Virus record (IMG/VR): IMGVR_UViG_3300008120_000097
Location: 18,283 to 67,906 of that record
Direction: 5' to 3' (one strand)
Source: a virus
DNA: 49,624 nt
Shown here: positions 1 through 49,624 of the stretch, piece after piece
Layout of the letters: every line of letters starts with the position of its first letter
Position numbering within the stretch: the first letter of the stretch is position 1
The notes under the pieces: generated by a model
What the model saw: the letters and a program-made list of their open reading frames with translations, nothing else
Told to the model about the DNA's origin: nothing
Database searches by the model: none
Translations under genes and position numbers: made by a program

Positions 1-2
1 GT

Positions 3-608
3 ACTTACATCACTACTGCATCCTTACCTCTTCGTTATGAGATTGAAAATACAGGAACAACTACTACCTCTAGCACATTAAAGCAAGTTTGTTCTACTGT
101 AATTTCAGAAGGTGGTTATGAACTACGTGGTTTACAACAATCTATTGAAACTCCAATTGGATCTCCAAGAGATTTAACAACTGTCAACACTTACTACCCA
201 ATAATTTCTTTACGTTTAAAAACATCTCCTAATTTTTTAGATGGAATTGTAATCCTCACTGCATTATCGATCATGGGGATTAGCAATAACGCCAACTATA
301 ACTGGCAAGTTATTGCAAGCACTACAACCACTGGTGGCACTTGGGTTAGTGCAGGCGTCAACTCAGCTGTGGAATACAACCGAACAGGAGCAAGCCTTGC
401 AGGTGGTCGGATCCTTGCTTCTGGTTTTACCAATGGATCAAACCAAGGAAGTCAAGCTGTTGATATTCTGAAAGAAGCGCTATTCTCATTCCAGTTAGAA
501 CGTAATGGTTTAACTGGAACTTCGTATGAGATAACCTTAGCCGTAGCATCTGATGTTGCTGGCGCAGACATCTACGCATCCATGGATTGGGAAGAGATTA
601 GCAGGTAA
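3..608 (+). CDS. Virion structural (tail/fibre-region) protein, 5' truncated
   Basis: The reading frame is open from base 3 to the TAA at 606-608 (201 residues) and has no start inside the window, so it is cut by the left edge. The first in-frame ATG (273) lies far inside the protein. The N-terminal visible part contains PLRYEIENTGTTTTSS followed by STLKQVCSTVISEGGYE, a segment I recall from structural proteins of marine and cyanobacterial phages. The remainder is Thr/Ser/Gly-rich, as in beta-rich tail components. If the genome is circular, it would continue the fibre module at the right end of the window. Exact role unknown. Confidence 0.75.
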   Translation, partial: TYITTASLPLRYEIENTGTTTTSSTLKQVCSTVISEGGYELRGLQQSIETPIGSPRDLTTVNTYYPIISLRLKTSPNFLDGIVILTALSIMGISNNANYNWQVIASTTTTGGTWVSAGVNSAVEYNRTGASLAGGRILASGFTNGSNQGSQAVDILKEALFSFQLERNGLTGTSYEITLAVASDVAGADIYASMDWEEISR

Positions 609-622
609 CTGTACTTGGTTCC

Positions 623-632
623 TTTAGAATAA
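623..632 (+). promoter_or_regulatory. TTTAGAATAA motif, putative late-promoter -10 element
   Basis: TTTAGAATAA occurs exactly at 623-632, 37387-37396 and 48467-48476, and its first 8 bases also at 26129-26136, each 20-40 nt upstream of a plus-strand gene. The TAGAAT core resembles a -10 box; I see no good -35. The promoter role is inferred from position only. Confidence 0.4.
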
Positions 633-656
633 AAACTACACAGGTCAGTACTTTCC

Positions 657-857
657 ATGAGATTTGCAGGAGACTTGTTAAACACAGAAACAAAAGAACC
701 TCTTGTAGCAATGCAAGAGTATCCTGCTGATCAGTGGAATAAAGATGATGACATTTTACTGCGTTCTTTAGAACGTGGTGAGATGGGAGATAGCCCAGAC
801 ATTCGTAAAGCTATCCTTGATTTACGTGCTCGCCGTAATCTCTTCCGTGGAGTTTAA
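657..857 (+). CDS. Small conserved-looking phage protein, 66 aa
   Basis: A 66-residue protein of unknown function starting MRFAGDLLNTETKEPL. It follows the TTTAGAATAA motif by 24 nt. The MRFA start is shared with two other plus-strand genes here (27906 and 43337), hinting at related N-termini. The charged, helical second half (SPDIRKAILDLRARRNLF) has no recognisable catalytic motif. It ends 2 nt before the next small gene, so the two are probably co-translated as a tail-end virion or accessory pair. Confidence 0.6.
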   Translation: MRFAGDLLNTETKEPLVAMQEYPADQWNKDDDILLRSLERGEMGDSPDIRKAILDLRARRNLFRGV

Positions 858-859
858 TC

Positions 860-970
860 ATGGCAAAAGCTAAGAACAAAAAGTCTGTTGCAACTGCAAA
901 GCAAAACGCTAAACAGAATAGTGGTAATGCTGTTGCCAAGAAAGCAAAAAACGGCGGCAAGAAAAAATAA
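860..970 (+). CDS. Lysine-rich mini-protein, 36 aa
   Basis: ATG at 860 and TAA at 968-970 give 36 residues, about 40 percent Lys, with the rest mostly Ala, Asn, Gln and Gly (MAKAKNKKSVATAKQNAK...). Such a polybasic peptide could bind DNA or RNA, or condense DNA in the capsid; this is inference from composition. It begins 2 nt after the preceding stop. Its own stop abuts, with no spacer, the stop codon of the convergent DNA polymerase gene. Confidence 0.55.
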   Translation: MAKAKNKKSVATAKQNAKQNSGNAVAKKAKNGGKKK

Positions 971-2818
971 TCAGTGAGTTTCCATCCAGTTTTTGCCTAC
1001 TCTTGCTTCTCCGGTAAAAGGACATAACAGCTTAAAGTAAATTGCAGCTTTTGTAATACTCTGAATTGCAACATCTGCTACAACATTTTCATAAGAAGTG
1101 CGAGCTAAAATTTGCCACTCGTCATGAACAAAAGCACAGAGTCCCCAGTGATTACCGTGAATTAATTCTTTAGAAGTAAGGTCTTCATAAAGAATACATG
1201 TTGCTTTTTTCATTAACACCGCTCCCGTCGATTGGAGGAGCTGGTTGAGGGCTGAATGTTTAGAGCGAATCTGTAACCGTCTCCCATCAATACCAGTAAG
1301 ATAGCCACGTTGCGTAATGCGTTCATCGATGAGATCTTTAAGCTTTTTGATAGCAGGTAGATTCCGATAGAAAGTATCAATCGTTTTCTTACCTTGCTTG
1401 TACTGGGTATCCTCACTTTCGTCAGGAGATATAATGGATCCAGTCTTTTTTGCACCGCCACCATACAAGATGCAATAGATAAGGCGCTTCGATAGATCAC
1501 GAGTAGCTTTGCTGATCTCACCTACACCATCATAGATACCAAAGAGTTTGGCATTATGTGTGTGGATATCAAAACCTTCAGTGCTGACCAGCCTGGCGTA
1601 CTCACCGTCATCAAAGTAGGCAAGCCAAGATCCTAGCGCCCGGAGTTCGAGTCCAGAAGCATCAGCACCAACCAACAGCCAACCATCAGGAGCATAAAAC
1701 AGAGCCCTGCACTCAGCTCCAAAAGCGTGACCAACACTGGGGACTTGGGCCATGTTAGGCCGTTTGTGGCTACATCTGCCGCTAATGCAAGCGTTAGTAA
1801 TAACTTCGCCATGAATACGGCCATCGTTATAAACTCTGCAATGTTTTAACCATGCTTCTTTCCCTTCTGCAACTTGACCAAGTATCTTGTTAAACAGTTG
1901 GTACTCAGCCAAGAGCTTAGCTTCTGGATATTTTTTACCCAGAGCTTCAAGAGCATCGTCATCAACTTTGGGGCCACCTTTAGGAGTTGATTCAAACTCA
2001 ATCTCTGGATACCTGGACTTGAGACGCTCAGCAGTTTGTGGTCTGGAAGCAGGGTTGAATATCGTAACCTTTGTTTTAAGTTGTTTGCCAGTCTTTTCCG
2101 ACCAGCGCTTTTCCTCGATTGGCGGGAAGGTCGATTGCAATTCATCCTCAAGCTCAGAGCGTCGAGCTTTGAGCGTGTTGACCAACGCATAGGCTGCCTT
2201 TTCATTGAAGGGAAACCCAAATATTTCCTGCTGTGCCATCACTAAAGCAAACTCATGCTCTAGTTTCTGACACCTGGGGCCAAGCTCTTGGCAGGAAAGA
2301 TATTCATATAGTCTAGTCGATACTTCTACGTCACCTTCACAATATGTTTGCATTGTAGGTGTCCACTTCTCCCACACATCTTCTATTTCATCATTATCTT
2401 TTTTACTCTCTGCTTTGAAATTAATCTTGCTTACACCAAGACGCTCACCCCAAGCAGCCAAACTGTGGCGACCAAAGTATTTACGTGGGATATGTGAGAA
2501 CTTAGCGGAATCAACAGGCTCTAGTTCCGGCCACATAACGCGGCTCATAACTAACGTATCGTAATACTCAACGTTAGATTTAAGTTCTAGGCTTGGATAT
2601 ATTTTTTTAAGCGCAGGTATATCAAATTTGATAACGTTATGACCAACAATTAATGTTGCTTCTCTTATAAAATCAAGCGCCATCTCAAGGCTGTGATAAC
2701 CAGGTTGGTCAGCACAGCTGATGATGTTACCTGTATCGAGGTCACGCAGGACAATGCAATGGACCTTATCCATTTCTGGAAGCAATCCATTGCTCTCAAG
2801 GTCCAATACCAATCTCAT
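971..2818 (-). CDS. Family A DNA polymerase (T7 gp5-like) with 3'-5' exonuclease
   Basis: Replicative polymerase of 615 residues, somewhat shorter than T7 gp5 (704). The exonuclease domain is N-terminal: Exo I D6/E8 (LDLESN), Exo II around H60-D66 (HNVIKFD) and Exo III Y159-D163 (YCEGD). The polymerase domain has motif A D386 in GADASGLELR, motif B R440-K444-Y448 in RDLSKRLIYCILYGG, and motif C H565-D566-E567. Tyr448 sits at the E. coli Pol I Phe762 position, the Tyr type also found in T7. It is the last gene of a three-gene cluster (3356, 3064, 2818); AAGGTGA a few bases before ATG supports the start. All catalytic residues are present. Confidence 0.96.
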   Translation of the reverse strand: MRLVLDLESNGLLPEMDKVHCIVLRDLDTGNIISCADQPGYHSLEMALDFIREATLIVGHNVIKFDIPALKKIYPSLELKSNVEYYDTLVMSRVMWPELEPVDSAKFSHIPRKYFGRHSLAAWGERLGVSKINFKAESKKDNDEIEDVWEKWTPTMQTYCEGDVEVSTRLYEYLSCQELGPRCQKLEHEFALVMAQQEIFGFPFNEKAAYALVNTLKARRSELEDELQSTFPPIEEKRWSEKTGKQLKTKVTIFNPASRPQTAERLKSRYPEIEFESTPKGGPKVDDDALEALGKKYPEAKLLAEYQLFNKILGQVAEGKEAWLKHCRVYNDGRIHGEVITNACISGRCSHKRPNMAQVPSVGHAFGAECRALFYAPDGWLLVGADASGLELRALGSWLAYFDDGEYARLVSTEGFDIHTHNAKLFGIYDGVGEISKATRDLSKRLIYCILYGGGAKKTGSIISPDESEDTQYKQGKKTIDTFYRNLPAIKKLKDLIDERITQRGYLTGIDGRRLQIRSKHSALNQLLQSTGAVLMKKATCILYEDLTSKELIHGNHWGLCAFVHDEWQILARTSYENVVADVAIQSITKAAIYFKLLCPFTGEARVGKNWMETH

Positions 2819-2830
2819 ACTGCGATCACC

Positions 2831-3064
2831 TTAGAAGAATTTCTTATAGAGCCGAGCCACATTAACAATTTCAAGGCCACCTGTCATCTCTTTATTCTGA
2901 AGCATTTGTGAAACATTCTTAGCTTCAGTCAGATCTGGCAAGCACATTGCCTTATTGAGTACCTTTGTACTACTTACATCTTGCAACACCACACCATCTT
3001 TCCCTGGCGTCAAACACAACACCTGGGAAAGATCGTAGTTACAAAGCACGTAGCCGCGTTGCAT
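2831..3064 (-). CDS. Hypothetical protein upstream of DNA polymerase, 77 aa
   Basis: Start chosen at the ATG at 3064 (MQRGYVLCNYDLSQVL) because a strong GGAGGTG lies 4 nt upstream and the ATG follows the stop of the previous gene by one base, so translation is probably coupled. Contains a Gly/Val-rich first half that could form a beta structure and a helical, Lys-rich C-terminus. No family recognised. Position between an unknown gene and the polymerase suggests a replication-associated role, which is inference. Confidence 0.7.
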   Translation of the reverse strand: MQRGYVLCNYDLSQVLCLTPGKDGVVLQDVSSTKVLNKAMCLPDLTEAKNVSQMLQNKEMTGGLEIVNVARLYKKFF

Positions 3065-3065
3065 T

Positions 3066-3356
3066 TCACACCTCCCCATGCTGTGGAATAGCACGCATCA
3101 GGAAGATATCCAGTGCAATGTGCAGCAGCATCGGTGCCATGATCAGTGATTTGTTAGGAAGACCACCGAACAGAGAAGCAAGTTTGTCAGAAAGATCTGT
3201 CTTATGAAGTTCCTGGAATTCAATCGACAGCATGTGCGCTATGCTGAGCAGGAAATCTTCTAGATCTTCATCAGGACTTTTCAGCTTTTCAACAATTTCC
3301 CATAGTTCGGGATCTTGTTGGATAGCAATGATAAGATCGTCCACGCCATGACCCAT
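3066..3356 (-). CDS. Hypothetical acidic helical protein, first gene of polymerase cluster
   Basis: A 96-residue protein beginning MGHGVDDLIIAIQQDPELW, rich in Asp/Glu and Leu with several predicted amphipathic helices (KSPDEDLEDFLLSIAHML). A small hairpin (ACGTAG/CTACGC) lies about 20 nt upstream of ATG. Its stop is followed after one base by the next start. No motif identifies a function; the linkage to DNA polymerase is the only clue. Confidence 0.65.
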   Translation of the reverse strand: MGHGVDDLIIAIQQDPELWEIVEKLKSPDEDLEDFLLSIAHMLSIEFQELHKTDLSDKLASLFGGLPNKSLIMAPMLLHIALDIFLMRAIPQHGEV

Positions 3357-4031
3357 AGAGTATGCCGCAAGCGTAGCACTACTACGTTTAAAATCAACGA
3401 TCAGTATTGCAAGCTCTTTTTAACACCAGAGTTTTGCTTTACTGGTAACCATTGGGTATGGCGTGTTGCTTATGCCATCAGCAAATCAAAGCGCCAACTT
3501 AATGATTGGTACCAAAATAAAAAGAACAAACGTGCTAGTAATATGCGCAGCCACCTAACAGGAAAAGGTGGTTTCAAATCAATCAACCAAGGTTTTAAGC
3601 ACCTATTGGTAGCACGGTGGCAACTAGAACCTGGCGACTGTCTGTACTTGGATTGCACTTCACGGCATCCAGACAAACAATTCAAGGCGTGGTCCAGGTG
3701 GTTGGCATACCACCCGGACTGGTCAGTGGATTGGGAAGCCTTGAAGTTTTGGTGGCACAGACCGCCGTATGCAGCTGAGCCACTGTATGAGTTAGGGAAG
3801 ATTACTGGAGTGGTTCCGGCAGATCCTCTAGCCCCTGCGGTGGGCGAGAAATATTTTGAATGTTTTCTGTTCCATCCGTTTCCTGGAGTCCTTGAAGATA
3901 TGCTTCAATCCACGGCTGAAACAAACTATCAATCAGACCAGGCTCAACAACATTACAAAGTTGATAATAACCAGAACGAAGAGAATCAAGAGAGTCAGCA
4001 TCACCAACTTGAAGCAGATGGTCAAACATAG
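3348..4031 (+). CDS. Hypothetical protein on the plus strand inside the early module
   Basis: An open frame of 227 residues from the ATG at 3348 (an earlier ATG at 3315 is less likely as it lies deep in the antisense of the neighbour). Residues about 40-170 look like a real globular protein, rich in Trp and aromatic residues (YLDCTSRHPDKQFKAW, HPDWSVDWEALKFWW). The last ~60 residues are Gln/Asn/His-rich and coincide with the antisense of the 3802-4080 gene, so they may be a read-out extension. No family recognised; no Shine-Dalgarno seen. Confidence 0.55.
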   Translation: MTHRVCRKRSTTTFKINDQYCKLFLTPEFCFTGNHWVWRVAYAISKSKRQLNDWYQNKKNKRASNMRSHLTGKGGFKSINQGFKHLLVARWQLEPGDCLYLDCTSRHPDKQFKAWSRWLAYHPDWSVDWEALKFWWHRPPYAAEPLYELGKITGVVPADPLAPAVGEKYFECFLFHPFPGVLEDMLQSTAETNYQSDQAQQHYKVDNNQNEENQESQHHQLEADGQT

Positions 4032-4080
4032 CAGCAAGCCAACGATTAGGCTCACGCCTGGGGTCAAGCAGGTTGCTCAT
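3802..4080 (-). CDS. Hypothetical acidic protein, 92 aa, antisense-overlapping its neighbour
   Basis: MSNLLDPRREPNRWLAAMFD starts a 92-residue acidic protein with well-behaved phage codon use (many GTT, CTT, GAT codons) and helical character. Its 3' 230 nt overlap the 3' end of the plus-strand 3348-4031 gene. No Shine-Dalgarno is visible. Function unknown. Both strands look coding here and I cannot rule out that only one is used. Confidence 0.5.
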   Translation of the reverse strand: MSNLLDPRREPNRWLAAMFDHLLQVGDADSLDSLRSGYYQLCNVVEPGLIDSLFQPWIEAYLQGLQETDGTENIQNISRPPQGLEDLPEPLQ

Positions 4081-4225
4081 ATCCGGTTGCGAGGATCAGT
4101 GTCTGAAAGGATACTGGCTACTATAAAGGATAGGTTGACAATAACGAGGTAACCAACAGGAAGATTAAAGTTGAATAAAAAGATAATATTAATGAAAACC
4201 CAGATCAGAAAGATAGTTGTAGAGA

Positions 4226-4456
4226 TCATTCAATTTCAATGATGACACGGCGCAAACAACCACGGTTGTCGCGTTGAGCATAGACAACAAATTCTCCATC
4301 TCCAATTTCAGTATCAACAGAAGTAAACAGATTCCAATGAGGAAGCTGCACAGTATCTGTATCCGATACTTCAAGATGAGATGGGTCAACAAGAGCGATT
4401 GAACCGGAATCACAGGCAACTGTCCCTATGATCTTTGGTTTGCATAATACGGCCAT
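4226..4456 (-). CDS. Small conserved phage/cyanobacterial hypothetical protein, 76 aa
   Basis: The start is taken at 4456 (MAVLCKPKIIGTVACDSG). The patterns VACDSGSIALVDPSHL and GDGEFVVYAQRDNRG resemble a small beta-rich family I recall from phages and cyanobacteria (DSG..L.VDP and GDG.Y.VY). Function is not known to me. A perfect 7-bp hairpin (4461-4486) ends 4 nt upstream of the ATG and a TATAAT on the minus strand (4487-4492) precedes the hairpin, so the mRNA may begin in or next to the stem. Confidence 0.65.
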   Translation of the reverse strand: MAVLCKPKIIGTVACDSGSIALVDPSHLEVSDTDTVQLPHWNLFTSVDTEIGDGEFVVYAQRDNRGCLRRVIIEIE

Positions 4457-4460
4457 AGTG

Positions 4461-4486
4461 AGGTTCTTGTAAAGCACATAGAACCT
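4461..4486 (-). promoter_or_regulatory. 5'-leader hairpin before 4456 gene, with TATAAT just upstream
   Basis: AGGTTCT (4461-4467) and AGAACCT (4480-4486) form a perfect 7-bp stem ending a few bases before the start codon. TATAAT on the minus strand (4487-4492) abuts it, so this is one of the few hairpins here with a promoter-like box in the expected place. Confidence 0.55.
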
Positions 4487-4492
4487 ATTATA

Positions 4493-4649
4493 TCAAGGGG
4501 CCGTAGAAGAACCACGCCAGGCCCTGGGGAGCAGAAGTTTTTGTGGTTTCCTTCTGCTGGTAAGTGAACAGCCCTGCCGTGTAGCTATCGGTGGGGTTGC
4601 GCCCCAATAAGAAAGATGTTGTAAAATGATGATATAAGATAACTATAAA
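4493..4649. other. Divergent intergenic region with several hairpins
   Basis: A 157-nt non-coding gap between divergent genes. It holds GCAGAAG/CTTCTGC (4531-4537 and 4551-4557, perfect 7 bp), TGGGG/CCCCA around TTGCG (4592-4606) and a GGCCC/GGGG-rich stretch. The A/T-rich end (ATGATATAAGATAACTA) before the 4650 start could hold a plus-strand promoter. No open frame of interest. Confidence 0.5.
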
Positions 4650-4922
4650 ATGCACAGCGCCAGTCCTGAAGCTAATCAATTCTTAGCAAACTTTATTGGT
4701 GGCCAAGAATTTATCCCTGTCACGGTTCCTACCCAAGATATTGCATTTGATTATGAAATGATGGGTGGACCAATCCGTAACATGGAACGTCGTGCACGTG
4801 ACTATCGTTTCAGTGAACCAGGTAACGTGGGGATGAATACTGAACGTGCAATGCGTGAGTTAGATGCTGCACGAATTATGTCTCCAGGTTTGTTTCCTCC
4901 CAACTATTACCTGAAACCTTAA
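4650..4922 (+). CDS. Hypothetical phage protein, 90 aa
   Basis: MHSASPEANQFLANFIGGQE starts a 90-residue soluble protein with Met/Arg-rich centre (MMGGPIRNMERRARDYRF) and a Pro-rich end (GLFPPNYYLKP). No Shine-Dalgarno is seen, but A/T-rich sequence directly upstream could carry a promoter. It is one of the few plus-strand genes within the minus-strand module and its style (FPPNYY) resembles the virion module proteins. Function unknown. Confidence 0.65.
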   Translation: MHSASPEANQFLANFIGGQEFIPVTVPTQDIAFDYEMMGGPIRNMERRARDYRFSEPGNVGMNTERAMRELDAARIMSPGLFPPNYYLKP

Positions 4923-4992
4923 CACTAATTTAACATTTAGTGTTGCACTATAAACTGTAATAATTACTACATTTATCTACAGTTAATTGTAT

Positions 4993-5157
4993 GTGGCAAA
5001 TGCCGTGACTCAATTAACTTATCGTGGTGTTCCTTACAACAAGGAAGAAGAAGCTTTAGCAAACCGTAACTGGTGGAACTTAGCGCACCGTCCTACGCTT
5101 TGGCTTCGGTATCGCGGTCAACAGTACCGTCCCATCCAGACTGGCGGATTACTTTGA
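4993..5157 (+). CDS. DUF4278-like cyanobacterial/cyanophage small protein
   Basis: A short GTG-started gene (GTG at 4993; a second GTG at 5005 is possible) giving 54 residues. It has the two signatures of DUF4278 as I know them: LTYRGVPYN near the N-terminus and LRYRGQQYRP near the C-terminus. The family is found almost only in cyanobacteria and their phages and has no established function. It is strong evidence for a cyanobacterial host. The structured non-coding block at 5163-5300 starts 5 nt after its stop. Confidence 0.82.
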   Translation: MANAVTQLTYRGVPYNKEEEALANRNWWNLAHRPTLWLRYRGQQYRPIQTGGLL

Positions 5158-5162
5158 AGCTA

Positions 5163-5213
5163 GAGAGGATCCCGTTCACGGGGTTTAAGCAAGGGTCGGC
5201 CCTTACTCCTCTC
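5163..5213. ncRNA. Compact three-way-junction RNA candidate
   Basis: A 7-bp closing stem (GAGAGGA 5163-5169 with TCCTCTC 5207-5213) encloses two hairpins: CCCG-ttca-CGGG (5171-5182) and AAGGG-tcgg-CCCTT (5191-5204), joined by an 8-nt linker. All pairs are perfect. Function unknown; it may be a 3'-end structure for the DUF4278 gene or a free RNA. It is too short for a tRNA and lacks tRNA loops. Confidence 0.4.
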
Positions 5214-5228
5214 GTTGCTTCATCGTTG

Positions 5229-5298
5229 CGATGTCACAGCTTCCACTCTGTGACATCGAATAGTCATCCCTGAAGATGACGGACCAGTGGCCACTGGT
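5229..5298. terminator. Array of three strong inverted repeats between convergent genes
   Basis: CGATGTCACAG/CTGTGACATCG (5229-5258, 11 bp perfect, 8-nt loop), GTCATC/GATGAC (5263-5280) and a perfect 16-bp palindrome ACCAGTGGCCACTGGT (5283-5298). None has a strong T-tract, so terminator activity is uncertain. The site lies between the ends of a plus and a minus gene, where bidirectional termination is expected. Confidence 0.5.
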
Positions 5299-5328
5299 GG
5301 TCTGCAGAACCAAAGAAATTATAAAGGA

Positions 5329-5643
5329 CTAAATGATCGTTGTCGAGCCCCGGAACTTCTCACGGCTCAACCGGTGCGTAACCTGATCACCATGCTCTGG
5401 GATTTCAGAAGGTCCTTGATGGACAAGGATCTCCCAGATTGCGTGGTTGATCTTCATTAGTTGGGTGCAGTAAGTCAGGATCAACTTGTTCTTATCTTGA
5501 CCAGATTTGTAGGTGAGTTGTTTTTTGGTGACACCAAAAGGTTCGTCCTCATTGTCTTTGGTATAGCAAGAGATCCAGTAAGTCGCTTGCCTTTCCTTTT
5601 GTTTGCTGGCGGTAAACCCTTTCATCAGTGATAGAGTGTTCAT
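5329..5643 (-). CDS. Hypothetical protein, 104 aa
   Basis: MNTLSLMKGFTASKQKERQ begins a 104-residue basic protein; a second start (MKGFT, 5625) is possible. AGGA directly precedes the ATG at 5643, so initiation signals are poor. The sequence (TYWISCYTKDNEDEPFGVTK...) has mixed alpha/beta character and no recognised motif. An AGCCGTG/CACGGCT hairpin (5731-5752) lies in its upstream leader. Confidence 0.6.
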   Translation of the reverse strand: MNTLSLMKGFTASKQKERQATYWISCYTKDNEDEPFGVTKKQLTYKSGQDKNKLILTYCTQLMKINHAIWEILVHQGPSEIPEHGDQVTHRLSREKFRGSTTII

Positions 5644-5730
5644 TCCTATGATTTTTCATGGGGCGTTACCCGTAACCAGCAACGGTCAGGGCCTTGCCTC
5701 GTGAAGCTTGGTCTGAGCTGGAGAGCATAG

Positions 5731-5752
5731 AGCCGTGGTTCCACACACGGCT
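5731..5752. terminator. Intercistronic hairpin before 5643 gene
   Basis: AGCCGTG (5731-5737) and CACGGCT (5746-5752) form a perfect 7-bp stem with an 8-nt loop between the stop of the 5773-5994 gene and the leader of the next gene. A TTTT lies downstream on the plus strand only. Confidence 0.5.
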
Positions 5753-5772
5753 TAGCTTTTAATTGAAGGTGA

Positions 5773-5994
5773 CTACTGGGCTTCAAGCTCGTCAGCAAGC
5801 AAGCGCAGTTGTGAGCAATCAATAACCTCCACATCGAGGAGCTTGTATTTGAGTTGATCTGCAGCAGCTCGCAGGGCTGCGGCAACGGATTGGCGAGTGG
5901 CGTTCCTACCGTCAGGTGCTTGATAGGCTGCCTCTAATACAGCCCAGGCTTGTGGTGAAAGGTTAGACGGGGTGATGGGATGTTGCTGTGTCAT
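5773..5994 (-). CDS. Small cyanobacterial-type protein with AAALRAAADQ signature
   Basis: A 73-residue protein with HPITPSNLSPQAWAVLEAA, then SVAAALRAAADQLKY and a final LADELEAQ. These blocks resemble small proteins I recall from Synechococcus/Cyanobium and their phages; function is unknown. It is paralogous to the next gene (6014-6229), which shares AAALRAAADQ and the AVELETQ ending. Probably helical. Starts without a Shine-Dalgarno. Confidence 0.7.
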   Translation of the reverse strand: MTQQHPITPSNLSPQAWAVLEAAYQAPDGRNATRQSVAAALRAAADQLKYKLLDVEVIDCSQLRLLADELEAQ

Positions 5995-6013
5995 AGGTGA
6001 TTAGTGGAAGCGA

Positions 6014-6229
6014 CTACTGGGTTTCAAGTTCAACGGCAATGGCCAAAAGTTCGGCGCGTATTGCTGCTGCGTTTACATCACAGCAAGAGTCATACGGAAG
6101 ATGTGGCGCTGGCACCACCTGATCCGCAGCAGCTCGCAAAGCGGCGGCAATGTGCAACTGCACGATTCGAGACCCAGCACAGTTGCTAGCAGTAATCACC
6201 GCCTGCGCGGCGGAGGAAAGTTCAGACAT
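6014..6229 (-). CDS. Paralogue of the 5773-5994 protein, AAALRAAADQ family
   Basis: A 71-residue protein (MSELSSAAQAVITASNCAG) with IAAALRAAADQVVP in the middle and RAELLAIAVELETQ at the end, matching the neighbour at 5773-5994 in the AAALRAAADQ and terminal ELE(T/A)Q blocks. The tandem arrangement suggests duplication. The family is associated in my memory with picocyanobacteria. Unknown function; no enzymatic motif. Confidence 0.7.
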   Translation of the reverse strand: MSELSSAAQAVITASNCAGSRIVQLHIAAALRAAADQVVPAPHLPYDSCCDVNAAAIRAELLAIAVELETQ

Positions 6230-6369
6230 GGAAATTGAGACGGGTCGTAAGCGGGCAAGTATTAGCTGATTCCTGTTTTCAGGTAATACATGCTGATACC
6301 TGCCGTGTGCTACAGTGCTGGGGCTGATCAGAAAGCAGCAAAGCGACTGGGGTGAGATCCAGTTGCAAG

Positions 6370-6399
6370 AGCGGCGGGGGTGACATCCTGCCGCTTTTT
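6370..6399 (+). terminator. Rho-independent terminator-like hairpin (plus strand)
   Basis: AGCGGC (6370-6375) pairs with GCCGCT (6390-6395) and is followed by TTTT on the plus strand. No plus-strand gene obviously ends here, so it may be a bidirectional structure after the minus-strand gene ending at 6407. The 6230-6406 gap contains nothing else convincing apart from CCTG-tttt-CAGG. Confidence 0.45.
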
Positions 6400-6406
6400 A
6401 ATGCTT

Positions 6407-6793
6407 TTAACACTGAGAAGGAAATACGACAATGCTGTCGGGCAGTGCCTCCAATGCGCGGCGGATGGTGTCCCAGTCCTTGGGTGACGGCCGCCAGCCG
6501 TCTTCGTGCTGCTCAACGAGCGCTAGCGCCTGCTCTTTCAAGCTCGGCGGCTTGGGGCGACGAGCGGCGCGGAGTTGCCTTGATTCGCCGGACCAGCCTT
6601 CACAATCCAGCCACTCACAGCACGCCTCCAACTCCTCGTCCCCACCCCACTGGGCGGCTTGAGTGGCGATGTCTTGCAACTTGGTGTTGGTAACAGTGAC
6701 CAGCACACACGGAGACAACGCAGAAAATTCGGGTGCCTCTCGCCACTGCTGCACTAACTCTGGCGGTGGAATAATTGGGTGTTGTTCTTTCAT
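6407..6793 (-). CDS. Picocyanobacteria-type hypothetical protein, 128 aa
   Basis: MKEQHPIIPPPELVQQWRE starts a 128-residue protein with EACCEWLDCEG, ARRPKPPSLKEQALALVEQ and TIRRALEALPD blocks. I recall this architecture from many uncharacterised Synechococcus and Cyanobium proteins and cyanophages. It is probably all-helical; function unknown. ATG overlaps the stop of the ArdC-like gene by ATGA, so both are co-translated. Higher GC than most surrounding genes, consistent with acquisition from a host. Confidence 0.75.
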   Translation of the reverse strand: MKEQHPIIPPPELVQQWREAPEFSALSPCVLVTVTNTKLQDIATQAAQWGGDEELEACCEWLDCEGWSGESRQLRAARRPKPPSLKEQALALVEQHEDGWRPSPKDWDTIRRALEALPDSIVVFPSQC

Positions 6794-7725
6794 GCTGCAA
6801 CCAACTCCTCCTGAAATTGTTCCTGGTACATAAACTGATCAGTGGTTGTAATAATTTCTTGGTAAGCACGGAAGATTCGATCACCGGACTTAAGTAGATC
6901 AGCTACAACATCATCAGACGCAACGTTATGATGAACAATGTACTGGAAGCTGCGACCACCAAGATCCAAACCGTAATAAGAACAAACAAGATACGCAACT
7001 GACTCGGCTTCCAGTTCTTTGATCGAGGACGAGTCGTGCTCTTGGTACTCATCACGGTTGTGCAGAATAGCGTGACCAAGTTCATGCGCCATAACACTGA
7101 TCTGTGTTGCTTGGTTGAGATCTTTAGAAATCTCAATCTTGCTGGCGCGACCTTGATTGGCAAACCAACAGCGGCCAAGCGCCTGTCCCAAGCCATCTTG
7201 GCCAACTAACTGCGTCTCGACCCGACGCTGCTTTGCCAAGGCAATCATTCCATCCATGACAGCTTCAGAGATGTTTCCATCCAGCTGTGCCATCATAGTT
7301 GACGTATCTGGTTCGGGGATCGGATCCCCGTGGGTTTGATGGTGGTCGTAAACCTTGACTCCACGGAACCGAATAGCAATCTTATCGGGCGTGCCATCAG
7401 GCTTCCGAATGACATTGCCATTCTCGTCGCGCTTGTCAATCAACACTGGCGCAAGGATCCAAATCGGTTTGGTAAATTCTCCTTCCTTGAGTTGCCGATT
7501 AAATTTCTCGTTCCACTTAGTCCTGCCTGCAACAAATGGACTGAACGCCCAGCCACGCTTTTGTTGCGCAAGCATAATCAAGAGCTTGTTATTGAAGCTG
7601 TAATCATGGATCTGCCTGATGGCAGAAAGAAAACCAGTCCAATCTTTAGAATCAAGAACAGATTGGATACCAGCTTTCAAAGCTTCAAGCGCTTTGTCAG
7701 GAACCTTTGGTAGTTTGTTGTCCAT
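6790..7725 (-). CDS. ArdC-like / ImmA-type metallopeptidase, possible anti-restriction protein
   Basis: 311 residues with two domains. The N-terminal part (about 25-125; YSFNNKLLIMLAQQ, GRTKWNEKFNRQLKEGE, PIWILAPVL) matches the single-strand-DNA-binding region of ArdC-like proteins. The C-terminal part has a zinc peptidase HELGH at 214-218 with downstream acidic KELEAES near 236-242 as the likely third ligand. ArdC proteins of plasmids protect incoming DNA from host restriction, so an early anti-defence role is inferred. A 7-bp hairpin and a TTTGCACAC leader precede the ATG. The gene overlaps 6407-6793 by ATGA. Confidence 0.8.
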   Translation of the reverse strand: MDNKLPKVPDKALEALKAGIQSVLDSKDWTGFLSAIRQIHDYSFNNKLLIMLAQQKRGWAFSPFVAGRTKWNEKFNRQLKEGEFTKPIWILAPVLIDKRDENGNVIRKPDGTPDKIAIRFRGVKVYDHHQTHGDPIPEPDTSTMMAQLDGNISEAVMDGMIALAKQRRVETQLVGQDGLGQALGRCWFANQGRASKIEISKDLNQATQISVMAHELGHAILHNRDEYQEHDSSSIKELEAESVAYLVCSYYGLDLGGRSFQYIVHHNVASDDVVADLLKSGDRIFRAYQEIITTTDQFMYQEQFQEELVAA

Positions 7726-7733
7726 TGTGGTGT

Positions 7734-7780
7734 GTGCAAATACAACAAAGCCTGGGACTTACTCCAAAAGATGCCCAGGC
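7734..7780 (-). promoter_or_regulatory. Hairpin plus TTTGCAC leader before the ArdC-like gene
   Basis: GCCTGGG (7750-7756) pairs with CCCAGGC (7774-7780), 7 bp, immediately after the stop of the 7783-7938 gene. On the minus strand it is followed by TTTGTTGTA and TTTGCACACACCACA, then ATG. GTGCAAA on the plus strand is at 7734-7740. One of the best examples of the recurring leader cassette. Confidence 0.65.
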
Positions 7781-7782
7781 GT

Positions 7783-7938
7783 TTAATCACAGTCTGTGAT
7801 CTTAATGTGTTCTGGTACTTTCTCTAATGCACGGCGGATCAAGCGGAGGCAGTACGTGTACTCCCGCGTGTCTTGTCCGCCGTACACCAGATCTAACCAG
7901 GCTGCAAGAGCAGCTGTTTTGAGACTGTCATCATCCAT
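7783..7938 (-). CDS. Small protein with IRRALE(K)VPE signature, 51 aa
   Basis: A short gene from ATG at 7938 to TAA at 7783-7785: MDDDSLKTAALAAWLDLVYG and a C-terminal LIRRALEKVPEHI. The latter block matches TIRRALEALPDSI of the 6407-6793 protein, so the two appear related. Unknown function, predicted helical. It follows thyX by 27 nt and is the last gene of the thyX cluster, ending directly before a hairpin. Confidence 0.7.
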   Translation of the reverse strand: MDDDSLKTAALAAWLDLVYGGQDTREYTYCLRLIRRALEKVPEHIKITDCD

Positions 7939-7965
7939 GGGCTAACCCTGGAGCCAAACCTCATC

Positions 7966-8619
7966 TTAAATCTCCCAAGGATCGTTGTCGCCCAAAGCCT
8001 CAGCAATGGTTGGGAACTGCCCACAAAAGATTTTCTTGGCATCTTTTGCGATCTGCATGTGCTCCATTTGGGTCCCATGCTTTTCACGCAAAGCAATGTA
8101 GGTAATCCATGAACGCAAAGAACCGTTCATATAGATACGGGTAGGAGATGCAAGAGGAAGAATGTTACGTGCACATTCTTTTGCAACACCGCTACTAACC
8201 ATCTCCTTATAAAGATGTTCAGCTTCTTCAAAGAGTGAACTGATGCGGCGATAGTACTGACCAGTCATCTCTGCATCAAGATCATCTACAGAGTTCTGCC
8301 TGTTCTTTGTATCTTGGCGACGCAAATGTGGTACATAAGTTGAACCTAACAGATTGATATCTGCATAACGTTGGCTAAATTCCTGATACGAGAATGAACG
8401 ATGACGAATGATCTGCGCTGAGATTGCACGGGTTGTATGTATCTCTAAGCACATATTCGCCATTTCAAACGGCGACCAGTGGGAATGTTTGATTAAGTAA
8501 CGAAGCAACTTAGGAGCAGTCTCCATGTTGTTTTCGTTAGCTGGCGCTGATACACGGGCCATCTTTGTAATCAGGGCTTCTGCATCTGGAGTTGCCCAAA
8601 CAAGTTCAACAATGCTCAT
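7966..8619 (-). CDS. thyX: Flavin-dependent thymidylate synthase ThyX
   Basis: 217 residues, the usual ThyX size. The diagnostic RHRxxSxxxxSxR motif is present and intact as RHRSFSYQEFSQR (72-84), along with the C-terminal catalytic/substrate region NGSLRSWITYIALREKHGTQ. It methylates dUMP to dTMP using FAD and methylenetetrahydrofolate, supplying dTTP for phage replication. ATGA overlap with the preceding 8616-8792 gene shows translational coupling. Common in cyanophages. Confidence 0.97.
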   Translation of the reverse strand: MSIVELVWATPDAEALITKMARVSAPANENNMETAPKLLRYLIKHSHWSPFEMANMCLEIHTTRAISAQIIRHRSFSYQEFSQRYADINLLGSTYVPHLRRQDTKNRQNSVDDLDAEMTGQYYRRISSLFEEAEHLYKEMVSSGVAKECARNILPLASPTRIYMNGSLRSWITYIALREKHGTQMEHMQIAKDAKKIFCGQFPTIAEALGDNDPWEI

Positions 8620-8792
8620 TGGTCAGTAGGTTCGTCGGTCATTAGCATACAGGATAAACATGAAACTAAATGTTCTATGTCTTTCTTTTTAAAAGAATCA
8701 AAAGTAATAGCAAGAGAACCGCTACAGATTGAGAATGAATACTCATCTGTTAAAACATCAAAGCTTCCTGTTGCTTGAATAGGTTCTTCCAT
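8616..8792 (-). CDS. Hypothetical protein upstream of thyX, 58 aa
   Basis: ATG at 8792 (MEEPIQATGSFDVLTDEYSF) is chosen because it overlaps the previous stop as TGATG and has GAGGAG 5 nt upstream; a GTG two codons earlier is weaker. The 58 residues form a probable small beta/alpha fold (ICSGSLAITFDSF) with two Cys near SCLSC. Unknown function; it overlaps thyX by ATGA. Confidence 0.7.
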   Translation of the reverse strand: MEEPIQATGSFDVLTDEYSFSICSGSLAITFDSFKKKDIEHLVSCLSCMLMTDEPTDQ

Positions 8793-9049
8793 CAGCACTC
8801 CTCATGTTCAAACACAAGACGCTGACTGGCGTGATCACTAGGACGTACAGCTCCATCCCAAAGAACTTGAATCCATTTACGCTTGCAACCTTTGCCATCT
8901 TCTTTAATGAAGATGCCTTTAACTTCGCCTACCCTGGAAGCAAACACTACATGAGGTTTACTGGTTGGAGAGAGGGGACCGCCCATTCCCTTTTTGTTGT
9001 ACTTAACACGGTCACCAACTTTAAATTCGCGCCGGGCTTTGCCGCTCAT
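8792..9049 (-). CDS. SH3-like (KOW-type) small protein, paralogue of 9276-9596
   Basis: 85 residues beginning MSGKARREFKVGDRVKYNKK. FKVGDRV, VGEVKGIF, IQVLWDGAVRPSDHASQRL suggest a small beta-barrel of the SH3/KOW kind, similar to proteins that bind nucleic acid or protein partners. The 9276-9596 gene shares GDRV...VLWDG.(K/V).PS.H, so they are duplicates two genes apart. ATGA and TGATG overlaps on both sides. Confidence 0.72.
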   Translation of the reverse strand: MSGKARREFKVGDRVKYNKKGMGGPLSPTSKPHVVFASRVGEVKGIFIKEDGKGCKRKWIQVLWDGAVRPSDHASQRLVFEHEEC

Positions 9050-9279
9050 TGTTGTTTGCAGTGAAGGAAGTAATGATATCTAGAGTCCCAAGAATTGGTG
9101 TAACGAACTACATCACATCCTTGGTACTGCGTTATAACCTTGAACTCATCTTGTGACTTAGTTGGTTCACGGTTCCAGTTAACAATTGTTGCGACTACAA
9201 ATAAAGTAGAAGAAACAATTGCAAGAAAAACTACAGCCTGATTGCGAAACTGAATTAGTTTTTCATCATCCATGATCAT
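9046..9279 (-). CDS. Single-pass membrane protein, 77 aa
   Basis: After a short charged N-terminus (MIMDDEKLIQFRNQ) there is one clear membrane helix at about residues 15-33 (AVVFLAIVSSTLFVVATIV), followed by a polar ~40-residue tail with two Cys. It overlaps both neighbours by ATGA. A role at the host membrane is likely but nothing more specific can be said. Confidence 0.72.
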   Translation of the reverse strand: MIMDDEKLIQFRNQAVVFLAIVSSTLFVVATIVNWNREPTKSQDEFKVITQYQGCDVVRYTNSWDSRYHYFLHCKQQ

Positions 9280-9596
9280 TCAGTCAAAGCAAAATGATCT
9301 TGACGAAGTTGATCATACTCTTCTTCTAAACAAATACGCATTTGCGAATGTTGAGAAGGAGTTTTTAATCCGTCCCAGAGTACATTGACATAACATACTC
9401 TGCTGGTGCGACCGTTACTTGAAGTGAGTACACGAATGGTGTTATTGACAACAACACCACGTCGATGTGTTGTATATTTTGCTACAATCTTTCTTGATTC
9501 TTTACGGATAGCAGAAATGATCGACTGCTTAGGTCGTTCCGCTACCCGATCACCCGGCTGAAACTTCGGTTGAATCGTCTGCGGTTTTCTGGACAT
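9276..9596 (-). CDS. SH3-like (KOW-type) basic protein, paralogue of 8792-9049
   Basis: 106 residues, basic, with FQPGDRVAERPKQ near the N-terminus and YVNVLWDGLKTPSQHSQMRI near the C-terminus, matching the 8792-9049 protein. An insertion of about 25 residues (SAIRKESRKIVAKYTTHRRG) makes it longer. The fold is probably a small beta-barrel; nucleic acid binding is possible given the charge. Its start lies 47 nt inside the upstream gene. Confidence 0.72.
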   Translation of the reverse strand: MSRKPQTIQPKFQPGDRVAERPKQSIISAIRKESRKIVAKYTTHRRGVVVNNTIRVLTSSNGRTSRVCYVNVLWDGLKTPSQHSQMRICLEEEYDQLRQDHFALTE

Positions 9597-9771
9597 GATC
9601 AGTCAGGCCAAGTCGGTCGATGTACTCGCGAATCATGGTAGCAAAAGTTTCGTCAGTAAAATCTTTAATAAAGTTGTACTCAGGATGAGTCTCCTCGTCC
9701 CATTCAAAAGAAATAATGCCAGTCTCATCATCGATACTGACAGTAAGACCGGCATCGCTAGAGGTTTCCAT
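9550..9771 (-). CDS. Acidic small protein, first gene of the thyX cluster
   Basis: 73 residues, strongly acidic (METSSDAGLTVSIDDETGII), with two beta-strand-like stretches and a helix around DETFATMIREYIDRLGL. No family known to me. A 6-bp hairpin AGCAAC/GTTGCT (9775-9790) ends 3 nt before the ATG, leaving no place for a normal Shine-Dalgarno. The 3' end overlaps the next gene by 47 nt. Confidence 0.68.
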   Translation of the reverse strand: METSSDAGLTVSIDDETGIISFEWDEETHPEYNFIKDFTDETFATMIREYIDRLGLTDHVQKTADDSTEVSAG

Positions 9772-9774
9772 AGG

Positions 9775-9790
9775 AGCAACTAATGTTGCT
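9775..9790 (-). promoter_or_regulatory. Start-proximal hairpin before the thyX cluster
   Basis: AGCAAC (9775-9780) and GTTGCT (9785-9790) form a 6-bp stem with a 4-nt loop that ends 3 nt before the ATG at 9771. The ribosome site would be inside the stem. Confidence 0.5.
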
Positions 9791-9798
9791 TTATCTTA

Positions 9799-11376
9799 CT
9801 ACTCTTCAGCAATGCCAAGTGCTTGCTGTAAACAGCGTTCATAAATTTCCCGCTCACCAGGTTCCAGATTGGCGTTGAACGGCGAAACAGTCTGTCCCAC
9901 ATGGAGCATTCCCATGTTCAAGGTCAGAAGTGAGGTCAGCCACGGCTTCTGATTGCGCTCAGCAAAGACCAAGAAGGCGCTGCGGTTAAGCACACGCTCA
10001 TCGTAACCAGCAGAGCCAACGCAGTTACGGACAGCCTTGCCCCAGCGAATAACCTCATGGTTTGTTTCTGGTTGAAACATACGGATTGTTCCAGCTTCTG
10101 TTTCAAATGTTATAGGATGAGGAATTAAATCCATAGGCAAGTTCTTCAACCGGTTGTCCATTTGAAGAGTGATGCCAACGTAATGATCATGAACATCTAG
10201 CAGACGCCAACGCTTAGGCTCCTTAAGGTATTCAGGATTTGGATTAGTGAGATAACTAATTCGTTGCCATACCTTAACTAGCATCTCCATGGTGTCACGA
10301 ATTGTATTGTCGTAATCACGCTTTTGTTTGGTCTGAATCTCCTCTAAGATCCAGTTAACAAACATCTGTGGCGTTAGCTTGGAGCGTAACCACTCCATAA
10401 AATTCTGACTAAGTGCATCTCCTATGTAATCAAGTTTATGAAAAATTCCCCATGTTGACCAACGAGATGAGAAATCATATTCACTCATTTGATTATAAAG
10501 ATGAACAGAGCGATCATACTCATCAGGAAATACAGTGAGAAATAGATAGACGTAACTAAATTTGTGGATAATACGCTGAGTATTTACATGCTCAGTAAGA
10601 ACATTTTGTTTAAGTAAAGCTGCTTCTTTCCTTACTTCATTTTGATAAAACTTACTATTGATAATTATGCTGTTGGTTTTAAGATTTACTTGCGCTTCTG
10701 TTAAGGCATGCATATTTTGATTGACCAACCACTTAGCAGGATAAAAAGAATGTTCATCTTCAGCTAAGAAATACTGTTGATAAAAGAAATTAACTACGCC
10801 ATACATCTCAAGGTCTGTAGCAACCTTTAGCCTATTATGTGTAGGTGGTAGTTCAACCTGGTTCATAACTGCAGAGATAAAAGAACTGAAAGCATCAGAA
10901 CGTTTTTGTTCAGCTTTGTAACGATACATAAAAGGATTCTGTCTTACAGTATGAAAATCTTTCAGTGAAGAATCAGAACGGAATTGGTTATACTCATCAT
11001 CTGCAAATGTTTCATCCCAATATCGAAGGATGATTGGACATTCTTTATTACCTACTTTCCAGCAATACCAAGCTTCAACTTTTGTTTGTGGACATTTATC
11101 CCAAGCAACTAAGTACCTGGTGTTTATCGGATTGACGTTACTATATATCGTTTGATAACGCAACGGAATCGGAGAATAACAAAGTTCTTCATAGATCTCG
11201 TAGACTTCATCTACTGTTAGATCAAAGAAAATTTCAGGACAAGGAAAAGAAAGTTTTGTTTTACGCTTTAAACGATTACTAACTTCTTTTCGTTCTCTCT
11301 TAGGCTTGATAACTTTAAGTGTCTGGTCATAATCAACCAGTTTGTTTGCAAGTTCAGTCGGAAGACGAAATTCCAT
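9799..11376 (-). CDS. PcfJ-like protein
   Basis: 525 residues from the ATG at 11376; a 78-nt upstream extension is open but contains a terminator hairpin, so it is rejected. The C-terminal region (about 430-520) matches PcfJ-like proteins: IRMFQPETNHEVIRWGKAV, RNCVGSAGY, SAFLVFAERNQKPWLTSL and LHVGQTVSPFNANLEPGE. PcfJ proteins occur on conjugative elements and phages; function is unclear. The N-terminal ~400 residues are helical and aromatic-rich with no known domain. Leader: GCCCTC/GAGGGC hairpin, T6, CTTTGCACATTTCACACC, ATG. Confidence 0.75.
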   Translation of the reverse strand: MEFRLPTELANKLVDYDQTLKVIKPKRERKEVSNRLKRKTKLSFPCPEIFFDLTVDEVYEIYEELCYSPIPLRYQTIYSNVNPINTRYLVAWDKCPQTKVEAWYCWKVGNKECPIILRYWDETFADDEYNQFRSDSSLKDFHTVRQNPFMYRYKAEQKRSDAFSSFISAVMNQVELPPTHNRLKVATDLEMYGVVNFFYQQYFLAEDEHSFYPAKWLVNQNMHALTEAQVNLKTNSIIINSKFYQNEVRKEAALLKQNVLTEHVNTQRIIHKFSYVYLFLTVFPDEYDRSVHLYNQMSEYDFSSRWSTWGIFHKLDYIGDALSQNFMEWLRSKLTPQMFVNWILEEIQTKQKRDYDNTIRDTMEMLVKVWQRISYLTNPNPEYLKEPKRWRLLDVHDHYVGITLQMDNRLKNLPMDLIPHPITFETEAGTIRMFQPETNHEVIRWGKAVRNCVGSAGYDERVLNRSAFLVFAERNQKPWLTSLLTLNMGMLHVGQTVSPFNANLEPGEREIYERCLQQALGIAEE

Positions 11377-11386
11377 GGTGTGAAAT

Positions 11387-11417
11387 GTGCAAAGAAAAAA
11401 GCCCTCACTAGGAGGGC
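11387..11417 (-). terminator. Terminator hairpin plus TTTGCAC leader before the PcfJ-like gene
   Basis: GCCCTC (11401-11406) and GAGGGC (11412-11417) form a 6-bp GC-rich stem with T6 after it on the minus strand: a classic rho-independent terminator. The stop codon of the upstream gene (11408-11410) lies inside the hairpin. GTGCAAA (11387-11393) and the ATG follow at once, so no separate promoter fits between. Confidence 0.72.
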
Positions 11418-11800
11418 ATTGTGTTTTTGATCCAGGTTCGAACTGTTGTTTCACCTACATCCAATTGCTTAGCAATGGCTCTATAGGTAAGACCCTCTCT
11501 CCTTAGTTGGTGGCAGATTTGTAGCTTAGTCTCTTGAGGAGATGATCTGATGTAGCTACCAATTTCACCTTCATCTACATCAGTAAAAAGTTGATGTTGA
11601 TGTGCCTTTGGTTTTGGCTTAGGTAGCTGAACCGGCTTAGGAAGGTGAACTGCTAAGACACCAGTGATACGGATGGAGCGTGCACCAGGATGAGAAGCAA
11701 GTGCTTTGTCTTGAGCATCGACTCCATCACGTGCTCTGATCTTAGAAGCTACAGGCTTTCCATCACCATATTGGATCAAGATGCTGTAAGTTTTTTCCAT
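11408..11800 (-). CDS. Helix-turn-helix protein
   Basis: 130 residues. The N-terminal half is beta-rich (ILIQYGDGKPVASKIRARDG) and Pro/Lys-rich. The C-terminal 35 residues form a helix-turn-helix: LRREGLTYRAIAKQLDVGET then TVRTWIKN, like Tn3-resolvase/HTH_23 domains. It probably binds DNA and may regulate phage genes. Its ATG overlaps the stop of the upstream HTH gene by one base (TGATG), so the two HTH proteins are made together. Confidence 0.78.
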   Translation of the reverse strand: MEKTYSILIQYGDGKPVASKIRARDGVDAQDKALASHPGARSIRITGVLAVHLPKPVQLPKPKPKAHQHQLFTDVDEGEIGSYIRSSPQETKLQICHQLRREGLTYRAIAKQLDVGETTVRTWIKNTMPS

Positions 11801-12228
11801 CAGATCTTAACGTGCTTCCAGCTAACGTTGTCAATGACGTTCTTCACTGTGGCAGGATGAACGTTATAAGCTTTAGCAATCTCTGTGAAGAGAGCTTGGC
11901 GTGTACGAAAGCTCTTAGCGAACTTAGGATCGCTGATCATTAAACGGATTTCACGAACGGCTTGCTCGTTGAGCTTGGCCATCCCGTTCAACTCACCAAC
12001 ACGCTTATCGCCACCAGGCAGATGAATGCCTTGACGAGAAGAGCGAGGCATCTTGACAGACGTAGCTGCCACCTGGGGGAGAACCTGACGCAAAGGAGCA
12101 GTAATACGGATCTTCTCTTCCCCACGCTGCGCGGTGAGAATGATTTGACCGTCCTGCACGTCGATGCTAGGAGCATCAGCGTCGGAGAGTTCGAGCAGTT
12201 GAACAGGCTGGAAATTAAATGGGGCCAT
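11800..12228 (-). CDS. Helix-turn-helix DNA-binding protein
   Basis: 142 residues. Residues 1-60 are an acidic beta-rich region (VQLLELSDADAPSIDV). The C-terminal 65 residues follow the phage HTH pattern KLNEQAVREIRLM, LFTEIAKAYNVHPATVKNV, then a final WKHVK, similar to domains found beside HNH endonucleases and in phage regulators. It heads a cluster with the second HTH gene, and lies below a 366-nt gene-free, A/T-rich region that may be its control region. Leader: CATTTGCACACCAACC, ATG. Confidence 0.78.
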   Translation of the reverse strand: MAPFNFQPVQLLELSDADAPSIDVQDGQIILTAQRGEEKIRITAPLRQVLPQVAATSVKMPRSSRQGIHLPGGDKRVGELNGMAKLNEQAVREIRLMISDPKFAKSFRTRQALFTEIAKAYNVHPATVKNVIDNVSWKHVKI

Positions 12229-12594
12229 GGTTGGTGTGCAAATGAATTTGCGCCGTTTGCTTGCGCATCGTAGCGGGACTTGTCTAAACTGACAATGCAG
12301 CTTCAGAAAGGAATCCTGAAGACTGTGTGTGCAAAGCAGGAACTGGATCGGGGTGGTGCCCGGTCCATTTTTTTATCTATGGATTGGTACATGTGTATTT
12401 ATATTGTGTATTAGGTATTGGTTCTATGTTGTATATATCTAATATTCTTACGTGGCGGTGGGCCGTTCTCCAAGAGAACCTTTTCAATATTTATTTGCAA
12501 AATAAAATGAAGCCACTCAGTAGTACTGGTAGCTTGATCAAATAGATTTAATTGTTTATTGGATTATTTATATTGTCTTAATGATTCTTTTGTT
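12229..12594. promoter_or_regulatory. 366-nt gene-free region before the HTH genes
   Basis: It contains two GTGCAAA boxes (12236-12242 and 12329-12335), hairpins GCAAA/TTTGC (12238-12251), CTTCAG/CTGAAG (12301-12321) and GTTCTC/GAGAAC (12465-12479), a plus-strand terminator (12344-12374), and a run from about 12375 to 12594 that is markedly A/T-rich. A small plus-strand frame at 12327-12545 is not convincing. This is a good candidate for an operator or control region of the two HTH proteins, or for a small plus-strand RNA ending at 12374. Confidence 0.5.
12344..12374 (+). terminator. Strong rho-independent terminator on the plus strand
   Basis: TGGATCGGG (12344-12352) pairs with CCCGGTCCA (12359-12367) over 9 bp with one T-G wobble, 6-nt loop, followed by T7. 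No annotated plus-strand gene ends here, so a short antisense or regulatory RNA is implied. Confidence 0.65.
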
Positions 12595-12777
12595 TCAGCA
12601 GTCGTCACGAGATAAATCTTTTTTGTACTCGTAAAGACCGCGATAAAAACAACCCATTATAAAGTTTCTAAAATCTGTTTCGTTCCTAACAATGCCGAGT
12701 CCTTTAAGAGTTGTCAGCAAGCTTGCAATAGAAAGACGCTGATCATCACTTAAAGTTAAATAATCTTTGTCGGACAT
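12595..12777 (-). CDS. Hypothetical helical protein, 60 aa
   Basis: MSDKDYLTLSDDQRLSIASL starts a 60-residue acidic protein with one long helix (SLLTTLKGLGIVRNETDF) and a C-terminal Asp/Lys-rich tail. Its start is preceded by ATTTGCATTCCC, a weak version of the TTTGCAC leader. No function can be assigned. Confidence 0.6.
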   Translation of the reverse strand: MSDKDYLTLSDDQRLSIASLLTTLKGLGIVRNETDFRNFIMGCFYRGLYEYKKDLSRDDC

Positions 12778-12841
12778 GGGAATGCAAATGCATTACTCAT
12801 TGTAGTCTACCGAACAGGTTACTCAATCATTGTTAGGAAGA

Positions 12842-13090
12842 TCACATCTCTTCAAAGTAAAGGAATTTTTTAATCTCCTTCTCACTAGCAGAGAGTAACT
12901 TCTCAATAGTTTTTAATTTCTTTTCTGCAGATAAGGCACGGTTGCTCCAATAGGTTAAGTGTTGATTGGTTTCAGTTAGTTGTGACTCCAGTGCGTTCTG
13001 AAAGATTGCACTGGGACTGATATCAAATCCAGATGATTTCCACCTGGCGTGCATCTCGTCTGGGATACTAACTGATAGAACGACGGCCAT
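12842..13090 (-). CDS. Ribbon-helix-helix (antitoxin/CopG-like) protein with coiled coil
   Basis: 82 residues. The start, MAVVLSVSIPDEMHARWKSS, followed by ISPSAIFQNALESQL, has the strand-helix-helix pattern of ribbon-helix-helix DNA-binding proteins. The rest (NRALSAEKKLKTIEKLLSAS) is a probable coiled coil for dimerisation. No toxin-like partner is adjacent, so a regulatory role in the phage is more likely than a toxin-antitoxin pair. The ATG immediately follows a perfect 11-bp terminator hairpin and T6. Confidence 0.68.
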   Translation of the reverse strand: MAVVLSVSIPDEMHARWKSSGFDISPSAIFQNALESQLTETNQHLTYWSNRALSAEKKLKTIEKLLSASEKEIKKFLYFEEM

Positions 13091-13129
13091 AAAAAATCTG
13101 TGTTACCTCGATACAAGATAACACAGATT
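13091..13129 (-). terminator. Perfect terminator abutting a start codon
   Basis: AATCTGTGTTA (13095-13105) and TAACACAGATT (13119-13129) form a perfect 11-bp stem with a 13-nt loop. On the minus strand it runs into six Ts and then directly into the ATG at 13090. It looks like a factor-independent terminator yet leaves no room for a ribosome site or promoter. Confidence 0.75.
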
Positions 13130-13152
13130 CGCATGTATTCAATTAAGTTGGA

Positions 13153-13362
13153 TCAGTGTTCGACCCAATCTAAAACTTTGTTTCCACCTGGCGATAGAGT
13201 GGATACTAGAGGAACTGGTTCAGCTACTGCAAGCCCGTCGTTGATGAGGCGCATTGCGTTAGAGAACTCAATGGCATCATCTAGATTAGGGAAAGCAGGA
13301 GCGAAGGTACCCACATCAGCATGATGCATCATAACGATGTAGGCAGTCACAGGAAGTTTCAT
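13153..13362 (-). CDS. Hypothetical protein, 69 aa
   Basis: MKLPVTAYIVMMHHADVGTF starts a 69-residue protein with PNLDDAIEFSNAMRLINDGL and PLVSTLSPGGNKVLDWVEH. Probably alpha/beta; no known domain. A GGAGGCA/TGCCTCC hairpin lies 21 nt upstream of the ATG. Its stop is followed by the 13091-13129 terminator. Confidence 0.66.
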   Translation of the reverse strand: MKLPVTAYIVMMHHADVGTFAPAFPNLDDAIEFSNAMRLINDGLAVAEPVPLVSTLSPGGNKVLDWVEH

Positions 13363-13383
13363 TTGGGTGGAGTTGGTTCTCCA

Positions 13384-13407
13384 GGAGGCAGTGACGAGGA
13401 TGCCTCC
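13384..13407 (-). terminator. Intercistronic hairpin before 13362 gene
   Basis: GGAGGCA (13384-13390) and TGCCTCC (13401-13407), a perfect 7-bp stem with 10-nt loop, between the stop of the 13418-13585 gene and the next ATG. The leader carries no T-tract but ends CCAACTCCACCCAA-ATG. Confidence 0.55.
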
Positions 13408-13417
13408 CAGAGTGAGC

Positions 13418-13585
13418 TTAAACTAGCATGAATGGGCCGCTCTTGTAGAAAAGACTGGGGTTGTCTTTTACTGCTTGATCAGCTTCTTCGTGGTTGGTGA
13501 TCTTGATGATTTCACTCTTGCCATCAGGACGTTGAGCAAGGACTGCCCAGGCAAGCTTTCCAGCTGGCGACATATTGGATTCCAT
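13418..13585 (-). CDS. Small protein, 55 aa
   Basis: A complete short frame from ATG at 13585 to TAA at 13418-13420: MESNMSPAGKLAWAVLAQRP, then DGKSEIIKITNHEEADQAVK and a C-terminal FYKSGPFMLV. Pattern of two strands, a helix and a strand suggests a small alpha/beta fold. Unknown function. The leader contains the long inverted repeat at 13661-13708. Confidence 0.62.
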   Translation of the reverse strand: MESNMSPAGKLAWAVLAQRPDGKSEIIKITNHEEADQAVKDNPSLFYKSGPFMLV

Positions 13586-13660
13586 GAGAAATATTCTTCA
13601 TCCGGTAATTAATTATGAAGGGCACAAACCTGTCCAAGTGCAGTGTCTTGTAAAGGTGGA

Positions 13661-13708
13661 ATCCATTGCTACGACAGGGTTTGTAGGCAAACTAGCGTAG
13701 CAATGGAT
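13661..13708. promoter_or_regulatory. 13-bp perfect inverted repeat with nested hairpin
   Basis: ATCCATTGCTACG (13661-13673) and CGTAGCAATGGAT (13696-13708) are exact inverted repeats, with a nested GTTTG/CAAAC hairpin (13679-13692). It sits in the 185-nt gap upstream of the 13585 gene. Could be an RNA leader structure or a DNA cruciform/operator. No T-tract follows on either strand. Confidence 0.6.
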
Positions 13709-13770
13709 AGATAAGAAAACCTGTAGGTAACCTTAAGTTTTGCTTATCGTTTTGTAACTACTGGAGTTGG

Positions 13771-14040
13771 TTAGATCCCATAAGTGAAGTGGTGTCTGAG
13801 AGTGCGGAAAAGCTTGGGAAGACGCTCGACCAAAGTAGCGATTTGCCATGGCTTGACAACCCGCCAGCTCTTGAACTTGTAAACTTTGTCGAGACTCATG
13901 AGTACCAAGATGACAGAGCAGCTGTCATAGAGGATGCCCACAACCATCCTGACCTTACGCCATACAGTCCAGAACTGTTTTGTCCTAAGGAACTTCTGAT
14001 TCCTGGCGTAGAAATGATGTGCCTTTGTGCGGTACACCAT
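13771..14040 (-). CDS. Basic protein with one hydrophobic segment, 89 aa
   Basis: 89 residues, strongly basic (MVYRTKAHHFYARNQKFLRTK). A hydrophobic stretch at about residues 32-49 (MVVGILYDSCSVILVLMS) may be a membrane helix. ATG overlaps the stop of the previous gene as TAATG. Together with that gene it may form a membrane-associated pair. No family recognised. Confidence 0.6.
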   Translation of the reverse strand: MVYRTKAHHFYARNQKFLRTKQFWTVWRKVRMVVGILYDSCSVILVLMSLDKVYKFKSWRVVKPWQIATLVERLPKLFRTLRHHFTYGI

Positions 14041-14438
14041 TACACTGTCACCATCGCTTGTGATGCAGGCTGTAGCAAATTGCTACGTTGCAATCTAATC
14101 TTGCTGCGAATGGTAGCAAGAAACTGCTGCATCTTGACACGAAACCAGCCAAGAATGGATGGTCCGTACTTCTTGATGAAGATGGTGAGGATGAAAGCAG
14201 CTGTAAAGGTTGCTGCCAGATTGATTGCCAGTGGAGATGATGCAACAGCACGGATGATGTCGTTGCACTCTGTTGTTGATGGTACGGGAGGTACGGTTGC
14301 AACAACAGGGATTCCACCTGGCGCTGATTGGAGTTGCGGAATCTTGGGAATGGAAGGGAGTTGACCTAACGGAGTTACCAGTCCGCTGAGTAAGCTGATC
14401 TGATGGAGGTTTGTTAGGTATTCTGCTGGTGAGAACAT
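14040..14438 (-). CDS. Membrane-anchored protein with Pro-rich region, 132 aa
   Basis: Start at 14438 (MFSPAEYLTNLHQISLLSGL), preceded by the leader TTTTTTTGCGCACCAACC; an upstream frame extension crosses the terminator and is rejected. Residues about 28-58 are Pro/Val-rich, about 72-90 (LAINLAATFTAAFILTIFI) form a membrane helix, and the basic C-terminal tail (IRSKIRLQRSNLLQP) should lie in the cytoplasm. Function unknown; coupled to the 13771-14040 gene. Confidence 0.65.
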   Translation of the reverse strand: MFSPAEYLTNLHQISLLSGLVTPLGQLPSIPKIPQLQSAPGGIPVVATVPPVPSTTECNDIIRAVASSPLAINLAATFTAAFILTIFIKKYGPSILGWFRVKMQQFLATIRSKIRLQRSNLLQPASQAMVTV

Positions 14439-14445
14439 GGTTGGT

Positions 14446-14491
14446 GCGCAAAAAAACCGTGGTCCAACACTCCTCAAAAGGAGGACCACGG
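14446..14491 (-). terminator. Strong terminator plus GCGCACCAACC leader before 14438 gene
   Basis: CCGTGGTCC (14457-14465) and GGACCACGG (14483-14491) form a perfect 9-bp stem, with a further small stem in the loop, followed on the minus strand by T7 and then GCGCACCAACC-ATG. No Shine-Dalgarno is present. Confidence 0.72.
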
Positions 14492-14562
14492 CATGAATAG
14501 ACTAGGAGCACTGGTCAGGAGCGAGTGGCTCTTGTTATACAGTGTGATGAGTCCAATGAGTC

Positions 14563-14817
14563 TTAGTCTGCATCCACTGCAGTCAGCTCAAGACGATCCA
14601 TCAGTTCAACTTGAGAGCTGTTGTCCTTGGGATCGATCCGAGCAATGATGTTGTCAATGAGTTCGAGAGACAGGTCAAGACCCATCTCTTGTTCACCGTG
14701 AATACTATCAATAAAGAGAGGATCCTCAAGGAGGTTCGTAAGTTGGCTATAGACATTCTGTAATACTTCAATGAATTGATTGTGTTTCTGATCTGCTGGG
14801 GTTTGGCGCATCTTCAT
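14563..14817 (-). CDS. Acidic helical protein, 84 aa
   Basis: The start at 14817 (MKMRQTPADQKHNQFIEVLQ) is preferred because the frame upstream lies inside the previous gene and a CAGAACC-ATG leader, as in the other genes here, precedes it. The rest is acidic and helical (LEDPLFIDSIHGEQEMGLDL). Unknown function. Confidence 0.62.
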   Translation of the reverse strand: MKMRQTPADQKHNQFIEVLQNVYSQLTNLLEDPLFIDSIHGEQEMGLDLSLELIDNIIARIDPKDNSSQVELMDRLELTAVDAD

Positions 14818-14863
14818 GGTTCTGACGTAAACAGTATGGAGGTTCACTGCAGTGTACACGGAA

Positions 14864-15187
14864 TCAGTTTTTGTCCTCTGGTTTGTACCAGGGAGCTGTG
14901 ATCTGTAGGGTACCACCAAGAAGCTGCTGAGCCTTGGATTGATCAGGTTTGTGTTCCTTGATAATGGGCGTTACATATTTCTTGTCATGTTCAATTTGCA
15001 TCTCCTTTTGAAGTTCTGCAATTTGTTTATCGACTTTGCTCATGGTGCGCTCCGTCTTCCACGCTACCCAATCAGGAAAGCAGTGGAGACGGAGTGCTTT
15101 GATCCATGGATTAAGTTCTAATTTTCTATTGTGATCAATGAGGATGTTAGTTATTTCATAGGCTGCTGCATTCCAGATGTTGTACAT
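14864..15187 (-). CDS. Hypothetical charged protein, 107 aa
   Basis: MYNIWNAAAYEITNILIDHN starts a 107-residue protein. Residues about 48-75 (MSKVDKQIAELQKEMQIEHD) look like a coiled coil, and the C-terminus is Lys/Gln/Pro-rich. An internal Met at the coiled coil is a possible alternative start. It diverges from the glycine-rich gene at 15235 across a 47-nt gap with TATAAT on the plus strand. Confidence 0.62.
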   Translation of the reverse strand: MYNIWNAAAYEITNILIDHNRKLELNPWIKALRLHCFPDWVAWKTERTMSKVDKQIAELQKEMQIEHDKKYVTPIIKEHKPDQSKAQQLLGGTLQITAPWYKPEDKN

Positions 15188-15204
15188 GAGGCTACTTCTA
15201 TTGG

Positions 15205-15210
15205 TATAAT
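15205..15210 (+). promoter_or_regulatory. TATAAT -10 box for the Gly-Ile-rich gene
   Basis: A perfect TATAAT lies 24 nt upstream of the ATG at 15235 in the divergent gap. A TTGTAC at 15180-15185 is a possible -35 but the 19-nt spacing is long. This gap must serve both directions. Confidence 0.45.
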
Positions 15211-15234
15211 TAAAATAATGATACTTCCAGTAGA

Positions 15235-15504
15235 ATGCACCCTAGGAAACGTAAAGAAGCTGTTAATAAAGCAGGGCGTTATAAAGGAACAGCTAAACCA
15301 CAAGCAGTTTCTACTCCTTCTGGGGTAACTGTTCCTGCACGAAATGTTAATATTGGAATTGGTACACGCCCTGGTATTGGTATTAGTGGTACTTCCGGTA
15401 TTGGAATAGGAAAAACTTCAGGTATCGGTATCAGCGGTGTTTCTGGTATTGGATTAGGAACGACTTCCGGTATTGGAATCGGTTCTACATACCGTGCGTT
15501 TTGA
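15235..15504 (+). CDS. Gly-Ile-rich repeat protein, 89 aa
   Basis: A basic N-terminus (MHPRKRKEAVNKAGRYKGTA) is followed by about nine short repeats of the type TSGIGIG / VSGIGLG / TRPGIGISG across residues 40-85. The unit is roughly 5-10 residues, alternating small and hydrophobic, which could form a stacked beta structure such as a solenoid or fibre. It stands alone on the plus strand inside the minus-strand module. No known family. Confidence 0.62.
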   Translation: MHPRKRKEAVNKAGRYKGTAKPQAVSTPSGVTVPARNVNIGIGTRPGIGISGTSGIGIGKTSGIGISGVSGIGLGTTSGIGIGSTYRAF

Positions 15505-15509
15505 ATTAA

Positions 15510-15788
15510 CTAGAGGAAGTTTGGTCCATCTTCTTCTAGTTCACGCTTATATTGTTCAAGTTGCTTCATAATTTCTTCTTCCTTCATGTGGCCTTCGCCC
15601 ATGTTGGACATCATGAAGCGGTTGCCATTCTCGTCAATAAAGCCACCAACGAAGCCAGCACCTACTTTGTCTGCAGCTTCTTTCATCCTGGCGACAAGCT
15701 GCATCCCAGCTAGTTGACGCATGGTAGGTGCATCAGTCTTGCTGAGGTCCTTGGTGCCGTCGTTGGGTTCCCAATCAATGTTGTTCAT
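15510..15788 (-). CDS. Hypothetical protein, 92 aa
   Basis: The start at 15788 (MNNIDWEPNDGTKDLSKTDA) is preferred; the frame is open back to an ATG at 15869 that overlaps the previous gene by 17 nt, which remains possible (119 aa). The second half, MKEAADKVGAGFVGGFIDENGNRF, has a Gly-rich loop and the tail is acidic and helical. No recognised family. It ends 5 nt from the convergent Gly-Ile repeat gene. Confidence 0.62.
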   Translation of the reverse strand: MNNIDWEPNDGTKDLSKTDAPTMRQLAGMQLVARMKEAADKVGAGFVGGFIDENGNRFMMSNMGEGHMKEEEIMKQLEQYKRELEEDGPNFL

Positions 15789-15852
15789 GGCTTTGATGAT
15801 GAGAGATTTGTTCTTGTTGCGGTGAATAAAAAATCGAGGATGCTGTTGAGAA

Positions 15853-16185
15853 CTATTCGTGTGATCCATACTCAGCTACAACAAACTTAAGTTCGATGTC
15901 TCCATCCATGTAACGAATGGATTGGAATCCTCCAGTTGCCCAGTAACGTTCCTTGTCTGTAGCTGCTTTGAATAGGAGGTAATGAGCAGTTTCTTTCATG
16001 CGTTCAATGGTAGGAACGCGACTTGTGTTATCAATTGGATCATTCATGTGTTGCCACTTCCAGTCCAACGCAGTCATTGCTTCTTGGACTTTGGTGAAGT
16101 TGAAGTGGTCAATGATGTATTTAATTTTCATATTATGGTTTTCAATTGGCAACTTCTCTTTCTTCTTAGATTTCTTCTTGGTCAT
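15853..16185 (-). CDS. Hypothetical protein with Lys-rich N-terminus, 110 aa
   Basis: Start at 16185 (MTKKKSKKKEKLPIENHNMK) lies 4 nt after the stop of the L,D-transpeptidase gene, with CTAAGG upstream. After the basic start comes an alpha/beta stretch (HFNFTKVQEAMTALDWKWQ) and YWATGGFQSIRY. The layout resembles small phage proteins of unknown role that I recall with a TALDWxW motif. Function unknown. Confidence 0.66.
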   Translation of the reverse strand: MTKKKSKKKEKLPIENHNMKIKYIIDHFNFTKVQEAMTALDWKWQHMNDPIDNTSRVPTIERMKETAHYLLFKAATDKERYWATGGFQSIRYMDGDIELKFVVAEYGSHE

Positions 16186-16189
16186 GACC

Positions 16190-16978
16190 TTAGGAATTAA
16201 CGGTAAGTTTTGTGACGTTGAAGTGTCGGATCCAATCAACAAGCTTGGCAGTTGCCTCCTTGTTTTCTAGACCAATGCAGCCTGAGGTTCCTGATTCACC
16301 GTTAAGTTTTCCCCAGCTGGGGTCTTGATGGAATCCAAGAGCACTACGACCTGTGGAAAACAAAGGGACGACTGGAACCCAGTAACCTTGGCCGAGTTCA
16401 GGATCACTAAACGGAGCACGAGCAATGCCGTAACGGTCAATGCTGTACACGCCACGAGGAAGAGGCGATTTGTTACCAGCAACATGACGATCAACTGTTT
16501 GACGGTAGGAACGACCCGCTACAGCAGGTAAGGTTTCAAGAACTGTTCCATTGCTGTCAACCAGTTGCAGTTGCCAGATTGGATCCTTGGTAGTCTTGAT
16601 CTGTTCTTTTGTCCTGGTGAGTACCAGTGATGCAGATGGGCGGGACGGCGGCTGTGGAAGAAGGTTCTTCCAAGACCAACCTTGTTTGGTACGGATCTGC
16701 GGACGAGCTGATCCAGGCTCAGCAAGAGTTCCTGGACCCGACTCTGCATCAGCCGGAAGAATTCCAGGAGGAGGCTCAACGGGGTGTGACCCTGTGGCAT
16801 TGGCCTCCCCTGGAGGAATCTGTTCGAGAGGTTGAGGATGCGGCTGATTTGCCATCAAGTCGTAGGGTGTGGCATGGTCTCCTTGATGATGAGCAAGAAG
16901 AACTTGGGAGATGCCATGCTGTGCTACGGCAGTGATGGAACCAGCTGCAAGAGCAAGAAGAATCATCTGTTTATTCAT
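16190..16978 (-). CDS. L,D-transpeptidase (YkuD-like) domain protein with signal/anchor
   Basis: 262 residues from the ATG at 16978 (MNKQMILLALAAGSITAVAQ), which gives an N-terminal signal or anchor. A Pro-rich linker covers about 45-115. The C-terminal domain has the YkuD catalytic pattern: H217 (LGFHQD) and S232-G-C234 (GTSGCIGLENK). Such enzymes cross-link or edit peptidoglycan outside the membrane. Being in the early module, it may remodel the host wall rather than cause final lysis. Next genes upstream are an anchored Pro-rich protein and an SH3b protein. Leader: GCAGGTG hairpin and CTTTGCACTTC-ATG. Confidence 0.82.
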   Translation of the reverse strand: MNKQMILLALAAGSITAVAQHGISQVLLAHHQGDHATPYDLMANQPHPQPLEQIPPGEANATGSHPVEPPPGILPADAESGPGTLAEPGSARPQIRTKQGWSWKNLLPQPPSRPSASLVLTRTKEQIKTTKDPIWQLQLVDSNGTVLETLPAVAGRSYRQTVDRHVAGNKSPLPRGVYSIDRYGIARAPFSDPELGQGYWVPVVPLFSTGRSALGFHQDPSWGKLNGESGTSGCIGLENKEATAKLVDWIRHFNVTKLTVNS

Positions 16979-16981
16979 GAA

Positions 16982-17028
16982 GTGCAAAGCAAGAGAGCAG
17001 GTGGACTCTGTTAAGAGGTGTCACCTGC
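16982..17028 (-). promoter_or_regulatory. Hairpin plus TTTGCAC leader before the L,D-transpeptidase gene
   Basis: GCAGGTG (16997-17003) and CACCTGC (17022-17028), perfect 7 bp with 18-nt loop, lie 5 nt after the upstream stop. GTGCAAA on the plus strand is at 16982-16988, i.e. TTTGCACTTC-ATG on the coding strand. Confidence 0.62.
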
Positions 17029-17033
17029 TTGGG

Positions 17034-17432
17034 TTACATGTTACCTGGACCGCTGGGGTAGATACCACCGCCACCGTAAGGAGCTGGCGGCGCATCAAAG
17101 TTGCCAGGTCCGCTGCTGCGTGGAGCAGGCGGTGCAACAGGAACAGGAGCAGGTGATGGGACAGCTTCTTGTGGTGTAGAAGTTTCTTGAGAAGGAGTAG
17201 CTGGTTGGTTCTCATCTTGAGACTCATTAGTTTTAGGTTGTTCTTTAGGATTGAGAGTTGCTTCATACTCTTGTTTGCTCTTCTCTTCGATAGGTTGATC
17301 GAGTTGACCCGGTGGATCAGGACTTCGACCTGGTATCAAAGCAGACACAATGCTGGAGATAAGAGAAACAAGAATTGCAGCAACAATGAAGGCACCAAGT
17401 CCAGCTGCTCCGATTGCAACTTTCTTAAGCAT
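17034..17432 (-). CDS. Membrane-anchored Pro/Gln-rich protein, 132 aa
   Basis: The ATG at 17432 (MLKKVAIGAAGLGAFIVAAI) is 2 nt after the previous stop. A membrane helix at residues 4-33 is followed by a long disordered region rich in Pro, Gln, Glu and Ser (PSPAPVPVAPPAPRSSGPGN). This is the shape of a periplasm-exposed anchored protein. With the SH3b protein and the L,D-transpeptidase it may form a cell-envelope cluster. Function unknown. Confidence 0.68.
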   Translation of the reverse strand: MLKKVAIGAAGLGAFIVAAILVSLISSIVSALIPGRSPDPPGQLDQPIEEKSKQEYEATLNPKEQPKTNESQDENQPATPSQETSTPQEAVPSPAPVPVAPPAPRSSGPGNFDAPPAPYGGGGIYPSGPGNM

Positions 17433-17434
17433 GA

Positions 17435-17713
17435 TTAACGGCAGAGGTAATCGGAACGCATCCAACCAACAAGGCCGTTGTATTCAACGCGGTACCATTT
17501 AAGGTTGTCGCTACCCCATACCCAATTCAGTGCACGAATGTACTCACTGTTGGGAATGGAAGCGATGACGTAGTTGTTACGGCTTGGTCCATTGCGGAGA
17601 TTAACGCTGGAGCCAGGGTCTCTAGTGCAAGTCATCGCCCATTGGGCTTGAGCAGGAAGGGAACCAAGCAGAAGGATGCTGGCGCTGAACAAGGAAGTAA
17701 GGAAAGCTTTCAT
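17435..17713 (-). CDS. Secreted SH3b (bacterial SH3) domain protein, 92 aa
   Basis: A clear signal peptide (MKAFLTSLFSASILLLGSLP, cleavage likely after AQAQ) precedes a single SH3b domain: SSVNLRNGPSRNNYVIASIP, WYRVEYNGLVGWMRSDYLC. SH3b domains bind peptidoglycan. Two Cys (TCTR and LCR) might form a disulphide. Secretion of such a protein from an early phage gene suggests wall binding or exclusion of other phages, which is inference. A hairpin precedes the start. Confidence 0.85.
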   Translation of the reverse strand: MKAFLTSLFSASILLLGSLPAQAQWAMTCTRDPGSSVNLRNGPSRNNYVIASIPNSEYIRALNWVWGSDNLKWYRVEYNGLVGWMRSDYLCR

Positions 17714-17728
17714 TAGGAATAAAGAAGA

Positions 17729-17758
17729 AGGGCACTAGTAAAGATGTACTAATGCCCT
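17729..17758 (-). terminator. Intercistronic hairpin before the SH3b gene
   Basis: AGGGCA/TGCCCT plus TAGT/ACTA (17729-17739 and 17748-17758) form a 10-bp stem with one mismatch, followed by a pyrimidine-rich run TTCTTCTTTATTCCTA before the ATG. Confidence 0.6.
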
Positions 17759-17784
17759 GTGTTGTACGTCTATTGTACGTACAG

Positions 17785-18081
17785 TCAGGAGTGGAGTTCC
17801 TGGTGCTGTCTCCATGCAGCTGAGTGCATCTCTGCAGCTGTGACGGGAGGCTCGCCTCCTGTGTTGTCGTATAGATACTGAGGAGTCGGGTCATCATTCC
17901 AGACTGCAAGGAACTTTTCTAATGCAGGCAGGATTTCCTCCTCGATGATCTCCATAGACCAGTAAGGTTCTGCATCCATTTCATGCTTCTTGGAATCATC
18001 AATGAGGAGTTGCTTGACTCTCTTCTCCATGGCGTAGATCAGTCCATGGAAATCTTTGATCTCAAGAATGTTGTAGGTCAT
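17785..18081 (-). CDS. Acidic hypothetical protein, 98 aa
   Basis: Start at 18081 (MTYNILEIKDFHGLIYAMEK) is chosen because CACACATCACC-ATG precedes it, like other leaders here. The protein is acidic and helical (SMEIIEEEILPALEKFLAVW) with an aromatic end. An ATTCGC/GCGAAT hairpin lies further upstream (18137-18160). No family recognised. Confidence 0.65.
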   Translation of the reverse strand: MTYNILEIKDFHGLIYAMEKRVKQLLIDDSKKHEMDAEPYWSMEIIEEEILPALEKFLAVWNDDPTPQYLYDNTGGEPPVTAAEMHSAAWRQHQELHS

Positions 18082-18173
18082 GGTGATGTGTGAAAAGCGG
18101 AGAGTTTGATGAAGGTTTAGCGGAGTGGATAGAAACATTCGCCATTTGCAAATAGCGAATAGTTCAGGGATGT

Positions 18174-18317
18174 TTAACCGAGAGTAAAAATCCCTTCATC
18201 GTCATAATCACTGTCGTCTTCTGGAATCTGATCGAGTGTTTCATCGTCCAGATCCTCTGGTTCCTGCCAGGGATGTGGCACGATCCAACCCATGTAAGGA
18301 CTGTGGAAATTGGACAT
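18174..18317 (-). CDS. Very acidic mini-protein, 47 aa
   Basis: A complete short frame, MSNFHSPYMGWIVPHPWQEP, then about 14 Asp/Glu in the last 28 residues and the end EGIFTLG. A highly acidic small protein produced early could be a DNA mimic that occupies a host DNA-binding enzyme (as known for T7 Ocr and others); here this is a suggestion from charge alone. The start has no Shine-Dalgarno (ACACAACA-ATG). Confidence 0.58.
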   Translation of the reverse strand: MSNFHSPYMGWIVPHPWQEPEDLDDETLDQIPEDDSDYDDEGIFTLG

Positions 18318-18363
18318 TGTTGTGTGTAGCAATGTGAACTACGCATACCACGGACCTCCTGCT

Positions 18364-18383
18364 ACTGTATAAATTAATACAGT
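18364..18383. promoter_or_regulatory. 20-bp operator-like palindrome before 18399 gene
   Basis: ACTGTAT (18364-18370) and ATACAGT (18377-18383) are exact 7-bp arms around AAATTA. It lies between a minus gene and the plus 18399 gene and overlaps -10-like sequence (TATAAA, TTAATA), so a repressor site is plausible. Confidence 0.5.
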
Positions 18384-18398
18384 TCCCAAGAGGAAGTC

Positions 18399-18548
18399 AT
18401 GCAAAGCGCATTGATTACTTACCTGACCAAGGCCAAGGCTACAGCAATCCGCAGCGAGAAGCAGACTTGGTATGCAATTTGTCAAGATAAAGCGGACGCC
18501 ACGAAAGAAAACATGACGCCCGCTAGTTCATATGTACTCAAGAAGTGA
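18399..18548 (+). CDS. Small basic protein, 49 aa, plus strand
   Basis: ATG at 18399 with AGAGGAAG 5 nt upstream (a good Shine-Dalgarno, unlike the minus genes nearby) to TGA at 18546-18548. The product starts MQSALITYLTKAKATAIRSE and ends TPASSYVLKK: basic, probably two helices. The gene is isolated on the plus strand below an operator-like palindrome. Unknown function; its opposite orientation and own control site suggest a regulator or inhibitor. Confidence 0.58.
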   Translation: MQSALITYLTKAKATAIRSEKQTWYAICQDKADATKENMTPASSYVLKK

Positions 18549-18570
18549 GTGGAACCACCCCCATCTTGAG
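18537..18570 (+). terminator. Hairpin at the end of the 18399 gene
   Basis: CTCAAGA (18537-18543) and TCTTGAG (18564-18570) pair over 7 bp, with a GTGG/CCAC stem inside. The stop codon is in the loop. No long T-tract follows, but TAGGTTTAGTTGTTA is T-rich. A second inverted repeat (GTTAT/ATAAC) follows. Confidence 0.5.
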
Positions 18571-18601
18571 TAGGTTTAGTTGTTATCGTTATAACTGACG
18601 T

Positions 18602-18769
18602 TTATTGAGATTCTAAATACCAATCGTATTTGTCAATCATCTTTTCACAGCGTTGGCAACTTAATGCTGACCAAGCAAAGTGATAGACAGTAGTAATGAA
18701 AGAGCAGGCAGGACAGGTAATATCTTTACCTGCCTTACCTGCTCTCGTGGTTTTCTGAACTTTCTCCAC
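18602..18769 (-). CDS. Zinc-ribbon mini-protein, 55 aa
   Basis: Start set at the GTG at 18769 with AAGGA 6 nt upstream; a TTG at 18787 is less likely. Two CxxC pairs, CPAC (residues 19-22) and CQRC (38-41), form a typical zinc ribbon. The N-terminus is Lys/Arg-rich (MEKVQKTTRAGKAGKDITC). Such proteins often bind RNA polymerase, ribosomes or nucleic acid; a take-over role is possible. It follows the previous gene by 2 nt. Confidence 0.68.
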   Translation of the reverse strand: MEKVQKTTRAGKAGKDITCPACSFITTVYHFAWSALSCQRCEKMIDKYDWYLESQ

Positions 18770-18771
18770 GT

Positions 18772-19032
18772 TTAATCCTTCAACCAACCGGTGTTACGGA
18801 GGTATTCAGTCCTGGTGGAGTCCAGTTCATAGTTATCAGCTGGAGGAGTTTCAGGAGTCCATGTCCAATGAGTACAGTTGTACTCCTCGATCATCTCCTG
18901 GACTTCCTCCAGCTTTGTAATGATCCAGCCTGATTTCCTGGAGAAAAACAGGATATCGCCATAGGGATCGGCATCCTTCTCCGTAGGCATCGAGTCAGGC
19001 TGGAGCTTAAAGAGATTCTTAGGGATAGCCAT
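18772..19032 (-). CDS. Acidic hypothetical protein, 86 aa
   Basis: The ATG at 19032 (MAIPKNLFKLQPDSMPTEKD) is chosen by the conserved CACCAACC-ATG leader shared exactly with the genes at 12228 and 14438. The sequence is acidic with several aromatic residues (IEEYNCTHWTWTPETPPADN). Unknown function. No hairpin was found in this leader, only the motif. Confidence 0.68.
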   Translation of the reverse strand: MAIPKNLFKLQPDSMPTEKDADPYGDILFFSRKSGWIITKLEEVQEMIEEYNCTHWTWTPETPPADNYELDSTRTEYLRNTGWLKD

Positions 19033-19052
19033 GGTTGGTGCAGGCAGAGAGA

Positions 19053-19394
19053 TCATTCGTAGTGAGGACGCGTAAGTGGATAGACCTGAGCGTAGCCCTG
19101 GCTTAAGCAGATGTCGAAAGTGTCGTCTTCGAACTCTTCCGTGCTGTACTTCTCGTGGAGTTCGTGGAGAACCCTGATGGCTTGCGGGCGCGAGAAGATG
19201 CAGACGGTTTCGATTGGATAACCCGCTCGGAAGGTCCATCCGCCTTCTTCTGGACCACCGAAGTTGTCCCAGACTTGGTGGACCGTGATCGTGGTCGGCT
19301 CACTTTCGTATTCGGTGTAGCGGTCGTACCACTCTCCGAAACGTTCAGTTCTTTCGATTGGGGTTTCGTTACCCCAGCAGGTGAGGGTGTGCAT
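19053..19394 (-). CDS. Hypothetical protein, 113 aa, in a nested frame
   Basis: Starts at the ATG at 19394 (MHTLTCWGNETPIERTERFG), inside the 19103-19477 frame. It is acidic and aromatic-rich (GEWYDRYTEYESEPTTITVH, WDNFGGPEEGGWTFRAGY), with a strand-like end. The frame stays open further upstream to 19565, but the added part is low quality. The codon pattern of 19053-19350 favours this frame as the real one. No family recognised. Confidence 0.62.
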   Translation of the reverse strand: MHTLTCWGNETPIERTERFGEWYDRYTEYESEPTTITVHQVWDNFGGPEEGGWTFRAGYPIETVCIFSRPQAIRVLHELHEKYSTEEFEDDTFDICLSQGYAQVYPLTRPHYE

Positions 19395-19477
19395 AGGTTG
19401 ATGAGAGTTGCAATGAAGAACATGATCACAACAATGACCAGTTCGACAGGGTGGAGGTCTTGAAGAGATTTGTTCAT
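19103..19477 (-). CDS. Single-pass membrane protein, 124 aa, overlapping frame
   Basis: MNKSLQDLHPVELVIVVIMF is the start of a clear membrane helix (about residues 10-30), followed by TPSPAG and then a Ser/Thr/Lys/Arg-rich tail. The tail coincides with the out-of-frame 19053-19394 gene, so the true protein may be a short membrane peptide or may join the other frame by frameshifting. The leader ends GAACC-ATG. Confidence is good for the first 40 residues only. Confidence 0.5.
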   Translation of the reverse strand: MNKSLQDLHPVELVIVVIMFFIATLINLCTPSPAGVTKPQSKELNVSESGTTATPNTKVSRPRSRSTKSGTTSVVQKKADGPSERVIQSKPSASSRARKPSGFSTNSTRSTARKSSKTTLSTSA

Positions 19478-19566
19478 GGTTCATAGATGGTAAAGGAAAT
19501 GAGAAGGAAGGGATGTTGAATCTGTATGAATTGATACAACGCTCCCTTCTTGAGAAGCTCAACAAG

Positions 19567-19956
19567 TTACCAAGAACTGTTGTAATAAACAGTGTGGTTA
19601 TTGTTGAGCGCTACCTTCGCACGGGAACAGAAGGTGAGGTCTTTCCACTTGTATTCATTGTCGGCTTTCTCACCGAAGAAGAAACCTGTGGTTGTACCAA
19701 AACCACCATCAAGACATTCATCACTGATGTCTTGCTCCAACTTGAGGATGTCCTCCATAGTGAGAGCAAGTTCAATTCCATTGAAACCATCATCGATGAA
19801 TGTGTCTTTCTCATATGGTTCAGTACTATTCACCTTCTTGCGCCACAGGCGTTCCATCCAACCTTGGAGATTGGGATGTTTTCGCCATTCAGCGAGAAAG
19901 AGCCAGTGCTCATACTCAGGTTGAAATTTGATGTAGGCGTACTGGTCGAGGCCCAT
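19567..19956 (-). CDS. Conserved phage protein, MGLDQYAYIK...WRKHPNLQGWME family
   Basis: 129 residues. MGLDQYAYIKFQPEYEHWLF, WRKHPNLQGWMERLW, the internal FNGIELALTMEDILKLEQDI, TTGFFFGEK and the end VYYNSSW match a small family I recall as common in cyanophages and some bacteria, function undetermined. Length is typical. Leader: GTAGGA/TCCTAC hairpin and TTTGCACTCCACCA-ATG. Confidence 0.8.
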   Translation of the reverse strand: MGLDQYAYIKFQPEYEHWLFLAEWRKHPNLQGWMERLWRKKVNSTEPYEKDTFIDDGFNGIELALTMEDILKLEQDISDECLDGGFGTTTGFFFGEKADNEYKWKDLTFCSRAKVALNNNHTVYYNSSW

Positions 19957-19963
19957 TGGTGGA

Positions 19964-19995
19964 GTGCAAAGAGTGCGTAGGATTGTCAGTCCTAC
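19964..19995 (-). promoter_or_regulatory. Hairpin plus TTTGCAC leader before 19956 gene
   Basis: GTAGGA (19977-19982) and TCCTAC (19990-19995) form a 6-bp stem with 7-nt loop. GTGCAAA lies at 19964-19970; the coding strand reads TTTGCACTCCACCA-ATG. Confidence 0.58.
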
Positions 19996-20069
19996 AGAAA
20001 ACCAAGCGGGCGATACGAATTCGTATCACTCGCAAGGTAAAGTGTAGGATTGTAGGTTCGTTCCTACGC

Positions 20070-20519
20070 TCAGAAAGGCACGACTTCAGCAGTCGGTTCC
20101 TGTGCATAGGGAGCCCTGGTGGCAGCGGCGGCGACAGGATGAAGCGATTTGTCAATCGTATTCGCTTCAATGACCCCAGCAGCTTCAGCAGCACGCTGAG
20201 CTGTTGAGATCTGACCAAGGCGAACCGTGTTCACAGAGGTCACGATAACCTCCATTCGACCACGGGGTTCACCTTCTGGCGTCATCCAGGTCACATAACG
20301 CAAGCGCGTCGTCAGGGCAACAGTGTCACCCTTGTTGTAGCGCTTGATGATGTTGTCACCGATACCGTTATAAGCAATGACAGGGAGCGGAGAATCCTCT
20401 TCCCTGGCATCGAGAGGAGCAACACGGAATTGTGTGACCGAAAGAGAATCGTTAGGATTCTTGGTCATGATGTCGGACACGATGGTACCGACAAGGTTTC
20501 CGTTGTTAGCAGCAGACAT
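20070..20519 (-). CDS. ssb: Single-stranded DNA-binding protein (SSB-like)
   Basis: 149 residues from the ATG at 20519 (MSAANNGNLVGTIVSDIMTK). The N-terminal ~110 residues look like an SSB OB-fold: FRVAPLDAREED, GDTVALTTRLRYVTWMTPEG and RMEVIVTSVNTVRLGQ. A linker rich in Ala and a short acidic-hydrophobic tail, ending AEVVPF, resemble the SSB C-terminal tip used to recruit replication proteins. Coats single-stranded DNA during replication with the family A polymerase. Leader: GCAGGC hairpin and CTTTGCACACC. Confidence 0.85.
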   Translation of the reverse strand: MSAANNGNLVGTIVSDIMTKNPNDSLSVTQFRVAPLDAREEDSPLPVIAYNGIGDNIIKRYNKGDTVALTTRLRYVTWMTPEGEPRGRMEVIVTSVNTVRLGQISTAQRAAEAAGVIEANTIDKSLHPVAAAATRAPYAQEPTAEVVPF

Positions 20520-20536
20520 GGTAGTTGTCCGTAGGT

Positions 20537-20562
20537 GTGCAAAGCAGGCAAGTGAAGCCTGC
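20537..20562 (-). promoter_or_regulatory. Hairpin plus TTTGCACACC leader before ssb
   Basis: GCAGGC (20544-20549) and GCCTGC (20557-20562) form a 6-bp stem with a 7-nt loop. Directly after it on the minus strand comes TTTGCACACC (GTGCAAA at 20537-20543), then 17 nt to the ATG. Confidence 0.62.
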
Positions 20563-20626
20563 AGAAAAGGAACCATGTAAAAACATGGAATCCCAAAGTG
20601 CAGACATCGGGAAAGTTAAGAAAAGA

Positions 20627-20866
20627 TTAAACAATCTCCTCTATCACTTTCTCTATGTTCATTTCTCGATTGGCATGGAGAGCTTCCTGTTCATTGGCGT
20701 AATGGATTTCATCACGCCACTGAGCCAATTCATTGGCGATAATCCTGGCAGCAAGTGTTTCAGGAAGAACATTGTTCTCCTTTGCACGTTCACAAAGGAA
20801 CTGCCAATCAGCCATCTCCAAGCCCATGAGTTTGTTGATGTAAGGAAGGTAAAAGGTGTAGTTCAT
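20627..20866 (-). CDS. Hypothetical helical protein, 79 aa
   Basis: MNYTFYLPYINKLMGLEMAD, then a helical acidic sequence (LPETLAARIIANELAQWRDE) ending NIEKVIEEIV. No recognised motif. It overlaps the upstream gene by ATGA, so it is translated together with it. Confidence 0.65.
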   Translation of the reverse strand: MNYTFYLPYINKLMGLEMADWQFLCERAKENNVLPETLAARIIANELAQWRDEIHYANEQEALHANREMNIEKVIEEIV

Positions 20867-21135
20867 TTGTCAGTAATGACAGAGTGTTCGTTCATGGCAT
20901 CCTCAATGCGGATCCACATGCCGAGTAGAAGTTTGAAAGAACCTAAGTCATCCGCCATCTTGCAGATAACGGATGCTGTGTCCCACTCTGGCGAGTAAGC
21001 ATTAGCGGTTTCTTCACAAACAGATTTTTCAAACATGTACCACCAAGGAGATTGTTCTCTCCTGGTAATGTCCATGGTTTGAAGAGATTGGATAAGCAGC
21101 CACACATCATCGTGGCTGTACATAACTTCTTCCAT
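20863..21135 (-). CDS. Hypothetical acidic protein, 90 aa
   Basis: The ATG at 21135 (MEEVMYSHDDVWLLIQSLQT) is preferred; a TTG four codons earlier is weaker. Acidic, helical and Trp-rich (REQSPWWYMFEKSVCEETAN), with FKLLLGMWIRIEDAM near the end. No family recognised. Coupled by ATGA to the next gene, and 2 nt after the tiny membrane peptide frame. Confidence 0.65.
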   Translation of the reverse strand: MEEVMYSHDDVWLLIQSLQTMDITRREQSPWWYMFEKSVCEETANAYSPEWDTASVICKMADDLGSFKLLLGMWIRIEDAMNEHSVITDK

Positions 21136-21137
21136 TG

Positions 21138-21200
21138 TCAAAGACAAAGAAACAACATAATGATCGTTAAGATCATTGAATTGATTAAAACTTTCTTCAT
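21138..21200 (-). CDS. Putative 20-residue hydrophobic peptide
   Basis: MKKVLINSMILTIIMLFLCL with stop TGA at 21138-21140. ATG overlaps the preceding stop (ATGA) and the stop lies 2 nt before the next ATG, so it fits exactly between two coupled genes. Two Lys followed by 17 mostly hydrophobic residues make one membrane helix. Peptides of this kind exist in phages but I cannot prove expression. Confidence 0.42.
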   Translation of the reverse strand: MKKVLINSMILTIIMLFLCL

Positions 21201-21454
21201 GGTTTAATCGGAGCGGGTGGCCCGTTTAGAACCATGCGAGATACGCAGCCGTAGCTATCACCAACGGCTGTTTTGATATAGATAATTTGGTTAAGGTTCC
21301 TGTCACAGGTCTCAAGAACTCTGGCATTGATCGCTTTGTTCAAGCCAACGCACAGCAGTCCTCCGATACCCATGCCAAGTGTGATGCCAATGTAAGCAGG
21401 CAACTGCTCACGATTGCGGTTCATGAAATTAATGATGGCAGCAGAAAAAGACAT
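21197..21454 (-). CDS. Single-pass membrane protein, 85 aa
   Basis: Start at 21454 (MSFSAAIINFMNRNREQLPA), supported by the CTTTGCTCACC-ATG leader; the longer open frame crosses a hairpin. A Gly-rich membrane helix covers about residues 20-40 (YIGITLGMGIGGLLCVGL), followed by a polar tail with two Cys. No family recognised. It leads a three-gene overlapping cluster. Confidence 0.66.
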   Translation of the reverse strand: MSFSAAIINFMNRNREQLPAYIGITLGMGIGGLLCVGLNKAINARVLETCDRNLNQIIYIKTAVGDSYGCVSRMVLNGPPAPIKP

Positions 21455-21491
21455 GGTGAGCAAAGCAGGTAAAAGCAGGGACTCATCATAG

Positions 21492-21509
21492 TGAAGGCAA
21501 AAGCCTTCA
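21492..21509 (-). terminator. Intercistronic hairpin before 21454 gene
   Basis: TGAAGGC and GCCTTCA pair over 7 bp around AAAA. It lies between the HNH gene stop and the next start and is followed by CTGCTTTTACCTGCTTTGCTCACC-like leader sequence. Confidence 0.58.
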
Positions 21510-21542
21510 GTTGAAGTTGCAAACAACTCCAAGTGAAAACAT

Positions 21543-22043
21543 TTACTGAAAATTTAAATAGCTACATTCAGGTCCATGCGTCTTCATATAAAAGTCATAA
21601 GCAATTGCAGCTTCAATTTCAGTATCAAAGTATCCGAGAAAAATCTTAACTTTGTTAAGTTGAACCTGAGATCGCCACTTAAGCTTATGCCTGGACCAAG
21701 AAACTCCTTTATATGGTGAAGTTGAATTCTTCCTGGCAAGTGTGTTAAGTTTCTGCTCAGCAGAAGTTAAGAGCCTAAGATTACTCTGTAAATTGTTTTC
21801 TCCATTTCTATCAATATGATCTACTTGTAAACCATCCGGAACTTGTTGTTTCGTATCTAAAACCCACAAAACATTGTGAACCATAAGTTTCTTCCTGTTG
21901 TCATAACCAATTACCCAATAATTAGTTAAATGATGAGGCCGTCTTTTAGAACAACCAACACAACGATTTCTGGTTAAGGAATACAAACAAGATGGGCAAT
22001 TGTCATCTCGTTTCCAGCGTTTTGAAAACAATTCAAAAGACAT
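21543..22043 (-). CDS. HNH homing endonuclease with AP2 DNA-binding domain
   Basis: 166 residues. N-terminal zinc-binding CPSC (16-19) and CVGC (28-31), then the HNH core: H56, D75-H76 (LQVDHIDRNG) and N84/N88 (NNLQSNLRLL), then an AP2-type domain at about 110-160 (SPYKGVSWSRHKLKWRSQVQ, LGYFDTEIEAAIAYD). This is the standard free-standing phage homing endonuclease. It probably inserted between small early genes and can cut related phage genomes lacking it. All HNH residues are present. Confidence 0.92.
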   Translation of the reverse strand: MSFELFSKRWKRDDNCPSCLYSLTRNRCVGCSKRRPHHLTNYWVIGYDNRKKLMVHNVLWVLDTKQQVPDGLQVDHIDRNGENNLQSNLRLLTSAEQKLNTLARKNSTSPYKGVSWSRHKLKWRSQVQLNKVKIFLGYFDTEIEAAIAYDFYMKTHGPECSYLNFQ

Positions 22044-22061
22044 AGTAATTAATAGCAGGGA

Positions 22062-22088
22062 GCGACCGAAGGGAGCGGTAAAGCTCCC
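22062..22088 (-). repeat. Interspersed 15-nt repeat with terminator-like hairpin, copy 1
   Basis: GCGACCGAAGGGAGC (22062-22076) is one of four copies of GCGACCGNAGGGAGC. Here GGGAGC (22071-22076) pairs with GCTCCC (22083-22088) around GGTAAA. It lies between the stop at 22100 and the HNH start at 22043. Confidence 0.7.
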
Positions 22089-22099
22089 CCGGTTTCGTC

Positions 22100-22324
22100 C
22101 TAGGCTTCGATGAACCGTTGCCAGGTTAGCTCCAACTGATTGCTCAGTTTGTAGCCCTGGCTAACGATCTTCTTCACACTGGAGCGGATATGCTCGACAG
22201 GTGCCTCCAAGCGGATGTACTTGGACACCTGCCGCTCAAGGTCAATCTTGGTCATCTCAGCAAAATCACCACGAATGGTGACGAGATAACCGTCGTTGCC
22301 CTTCTCGTAGATGAAAGATTCCAT
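22100..22324 (-). CDS. Small hypothetical protein, 74 aa
   Basis: MESFIYEKGNDGYLVTIRGD starts a 74-residue protein with alternating strand and helix (EMTKIDLERQVSKYIRLEAP) and ends LELTWQRFIEA. No family recognised. Two hairpins (22345-22362 and GGAAGC/GCTTCC near 22370-22385) lie in its leader, which ends CCATCC-ATG. Confidence 0.65.
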   Translation of the reverse strand: MESFIYEKGNDGYLVTIRGDFAEMTKIDLERQVSKYIRLEAPVEHIRSSVKKIVSQGYKLSNQLELTWQRFIEA

Positions 22325-22344
22325 GGATGGAATATGCGAAGAAC

Positions 22345-22362
22345 GTGATCAATGAAGATCAC
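22345..22362 (-). terminator. Intercistronic hairpin before 22324 gene
   Basis: GTGATC (22345-22350) and GATCAC (22357-22362), 6 bp, 6-nt loop. A second stem GGAAGC/GCTTCC with 4-nt loop lies just beyond it towards the previous stop. Confidence 0.52.
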
Positions 22363-22397
22363 AGAGAAGGAAGCTTGCGCTTCCCTCTGAGGGACCA

Positions 22398-22625
22398 TCA
22401 ATTGTCGTCGTTGAGCAGAGCCTCTAGTTCTGCTTCGACTTCCTTTGGGATGGTGTAGACACCATCGTTAGGTGCAATCAGATCTGCTACCTTGCGGCGC
22501 AGTCTGTTTAGATCAGAGTTAAGCGCTTGACGCTGCTGATCATTTAACCGGGTATAAGCAACAGCACTGCCGATAACAACGCCACCGGCAATGCTTGCTT
22601 TGACAAGGTTGTTAAACAGGGACAT
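22398..22625 (-). CDS. Membrane-anchored small protein, 75 aa
   Basis: A membrane helix near the N-terminus (NNLVKASIAGGVVIGSAVAY, residues 5-25), then a charged helix (LNDQQRQALNSDLNRLRRKV) and an acidic tail (EVEAELEALLNDDN). Probably inserted in the host membrane with a cytoplasmic helix. Unknown function. A perfect 10-bp hairpin is in the leader. Confidence 0.67.
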   Translation of the reverse strand: MSLFNNLVKASIAGGVVIGSAVAYTRLNDQQRQALNSDLNRLRRKVADLIAPNDGVYTIPKEVEAELEALLNDDN

Positions 22626-22662
22626 TGGAATGAGAAGGTAATGATGGACAAAATGTTCTGAA

Positions 22663-22710
22663 CTTTCTCTTCCTGATCAAGCAAGAAGAGAAAGCGACCG
22701 CAGGGAGCGG
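22663..22710 (-). repeat. 10-bp hairpin joined to interspersed repeat copy 2
   Basis: CTTTCTCTTC (22663-22672) and GAAGAGAAAG (22685-22694) form a perfect 10-bp stem. GCGACCGCAGGGAGC (22694-22708) is repeat copy 2 and begins on the last base of the stem. Both lie between the stop at 22715 and the start at 22625. Confidence 0.68.
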
Positions 22711-22714
22711 ATGT

Positions 22715-22915
22715 TCACCACAGGTGAAGTTCATAGGTACCGAAGGCGGAGTAATCCGCCCACTTCTCAATCATCTGCTGGAGTGACCAGCGGACTGGAG
22801 AATCGGCAGCGGGCCAGCAGATCGGAGTGGGCTCCTCCCCCTGGCGTTGGTCATAGAGGTAGGTACCTCGTTGGTCGCACAGTTTGAGACCGTGCTCAGT
22901 TGTGATAGAGATCAT
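22715..22915 (-). CDS. Hypothetical protein, 66 aa
   Basis: The ATG at 22915 (MISITTEHGLKLCDQRGTYL) lies 7 nt after the stop of the upstream gene and is preceded by CTAACC-ATG. Ends WADYSAFGTYELHLW. A short alpha/beta protein, Trp/Tyr-rich at its end; function unknown. Confidence 0.65.
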   Translation of the reverse strand: MISITTEHGLKLCDQRGTYLYDQRQGEEPTPICWPAADSPVRWSLQQMIEKWADYSAFGTYELHLW

Positions 22916-22922
22916 GGTTAGA

Positions 22923-23099
22923 TCAGAGTTCGTAGTTGTTAGCAATGCACCAGTCACGGTGCAGTTGATCGGAGTGGGCAGGCCACTTGTGATGCTTGCA
23001 TTGATCAGTGGTTGCCTGATCAAGCAAGTGAATCGTTAGCTGAGTGAGAGCTGCCATGCCGATAGCAATGCAACACACTGCAGCACCGAATTTCTCCAC
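22923..23099 (-). CDS. Cys/His-rich small protein, 58 aa
   Basis: A GTG-started frame from 23099 to TGA at 22923-22925: MEKFGAAVCCIAIGMAALTQ, then a His/Cys/Trp-rich part with CKHHKWPAH, DQLHRDWCI. The N-terminal 25 residues are hydrophobic and may be a membrane or signal segment. The CxHH...H...H...C set might bind metal. GCAGTC/GACTGC (23120-23135) and CTTTGCTTG precede the start. Function unknown. Confidence 0.58.
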   Translation of the reverse strand: MEKFGAAVCCIAIGMAALTQLTIHLLDQATTDQCKHHKWPAHSDQLHRDWCIANNYEL

Positions 23100-23119
23100 G
23101 AGAAAACAAGCAAAGAACA

Positions 23120-23135
23120 GCAGTCAAAGGACTGC
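23120..23135 (-). terminator. Intercistronic hairpin before 23099 gene
   Basis: GCAGTC (23120-23125) and GACTGC (23130-23135), 6 bp, 4-nt loop, followed on the minus strand by CTTTGCTTG, a variant of the TTTGCAC leader. Confidence 0.55.
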
Positions 23136-23411
23136 ATCTAGGAGGAATAACTAGCCCCTGGAGGCAATCTTCTGGACAATCTTGCTAAAAGTATTTCTAG
23201 TTATATAAAAATCAGGGTTAAAATAAGGCCAAGTTTGTACTTGCCTGTGGAAAAGTGCAAGCTATTTTGTCACGCATGTCCTGATAAATAGGACTGAGAT
23301 CCGTTGGTATGACAGGGATTTGAGGGAATATAGGGTGTGTGGGTAGGTATAAATACCCTGTGGAAAACTCAAAAAGCGACCGGAGGGAGCGGTTGCTCCC
23401 CCGATTTAAAC
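23136..23411. promoter_or_regulatory. Gene-free region with two DnaA-box-like sites
   Basis: A 276-nt interval without a convincing gene. TTTTCCACA, the form of DnaA box I know from Synechococcus, occurs twice in the same direction (minus strand; 23246-23254 and 23359-23367). CTTGC/GCAAG encloses the first, and GTCCT/AGGAC (23278-23294) and GGTAT/ATACC (23345-23356) are other repeats. Near the switch of transcription direction, so a replication origin or a control region is possible. No experimental support. Confidence 0.45.
23376..23400 (-). repeat. Interspersed 15-nt repeat with terminator-like hairpin, copy 3
   Basis: GCGACCGGAGGGAGC (23376-23390) with GGGAGC-ggtt-GCTCCC (23385-23400) as a hairpin; on the minus strand the repeat ends CGGTCGC-TTTTT, a factor-independent terminator shape after the 23412-23564 gene. 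Confidence 0.7.
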
Positions 23412-23564
23412 TCAAGCTGCGATCCGCAGCATTGCTTGCTCCCATTCTTCGAAGCTCGCTACATACTCTTCTGCTTCTGATAGACACTCGAATACTTTCT
23501 CGCATCCTTGCAGATAAGCTTGCGCAAACTCATCGTTGCTTGCAATCACAACTTGATAAGCCAT
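23412..23564 (-). CDS. Short acidic protein, 50 aa, first minus-strand gene
   Basis: Starts at 23564 (MAYQVVIASNDEFAQAYLQG), preceded by ATCTGTG-ATG; the longer frame to 23645 is of doubtful quality. Acidic and helical, ending EEWEQAMLRIAA. As the most upstream gene of the leftward module it would be among the first expressed. No family recognised. Confidence 0.6.
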   Translation of the reverse strand: MAYQVVIASNDEFAQAYLQGCEKVFECLSEAEEYVASFEEWEQAMLRIAA

Positions 23565-23813
23565 CACAGATGAATCAAAGGACACAATCGAAAAGAACTT
23601 TCTCTTCCCTCTACACTGCGACCGCAGGGAGCATATCCTCCACACCCTTTCTTTTTTTCCTCTCGCACGCTCCTGCGAGCAGAGCGAGCTTGATGTCTAC
23701 CGCGATTTTCACCCTAAAGGCTGGTTTTCTAAGGCCGTTAGGGGGGCTTCACCTGGCGTTGATACTGTATTGATTGCGCCTAAAATCGTTATTATCTAGA
23801 TATATCTATAGAA
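23565..23813. promoter_or_regulatory. Divergent control region between early and virion modules
   Basis: A 249-nt gap where leftward and rightward transcription diverge. On the plus strand TTGATA (23759-23764) and TAAAAT (23781-23786) are spaced by 16 nt, a fair promoter for 23814. TAGATATATCTA (23797-23808) is a perfect palindrome 5 nt before the ATG and could be an operator. Interspersed repeat copy 4 and a CCTGGCG site (23752) are also here. No -35/-10 pair for the leftward side was found with confidence. Confidence 0.5.
23618..23632 (-). repeat. Interspersed 15-nt repeat, copy 4
   Basis: GCGACCGCAGGGAGC, identical to copy 2 over 15 bases. No matching GCTCCC arm nearby, so only the linear motif is conserved here. 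It lies upstream of the first leftward gene. Confidence 0.65.
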
Positions 23814-26126
23814 ATGCCCGTTTCTCCGCAGGATTATGCATTGTGGGCAGCTGCGACAGGCAATCCATACCCTAAAACTGCACAAGATAAGGCACGTTTA
23901 GCGCCTGAAGTGTATGATTTCAATCGTGGATTTGGTAAATTTCGCGGTTTTAATGAGGTTGAAGGTTTTCAAGGGGATATTGTTTATGACCAACCGCAAT
24001 CTGTGCGGCATTATGGCGACAATACGCTGCTGCAGTCGCCCATTACACCTGATAACAACATCCCAAAGGTTGCAGGTCAGCTCAATAACAGCCTGACCGG
24101 GCAACATTATGTCCAACACCATGCTGATGACGCCAGTGAAACCGGTTTTGGTGGTACTGAGCAGCCAAAATCACTCCTTGAAAAGGCTGCCTTAGGGGCG
24201 TTAGGGGTCGGTGCTGTTGCTGCTGGCGTTTATGGTGCCCAGAAATTGACGGGCCGTGACCTCGGTGTTGGACGAGTTGGGGGAATGGTGCGTGATCTGG
24301 GGCAACGTGCTAAATCTGGGATCAAATCGGCGCTTGGTATTGCACAAGAAGCGGCTGAACCTACATTTGTTACCCGTGAAGGTGCAGAAAACGTTCTTTC
24401 TGTAGCACAACATGGTATTTCTGCTATCGACGACACCGCACCTGGTGTTGTGCGGGCACAAAACGTTGTTCCTGCTGAAGTTCGCGTTAATCAGTCCTTG
24501 AAATCAAGGATTCCAGACCCTTGGAGTGAATCCGCTCTTGGTAGCGCCGGCCAAACTATGGTTGCGCCAGCAGAACAGAGCATTATTGGAACACAAACCA
24601 CCGGTGCCGGCATTGATCCCGATATTCAATCCCGTATTTCCCAGTTCACCCAGAAGATTGGTTACGGCAACCCAGCATTAGAGACCGGCTCCATGCAGAG
24701 GATGCGGCAACGGTTGTCGCCAGGGTCAATGCTGGATCCAATGACGGGTCAGGTAACAGAAGCAGCTAATGCTCCGTTCTTTACTAACATTGAACGCAAC
24801 ATTCGCCAGATGCCATCAGAAGAATTTGTGGAATCTGGTGAAACACTTAGGGGATTACTGGGAACGCAACGTCCTATCCCAGAAGGTTCCCTTTCCGGTG
24901 TACAACGTACCTTCTCTGCTGATCCTCGTGCAGCAACTGTACAGAAGCAAGCAGAAGCAATCTTCCAAGCAACTGGTGACCCTGGTGTAATCCGGTCTGC
25001 ATACAGTCAAACTCCAGGTTTACCAATTCGTGTAACACTTCCTTCTGGTGAAAGTGTCCCAACCGGTTCTCTTTACGAAGCTTTTGGTCAAACCATTAAT
25101 CCAGAGACTGGTGTTCCTGTTGCAACTAGTCGTGCTGAATCTCTGCAAGCTGCGTTGAATATGCAGAGCATCATGAAAGAACGTGCTTTAACGCAACTTG
25201 GTCTTCCTTCTACATATCAACCAACTCAAGAACAGCTGCAAAGCTTAGGTCCACGTACTGAGCGTATGCTGCGTGGAACAGCTGCTGCAAGCCAAGATGC
25301 ACGCAATCGCCTGGAGCAAGCACAAGCTTCTGGTGTTCTTTACAAACTGCGTCCTGAAGTTACAGAGGGAATCCGTGAAGTTCCTGTCATCAGTGAAACC
25401 ACTGGTGAAGTTGTGGGATCGCGTGTAGTTCCTGAAGTGGAAGGGATGCCAACCAGTCAGTACTACCGGATGCGTGCTGCTGGTGGTGCAGGTCGTCAAG
25501 AAGTTGGTGGTGTGGGTCGCCGCCGGGAAGCACTGGCTGCAGAGGGATTTACCGCTGGAGAAGGTAGCACCATTGAAGCAACTCCATTCCTCTACAAGAA
25601 TGTAGATACTGGCGAGATCCTGACAGAAGGACAGATCAAGCGGGAAGATCTTCTTGGTGGCGCTGTCCGCGCAGTTCGTGGTACCGCTGTTGAGCCCCAA
25701 CGAATTATGGGACGAGAAGGCCGCACCTTCAAAGGTGTAAGTGCTGAAGTAATTGATCCACGTTCTTTTGATCCTGCTGCTTTATCGCAGTTAGCAGAAG
25801 CAACACCTGAAGTGCTTGATCCCACAACTGGCCTTGCTTACAGCCAGCAAGCAATGGGTGGTCGGCAAGCAGCTCAAGCACGCCGTCGTATTGAAGCTGC
25901 CCGTGAAAGCGGTCGTCGTGTTGCAAGCCGCATGACCCCTGGCGCAACCATTCCAGCAAGCATCCGAGAAGGTCGTGCAATCAGTGAAAGCGGTGCACCC
26001 GCCGCAATGGGTACACGGTTCTCAACCTGGCGTCCAGCAACTCCTGGTAGCCCCAGAGCGCAGGAAGCAGAGGTTCTGCGTCAGCGTGCAGAGATTGTAA
26101 GAAAAGCATTACGTGGTGAGTTGTGA
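23814..26126 (+). CDS. Large virion-associated protein with hydrophobic segment
   Basis: 770 residues, first gene of the rightward module. After a polar N-terminus (MPVSPQDYALWAAATGNPYP) comes a Gly/Ala-rich hydrophobic segment at about 118-145 (LEKAALGALGVGAVAAGVYG), then a long Arg/Gln/Thr-rich region with many short helices and Pro-rich turns, and a basic C-terminus (AEIVRKALRGEL). The arrangement resembles internal or ejected virion proteins; no enzyme motif is visible. It is followed by several smaller Gly/Ala-zipper proteins, suggesting a shared task such as DNA ejection. Function is inferred. Confidence 0.62.
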   Translation: MPVSPQDYALWAAATGNPYPKTAQDKARLAPEVYDFNRGFGKFRGFNEVEGFQGDIVYDQPQSVRHYGDNTLLQSPITPDNNIPKVAGQLNNSLTGQHYVQHHADDASETGFGGTEQPKSLLEKAALGALGVGAVAAGVYGAQKLTGRDLGVGRVGGMVRDLGQRAKSGIKSALGIAQEAAEPTFVTREGAENVLSVAQHGISAIDDTAPGVVRAQNVVPAEVRVNQSLKSRIPDPWSESALGSAGQTMVAPAEQSIIGTQTTGAGIDPDIQSRISQFTQKIGYGNPALETGSMQRMRQRLSPGSMLDPMTGQVTEAANAPFFTNIERNIRQMPSEEFVESGETLRGLLGTQRPIPEGSLSGVQRTFSADPRAATVQKQAEAIFQATGDPGVIRSAYSQTPGLPIRVTLPSGESVPTGSLYEAFGQTINPETGVPVATSRAESLQAALNMQSIMKERALTQLGLPSTYQPTQEQLQSLGPRTERMLRGTAAASQDARNRLEQAQASGVLYKLRPEVTEGIREVPVISETTGEVVGSRVVPEVEGMPTSQYYRMRAAGGAGRQEVGGVGRRREALAAEGFTAGEGSTIEATPFLYKNVDTGEILTEGQIKREDLLGGAVRAVRGTAVEPQRIMGREGRTFKGVSAEVIDPRSFDPAALSQLAEATPEVLDPTTGLAYSQQAMGGRQAAQARRRIEAARESGRRVASRMTPGATIPASIREGRAISESGAPAAMGTRFSTWRPATPGSPRAQEAEVLRQRAEIVRKALRGEL

Positions 26127-26128
26127 CA

Positions 26129-26136
26129 TTTAGAAT
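26129..26136 (+). promoter_or_regulatory. TTTAGAAT motif before 26158 gene
   Basis: TTTAGAAT, a partial copy of the TTTAGAATAA element, lies 21 nt upstream of the ATG at 26158. AGGGAG follows closer to the start and would be the ribosome site. Confidence 0.38.
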
Positions 26137-26157
26137 GATCATTATTAGGGAGTTAAC

Positions 26158-26592
26158 ATGACAACCCTAGAGCCGATCATTGCCTTGCTACTTGGTGCTG
26201 GCCTTACGGCTGGCGCTGGTTGGGTATCGCGTTTGATTGCTGCACGTAATTTAGTTAAATACGGTCCTATTCTGTCCCGTGTTTATGATGTGTTAGATCC
26301 TCTTCTTGAGCGCAACATGCGTTCGTGGAGTGGATCTGATGTTGAGTTTGCAGTTGAACTTGCTATTGAATCTGTTGCTGATGGTCACATCACTGCAGCC
26401 GAATTAAAAGAACTAACTCTGGAAGTTACCAAGCGTTGGTTGCCACAAGTTGCTGCAAATAAAGTGCGTCAGTATGAAGCAATGGCCGACCGTCCCAAGA
26501 CAATGGTTGCTGCTGATCTCTTAACTGATGTGATCTCTGGCCAAGCTCGTAAAGAAGAAACCATCAACAAAGTAAAGGCACTTCTTAAGTAA
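26158..26592 (+). CDS. Membrane-anchored protein, 144 aa
   Basis: N-terminal membrane helix (LEPIIALLLGAGLTAGAGWV, residues 4-24), then a soluble helical domain (NLVKYGPILSRVYDVLDPLL, VEFAVELAIESVADGHITAA). AGGGAG upstream of the ATG. The layout, one N-terminal helix plus a cytoplasmic domain, would fit a virion or holin-like protein, but I see no holin signature. The stop overlaps the next ATG as TAATG. Confidence 0.62.
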   Translation: MTTLEPIIALLLGAGLTAGAGWVSRLIAARNLVKYGPILSRVYDVLDPLLERNMRSWSGSDVEFAVELAIESVADGHITAAELKELTLEVTKRWLPQVAANKVRQYEAMADRPKTMVAADLLTDVISGQARKEETINKVKALLK

Positions 26593-26798
26593 TGGCGCAA
26601 GGCAAAGGTAACTGGATCAAAGGCGCTATCAAAAAACCTGGCGCCTTTTCTGCACAGGCAGAGAAAGCAGGGATGAGCACAGAAGAGTTTGCAAAAACTG
26701 TTACTGACAATCCCGACAAATACAGCGACAAAACTGTAAAGCGTGCACAACTTGCAAAGACCCTTGCTGGTCTGCGTAAGAAAAAGAAAGGTAGCTAA
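26592..26798 (+). CDS. Small basic conserved phage protein (KGWIKGAIKKPGA-type), 68 aa
   Basis: MAQGKGNWIKGAIKKPGAFS, then STEEFAKTV...PDKYSDKTVKRAQLAKTLAG and a Lys-rich end RKKKKGS. The pattern (WI.GAIK.PGA ... RAQLA.TL..L.KKK) matches small proteins I recall from many tailed phages, function unknown. ATG overlaps the previous stop. Strongly basic, so it may bind DNA. Confidence 0.8.
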   Translation: MAQGKGNWIKGAIKKPGAFSAQAEKAGMSTEEFAKTVTDNPDKYSDKTVKRAQLAKTLAGLRKKKKGS

Positions 26799-26803
26799 TT
26801 ACT

Positions 26804-27223
26804 GTGTTTAAAACGCAAATCCCTTATCTCAATAGAGTTAAAGCTGCATCCAAAAATGCAGGTGATTCTTTGGGTCCATTTGTAGATCAACAAATGGCAG
26901 GAGAGAAAGGGTTCTTAAATAAGTACTTAGCAAACTTGCGCGATACAAACCCTGTATTTCCAGCTAAACAGTATGGATCTTTCCAAGAAGATTTAGATCT
27001 TGCGAAAGCTCCTGGAACTGATCAGATTGTACCTAACACTGGCAAAGATCCGTTCGCAATTAGTGGTACAAATTATCTGAAATCCTTCTTAGCAAATTAC
27101 GATCAAAGTCCTGTAATTGCTCCAGAAGAACGTGTTAATCCTGGCGGACTAACTGCCATCATCCAACAAAGAGCTGAAAAAGGAAAAGAGTTTCCAGGTT
27201 CAGAAGGTACTAGCGTCTCATGA
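26804..27223 (+). CDS. Hypothetical virion-module protein, 139 aa
   Basis: GTG start at 26804 (MFKTQIPYLNRVKAASKNAG). A polar protein with Gly/Pro-rich turns (DTNPVFPAKQYGSFQEDLDL) and an end that is Glu/Gly-rich. ATGA overlap with the next gene. Unknown function; position suggests a minor virion component. Confidence 0.58.
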   Translation: MFKTQIPYLNRVKAASKNAGDSLGPFVDQQMAGEKGFLNKYLANLRDTNPVFPAKQYGSFQEDLDLAKAPGTDQIVPNTGKDPFAISGTNYLKSFLANYDQSPVIAPEERVNPGGLTAIIQQRAEKGKEFPGSEGTSVS

Positions 27224-27906
27224 TTGGAACTGCCTTACGTTTAGCAGGACAACGCCTGCTTCCCATCATTGCTCCAGCTGGCGGTAAAGCGTTTGCTAAA
27301 GAAGCAGCTCGTACAGGTGCACTAAGTTTGGCACTTGAACAGGGATTACCGCTTGCTCTTGGCAAAGAAGCTCCTCCGCTTCCTGAAAGTCTGGCGCGTG
27401 CTGCAACCCTTGGTGTATTAAGCGGCCCCATCGAACGCGGGATTATGGCGGGTGTTAAACAAGTAGCACCAGGCCTTTCTCAAATGGAAGCTGGTGCAGC
27501 ACAACGAATGGCAGGAATGGGAATACCCGCTCCAGCTGCTCAGAGTTTGGCAGGTGCAGCAGCAGGTCTTGGTAAGTTAGGCATTGGTGTTATTGGTGGT
27601 ATGGCTGTTACTGAACCTTTAACCCGAGCGGTGACACGTTCAGTTCTTCCTGAAGGTTATGGCGGTGGCCGTAATACACAAACTGGCATCCAAGCAGATG
27701 TTACAAATGCAGAGTTAGCTGCAATGCCAGAGGCAGTTGTCGGCACTGATCCCAATGCCCTGGAGCACCAACGTCGTTTAGAATTAACCTATGCCAGGAA
27801 CTACAAGTTCCCTAGCTATATCTATCATGTTTCTCAAGGCGGTTCTTCTAATCCCTTTGAGATTGCAAACCAAATGTTAAGTACTCCAACAACTCGGTAC
27901 TTCTGA
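27220..27906 (+). CDS. Gly/Ala-rich hydrophobic virion protein with C-terminal TTRYF tag
   Basis: 228 residues. Hydrophobic Gly/Ala segments at about 10-45 (LAGQRLLPIIAPAGGKAFAK) and 100-130 (QSLAGAAAGLGKLGIGVIGG), typical of membrane-inserting glycine zippers. The C-terminus ends QMLSTPTTRYF, resembling the ends of the lysozyme, M23-like and 29668 proteins. ATGA and TGATG overlaps join it to neighbours. A membrane-pore or ejection role is inferred. Confidence 0.62.
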   Translation: MIGTALRLAGQRLLPIIAPAGGKAFAKEAARTGALSLALEQGLPLALGKEAPPLPESLARAATLGVLSGPIERGIMAGVKQVAPGLSQMEAGAAQRMAGMGIPAPAAQSLAGAAAGLGKLGIGVIGGMAVTEPLTRAVTRSVLPEGYGGGRNTQTGIQADVTNAELAAMPEAVVGTDPNALEHQRRLELTYARNYKFPSYIYHVSQGGSSNPFEIANQMLSTPTTRYF

Positions 27907-29117
27907 TGCGCTTTGCAAATATTCCAAACTATCTCTCCAATAGCATTGCTGCTGCTAGTAAGTTTGGTAGTGAATTTAGTAACTATGTAGAACAAGGTTT
28001 AAACCTTGGCCGTGGTGCTACCGGACCACGTGCTGTTTATGGTGGTGTCAAAGAAGCAGTTAAATATGCAAAGCAAGGTAATCTTCCATTGGCTGCTGCT
28101 ACTGGCACCCTTGATGTTTTAACAGATGCATCACGTGGCACCTACTGGTTCTTAAATCACACCTTAGCAGTTGGTCGTAATGTTGGGCGTGCCGCTGGCC
28201 AGAAGATGGGTCTTGATCCTGTCACCACTGATCTGCTTGGCCGCAGTACTCCGTTTGCTATTGCCGCTTTAGGAGGTGCTGTTGGTAACCCGCTGACAGG
28301 TGCTCGTCCTGCTGGTTTCAAGAGCATCCTACCTGTTTCCAAGGAAGAAGATCCGACTGGTCGTACATCGGCTAACCCCATGGCGGAATCTGTTCTGCGT
28401 TACTTCACAGGTCGCCGTGGTGATCCACTTCCTTACTCAACGTTTAAAGAAGAACGTCCTGAAGTTGCTTATCCTACCTATCAACAATATCTGCGCTACA
28501 AACACATGAAGCCAGATGGGTTTGGAAAGGTTGATCCACAATCGCAATCTTTTGTTGGACCACTTGGTATTATTCGTGGTACTGCAAAAGGATTAAATGA
28601 ACCAGAGATTCAATATTTTGGTTTCCCTGTTACGGCATCCACAGCTATTGGTACTGCAGCTGCTATTGGAACTACAGGTGCACTGCAAAAAGCATTACCA
28701 GAAAAAATGCGCTACGCAAAAACTGTGATGGCCAGGACTCCTGAAATGGAACAAGCTGTTAAACAGTTAGGGCGTGAAATTGCTGTGGAAAAAGCAGGTA
28801 TCCCTATCAATAAGGGAACAAAAGGTGGAGTGCAATATCTGACTGGTTTATTAGAAGATGTAGCACAAAAAGAACCGATTGGTGCACCTAAGCTTGCAAC
28901 AGCTGCCGGGATTGTGGCTGCTGGACTTGGCGCCGGTTATTTAGCAAAGAAAGGATCACAAGCTATCTTCAACAAACAAGCTGAGAATCGTTTAAAGAAA
29001 GAACAACCAGTAGAATACCTAAAGCATAAATATGGTTCTTTCCAATCTGCTAGTGAAGCTTTAGGACAACCTCCGGCTTCTAGTTGGCAAGAACTCACTC
29101 CTTACATGAATCAGTAA
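27906..29117 (+). CDS. Large Gly/Ala-rich virion protein, 403 aa
   Basis: MRFANIPNYLSNSIAAASKF starts a 403-residue protein with several hydrophobic Gly/Ala segments (about 110-122, 240-262 and 318-340; TAAGIVAAGLGAGYLAKKG). The MRFAN[I/V]P start is shared with the frame-disrupted 43337 gene. Polar segments between the hydrophobic ones include a Tyr-rich stretch (YPTYQQYLRYKHMKPDG). It overlaps both neighbours by 1 nt. Probably a membrane-active structural protein; no known family. Confidence 0.62.
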   Translation: MRFANIPNYLSNSIAAASKFGSEFSNYVEQGLNLGRGATGPRAVYGGVKEAVKYAKQGNLPLAAATGTLDVLTDASRGTYWFLNHTLAVGRNVGRAAGQKMGLDPVTTDLLGRSTPFAIAALGGAVGNPLTGARPAGFKSILPVSKEEDPTGRTSANPMAESVLRYFTGRRGDPLPYSTFKEERPEVAYPTYQQYLRYKHMKPDGFGKVDPQSQSFVGPLGIIRGTAKGLNEPEIQYFGFPVTASTAIGTAAAIGTTGALQKALPEKMRYAKTVMARTPEMEQAVKQLGREIAVEKAGIPINKGTKGGVQYLTGLLEDVAQKEPIGAPKLATAAGIVAAGLGAGYLAKKGSQAIFNKQAENRLKKEQPVEYLKHKYGSFQSASEALGQPPASSWQELTPYMNQ

Positions 29118-29626
29118 TGGCAGGGCTTTACGACAACTACGTTCAAACAGATAATATCTTCAAGGGCGAAGCACCTGGCCTTGGCAACTACAATTGGGGC
29201 TCTGTTTCTAGTAACACAGATTGGAGCCAAACTCCAAGTGTTGATTGGACTGGTTCGTTTGATTTACCTGGCTTAAGCGGTGCTGGTGGTTTAGCCGCAC
29301 GTTCCTCTGGCACCGACTGGGTACAAAAAGGTTTTGAAGCACTGAACAAAGCTCTTACTTACAAATCACAAAACAGTACTAATCCTGGTTCTCGTAGTTA
29401 TCGTGGTTACGGTTCTAATGCGCCCACTGCAGTACAAGGCCGTGGCTATACTATGTTCCTTCCCACGCCAACACAGAAAACCACACAGTCTGGTGGTAGC
29501 CGAGGTATTGGCGGTGCATTAGGAACTTTGGCTGGAATCGGTGTTTCAATGATTCCTGGTGTAGGCGCTGCTGCCGCTGCTGCTGCTCCAGCTCTTGGCG
29601 GAACCTTAGGCGGTTTCTTTGGTTAA
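29117..29626 (+). CDS. Gly-rich virion protein with Ala zipper end, 169 aa
   Basis: Start at 29117 (MAGLYDNYVQTDNIFKGEAP), overlapping the previous stop as TAATG; an ATG at 29084 lies inside the upstream gene. N-terminal two thirds are polar and Gly/Ser/Asn-rich; the end is a long Gly/Ala zipper (AGIGVSMIPGVGAAAAAAAP). It could insert in a membrane. Function inferred only from composition and position. Confidence 0.6.
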   Translation: MAGLYDNYVQTDNIFKGEAPGLGNYNWGSVSSNTDWSQTPSVDWTGSFDLPGLSGAGGLAARSSGTDWVQKGFEALNKALTYKSQNSTNPGSRSYRGYGSNAPTAVQGRGYTMFLPTPTQKTTQSGGSRGIGGALGTLAGIGVSMIPGVGAAAAAAAPALGGTLGGFFG

Positions 29627-29667
29627 GCGTAGTTCTTCTAAAATAACATTTAAGAGGATTTAATTTC

Positions 29668-30474
29668 ATGAACCCGTTACTGATTAGCGCTTTAGTTGGC
29701 GGAGGATTAGGAGCAACAGAAGCTTACAAACGTAGTGGTGGTGATATTGGCCAAACTGTTGGTGGTGGTCTTCTGGGCACTGGTTTAGGTGCTGTTCTCC
29801 CTGGTGCTGCTAGTGCTATTGGTACGCGTCTTGCTGGTACCGCTCTTGGTGCCAAGATTGCTCCAGAAGCTTATAAAGCATCTCAGTTATTTGCCCGTGG
29901 CGGTGCAAGCACTATTAACCCAATTGGCCAGCAAGCCTTAGGTAAAGCCGCCCTTGCTAAAGGTCTTGGCGGTGCCGCCCTGATTGGAGGCGGTTTAGCT
30001 GTTCCGGCTCTTGCAGCTGGCGGTGCAAGCCTTGCAGGTAAAGCTGTTCAACCCGTTTCTAAAGCTGTTGGTTTAACTCAGCAAGCAACGGGTGCCGGTA
30101 TGCCCCAGCTGCCTGATGTTCCTGGTTATGGAGCAGGTCAGATGACCCCTTCTAATTTGGGTCAGTTTGGTCCTCCAGGTGCTGCTGGTTATGCTGATCC
30201 TCTTGGTTCAATCCAAAGTCAGCTTCGGTTTGAGCAACAGCAGTACATGCAGAGTCTGCAGAATGCTCTGCGTTATGCTCCGTACCAGGAAGCTTATCAA
30301 CAACGCTCCAAAGAAGCTGATCTTATCCGTGGCGCCAAAGCTGCACAACTTGCGACTGCTCTAGCTACTGATGCTGCAATGCGTCAACAGGGTCAACTTG
30401 GTGCTCAACGGATGGCAGAAGGTTTCTTAACCAACGTTGGTCAAGCTGGTGCTACCCAGTATCGTTACTTCTGA
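29668..30474 (+). CDS. Gly/Ala-zipper virion protein with YRYF C-terminus
   Basis: 268 residues. The first ~140 residues are glycine-zipper rich (LVGGGLGATEAY, GGGLLGTGLGAVLPGAAS, AALIGGGLAVPALAAGG), then a polar Gln-rich helical part, ending TQYRYF. Good ribosome site AAGAGGA upstream. Such proteins can form helical pores in membranes, as internal proteins of podophages do. Assignment as ejection protein is inference. Confidence 0.62.
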   Translation: MNPLLISALVGGGLGATEAYKRSGGDIGQTVGGGLLGTGLGAVLPGAASAIGTRLAGTALGAKIAPEAYKASQLFARGGASTINPIGQQALGKAALAKGLGGAALIGGGLAVPALAAGGASLAGKAVQPVSKAVGLTQQATGAGMPQLPDVPGYGAGQMTPSNLGQFGPPGAAGYADPLGSIQSQLRFEQQQYMQSLQNALRYAPYQEAYQQRSKEADLIRGAKAAQLATALATDAAMRQQGQLGAQRMAEGFLTNVGQAGATQYRYF

Positions 30475-30489
30475 TAGGAGGGGCTAATC

Positions 30490-31074
30490 GTGCCTCAAGA
30501 TTTTAGTAGCTACTACAAGCCAGGAACACCTAACTACTTTGGTGTTTCCACTGGTAAGGAGCTTGATCTAGAAAAGTTAAAAGCTGCTATTGGCAAGTAC
30601 AAAGGTATTGATTTTAATACTGGTAAAACAGTTGACCTTGCTTTAGAAGAATATAAAAAAGCAGCTGGTACTTCTAATCAACCCTTTGATTACTTTGCTC
30701 AGGTTCCTCCTATTGCTGGAGCTGCTGATTTATCACCAACTGATCTGACTGGTGCAGAACAGTACGCCAATACAGTTAAAGCTCTGCAAGAAAATCTCTT
30801 AAAATCAGAACTCAAGCAAAATGTTTTAAGCCTTGGTGCGGCCACGGCTTTTGGTGCAGCATCTCTTCCGTTCACGGAGTACATGCGCAACCAAGACTAC
30901 AACCGTCAGCTTGCAGCATTCCAAGCACGTGAGCAATCTCCTACTGCACAAGCAGCACGTAACCTTGTTGGTCAACAACAACTACAACTAGCTGCTTCTG
31001 CTCAGGCTGAGAAGCGTCGTGCTTTTGGTGATTTAAAGCGAGCCACTGTTGAACCTTTCCGCAGCCGTGGTTAA
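30490..31074 (+). CDS. Hypothetical virion-module protein, 194 aa
   Basis: GTG start with AGGAGGGG upstream (a strong ribosome site). MPQDFSSYYKPGTPNYFGVS, then a helical, Gln/Ala-rich C-terminal half (FQAREQSPTAQAARNLVGQQ) and a basic end. Contains a hydrophobic patch at ~115-130. Probably a virion component together with the preceding zipper proteins. Confidence 0.6.
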   Translation: MPQDFSSYYKPGTPNYFGVSTGKELDLEKLKAAIGKYKGIDFNTGKTVDLALEEYKKAAGTSNQPFDYFAQVPPIAGAADLSPTDLTGAEQYANTVKALQENLLKSELKQNVLSLGAATAFGAASLPFTEYMRNQDYNRQLAAFQAREQSPTAQAARNLVGQQQLQLAASAQAEKRRAFGDLKRATVEPFRSRG

Positions 31075-31100
31075 TACCTGGAGCTGTTGGGTACTAACTC

Positions 31101-31106
31101 TATAAT
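31101..31106 (+). promoter_or_regulatory. TATAAT box before 31134 gene
   Basis: CTATAATA-like sequence 27 nt upstream of the ATG; no recognisable -35. Similar A/T boxes precede 38996 (TATAAT at 38886-38891) and 44649 (TACAAT at 44613-44618). Confidence 0.4.
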
Positions 31107-31133
31107 AAGTAAAGCAGTTTAAAAAGATTTATC

Positions 31134-32390
31134 ATGGCAAAAAAAGGCGGAAGCAGTGCACCAGCACCTGCTGCACGATCAGCACCAGCTCCTGCCCCAC
31201 GCCCAGCGCCTGCACCAGCGCCCCGTCCTGCTCCGGCCCCTTCACCAGCTCCTGCTGCACGGTCGGCACCAGCTCCTGCTGCACGGTCGGCACCAGCTCC
31301 TGCTGCAAGACCTTCTGCGCCTGCACAACAACAGCAGCGTAAAGCAGAAGCTCCGGCACAACAAAAAAAATCAAATCAACAACAGGCAGCAAAAGCAGCT
31401 CAACAACAGCAACCAACACGTCAAACTTCAGGTGCTGCACCTAAAGCTCAAACAACTGCTACTACTAAAACCACTACATCTTCTAGTGGCGGTAAAACTC
31501 CACAACAAAAAGCTAAAGATCTTTTAGCTTCTTTTGGTTCAAATATCAACCAAAAAGAAAAAGAAACTTTAATTGATAAATTTGGTAGCAAGGGTAGGGG
31601 TATTCTTCAAGATGCAGTTAAAGCTGGCGCTGTTACTGTTAAAACAAAATCTGAATCTGGCTCTGGTCCTGGTTCTGGTAAAAATAAAGATAAAACTCCA
31701 AAAGATAAAAAGCAACCCGGTCCTGGTGTAACAAAAACACCAGCCGGAACATTTGTTGATCTTGGTGATATTGAAAGTGTATTTGGCAGCATCATGGATG
31801 TTCTTGGTGCTGGTCAAGCTGAAACGTTCAATGAACTAGAAGGTCAGTACAACTTAGATGAACAGTTCCTTGAAAATCAATCCAATGAGCGTCTTGGTCA
31901 ATTCAATCTCCAAGGTGTTCAAGCACAAGCAGAAGCAACAAAGTATGCAGCTGAACAGTCTGCTGGCGCTACCAGGTTTGCAGCAACTGAGTCTGCTCGT
32001 GGTCAGATTGAAACCCAACGAGTTGCATCTGAAAGCGCAGAGCGTCAGATTGGTTTGACTGGTGCGCAAGAACGTTTAACCACCGTTACTCGCGGTGAAC
32101 AGGAACGTTTAGGGATTGCTACCACTGGTGAACAGGAACGTTTAACCACTGCTACTCGTGGAGAACAAGAACGTCTAGGGATTGCCGCTACTGGTGAGCA
32201 AGAACGTTCGACACAGCGCGAACGTTTTATTGGTGAAACTGGATTAGAACAGACCCGTGGAACAGAGGAACGTGAAACCATTGGTCGCCAAGCTCGTGAA
32301 CAACGGGAAACTGAATTGCAACAGGAACTCTATCGTCGCTTTAGAGAGGAGAAGGACTATGCTCAATCTCGTGCTGCATTCCGTGCATGA
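31134..32390 (+). CDS. Ala/Pro-rich and coiled-coil repeat protein, 418 aa
   Basis: N-terminal ~75 residues are Ala-Pro repeats (SAPAPAARSAPAPAPRPAPA), then Gln/Lys/Thr-rich disordered sequence. From about 210 it becomes a long helix with Glu/Gln/Arg repeats; around 295-370 a repeat of about 10 residues (GEQERLGIATT, GEQERLTTATR, GEQERLGIAAT) is obvious. This suggests a long stalk or structural tether. Low-complexity codon patterns produce antisense open frames that are not genes. It overlaps the next gene by ATGA. Confidence 0.62.
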   Translation: MAKKGGSSAPAPAARSAPAPAPRPAPAPAPRPAPAPSPAPAARSAPAPAARSAPAPAARPSAPAQQQQRKAEAPAQQKKSNQQQAAKAAQQQQPTRQTSGAAPKAQTTATTKTTTSSSGGKTPQQKAKDLLASFGSNINQKEKETLIDKFGSKGRGILQDAVKAGAVTVKTKSESGSGPGSGKNKDKTPKDKKQPGPGVTKTPAGTFVDLGDIESVFGSIMDVLGAGQAETFNELEGQYNLDEQFLENQSNERLGQFNLQGVQAQAEATKYAAEQSAGATRFAATESARGQIETQRVASESAERQIGLTGAQERLTTVTRGEQERLGIATTGEQERLTTATRGEQERLGIAATGEQERSTQRERFIGETGLEQTRGTEERETIGRQAREQRETELQQELYRRFREEKDYAQSRAAFRA

Positions 32391-32872
32391 TTGATTGGTT
32401 AGAAACCTTAAGTCCTAACGAGAAAGAAGCGTTCCTTACATTCTGTAAAAAGCATAGCTCTCCTATTCAGATGTACCTGTATGCCCGCTTCCTTGGGTAT
32501 GCAGGTAGCATTGTGGAATGTGATGAGTGGCAGCAATCTACATTTAAGAAAAGAAATCTCCAACAAATTCTGGAGATTGAGATTGACAATATGAGAGAAG
32601 ACGTAGAAAAACTACGTCAAGCCATTGATCTTGGTATGGTCAAGCAGGACAATGGCACCGCTCGTATTGCTATGCTCCAGAAAGAACTACGTGGTGCCAT
32701 CAAACAGATTCAAGATGAACGCTATGTAGGAGATAAACAGGGTTTAATTCTTGCTGGTGCTGATCGAGCTTTGCGTGAAATCGTCTTAATCTTTAGGGAC
32801 GATCCAATTGAAGGCCCACTCCAAGATGCTGTGATGGCAGTGTGGACAAAAATTCTGTCGGAAGAATCTTGA
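32387..32872 (+). CDS. Candidate small terminase subunit
   Basis: 161 residues, directly upstream of TerL where the small subunit is usually found. N-terminal part (MIDWLETLSPNEKEAFLTFC) and helical central region (LQQILEIEIDNMREDVEKLR, MLQKELRGAIKQIQDERY) match the expected helix-turn-helix-plus-oligomerisation shape, but I do not see a definite HTH. Assignment rests mostly on position. ATGA overlap with the preceding gene. Confidence 0.5.
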   Translation: MIDWLETLSPNEKEAFLTFCKKHSSPIQMYLYARFLGYAGSIVECDEWQQSTFKKRNLQQILEIEIDNMREDVEKLRQAIDLGMVKQDNGTARIAMLQKELRGAIKQIQDERYVGDKQGLILAGADRALREIVLIFRDDPIEGPLQDAVMAVWTKILSEES

Positions 32873-32895
32873 GTGTAGGGAGTTAGGGTAAGGGG

Positions 32896-34419
32896 ATGGC
32901 AAACACATCTCTTTACGCTGTTTACAGGCGGACTGCCCGTGCCGGTGCAAAGCAACAGGTCGTCAAGAAAACCAGCAATATTGACATTGAGCGGGCACGT
33001 GTTGATTTCTCGTACTTCTGTGATGTAGTTGGTGAGAAACCACCTGCAACGCACATGCGTTTGTGGCATGAACACCTGTGCACTGGCAACAACTCTGAAT
33101 GCCTGATGGGCATTGCTGGTCCTAACGTAGACATCCTGGCACCACGCGGTTCAGCAAAGAGCACGGTGCTTGGTTTGTTTACTGCTTGGTCCATTGGGGT
33201 CCATGCTCTTCATAAGAAACCACTCAAGATTCTTTATATCTCTTATACGGTTGATGTTGCACGTCCTAAAAGTGCAGCCATCAAACGCATCATTGAAGAG
33301 AATAAACACTACAAAGAAATCTTCCCAATGGTTAAGATTGCCAAAGGGATTAACTCTAACGAATACTGGAGTATTGATTGGAAGTTTGCAGGGATCAGGT
33401 CTACCGGTGAAGAAGAATTTACTGTTTGTTGTGCAGGTTTGAAAGGTGCTGTGACCTCTAAACGTTCGCACCTTTGTATTATTGATGACGCTATCAAATC
33501 GGCAGACGATATTAAGAACAGGGATATTCGTGCTGCTATGGAGGATAACTGGAACTCAGTTATCGTTCCTACCATGTTTGAAGGTGCGCGTGCAATCTGC
33601 TTAGGTACACGATTCCGCCATGACGATATTCATAACAGTACCTTTACTCCAGCTAATGACTGGGTACAAATTGTTCAATCAGCAATCACAGTTGATGAGA
33701 ATGGTGATGAAAAGTCCTACTGGCCTGAGATGTGGTCACTGGAATACCTGCAGGACCGAAAGCGCCAGGCACCAATCAGCTTTAGTTTCCAGTATCAGAA
33801 CCAGATTGTTCAAACCAGCGAGCTTTCCATCTCACCTGATTTGCTTGTTAAAAGTAAGATCCCAACTGAGTTTGACACTCTAGGTGTTGGCGTTGATCTT
33901 TCTGCAGGTGTGCGCGAACGTAATGACTATAGTGTGTTTGTACTAGGAGGCAGGGTTGGGGACAAGATCTACATCATTGATACCAAGCGGCTTCGGTTGA
34001 TGGGCAACCTGGAGAAGCTAGAGGCCATGATGGAAATGATGTATGAATGGGGAATTGTTTATAAAGATGGTGACAAATATTTCCCCACTGGATCCAATGT
34101 AGATATCTGGTCAGAAGCTGTGGCATACCAAGCATCCCTAGAGGCTGATTTCAAACGCATTTGCCAAGCAGAACATGGTCTTTACAACTTGATCTGGCAT
34201 CCAGTCAAAGGATTCCGTGGCGACAAACTTGCACGGTTTAGGGGCATTATGGGTCTATTTGAGCAACGCAAGATTTTCTTCAACAAGTTCCGCAAGTTCC
34301 AAGCACTCCATGATGAGATCGTTAACTTTGGCGTCAGTTCCCATGACGATTGTGTTGACGCCATGGTTTGGCTGTGCAATGGCCTGATGACACGCGGTAA
34401 GTTGGAGTTGGAATATTAA
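32896..34419 (+). CDS. terL: Terminase large subunit (DNA packaging ATPase/nuclease)
   Basis: 507 residues. ATPase domain: Walker A at 82-89 (APRGSAKS), Walker B at 193-198 (LCIIDDAI), coupling motif at 236-240 (LGTRF). Nuclease domain: D334 in GVGVDLSAGVRERNDYSVFV and D484-D485/D488 in SSHDDCVDAMVW. The motor drives DNA into the prohead and cuts concatemers. Good AAGGGG upstream. All key acidic residues are present. Confidence 0.93.
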   Translation: MANTSLYAVYRRTARAGAKQQVVKKTSNIDIERARVDFSYFCDVVGEKPPATHMRLWHEHLCTGNNSECLMGIAGPNVDILAPRGSAKSTVLGLFTAWSIGVHALHKKPLKILYISYTVDVARPKSAAIKRIIEENKHYKEIFPMVKIAKGINSNEYWSIDWKFAGIRSTGEEEFTVCCAGLKGAVTSKRSHLCIIDDAIKSADDIKNRDIRAAMEDNWNSVIVPTMFEGARAICLGTRFRHDDIHNSTFTPANDWVQIVQSAITVDENGDEKSYWPEMWSLEYLQDRKRQAPISFSFQYQNQIVQTSELSISPDLLVKSKIPTEFDTLGVGVDLSAGVRERNDYSVFVLGGRVGDKIYIIDTKRLRLMGNLEKLEAMMEMMYEWGIVYKDGDKYFPTGSNVDIWSEAVAYQASLEADFKRICQAEHGLYNLIWHPVKGFRGDKLARFRGIMGLFEQRKIFFNKFRKFQALHDEIVNFGVSSHDDCVDAMVWLCNGLMTRGKLELEY

Positions 34420-34459
34420 GGTTAGAGTATTGTCGGAATTAGACTGATACTACGTCCAA

Positions 34460-34645
34460 ATGAGCACCGGTTACTTTGTTGTTGAACTTGAGCAAGATGC
34501 TTACGGTTCAGCTATCATTCCTTTACCTGATGAGCTATGTCACGACATGGCGCTTCAACCAGGGACTGAGTTTGACATTGAGGTAGAGGATGACGTAATT
34601 ACCTTACGGCGCCTACAAACTGGTTACGAGATCGAAGACAACTAA
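34460..34645 (+). CDS. AbrB/MazE-like (SpoVT-AbrB fold) small protein
   Basis: 61 residues, acidic. DAYGSAIIPLPDELCHDMAL and PGTEFDIEVEDDVITLRRL follow the swapped-hairpin pattern of SpoVT-AbrB transition regulators (G-x-x-x-(I/L)P-x-x-(L/I)...G-x-x-(L/F)-x-(I/V)). It lies between TerL and portal and may be a DNA-binding regulator of the virion genes or a packaging accessory. No toxin partner adjacent. Confidence 0.65.
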   Translation: MSTGYFVVELEQDAYGSAIIPLPDELCHDMALQPGTEFDIEVEDDVITLRRLQTGYEIEDN

Positions 34646-34661
34646 TTAATTTTTTCCCACT

Positions 34662-36896
34662 ATGAGCACCCAGAGCCAATCCGTTTTAGAAGGAATGCTC
34701 AAAGCTGTTGTGAACCGTGAGTCCACGGGCACAGCAGATACGATGCTCATCAATGCCCACCTTTCCCAAATGAAGATGTTTGGGATTCGACAGGGCGTCG
34801 AGTTTTATCCCAATCAAGATAACTTTGGAACGCAACGTTTTGATTTTATCCAACAAGTTATCAAGTTCAATCGTTTAGATGCACGATTAGACTCTATTTG
34901 GGATCGGTTCTTATCTTACGGTAAAGGGCTGTTTTATATCAGGCCAACAAAGAAAACATATCGTTTGTATTGGTTTGATAAAGATGCTTATCGCACTTAC
35001 TACTCTCCAGATGGTGATCTAGAAGAAGTCATCATTATTTATGCTTACAAGGTTAAATCCAGTCGTGGTTTTGGCGGTGTTGGCCTTGTTACTGATAAGC
35101 GTTATGTGCGGCTCCGTATCACGCCAAGTGAAATTCACGAACTCCACAGTGAACAAGAACTGTCGTTTGATTCCCTGGAGGCAACACTTAATTTCAATGA
35201 TAACAAGGTACTTGAGAACACACTAGGTTTTATTCCTTGCGTAGAAGTTCTCAACAACCCTGATGCTTTTGGTACTGATGGTAGCGGTGAATTTGAATGG
35301 TTAGCTAATCAGATCATTGCCCACGATGAGATGGTAAAGAACATCAGGGCAAACCTATCGTTCTTTGGCAACCCCACCCTGCTCTCCTCTCGTCCAAAAC
35401 ACGACATTGTTGAAACAGCACGTGATGGTGCAGTTCAACGTCCTAGCATTGCAAGCCAATCTGGTTTCCAATCTGAGTTTTCACTATCCAGTTCCACCTT
35501 TAAGCAAGATCCGACAGAGCGCCAACAAGCTGGCTATATCGGATTACCTGGCGGCGGGCTGCGTGTGCCACGGGTGATTGCCAACCTGGAGCCGACAGAT
35601 CGCGTTGGTTTTATTACACCGAACGCCATCAGCACAGACCAGTCCCGCTATGTGGATCAGCTGCGTTCCGAGATTCGCCTGGCGCTTGGCGGTATTGATG
35701 ACCTTTCAATTACCAACGTAACAGCGACTGAAATCAAATCTGCCTATGGCCGTGTTAGTGCCACAGCCAAGAAGAAGTGCCTGCAGCTTTATACCTATGG
35801 TATTTGCCGGTGCTTTGAACTAATGATCTACCAGGAAGAACAACTCTTCCGTAAATCATTAGCAGTTGCATCTGGGTTAACATATCCGATATTGCCTGAG
35901 AATGCCGATGAAGAAGCATTAGAAAAGCACCGCAAAGCAAAAGAAAAGTATGAGAAAGGTTTGGACAAAGCTTTAGATAAAGCTTTTGAAACCAAAGAGA
36001 TTCCTGATGGTGTTATTGGTCTTGCTCCAGATGGAGACCGTACAGTGCTTTGGCGCTGGATGGGTCCTGTCTATGAAGACACACCTCAGGACAAAGTTAA
36101 TCAATCTATCTTTACTCGTAACCTACAAGAATTGGGTGTTGATAGTATTGAGGCACTTAAGTACTTGTTCCCCTCCAAGACGGATGACGAGGTTGCAGAA
36201 ATGCTCTCTGGTTATCCCTTCCGGATGGTTGGCCAAGTGCAACGAGCGTATGCGTCGTTCCTTGATCTCATTAATCAAGAGATGCGTACACCTCACCCCC
36301 AGCGCCCAGATCTCCCCCTGGCAGCTGATCCGCGTCTTGATTTGACGCCATTCCTTTACAGAACACTCGAAAGTCTCCAGAAAGAGGTAACTTATGCAGG
36401 CCGATACCGCAGCGCCGATCCAATCGGTACCCCAACAGTATTCGACCCCGCCGAGCAGCTACGCGGCGCCGGTGGCACAACAGACGGCAGCGCAGGCACC
36501 GGTGGCAACAACCAGCCAGTGGGTGGCGCCTTACCAGCCGGCCCAGGCACCAGCGCCCCAGATGCAGGCGCAGATCTCGGCGGCACCTTACGCCCCTATC
36601 CAGTCGTACCAGCCGTCCCAACCTTCAGCGGAGAACCCGTACAAGGAAGCGTTCAATCGGGTGGTGTCACTCCTGAGTTCACCAGTTCAATTCCCGTTCC
36701 AGGGTCAACAGTCCGGACCGACACCAGGAATCGACCCGGCCAGCTTCAGTTCCCAACAGACCGGAACATTCAGCAGCAATTCGGCAGCCCCGATCTATCC
36801 GTCCAGCCAGGGTTACTCGCCCAACTATTCCCAAACATCGCAGGAAATAACAACGCAACAACTCCTGGCAAACGGAGTAAGTCCTCAAAGTCTTGA
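34662..36896 (+). CDS. Portal protein with C-terminal overprinted extension
   Basis: 744 residues. The position (between TerL and scaffold/capsid), size and sequences such as TATEIKSAYGRVSATAKKK and the long C-terminal helix region support a portal (head-tail connector). Residues 1-577 look normal. From residue 578 the gene overlaps the scaffold gene in the +1 frame for 503 nt, and this extension is low complexity (Gly/Thr/Pro/Ser, GGTTDGSAGTGGNNQPVGG). The end is Lys/Ser-rich. Forms the dodecameric entry gate for DNA, as known for portals. Confidence 0.82.
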   Translation: MSTQSQSVLEGMLKAVVNRESTGTADTMLINAHLSQMKMFGIRQGVEFYPNQDNFGTQRFDFIQQVIKFNRLDARLDSIWDRFLSYGKGLFYIRPTKKTYRLYWFDKDAYRTYYSPDGDLEEVIIIYAYKVKSSRGFGGVGLVTDKRYVRLRITPSEIHELHSEQELSFDSLEATLNFNDNKVLENTLGFIPCVEVLNNPDAFGTDGSGEFEWLANQIIAHDEMVKNIRANLSFFGNPTLLSSRPKHDIVETARDGAVQRPSIASQSGFQSEFSLSSSTFKQDPTERQQAGYIGLPGGGLRVPRVIANLEPTDRVGFITPNAISTDQSRYVDQLRSEIRLALGGIDDLSITNVTATEIKSAYGRVSATAKKKCLQLYTYGICRCFELMIYQEEQLFRKSLAVASGLTYPILPENADEEALEKHRKAKEKYEKGLDKALDKAFETKEIPDGVIGLAPDGDRTVLWRWMGPVYEDTPQDKVNQSIFTRNLQELGVDSIEALKYLFPSKTDDEVAEMLSGYPFRMVGQVQRAYASFLDLINQEMRTPHPQRPDLPLAADPRLDLTPFLYRTLESLQKEVTYAGRYRSADPIGTPTVFDPAEQLRGAGGTTDGSAGTGGNNQPVGGALPAGPGTSAPDAGADLGGTLRPYPVVPAVPTFSGEPVQGSVQSGGVTPEFTSSIPVPGSTVRTDTRNRPGQLQFPTDRNIQQQFGSPDLSVQPGLLAQLFPNIAGNNNATTPGKRSKSSKS

Positions 36897-37368
36897 GGTT
36901 ATTGATCACTTTGGTGCTGATGCCCCTGCTGTCCTCAATGAATATGCCTGCACTGTTGAAGATGCGCTGATTGCTCGCTATGAGCAACTGACAGAAGCTG
37001 TTCAACTGCTGGAAGAACTGGCTCAGGAACACCAGGCTTACGAAAAGATCCTTACCGATCCTGACGTATTAGCTGATTACACCTGTGAGTTCTTCGGTGA
37101 GAATGGTCCTTATCCAGTACAGGATGAGCAGCCTGCCTATGGTTATCCAGAACAGCAAGCTTATCCGGAACAGGAATACTACAGTCCTTCCCTGGAGCGG
37201 GCCAGTATGCCAGTTCCTCCGAGCCCTCAGCTCGACATGGATTCGCAGAACTTCTGGGATAATTTTGGCAACGTTGCTGAACGTGATCCTGCCAATGCCT
37301 GGCGTTATCTGTCGCAAGCACAACGCAACCCCGGTGTGTTCCGCCAGAAACTCCTGGTGATGGAATGA
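36394..37368 (+). CDS. Scaffold-like protein
   Basis: 324 residues, between portal and capsid. ATG at 36394 has AGAGGT 6 nt upstream, within the portal gene. The N-terminal half is Gln/Pro/Ala/Ser-rich and disordered (QQYSTPPSSYAAPVAQQTAA); the C-terminal half is acidic and helical (ADAPAVLNEYACTVEDALIA, LLEELAQEHQAYEK) and ends FRQKLLVME. Acidic, helical and placed before the capsid gene, as scaffolds are. Third positions in the overlap are G/C-biased in this frame, suggesting this is the main frame. Confidence 0.68.
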   Translation: MQADTAAPIQSVPQQYSTPPSSYAAPVAQQTAAQAPVATTSQWVAPYQPAQAPAPQMQAQISAAPYAPIQSYQPSQPSAENPYKEAFNRVVSLLSSPVQFPFQGQQSGPTPGIDPASFSSQQTGTFSSNSAAPIYPSSQGYSPNYSQTSQEITTQQLLANGVSPQSLEVIDHFGADAPAVLNEYACTVEDALIARYEQLTEAVQLLEELAQEHQAYEKILTDPDVLADYTCEFFGENGPYPVQDEQPAYGYPEQQAYPEQEYYSPSLERASMPVPPSPQLDMDSQNFWDNFGNVAERDPANAWRYLSQAQRNPGVFRQKLLVME

Positions 37369-37386
37369 TCTTTAAAAACAATTGAG

Positions 37387-37422
37387 TTTAGAATAAGGGG
37401 TAGTGATTACTGCCCCTTTTTT
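37387..37422 (+). terminator. Terminator after the scaffold gene with overlapping TTTAGAATAA motif
   Basis: AGGGGTAGT (37396-37404) and ACTGCCCCT (37409-37417) pair over 9 bp with one wobble, 4-nt loop, then a T6 tract (37417-37422). The TTTAGAATAA element (37387-37396) ends on the first base of the stem. So promoter-like and terminator-like sequences are interleaved between 37368 and the start at 37434. Confidence 0.75.
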
Positions 37423-37433
37423 ATTGTAAAGAT

Positions 37434-37991
37434 ATGGGAATGCTTCCAGAATCTGCACGTACTGCAGCTGCCTATTTAGGTGGTGGTATTGCACGTGGTA
37501 TTGAACAAAAAGGTGCTCAAGTTGCAAAAGCAGGAATGCAAGCTGCTGAATCAGCTGGTAGCGGTATTGGACAGAAGGTAGGGAATTTTCTTCAGAATAT
37601 GGGCAGCCAAGCCCAACAGTTTGGTGCTTCTGTGGGAACAAAAGGTGCAATTAAAAAACGTGATGTAGGTCTTGCTGCTGCTGGTGCTGCTATGACCGGC
37701 GCGTTTGTTGGTGGCATGGGTGCTAATGCAGGTATTAATGCATTGATGGGATATCAATCAACTAACTTACGTGCTCGCCCACCAGCAGAACCTGGTGTTA
37801 TGGGTGGCAACGTAATGCCCTCTGATTTGCAAACAAGTTACATTGCATTAAATCAACCAGGTTCTCCACTTGGTATGCAACAAATGCGGATGTCGTTTGA
37901 TGTTAAAACTGCACAAGAGCGTCAACGTTTACTGCGTGCTGCTATGGGACCAGAAGCAATGTATTACAACGGCACTGAAGGTGAGTCCTGA
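37434..37991 (+). CDS. Gly/Ala-rich virion protein, 185 aa
   Basis: MGMLPESARTAAAYLGGGIA, then Gln/Gly/Ala-rich helices and a glycine-zipper segment at about 80-105 (DVGLAAAGAAMTGAFVGGMG). It resembles the other zipper proteins of the virion module. The C-terminus is polar with a Met/Gln-rich region. The stop overlaps the next start by one base (TGATG). Structural/ejection role inferred. Confidence 0.6.
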   Translation: MGMLPESARTAAAYLGGGIARGIEQKGAQVAKAGMQAAESAGSGIGQKVGNFLQNMGSQAQQFGASVGTKGAIKKRDVGLAAAGAAMTGAFVGGMGANAGINALMGYQSTNLRARPPAEPGVMGGNVMPSDLQTSYIALNQPGSPLGMQQMRMSFDVKTAQERQRLLRAAMGPEAMYYNGTEGES

Positions 37992-38194
37992 TGTCTAAAG
38001 CTGATAAAGCAAAACAACAACTAAAAGCATATACAGAGCAGTTGATTCCAGAAATCCGCTCTGAGATGGCAACGCTACAGCCTATGGACTACAACCCATA
38101 TGAACGGATTGGTCCATTGCCTCCTAACAGTTACAACTATTGGAACCGCTCTGCTGGGTACCAAGATGTTGAACCGTACTTTGATCCCGAGTGA
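37991..38194 (+). CDS. Small hypothetical protein, 67 aa
   Basis: MSKADKAKQQLKAYTEQLIP is a charged helix, followed by a Pro/Tyr/Asn-rich end (DYNPYERIGPLPPNSYNYWN) that looks like a short peptide interacting with another protein. TGATG overlap with the previous gene. Unknown function. Confidence 0.6.
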   Translation: MSKADKAKQQLKAYTEQLIPEIRSEMATLQPMDYNPYERIGPLPPNSYNYWNRSAGYQDVEPYFDPE

Positions 38195-38862
38195 ACCAAT
38201 CTGCTAAAACTGCATTGCAAGGTGGTATTGCACTAGCTGGTATGGCTGGTGCACGTGCTTTGCAACGTGGTGCCGTTAAACAATATCAACAGCGTGGGAT
38301 GCAAGAAACTGGTACTGCTTTTGAGCAGCCAGCTCTTAATCAAATTGTTGAACAATACACAAAGCAAACAGGATTAGATCCAGAAGTTACTGCAAACTTC
38401 CAACCATCTGGCGTTAGTTATTCTCGGATTGGACAAAACTCCATCTCTTTAAATGTAGATAAAGCAAGCAAGTTTACACTTGGCCATGAGTTAGGTCACC
38501 AGTCCATTGAAGCAGGCGGTGGAATTCCTCAGTGGATTCAACGTCATACCTATGGTGGAGTTAATCCTAACGTGATGGGACTAGCAACTATTGGTGTTAG
38601 TGCTGCAGTTCCCTCTGCTCGTCGTGCTGCTTCTCTTGCTTTGGGGATGAATTATCTGAATAACAGCGGACGCATCATCTCTGAAATTGAAGCCACTCGC
38701 CGTGGAACTAACCTTGTTAACCAAGCTGGTTATCCTGTTTCTGCTGCCCCTGGCGCATTCCAAGCTGCAGGTTATGTAATAGCTCCAGCAGCTGCAGCAC
38801 TTGGTGGCCTTGGTGCAGGTAGGTTTTTACGTTCTTTTGTCCAGCAAATGAGGCAAAATTAA
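38191..38862 (+). CDS. HEXXH metallopeptidase (M48-like) with hydrophobic segments
   Basis: GTG start at 38191, overlapping the previous stop. A zinc-peptidase motif HELGH at about residues 95-99 (KFTLGHELGHQSIEAGGG) and a later SEIEATRRGTNLV (third ligand candidate) follow the HEXXH...E pattern. Two hydrophobic Gly/Ala stretches (about residues 9-25 and near the end) suggest membrane association. As the only protease-like gene between scaffold and capsid, it could be the maturation protease or a host-penetration factor. Assignment moderate. Confidence 0.68.
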   Translation: MNQSAKTALQGGIALAGMAGARALQRGAVKQYQQRGMQETGTAFEQPALNQIVEQYTKQTGLDPEVTANFQPSGVSYSRIGQNSISLNVDKASKFTLGHELGHQSIEAGGGIPQWIQRHTYGGVNPNVMGLATIGVSAAVPSARRAASLALGMNYLNNSGRIISEIEATRRGTNLVNQAGYPVSAAPGAFQAAGYVIAPAAAALGGLGAGRFLRSFVQQMRQN

Positions 38863-38995
38863 TAAACCCAATAAGTAAGTATTGCTATAATTTTATTAAT
38901 GGGGCGGAAGTTCCCAGATTTACCGTGGCTCTTTGTCACAAGTCAGGGATCTTCTTGATCTCCGGTGTCAGCTAAAACTACGCTGAATAACCAAC
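38863..38995 (+). promoter_or_regulatory. Leader region of the capsid gene
   Basis: A 133-nt gap before the major capsid gene. TATAAT at 38886-38891 is a good -10 box. No Shine-Dalgarno directly precedes the capsid ATG (GCTGAATAACCAAC-ATG), odd for the most abundant protein. Confidence 0.45.
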
Positions 38996-40138
38996 ATGTT
39001 TATTGATAACGACTTTCCCAAGCTGTTGGGCGCGGAGCTGTACCGTCCCCACCCAGCTTATATCGTGGAAATGGCTTGCGAGCCTGTAGTTGTCCACGAC
39101 TTCACCAAACAGCCGGGTCAAACCGTTCAGCTCGACCGCTATCGTTTCTGGGGCAACCCCGGCACGAAGACCAACCGTGAGCGTACCCAGGATCAAACCA
39201 TTGGTACTGCTAACAGCCGGTCGATTGTGAAGGATAAGGTCCTGGTGTCTCTTCGTGAGTACACCGGTCCTGCTGACCCGAACAACGCCAACCTTCCGAG
39301 CACCTTCAAGATTGCTCGTGAGACTCTGATGACCGCTCAGCGTCTGCTGCTGGACACCGGGAACCTCAACATGTTCCACCAGTCCATCGGTTCGCTGACC
39401 CTGCTGGATGACTATCGCCGCTGGCGCGACCGCGTGTTTCTCGACGAACTGTTCAAGTCCGAGTCCCGTGGTCAGTCCTCTGACACCCAGGGTGGTTACT
39501 ACTATCCTAACAACAAAGCGAAGACCGGCGCCACCACGCTGACTGCTTATACTGCTACTGAGTATGCCTCTGAGCGTTATAAGTTCAACGTGAAGACCGA
39601 CCTGCTTGAAGTGGTGAAGAGCCTCCGCAAGCGTAACGTCCCCGTCTTTGCTGATGGCTACTACCGCTGTATTGCTGATCCCTCCTTCATGAAGGATCTG
39701 CGTGCTGATCAGGGCTTCCGTGAAGTGGCTCGTTACCCCGGCTTTGCTGCTGGTAACCCGCTGATGAGCGGCATGAACCCCAACGCTGCTATCTATGGCG
39801 GTGGTCAGTACGGCCAAGCTCAGTTTGTGGGCGGCGAACCCACCATGCCTTCTGGCTTCGTGTTTGAAGGTGTGCGTTTCTTCGAATCCACCAACTTCCC
39901 CTCCAAGACCATCACCGTTGACATTGGCGACGGCGCTGGTGCTGTTTCTCACGACACTCCTCCTGCACTGTTCTTCGGTCCTCAGGCCGTGGGTGTGGGC
40001 ATTGGCGGTCCTAACGCTCAGGTTCTTATCAACAATAACGACGATTTCAGCCGCTTTATTATTTTAATTTGGCAGCTGTACGCCGGTTTTGCTAACCTGA
40101 ACAAGGACTTTGTGACCACTGCGTTCACCATCGTTTGA
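38996..40138 (+). CDS. Major capsid protein (N4-gp56-like / HK97-fold candidate)
   Basis: 380 residues. Position after portal, scaffold and protease, size and strongly C/G-ending optimal codons identify the main capsid protein. Segments such as VQLDRYRFWGNPGTK, VVKSLRKRNVPVFADGYYRC and IADPSFMKDLRADQGFREVA fit the N4-gp56 capsid family as I recall it. The very open antisense frame is a by-product of codon bias. Ends ...DFVTTAFTIV. Confidence 0.82.
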   Translation: MFIDNDFPKLLGAELYRPHPAYIVEMACEPVVVHDFTKQPGQTVQLDRYRFWGNPGTKTNRERTQDQTIGTANSRSIVKDKVLVSLREYTGPADPNNANLPSTFKIARETLMTAQRLLLDTGNLNMFHQSIGSLTLLDDYRRWRDRVFLDELFKSESRGQSSDTQGGYYYPNNKAKTGATTLTAYTATEYASERYKFNVKTDLLEVVKSLRKRNVPVFADGYYRCIADPSFMKDLRADQGFREVARYPGFAAGNPLMSGMNPNAAIYGGGQYGQAQFVGGEPTMPSGFVFEGVRFFESTNFPSKTITVDIGDGAGAVSHDTPPALFFGPQAVGVGIGGPNAQVLINNNDDFSRFIILIWQLYAGFANLNKDFVTTAFTIV

Positions 40139-40156
40139 GGAAGGAGGTAATTAACA

Positions 40157-40975
40157 ATGGCTACTTACAAGTCTAACGCTGGCGCTATTCTCCAGCCCGG
40201 TAACCAAATCAACCGCCTTTCCTCCTACAACACCGAAGGTGTGTATGGCTGGCCTGGTGTTGAAGCTTTCGAGCTGATTGGCTACGTCAAAATCGATAAC
40301 CTCGCTGCTGACAAAGCTAACTTCAAGAGCTTTGACATTACTGTTCCCTCCCCTGATCGTCGTCCTGATGACCGGGTGCGTGACAACCGTACTTCCCTGG
40401 TGGTGAGTGCTAGCTCTGCCCGTCCTGCTTACATCTATGGCGCTTCTATCGCCATTGCTCAGGACATCCCCGCTGGCGGTCTGGCTGGTTTCCCTGCTGC
40501 TCCTGTCACTGCTGACATTGGTGGCACCTCCACTGAAGGTCTGCTGCTCGGCCCTAACAATGCTGGCGCTCCCTTTGGTGTGCCTTCGACTCAAGCCAAC
40601 GGTCTTGCTGCTGCTAGCTCTATCGTGAGCGCTACCAGCTCGCTGTTTGCTCAGGGTCTGAGCGACACCACTGTTGCTGACCTGCCCTTCACCACCAGCG
40701 TGACCACTGCTGGCATCGTGGCGGCTGACTTTGCCAACTCGATGTTCTACCGCGTCACCGCTGACACCACCTTCAAGGTGTTCAACGTGAACGGCGTGAC
40801 CTCCACCACCGTGGATGGTGACGGTGTGTTCATCAGCTCGACCGATAAGGATGCTGGCAAAGCTGGCTACATTATCTGCCGCGTGAACTACCTGCGTCCC
40901 GCTGCTGCCGTGGCTTGGGAAGATATCAATGAGTTCATTGATTTTGCTTCTCAGGTTGGTGGCACCGATAGCTGA
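40157..40975 (+). CDS. Structural protein downstream of capsid (decoration or fibre candidate)
   Basis: 272 residues following a very strong ribosome site (GGAAGGAGG). Optimal C/G-ending codons like the capsid gene mark it as highly expressed. Thr/Ala/Ser/Gly-rich with beta-like texture (PVTADIGGTSTEGLLLGPNN). It could be a capsid decoration protein or a tail tube component; nothing decides. The downstream 60-nt gap holds no clear site. Confidence 0.65.
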   Translation: MATYKSNAGAILQPGNQINRLSSYNTEGVYGWPGVEAFELIGYVKIDNLAADKANFKSFDITVPSPDRRPDDRVRDNRTSLVVSASSARPAYIYGASIAIAQDIPAGGLAGFPAAPVTADIGGTSTEGLLLGPNNAGAPFGVPSTQANGLAAASSIVSATSSLFAQGLSDTTVADLPFTTSVTTAGIVAADFANSMFYRVTADTTFKVFNVNGVTSTTVDGDGVFISSTDKDAGKAGYIICRVNYLRPAAAVAWEDINEFIDFASQVGGTDS

Positions 40976-41034
40976 TCTATATTGATTAGCTGAGTTGAGG
41001 TTGGTATTGTATTGGTAGTTGTCATTTCTCTTGA

Positions 41035-41475
41035 ATGCTCTACCAATACAAACCAACTGGTCAACTCGTTGAAATGATTTCTCACCACGGTGATGGGATC
41101 ATGATGTGTATTGATGCACAGGATGAAGTTCTGTACATCGAACGCGATGATCTGGTTCCGCACATTGGTGCTACCAATGAGAAGGATCGGACGGAAGAAC
41201 GCCTGACTGAGCAGCTTAAAGAAGAAGGCGTTAATCCTCCTATTCCTACCAAAAAAGAAACTTTCCCACTGGATACTCGCATTAATCTCAATACTGCGAG
41301 TGCCCGGCAGATTGCCGACCATTTACCTGGAGTAGGATTGAAAACAGCACGGGATATTAAGGATTTACAAACCTCAATGCCCGGCGAAAAGTTCGTCCGT
41401 TTAGATCAACTTAAAGCTATTAAGCGTGTTGATTGGGATGAAATTATCAAAGAAAATCTTATTCGAGTTGAATAA
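41035..41475 (+). CDS. Helix-hairpin-helix (ComEA-like) protein
   Basis: 146 residues. N-terminal beta-like part (MLYQYKPTGQLVEMISHHGD), acidic linker, then a helix-hairpin-helix pair at about 83-135: INLNTASARQIADHLPGVGL and IKDLQTSMPGEKFVRLDQLK. ComEA-type HhH domains bind DNA non-specifically. In the head-tail area this may help hold DNA at the portal or complete the head. TAATG overlap with the next gene. Confidence 0.72.
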   Translation: MLYQYKPTGQLVEMISHHGDGIMMCIDAQDEVLYIERDDLVPHIGATNEKDRTEERLTEQLKEEGVNPPIPTKKETFPLDTRINLNTASARQIADHLPGVGLKTARDIKDLQTSMPGEKFVRLDQLKAIKRVDWDEIIKENLIRVE

Positions 41476-41954
41476 TGCAACTTGATAACTTCCTCAAGTC
41501 AAAGATTCGTTGGCACCTGGGATACAACACAACATCAATTCCTGCTGGTGATCTTTCACGACTTGAGGAAGCTTTGAACAATGTACCGGATTCTTTCTGG
41601 TACACGAAATTAGTCGAACAAGTCGGTCGGTGCGATGAGGCGGAGAAGCGCACTGACATGACAGGTAGTGTGAATAATAATTCAGTTCCTCGTAACCGGT
41701 TAGAAAACATCGCTGGTGATGTTGACCGTACTATCACAACGACTGATTTCAAAGAAACACTTAAAACCTGGACAGAGATTTATCTTTATGAAACTGATCG
41801 ATTAGCTCTGCATTTATACGTGGCTAACTATAGGAATCCTATGCAAGCCCGTTATCGCTTCGAGCGTGAAGGCGCCGAATTTATCCAAGCTTTACCCGGC
41901 CCCGCAGACGTGGCAATCGGTACCCGCTTCTACTTCGAGTACAACCACCGGTAA
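41475..41954 (+). CDS. Head-tail connector/adaptor candidate, 159 aa
   Basis: MQLDNFLKSKIRWHLGYNTT starts a 159-residue protein that ends with GPADVAIGTRFYFEYNHR. Size and position between capsid and tail genes fit an adaptor or head-completion protein. A charged central region (DVDRTITTTDFKETLKTWTE) and DRLALHLYVANYRN follow. No definite family. Confidence 0.58.
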   Translation: MQLDNFLKSKIRWHLGYNTTSIPAGDLSRLEEALNNVPDSFWYTKLVEQVGRCDEAEKRTDMTGSVNNNSVPRNRLENIAGDVDRTITTTDFKETLKTWTEIYLYETDRLALHLYVANYRNPMQARYRFEREGAEFIQALPGPADVAIGTRFYFEYNHR

Positions 41955-41958
41955 ACCC

Positions 41959-42684
41959 ATGTCGGATCTGCGCCAGCGCTACGAAGCATTGCTTCAACGT
42001 CCTGAAGTACGCTCTCTTCTTAATACTATTCGGTATGCAGAGGGTACTCCCGGTGATGCTGGCTATCAAACTATGTTTGGTGGCAGCAAATTTGACACAA
42101 CCAAAGGATGGCAACATCCCAACAAAGCTATTTCAAGTGGTGGTTACACTAGTACTGCTGCTGGAGCCTATCAATTTCTACAGCCTACATGGCAGGGCAC
42201 AGCAAAAGCACTTGGTTTAACTCAGTTTGATCCGAAATCCCAAGACCTTGCTGCTCTTTATTTGATTGATAAAAAGCGAGGCGCATTAGAACCCTTCCTA
42301 AAAGGAGAAAAATTTGGAACTGTTATTAACAAGCTTGCTCCAGAGTGGGCTGCATTGCCAACATCTAGTGGAGGAAGCTACTACGGGCAGCCTTCTAAAA
42401 AACTCGGTGACTTGTATCAATACTATGAACAGCAGAAACAAAAAACCGGGACAAGAAGTATTGCTAGCCAGCAGCCTCAACAACCTCAGCAACAACTGCA
42501 ACAAGCAGGGATGCCAAACATTAACATCATTGTTACCGATGGAGCTAAGACTTCCAGCAGTGCAGCAAGTGATCCTTTAAGTTTCCTATTAGAATATCAA
42601 AAGAACAGGCGTTCTTCCATTCCATCTCCAATGGAAATGGCAAAAGCAATGACAACAACTGAGCCTGTTAATTACTTCGGCTAA
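41959..42684 (+). CDS. GH104-type lysozyme/lytic transglycosylase (lambda R-like) with C-terminal tag
   Basis: 241 residues from the ATG at 41959 (MSDLRQRYEALLQRPEVRSL); a start at 41866 would lie in the previous gene. NTIRYAEGT (catalytic Glu near 28), FGGSKFDTTKG, HPNKAIS, STAAGAYQFLQPTWQG and DPKSQDLAALYLID follow the lambda endolysin R pattern. Cleaves peptidoglycan glycan strands. The C-terminal ~60 residues (from INIIVTDGAKTSSS) are not part of lambda R and end EPVNYFG, like the next gene, so it is likely a virion-attached lysozyme rather than only a lysis enzyme. Confidence 0.85.
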   Translation: MSDLRQRYEALLQRPEVRSLLNTIRYAEGTPGDAGYQTMFGGSKFDTTKGWQHPNKAISSGGYTSTAAGAYQFLQPTWQGTAKALGLTQFDPKSQDLAALYLIDKKRGALEPFLKGEKFGTVINKLAPEWAALPTSSGGSYYGQPSKKLGDLYQYYEQQKQKTGTRSIASQQPQQPQQQLQQAGMPNINIIVTDGAKTSSSAASDPLSFLLEYQKNRRSSIPSPMEMAKAMTTTEPVNYFG

Positions 42685-42686
42685 TC

Positions 42687-43340
42687 ATGGCAGGCCTTAT
42701 CCATACTGGTTATATTGCAAAACCTGGAGAGGACATCTTTCCAACAACTGGACCTCACCTTGATGTTCGTGTTAAAAAAGGTGGGCAATATATTGATCCC
42801 AGTACATGGCGTAGTGGCTTGCAAAACCTGGTTATTGGGGAGGGAAAAACTCCCCTTTATCAGCAAACTCAAGATGGGTTCAAACCATCCTTTCCCATTA
42901 CTTCTGGTTTTGGCCCACGTTCCGCGCCAACTGCTGGAGCTTCAACATTTCATCGAGGGATTGATTTTGGCATCCCTGGCGGCACACCATTGTACTGGAA
43001 AGGTGCAGGTGCTTTTAAACCTGGCAAAGGTTTAGGAACTATTCAAACACCCGAGGGTTATGAGATTGAACTTCTTCATACCAAGGGTGGACAACAAGCA
43101 TCTTTAGGTAATCAACAATCTCCACAGGTGCAGCCAACGCAACAGCCTCCTGGAGTTGATTCTCCACAATCCATTAACATTGTTATTCAGACTGGCAAGA
43201 AAGAAGAAGAAGAACAAACACCTGAACAGTATTTAAAAAATTACATTGCCAAGATGAGCCAGTCTTCAAGCTCTGTACTTCCTGTTAACAGTCTGGTTAA
43301 GATGATGCAGAGCCAGCCAACTACCAATTACTTTGCATGA
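42687..43340 (+). CDS. M23 (LytM)-like protein with C-terminal tag, possibly inactive
   Basis: 217 residues. PITSGFGPRSAPTAG, FHRGIDFGIPGGTPLYWKG and YEIELLHTKGGQQ resemble the M23 peptidase core (H-x3-D and HxH), but the second motif reads LLHTK, without the second His, so activity is doubtful. The C-terminal part (SINIVIQTGKKEEE...VKMMQSQPTTNYFA) parallels that of the upstream lysozyme. A non-catalytic peptidoglycan-binding virion protein is possible. Confidence 0.72.
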   Translation: MAGLIHTGYIAKPGEDIFPTTGPHLDVRVKKGGQYIDPSTWRSGLQNLVIGEGKTPLYQQTQDGFKPSFPITSGFGPRSAPTAGASTFHRGIDFGIPGGTPLYWKGAGAFKPGKGLGTIQTPEGYEIELLHTKGGQQASLGNQQSPQVQPTQQPPGVDSPQSINIVIQTGKKEEEEQTPEQYLKNYIAKMSQSSSSVLPVNSLVKMMQSQPTTNYFA

Positions 43341-43535
43341 GATTCGCAAACGTTCCTGGTTATAGCTCTGCTTGAGCAGCACAGTCCTTGCTCCTATGTT
43401 GTTGGTTATAACGGAAGCAATGATCCACGCTATCAACTAAACAATCCTGCTTACATGCGTGAGGTAGATCGCTCTGCAAGTGATGCAGTGCCTCCTGTTA
43501 TTCTTAATAAAAGACCCATTCAAAATCAATTCTGA
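43337..43535 (+). pseudogene. Frame-disrupted small gene (MRFANVPGYSSA + ...NQF)
   Basis: ATG at 43337 overlaps the preceding stop (ATGA) and reads MRFANVPGYSSA then TGA at 43373-43375. The +1 frame continues as a clear protein: LLEQHSPCSYVVGYNGSNDP to NKRPIQNQF, stop TGA at 43533-43535, which overlaps the next ATG (TGATG) as in neighbouring genes. So one base shift joins an intact ~65-residue gene. The MRFAN start is shared with 27906. Could be a real mutation, an assembly error, or a programmed +1 shift at GCT-TGA. Confidence 0.6.
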
Positions 43536-43768
43536 TGGCGTATACCAAACCAGAAATGCGTGAGCGCATTAAAGATCGGATTATGGCCGGATCTAAAGGA
43601 GGTAAGCCGGGTCAATGGAGTGCTAGGAAGGCGCAGCTGTTAGCACAGGAATACAAGAAGAAAGGTGGTGGTTACTCTGGCGAGAAAACAGAAGGACAAA
43701 AATCCTTAAAGCGTTGGGGTGAGCAGAAGTGGATGACCAAAGATGAGTATGAAAAGAAAAAAGGATGA
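43535..43768 (+). CDS. DUF5872-like protein, 77 aa
   Basis: MAYTKPEMRERIKDRIMAGS, KGGKPGQWSARKAQLLAQEY, KKKGGGYSGEKTEGQKSLKR and W..QKWMTKDEY match DUF5872 as I recall it from large viruses and phages. Strongly basic with a Trp-Ser-Ala-Arg-Lys signature. Function unknown. Start overlaps the previous stop; ATGA overlap with the next gene. Confidence 0.85.
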   Translation: MAYTKPEMRERIKDRIMAGSKGGKPGQWSARKAQLLAQEYKKKGGGYSGEKTEGQKSLKRWGEQKWMTKDEYEKKKG

Positions 43769-44193
43769 TGGAAGAGTACAAAGCAAAAGCACTGCTTGGT
43801 AAAACTGCAACTGCTGTAGGGCAGTCATGTCCTCGTGCAACAACTGATATTAAAGAAAATATCAAAAATAGAAACTGGACCATTGACAACTTTGGTTATG
43901 GTCCGCTGAATCCTGATGAACCTGATCCTGGGTTCTGGGAAAAGAAAGCAGACATGTGGAACAGTGATGTTGATACTGTAATGTCCTCACGCTGTGGCAA
44001 CTGTGCTGCTTTTGATCAATCTGGATTGGTGTTGGACTGCATTATTGAAGGCATCAATGAAAACGGTGCTGCAGATCCTTATGAAGTTTTAGATCGTGCC
44101 AACTTAGGTTACTGTCAGTTGTTTAAGTTCAAGTGTGCAGCAGCACGTACTTGCGATGCTTGGCTCTATGGAGGTTCTATTCAAGATGGCTGA
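43765..44193 (+). CDS. Cys-cluster protein (possible Fe-S or zinc site), 142 aa
   Basis: The C-terminal half has a Cys pattern RCGNCAAFDQSG...DCII...GYCQLFKFKC...RTCDAW (six conserved-looking Cys), which I recall from phage proteins of unknown role related to high-potential iron-sulphur proteins. N-terminal half is Lys/Asp/Trp-rich. Could hold a metal cluster or be a disulphide-stabilised virion component. ATG codons at 43765 and 43768 are both possible starts. Confidence 0.7.
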   Translation: MMEEYKAKALLGKTATAVGQSCPRATTDIKENIKNRNWTIDNFGYGPLNPDEPDPGFWEKKADMWNSDVDTVMSSRCGNCAAFDQSGLVLDCIIEGINENGAADPYEVLDRANLGYCQLFKFKCAAARTCDAWLYGGSIQDG

Positions 44194-44398
44194 TCGCGCT
44201 ATTGAACCTGGTAAGAAAAGTACAGAGCGTTACTTACCTCAAGCTGCTTGGGCAAAGCTCTCTCCAGAAGAGCGCAAACAAACTGACCAAAAGAAACAAC
44301 GGGAATCCCGTAGCGGCAAACAGTTTGTAGAGAACACGCCTGCTGCTAAGAAAGCACGGCGTGCTGTTGAACTTGCAACCAAACACAAAGGACAATGA
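44186..44398 (+). CDS. Small conserved phage protein (RYLPxxAW...GKQFVxNT), 70 aa
   Basis: Start at 44186 (MADRAIEPGKKSTERYLPQA), 8 nt before the previous stop. RYLPQAAWAKLSPEERKQTD, KKKQ-like basic run and SRSGKQFVENTPAAKKARR match a small family I recall from many tailed phages near structural genes; function unknown. Basic and likely to bind DNA or another virion protein. Confidence 0.8.
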   Translation: MADRAIEPGKKSTERYLPQAAWAKLSPEERKQTDQKKQRESRSGKQFVENTPAAKKARRAVELATKHKGQ

Positions 44399-44604
44399 TT
44401 GATCCACTCCAGGGGCGTGAGGTACCTGTTCAAGGTCGAGGTCTTGGCACGCGTACAGGAGACTACGAACCAGGTCTGCGTCCCCTTCCAGGTGATAATG
44501 CACCAGGCAATCGACCTCTCCCTGGCGACTACCGAATGGCAGGGAGCAAGATCAAAGGGATGCAACAATATGATCCCATGATCTTTAAGAAGCTGTTTGC
44601 TTAA
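44395..44604 (+). CDS. Pro/Gly-rich small protein, 69 aa
   Basis: MIDPLQGREVPVQGRGLGTR, then the repeats GLRPLPGDNAPGNRPLPGDY, and an end KKLFA. The LRPLPGD/NRPLPGD units are ~10-residue repeats. Overlaps the previous gene by ATGA. Could be a linker or a short structural element. Unknown function. Confidence 0.6.
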   Translation: MIDPLQGREVPVQGRGLGTRTGDYEPGLRPLPGDNAPGNRPLPGDYRMAGSKIKGMQQYDPMIFKKLFA

Positions 44605-44648
44605 ACCTGCGCTACAATAGCTTTAGCAAGTAACGTTAACCAGAAGGA

Positions 44649-45422
44649 ATGGCTAGTTCTTCTACCAACAAACAGCCGGCAATGATTGACCGGCCATTTC
44701 TTAACAGTACGTTAGTTACTGTTGCTTCTGGCCAGTTGTTTTCCACAAGCTTGATTCCAACAGCTGTGGGCAACGCAACAAATGTTCTTGATGTTGACAG
44801 TTCACTGACAGATACTTCTATCAGTGGTGCTTATATTGATGAGATCTGGTTACGTTATTCCAAAGAACGTAATATCTTTTTAGATGCAACAACTGCTGGA
44901 GCTGGAACCTATTCACAAAGCGGCACCACCGCTGTTGTTGTTACCCTTGCTAACCACAACTTAAAAGTTGGTCAATCTGTTTATCTGGATTACACCAGTG
45001 GCACTGCTGTTGATGAGACTGCAACTGTTACTGCAATTACCTCCGGCACCTTCACTGTTACCAGTGCAGGCACGTTAACAACTTCTGGTAACGTCAATGT
45101 TTATCAACCCATCGACATTTGTTTTTATGTGGTGGGTACTTCTTCTATTACTAACACCAACCAGTTTTTCCCTCTCTTTACTGTTAGCGTTCCTGCTATT
45201 GCTGCTAACCAAACCTACAGCTTAACGCTGAATGAAATCCTGCCGTTGATTAACCACCCTGTGCCCCATGCTGGTGACAACTTTGGTTCAGCTAACAACG
45301 AAGTGTCACCCAAGACCCGTGGTCTGGTGATGGAGCGGGGCCAAGCCCTGTATGCAGCAGTGAGTGGCACAACCGCATTGACCAGCGGCTTCTACGTTTG
45401 CGTGCAAGGCGGCTTCTATTGA
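44649..45422 (+). CDS. Tail structural protein with one beta-sandwich repeat domain
   Basis: 257 residues. A TACAAT (44613-44618) and AGAAGGA precede the ATG. Residues about 86-148 (YSQSGTTAVVVTLANHNLKV, GQSVYLDYTSGTAVDE, TTSGNVNVY) are the same domain that occurs three times in the next gene. The remainder is Thr/Ser/Ala/Asn-rich. Likely tail or baseplate component. Confidence 0.68.
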   Translation: MASSSTNKQPAMIDRPFLNSTLVTVASGQLFSTSLIPTAVGNATNVLDVDSSLTDTSISGAYIDEIWLRYSKERNIFLDATTAGAGTYSQSGTTAVVVTLANHNLKVGQSVYLDYTSGTAVDETATVTAITSGTFTVTSAGTLTTSGNVNVYQPIDICFYVVGTSSITNTNQFFPLFTVSVPAIAANQTYSLTLNEILPLINHPVPHAGDNFGSANNEVSPKTRGLVMERGQALYAAVSGTTALTSGFYVCVQGGFY

Positions 45423-45429
45423 TCGTCAG

Positions 45430-47754
45430 ATGCCTAGACGTAAAGATAGTTTTGGCGGAAGATTTGATGGTGGATTTAAATCGTTTGCTGACAAGATAGA
45501 TAAGGAAAATAAAAAGAAATACGGATTCGACTCAGAGGTTAATCCTTTTGATTTTGAACCCGCAGATAGAAAACAAATTAGCCGAATTCGTTTTTATAAC
45601 CACGACTCCATGTGGAACCGCTGGAGGCGTGGTTACGAACTGTACACGTTAACTCAAACAATGTTCGGTGGCAAGGCTACTGGACGTGAAACGCGTGGGG
45701 ACTATCGAATCTATTGCACGTTCCAACAGTATCCAGGAATTTTTATTCCTGCACGTTTGTTTGGTTTTCCAAGTGCAAGTACAGAAATTGGCCAACAGAT
45801 AGTTGCAATAAGAGATGCTAACTCATTTAACTTTTACAACTTTGGATTACCTATTGAAAGTGTTCGTTATTTACAAACAGTAAAAACAGGAACTTATATA
45901 CAAGCAGGAACAACGCTAACAGTTAACATTGCAAGTCATGGCTATGCTCCAGGTGATTCTATTTATCTCAATGTTTCTAGTGGAGCAGGACTTGATGAAA
46001 CACTCACTGTTGTTACAGCTTTAACAAATTCTTTCACGTGTACGGCTACAACATCTTTAACAACTTCAGGAAATGTTTCTGCACAGAAAGTTACTACATT
46101 TGCAGATCTTAATTGGGTAGAACAACGTGTAGGGTTGCGTCTAATCCCGCCACCTGTTACCTTTTTTGAAGGAGAACGTTTGGTTGATCGTGTTGTTGAA
46201 CGTGATCTAGGAGTATCTGCTACCTATACAAGAACAGGATCAACTGTAACTGTTAATTGCAGCAGTAACCATGGGCTTGCTACTGGCAACGAAGTTTATC
46301 TTGAAGTTACAAGTGGAAATGCTGACCCTGGTTTGTACACAATTACGGTTGTAAATAGTACAGAGTTTACAGTTACAACAATTGAAAGTGGAATAACATC
46401 TGGAAACCTTTTAGTTACACGTAGAATACGTGGCTATGATTACAATGATTACGTAGGTTATACCGTCACAGGAATTGATTTATCAACAAACGAAATTAAG
46501 TTTCAACGCACAGATAGTTATGGCACCAGGATTTTTAACCCGCAAACAAATCAACCTGATTCTCAAGGCATACCTAAAACAGTTGTTCCTGCTCATCGCG
46601 GTTTCCAAGTTGGAAGGTACTTAACTACTGAGATTCGCTATCAATGCAGTTGCCAAGACTATTTAAAACGCGAAACATTTAACTTCTACGAAGAAGAGCA
46701 ACGACGTAAATTTCCTAATACCAATGTTGATCATGTTCGCCCAGGTTTTCGATTAGACCGTGAGAATAACCTGATTCCAACGCGAGACGATGTTGGTGTT
46801 TATAACTCTTTTGGTTACCTGGTTGTTAACAATTTTTATCAACTTCCTACTTACGAAGATACTCCTGAAAACTCTAGTCCGCTTCTGGCGTATTATCAGC
46901 TTCGCTGGTGCAAACATATCTATGCAGCTATGTGGTCTATTCTCCATGATGAAGGAAATGATAAGTTTTCTATTTCTTCTCGGTATGAACAAAGCGGTCC
47001 AACATTAACTGTATTTACAGATGATCCGCATAACCTAGAAGCTAATAAACGTGTTCATTTAAATTTCAGCAGTGGCAATGCACTAGATGGTGATTATTTA
47101 GTAAGTCAGGTTCTTACTCCAAATAGTTTTACAGTTGTTTATCCATTCAGTCAAACAACAAGTGGATATTGCATTGTTGAAAACTTAAAAATTCATGAGT
47201 ACGTTGGCACCTGGTTACTAGAACCTAATGATGCGCCAGCTGGTGAGAGTGCTCAGTTTTTTTATAAACGGCTTAACAAAGAAAACGGAGATACGCGTAA
47301 AGCTTTTGAAAGAATGAAAATGACCGACTACGGATTACCGTGGATTGGTCTTAAAACAATTGAGGGAGATCGCAATCAACCGACTGAGATTGGTAACTAT
47401 GATACCAACTTGGTTACGATGGTGGCTACCGATAGCGTAAAAAGGGATGAAAATAATCAACTTAACTTTGATGGCGTTCCTGTAAACACCACAACAACGT
47501 TGTTAACGGTGTTGCAAAAGATGTTTAACTTAAATACACAGCTTATTCAAGCTGCTAAATTTGGCTTATTAAGCCAACCATTAACGGATTACAGTCCTGG
47601 ATTTAGGTTTGGTGAGATTGATTGTGGAACCTATTTAAATGGCGTACCTACTGATTTATCTCCTGAGAACTTGGATTGTGGTACTTACCTTAATGGCTCA
47701 CCAACTGCAGCTCCTTTTACCGTAGTAGACTGCGGTATCTATGTGAATAACTAA
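45430..47754 (+). CDS. Large tail protein with three repeat domains and SWIM-like zinc motif
   Basis: 774 residues. Three copies of the HGLxxG-type domain start near residues 155 (YIQAGTTLTVNIASHGYAPG), 264 (YTRTGSTVTVNCSSNHGLAT) and 517 (YEQSGPTLTVFTDDPHNLEA). C406-x-C408 (YQCSCQDYL) and C494-x-H496 (RWCKHIYAAMW) match the SWIM zinc-finger residues CxC...CxH but with an unusually long insert of 85 residues. The C-terminus has three DCGTYLNG-like repeats (DCGTYLNGVPTDLS, DCGTYLNGSP, DCGIYVNN). A virion protein; catalytic role not evident. Confidence 0.75.
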   Translation: MPRRKDSFGGRFDGGFKSFADKIDKENKKKYGFDSEVNPFDFEPADRKQISRIRFYNHDSMWNRWRRGYELYTLTQTMFGGKATGRETRGDYRIYCTFQQYPGIFIPARLFGFPSASTEIGQQIVAIRDANSFNFYNFGLPIESVRYLQTVKTGTYIQAGTTLTVNIASHGYAPGDSIYLNVSSGAGLDETLTVVTALTNSFTCTATTSLTTSGNVSAQKVTTFADLNWVEQRVGLRLIPPPVTFFEGERLVDRVVERDLGVSATYTRTGSTVTVNCSSNHGLATGNEVYLEVTSGNADPGLYTITVVNSTEFTVTTIESGITSGNLLVTRRIRGYDYNDYVGYTVTGIDLSTNEIKFQRTDSYGTRIFNPQTNQPDSQGIPKTVVPAHRGFQVGRYLTTEIRYQCSCQDYLKRETFNFYEEEQRRKFPNTNVDHVRPGFRLDRENNLIPTRDDVGVYNSFGYLVVNNFYQLPTYEDTPENSSPLLAYYQLRWCKHIYAAMWSILHDEGNDKFSISSRYEQSGPTLTVFTDDPHNLEANKRVHLNFSSGNALDGDYLVSQVLTPNSFTVVYPFSQTTSGYCIVENLKIHEYVGTWLLEPNDAPAGESAQFFYKRLNKENGDTRKAFERMKMTDYGLPWIGLKTIEGDRNQPTEIGNYDTNLVTMVATDSVKRDENNQLNFDGVPVNTTTTLLTVLQKMFNLNTQLIQAAKFGLLSQPLTDYSPGFRFGEIDCGTYLNGVPTDLSPENLDCGTYLNGSPTAAPFTVVDCGIYVNN

Positions 47755-47756
47755 AC

Positions 47757-48179
47757 ATGTCGGTTCAGATTTTACGTTTACGTTCTAGTCTTCTTTATGA
47801 CCGTGTGTTTCCCAGTCGTTTAGGAGATGCGGAACTTGCAATTAATTTCAATGCCACTGAGCCTGGTCTCTACTTCCGTGACAACGCAGGAACACCTGAC
47901 CTCATCAAGGTAGGTCCTATCCATGTTGGCAACACTGCTCCTAATGCTGTACCTACTGGTTACACTTCTCTTTCAAAAGGGGAAAGCTGGTTAGATACAG
48001 CAAGTACACAGATCTTTAAAGTGTATGACGGTAGCAATTGGCAGATGCCAAAGGCTGTTGCGTCAACATCTGCATCTGGATTTCCAAGTAATCCAACTGA
48101 TGGTCAACTGCACTATGACAAATCAGTACCAGGTCTTTATATTTACAACGCAACAACACCCGGCTGGGTTCTTGTTTAA
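47757..48179 (+). CDS. Tail fibre/adhesion domain protein, 140 aa
   Basis: MSVQILRLRSSLLYDRVFPS, GDAELAINFNATEPGLYFRD, KVGPIHVGNTAPNAVPTGYT and GESWLDTAST.IFKVYDGSNW match modules I recall from phage tail fibres. The first half is the fibre-attachment motif type, the second a short domain ending YNATTPGWVLV. Starts 2 nt after the previous stop. Its TAA shares bases with the stop of the opposing gene. Confidence 0.7.
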   Translation: MSVQILRLRSSLLYDRVFPSRLGDAELAINFNATEPGLYFRDNAGTPDLIKVGPIHVGNTAPNAVPTGYTSLSKGESWLDTASTQIFKVYDGSNWQMPKAVASTSASGFPSNPTDGQLHYDKSVPGLYIYNATTPGWVLV

Positions 48180-48424
48180 ACCTTGTGGTTCATCATGTAA
48201 TCCCAGATGCGATCTAGCTTCTGGTGAACAGCTTGCATTTCTCTAAGAAAATCTTGTTTGAGAACGTAATCTCGAATAATGGTATTTTCTAATCGGTCGT
48301 AATTAGTTTCAATCTTTTCAAACCTGGCGTTAATTCGCTCGTTAAAAGTTGATAGCGACTTAGACAACCCCGTGAATGCTGCAAGCCCTGCTGTGATAGC
48401 AGCAATGATGATTTCGGGAGTCAT
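48176..48424 (-). CDS. Membrane-anchored coiled-coil protein (holin-like candidate), 82 aa
   Basis: The only minus-strand gene in the virion module. N-terminal hydrophobic helix (residues 3-22, EIIIAAITAGLAAFTGLSKS) then a coiled coil (RFEKIETNYDRLENTIIRDY, FLREMQAVHQKLDRIWDYMM). This anchor-plus-coiled-coil type is known near lysis genes in cyanophages and could be a holin, spanin or membrane tether; I cannot decide. Its end overlaps the convergent fibre gene by 4 nt. Confidence 0.65.
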   Translation of the reverse strand: MTPEIIIAAITAGLAAFTGLSKSLSTFNERINARFEKIETNYDRLENTIIRDYVLKQDFLREMQAVHQKLDRIWDYMMNHKV

Positions 48425-48466
48425 CTAGATAAAATTTCTCTCTACATATTCTAAAGGGTTTAACGA

Positions 48467-48476
48467 TTTAGAATAA
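48467..48476 (+). promoter_or_regulatory. TTTAGAATAA motif before 48499 gene
   Basis: Third complete copy of TTTAGAATAA, 22 nt upstream of the GTG start at 48499, in the gap after the divergent minus-strand gene. Confidence 0.4.
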
Positions 48477-48498
48477 ACCTAAGGCTAAAAACAAAGCT

Positions 48499-49005
48499 GT
48501 GGCAACTGGATACGAACCTAATATCGAAGGTGCCTTAGCAGTTCTTGTTGATTTAATGCAGGGCAATGGTTTTACGATGACCCGAGCACCATATGCACCC
48601 AACTATCGTGGTTTAGTTGATGCATTAATTGATCTTAAAGACGGTTTTCCTACTGTTATTCCTTTTCGGATTGGTTTTGATGCCACAACTTTAGAAGCAG
48701 TAAGTGCTGGAGATGCGTTGTATATTCGCCATGCAGATGGTTTGGTTGGTAAAGCAATTGCTAGCACTACTTTAGATCAAAGTTTTGTTGTTGGTTTTGC
48801 CGACACAACAAAAGGAGTTGGTGAAGTTGTAAAAGTATTGACCACTGGTTTGATTGCAAAAGCAGGTTTAAGTGCTGGCGACCAGTACTTCTTATCGGCT
48901 GCTAGTGCTGGAGCAATCACTGCAACACCGCCTTCTGGAGCAGGACGGTATGTAGTTAGTGTTGGAGAAGCTGCTTCTTCAAGTCAGTTGGTTATTCAGC
49001 TTTAG
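48499..49005 (+). CDS. Fibre-associated structural protein, 168 aa
   Basis: GTG start at 48499 (MATGYEPNIEGALAVLVDLM). ALIDLKDGFPTVIPF, AGDALYIRHADGLVGKAIAS and SAGDQYFLSAASAGAITATP resemble the repeated modules of phage fibre/decoration proteins that I recall; many end VGEAATS...VIQL. The end VGEAASSSQLVIQL reads directly into a fibre frame shifted by -1, so this may be the first part of a longer fibre gene. Confidence 0.72.
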   Translation: MATGYEPNIEGALAVLVDLMQGNGFTMTRAPYAPNYRGLVDALIDLKDGFPTVIPFRIGFDATTLEAVSAGDALYIRHADGLVGKAIASTTLDQSFVVGFADTTKGVGEVVKVLTTGLIAKAGLSAGDQYFLSAASAGAITATPPSGAGRYVVSVGEAASSSQLVIQL

Positions 49006-49624
49006 ATAGCCGCTCCAGAGCGTCTATTTCAGTTACAGATTCAGGTGGAGATGGTTCCTTAGCGTATAACAGCACCTCAGGAGTTATCACCTATACTGGT
49101 CCATCTGCAAGCGAAGCACGTGCACATTTTAGTGTTGCTGTTGGATCTGGTTTAACTTACAACAGCAGCACCGGTGTGTTTGACACCAGTTCAATTCCCA
49201 ATTCTCAGCTTGCTAATAGCTCATTTACCCTTGGCGGGACCTTAGTTAGCTTAGGTGAAACAAAAAGCAGCCTGGCTGGCTTCACTTCTATTGAAGCAAC
49301 CACCTTTAATTCTGCACCTGCTGGCGCTGCTAACAATATCAATATTTCTAGCGGCAGTATTACTTATGAAGGTTCGACCGGACTGAATGGTTTTACAACT
49401 GCATTAAGAGTTGTTGATCCCACTGCGGTTAACATCATTAGCTTACCGGATGCAAGTGGTACTGTTGCCCTGCTGACCAGCTTAAGTGCGACTACCACAG
49501 GAACTGGTTATGGCAGCCTGACCTATAACAGCAGCACTGGCGCCTTTAGTTTTGCCGTAGTTACAGATGCCAATATCCGTGGTGCCATCTCTGTTACAGA
49601 CTCAGGTGGCGACGGGTCCCTGAG
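48960..49624 (+). CDS. Tail fibre with SVTDSGGDGSLAYN repeats, no canonical start, 3' truncated
   Basis: The frame is open from 48960 to the right edge (221 codons) and contains a repeat of ISVTDSGGDGSLAYNSTSGV, a module typical of cyanophage and pelagiphage fibres. The second copy begins at about 49590 (RGAISVTDSGGDGSL). There is no ATG, GTG or TTG before the first repeat; the first in-frame GTG is at 49176. Homology to the repeat already begins at RASI (about 49017), inside the tail of the 48499 gene, so a -1 frameshift from that gene or an error is likely. Confidence 0.68.

Follow-up and report, generated by a model that had tools for sequence, protein, structure and literature searches.

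To our knowledge, structured non-coding RNAs (ncRNAs) encoded by phages are few, and the function of most of them is unknown. The pRNA of phi29 is a small phage ncRNA with a three-way junction, and it multimerizes by loop-loop contacts; its loops are, as far as we know, not self-palindromic. GOLLD and ROOL are structured ncRNAs encoded by phages outside of coding genes, often near tRNAs, and their symmetric, self-complementary loops are used to form homo-oligomers (PMC12286853). The element described here has the same type of location and, judging from its sequence alone, loops of the same type.

The window, the whole stretch of DNA analysed here, is a 49.6-kb part of an IMG/VR virus record of 67.9 kb, and encodes a large terminase that shares 64% identity with the terminase of Synechococcus phage S-EIV1. 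A preliminary description of this DNA had pointed out a dense structured block after a small DUF4278 gene, consisting of a three-way junction, an 11-bp hairpin, a 6-bp hairpin, and a 16-nt palindrome. The block lies between this gene and a gene for a 104-aa protein (Table 1). All four are present where it placed them; the 11-bp hairpin (arms 5229-5239 and 5248-5258) and the palindrome are perfect. It had overlooked the strand, a fifth hairpin with a promoter (5299-5346), and an outer helix.

Architecture of the locus and predicted transcript

Table 1. Features of the block at 5155-5346 and its flanking genes (window positions)
Feature	Position	Strand	Remarks
Predicted ncRNA	5155..5311	-	~157 nt, 3' end approximate; from alignments, covariation, and covariance-model matches
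-35 hexamer TCGACA of putative ncRNA promoter	5346-5341	-	17-nt spacer; 11/12 consensus matches together with -10
-10 hexamer TATAAT of putative ncRNA promoter	5323-5318	-	spacing to H1 constant in most members
H1, GGU-[U]-C-UGCA-G-ACC	5311-5299	-	hairpin at 5' end, or site of dimer formation; apex palindromic; in all members read
H2, ACCAGU-GGCC-ACUGGU	5283..5298	-	spacer-less palindromic hairpin; covarying arms, apex GGCC or GCGC
H3 hairpin, apical loop UUCAGG	5263..5280	-	lacking in some relatives
H4 hairpin, conserved apical loop AGUGGAAG	5229..5258	-	covarying stem
Linker with GAUGAAGCA	5214..5225	-	partly paired in variable outer helix
Outer helix	5155-5160 with 5217-5222		as found in window; overlaps DUF4278 stop codon
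Three-way junction	5163..5213	-	closing helix P5, H6 (loop CCGA), UUAAA linker, H7 (loop UGAA)
DUF4278 gene	5005..5157	+	converges on ncRNA; PF14105, E 1.4e-6
104-aa gene	5329..5643	-	upstream, co-directional; 3' end contains ncRNA -35

On the minus strand, a sigma70-like sequence (TCGACA-17-TATAAT) is found directly upstream of H1. TCGACA is kept in L004-L007, L009, L045, and L051, and L034 has TTGACA. The distance from the -10 hexamer to H1 is exactly 6 nt in 16 of the 20 members scanned; in the isolate S-CBS4, TATAGT is followed by 6 nt and H1 when read by eye. Throughout the family, the minus-strand order is the promoter, GGUUCUG(AU)CAGACC, a palindromic hairpin without a spacer (its centre is usually GUGGCCAC), an optional hairpin with a UUCAGG loop (retained in L010, L043, L045, and S-CBS4), the AGUGGAAG-loop hairpin, ACGAUGAAGCA, and the three-way junction, in which the loop CCGA/CCGCA and the linker UUAA are conserved. 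Host RNA polymerase would use this sigma70-type promoter, which lies within the 3' end of the 104-aa gene, so that transcription is inferred to start near 5311 on the minus strand and to read leftwards to about 5155. The transcript would begin with GGUUCUG and fold into a pair of short hairpins at its 5' end, whose tips are self-complementary (H1 and H2), one or two hairpins with fixed loops (H3 and H4), the GAUGAAGCA linker, and the three-way junction.

Other identities of the block were considered. A ATGAAGCAA start in the linker opens nothing but short, unconserved frames, and neither ARAGORN nor Rfam matches the element as a tRNA or tmRNA. No intrinsic terminator (GC-rich hairpin followed by a T-tract) is called at 5155-5325. 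The lack of a T-tract had been noted before and is correct for the window; T-rich tails follow the junction in several relatives (L036, L045, L051, L086, and S-CBS4). The 104-aa protein has no Pfam match.

Relatives and genomic context

Relatives were gathered by searches with the 104-aa protein and with DNA patterns made from conserved pieces of the element. Besides the window, 28 IMG/VR contigs contain the element, and so does a gap without annotation in S-CBS4; each phage record has one copy. Model R1, which was built without L086, recovers the copy of this S-CBS4-like phage (terminase 58%, ribonucleotide reductase 71%) with 43.7 bits and an E value of 2.7e-7. The same contig carries an abortive-infection-associated abiF RNA (Rfam RF03085, 48.2 bits) at 4833-4869 on the minus strand. 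L166 and L167 were found by the junction pattern alone, yet in both, two palindromic hairpins follow each other at the 5' end (GUACU-GGCC-AGUAC and CUCUC-GGCC-GAGAG in L166; GGGCGUU-GGCC-AACGCCC and CCCUG-GCGC-CAGGG in L167).

The covariance model and synteny, not BLAST, led to the copy in S-CBS4, which lies at about 4705-4533 on the minus strand of HQ698895. The model match is marginal (14.4 bits) and lies in the syntenic place, a few hundred bases past the terminase gene; on reading of its sequence it proved to be a divergent copy of the element. The 5' part reads TATAGT, 6 nt, GCAU[U]CGCGAUGC, and GGGGGUG-GUUCAGG-CACCCCC, and the 3' part GGAAAGG-AGGGGAAG-UCCUUUCC, GACGAUGAAGCA, the junction, CUUUU, and tRNA-Thr. 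The copy matches the family in the H3 and H4 loops, the linker, and the junction, whose loops CCGCA and UAUCGC are much like those of L033/L036. This tRNA-Thr (UGU), found by ARAGORN at 4456-4527 on the minus strand of HQ698895, is absent from the feature table of the record.

In all S-EIV1-like phages with both flanks present, the element lies between thyX and the polA operon, on the same strand, with varied genes inserted around it. In S-CBS4-like and other cyanophages it is found at other sites, directly before a tRNA in L166 and S-CBS4. Near thyX, the window also encodes a 311-aa protein (6790-7725, minus) with matches to ArdC-N-like and M78 (IrrE-like) peptidase domains, which possibly has an anti-restriction role.

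These positions could be taken to mean that the element is a 5' leader or a processive antiterminator (put/EAR-like) of the polA operon, or the 5' leader of a tRNA gene. An opposite-strand DUF4278 gene, however, stands between the element and the operon in the window and in many relatives, and the operon seems to have a conserved TATAAT box of its own, which probably serves it. A put-like element is always located 5' of a co-directional operon; L086 has convergent genes only on that side, the element of L167 points into a convergent gene, and neither has a co-directional gene shortly after the element. The T-rich tails past the junction also speak against a leader, which we consider quite improbable. 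In the window, L086, and L167 the downstream genes are either unrelated or in convergent orientation, and gene order shows the element to be independent of its neighbouring genes, a separate predicted transcription unit.

The preliminary description had offered two interpretations, a non-coding RNA or a nuclease-resistant 3' end. The second, taken as the 3' end of the DUF4278 mRNA, is not supported, since the element is on the opposite strand with a predicted promoter of its own and persists without an adjoining DUF4278 gene in L010, L021, L039, L045, L086, L167, and S-CBS4. A bidirectional terminator, or again a nuclease-resistant mRNA 3' end, would suit the dense hairpins of the window and their place between two genes that converge on them and end at 5157 and 5329; given the different neighbours in relatives, the invariant loop sequences, the promoter in front, a complexity far beyond that of terminators, and no T-tract in the window, such a role is very unlikely.

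The small DUF4278 gene is found at several different places (window 5005-5157; L009 298-432 and 2465-2614; L010 4665-4799), twice in L009 and opposite to the neighbouring window-type genes; for these reasons it resembles a small mobile cassette. Two more structured RNAs, so far uncatalogued, seem to lie in this region as well. Element A (window 4495-4640, minus) directly follows the present element, here element B, in L045, L051, L033, L036, and L043. Its stems change, motifs such as GGAAACCACAAAAACUU stay, and Rfam has no match for it. The conserved TATAAT box lies between element A and the 83-aa gene of the polA operon. Element C (window 5645-5760, minus), with AGGCUUCACGAGGC and GCGGGUAACGCC(C)CAUGAAG, is followed in the window by the 104-aa gene, and in L021/L029 and L039 by element B itself. 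By eye, a loop of element C pairs with an upstream stretch (CCAGC/GCUGG, CCAGA/UCUGG, GAAGAU/AUCUUC) as a covarying pseudoknot, and the element is perhaps riboswitch-like.

Of 13 other records of the S-EIV1 group, 12 yielded no copy of the element, and the thirteenth and S-EIV1 itself (L171) yielded weak, chance-like matches only. As no credible copy was found in S-EIV1, the closest isolate, or in the 13 related contigs, the putative RNA is dispensable within this group. Neither 200 genomes from the host order nor 386 from the cyanobacterial phylum gave a credible copy. The weak matches in L165 and L168 (cyanobacterial genomes), S-EIV1, and L173 either have no 5' hairpins or fall within coding or simple sequence; L085, L087, and L088 match by chance and do not have the structure. 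Among 71 pattern matches in genome contigs, the one inspected in Synechococcus (L116) looks like coding sequence; the rest are in unrelated bacteria, and their number is of the order estimated for chance. BLAST searches of 50,697 phage records with the window-, L051-, L166-, L167-, and L086-type elements returned chance matches or none. The element is present in several lineages of picocyanobacterial viruses. This distribution describes a small accessory gene, putatively for an RNA, that moves between cyanophage lineages.

Covariation, coding strand, and self-complementary apices

Both strands of the block fold better than all of 200 dinucleotide shuffles (z = -4.1 for plus, -5.0 for minus). 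In a coarse shuffle scan several other tiles of the window are similarly stable, so stability alone proves little. The most stable 160-nt tile in this rough test is at 6241-6400, with inverted repeats at 6255-6293 and 6367-6398, the latter terminator-like. The window has 3 perfect palindromes of at least 16 nt, where 0.65 would be expected. The main evidence for the block is conservation and covariation, not stability.

For H4 and the junction, 93.7% of cells are paired (36-48% in slid controls), and two-sided changes occur at 20 of 28 pairs, including 10 of the 11 pairs of H4. The preliminary description had named absence of covariation as speaking against its RNA; that absence is rejected, as none of 500 shuffles reaches the observed values. 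For the junction alone (19 members), 86.4% of cells are paired, part of the loss being misregistration of L030 and L167, and the covariation score is 0.46 against 0.22 in shuffles (0/500). A possible contact of the H3 loop (UUCA) with UGAA of the linker or of the H7 loop shows no covariation.

An A-C cell on the minus strand is a G-U pair if read on the plus strand. The mechanical alignment of 13 members contains 23 G-U cells and 6 A-C cells on the minus strand. In 21 members dissected by hand, 690 pairs are Watson-Crick, 26 are G-U, 7 are other mismatches, and none is A-C; this count is biased at helix ends because G-U was allowed when choosing them, and H4 of S-CBS4 was entered minus one bulged base. 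The wobbles favour an RNA encoded on the minus strand, and together with the promoter they rule out a plus-strand reading. A covarying structure with one favoured strand strongly supports the ncRNA half of the earlier interpretation and shows selection on a predicted RNA structure on one strand. H1 and H2 are also perfect or near-perfect DNA palindromes adjoining a promoter, as an operator, a replication origin, or a recombination site could be. Their arm sequences, however, change freely while pairing holds, and G-U pairs favour one RNA strand, making a DNA-level element highly improbable.

The apex of H1 is UGCA, GAUC, GGCC, or CGCG, and all of these are palindromic. That of H2 is GGCC or GCGC and is palindromic except in S-CBS4. 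A random tetranucleotide is palindromic in 1/16 of cases, and about five separate changes all keep the property, for which we estimate a chance of roughly one in a million, with the H1 register chosen by eye and the H2 exception of S-CBS4. Since four contiguous apex bases are unable to pair within one hairpin, the constraint suggests pairing between two RNA copies. The intermolecular loops OLE L9.3 and GOLLD L21a are backed by the same palindrome-preserving argument (PMC12286853).

Copies of the RNA may associate via H1 and H2, either as symmetric kissing loops or as an extended duplex, and the working form would then be a dimer or a chain. During infection, the invariant loops and the linker would then bind, in trans, a protein or RNA partner from host or phage. 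The same gene could instead encode a monomeric base-pairing sRNA, in which the linker GAUGAAGCA and the loops of H3 and H4 serve as seeds and the 5' palindromes as protective caps. Unpaired invariant stretches are typical of seeds, and the predicted promoter of its own agrees with an sRNA, but this explanation leaves aside why the apical tetranucleotides change and stay palindromic, and the linker is partly paired in most members; we regard it as unlikely. The apex constraint favours a self-associating, trans-acting ncRNA. We therefore read the locus, with a probability of roughly 0.6, as a stand-alone gene for a small structured cyanophage ncRNA that acts in trans and self-associates via H1 and H2. 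Comparative data support the ncRNA gene itself well; self-association and trans action are what we infer from the apices and fixed loops.

Comparison with known RNA families

The Rfam search that had been proposed matches no family over the element at gathering score (Rfam 15; window and loci of seven relatives), and literature searches found nothing on it. At permissive thresholds, the best weak matches are mir-592 (E 1.6) and PhotoRC-I (RF01716, E 5.4). PhotoRC-I, the best weak match on the correct strand, is cyanobacterial and likewise has two hairpins joined by UUAAAC, but the element scores 9.7 bits, below its gathering score of 45, and PhotoRC-I is associated with psbA, which is not seen as a neighbour of the element. 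The element is similar in size to phi29 pRNA and both have a three-way junction; this is resemblance only. The element has no Rfam match, and its phages have large terminases of the S-EIV1/S-CBS4 type. Like the element, loop L9.3 of OLE has an apical palindromic tetranucleotide that switches between palindromes. OLE is an unrelated RNA in an unrelated host, and nothing else is alike.

The element is filed as a new RNA family within the known kind of phage structured ncRNAs, and not under any named family. GOLLD and ROOL are functionally the nearest phage ncRNAs, without homology: they are hundreds of nucleotides long, against ~160 nt here, no covariance (Rfam) match exists, and the element, unlike them, is found here only in cyanophages. 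The large multi-stem architecture of GOLLD, ROOL, and OLE is likewise lacking. Changes that preserve a palindrome in a self-pairing loop are found, with H2 of S-CBS4 as the exception; this is a feature common with GOLLD, ROOL, and OLE, not proof of kinship. Note that expression and self-association of the element are directly testable: it is small and clearly covarying, its promoter-like start is defined, and one of its carriers, the isolate S-CBS4, has a cultured host, Synechococcus CB0101. Tentatively, and at somewhat less than even odds, it may represent a compact, horizontally exchanged ncRNA class that is active as a homo-oligomer formed via the two tandem 5' palindromic hairpins, with the junction and fixed loops capturing a host factor, and thus a small counterpart of GOLLD and ROOL. 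If these hairpins do drive assembly, the element would be a minimal natural RNA homo-oligomer, and the puzzle of GOLLD and ROOL function would become approachable in a 160-nt system.
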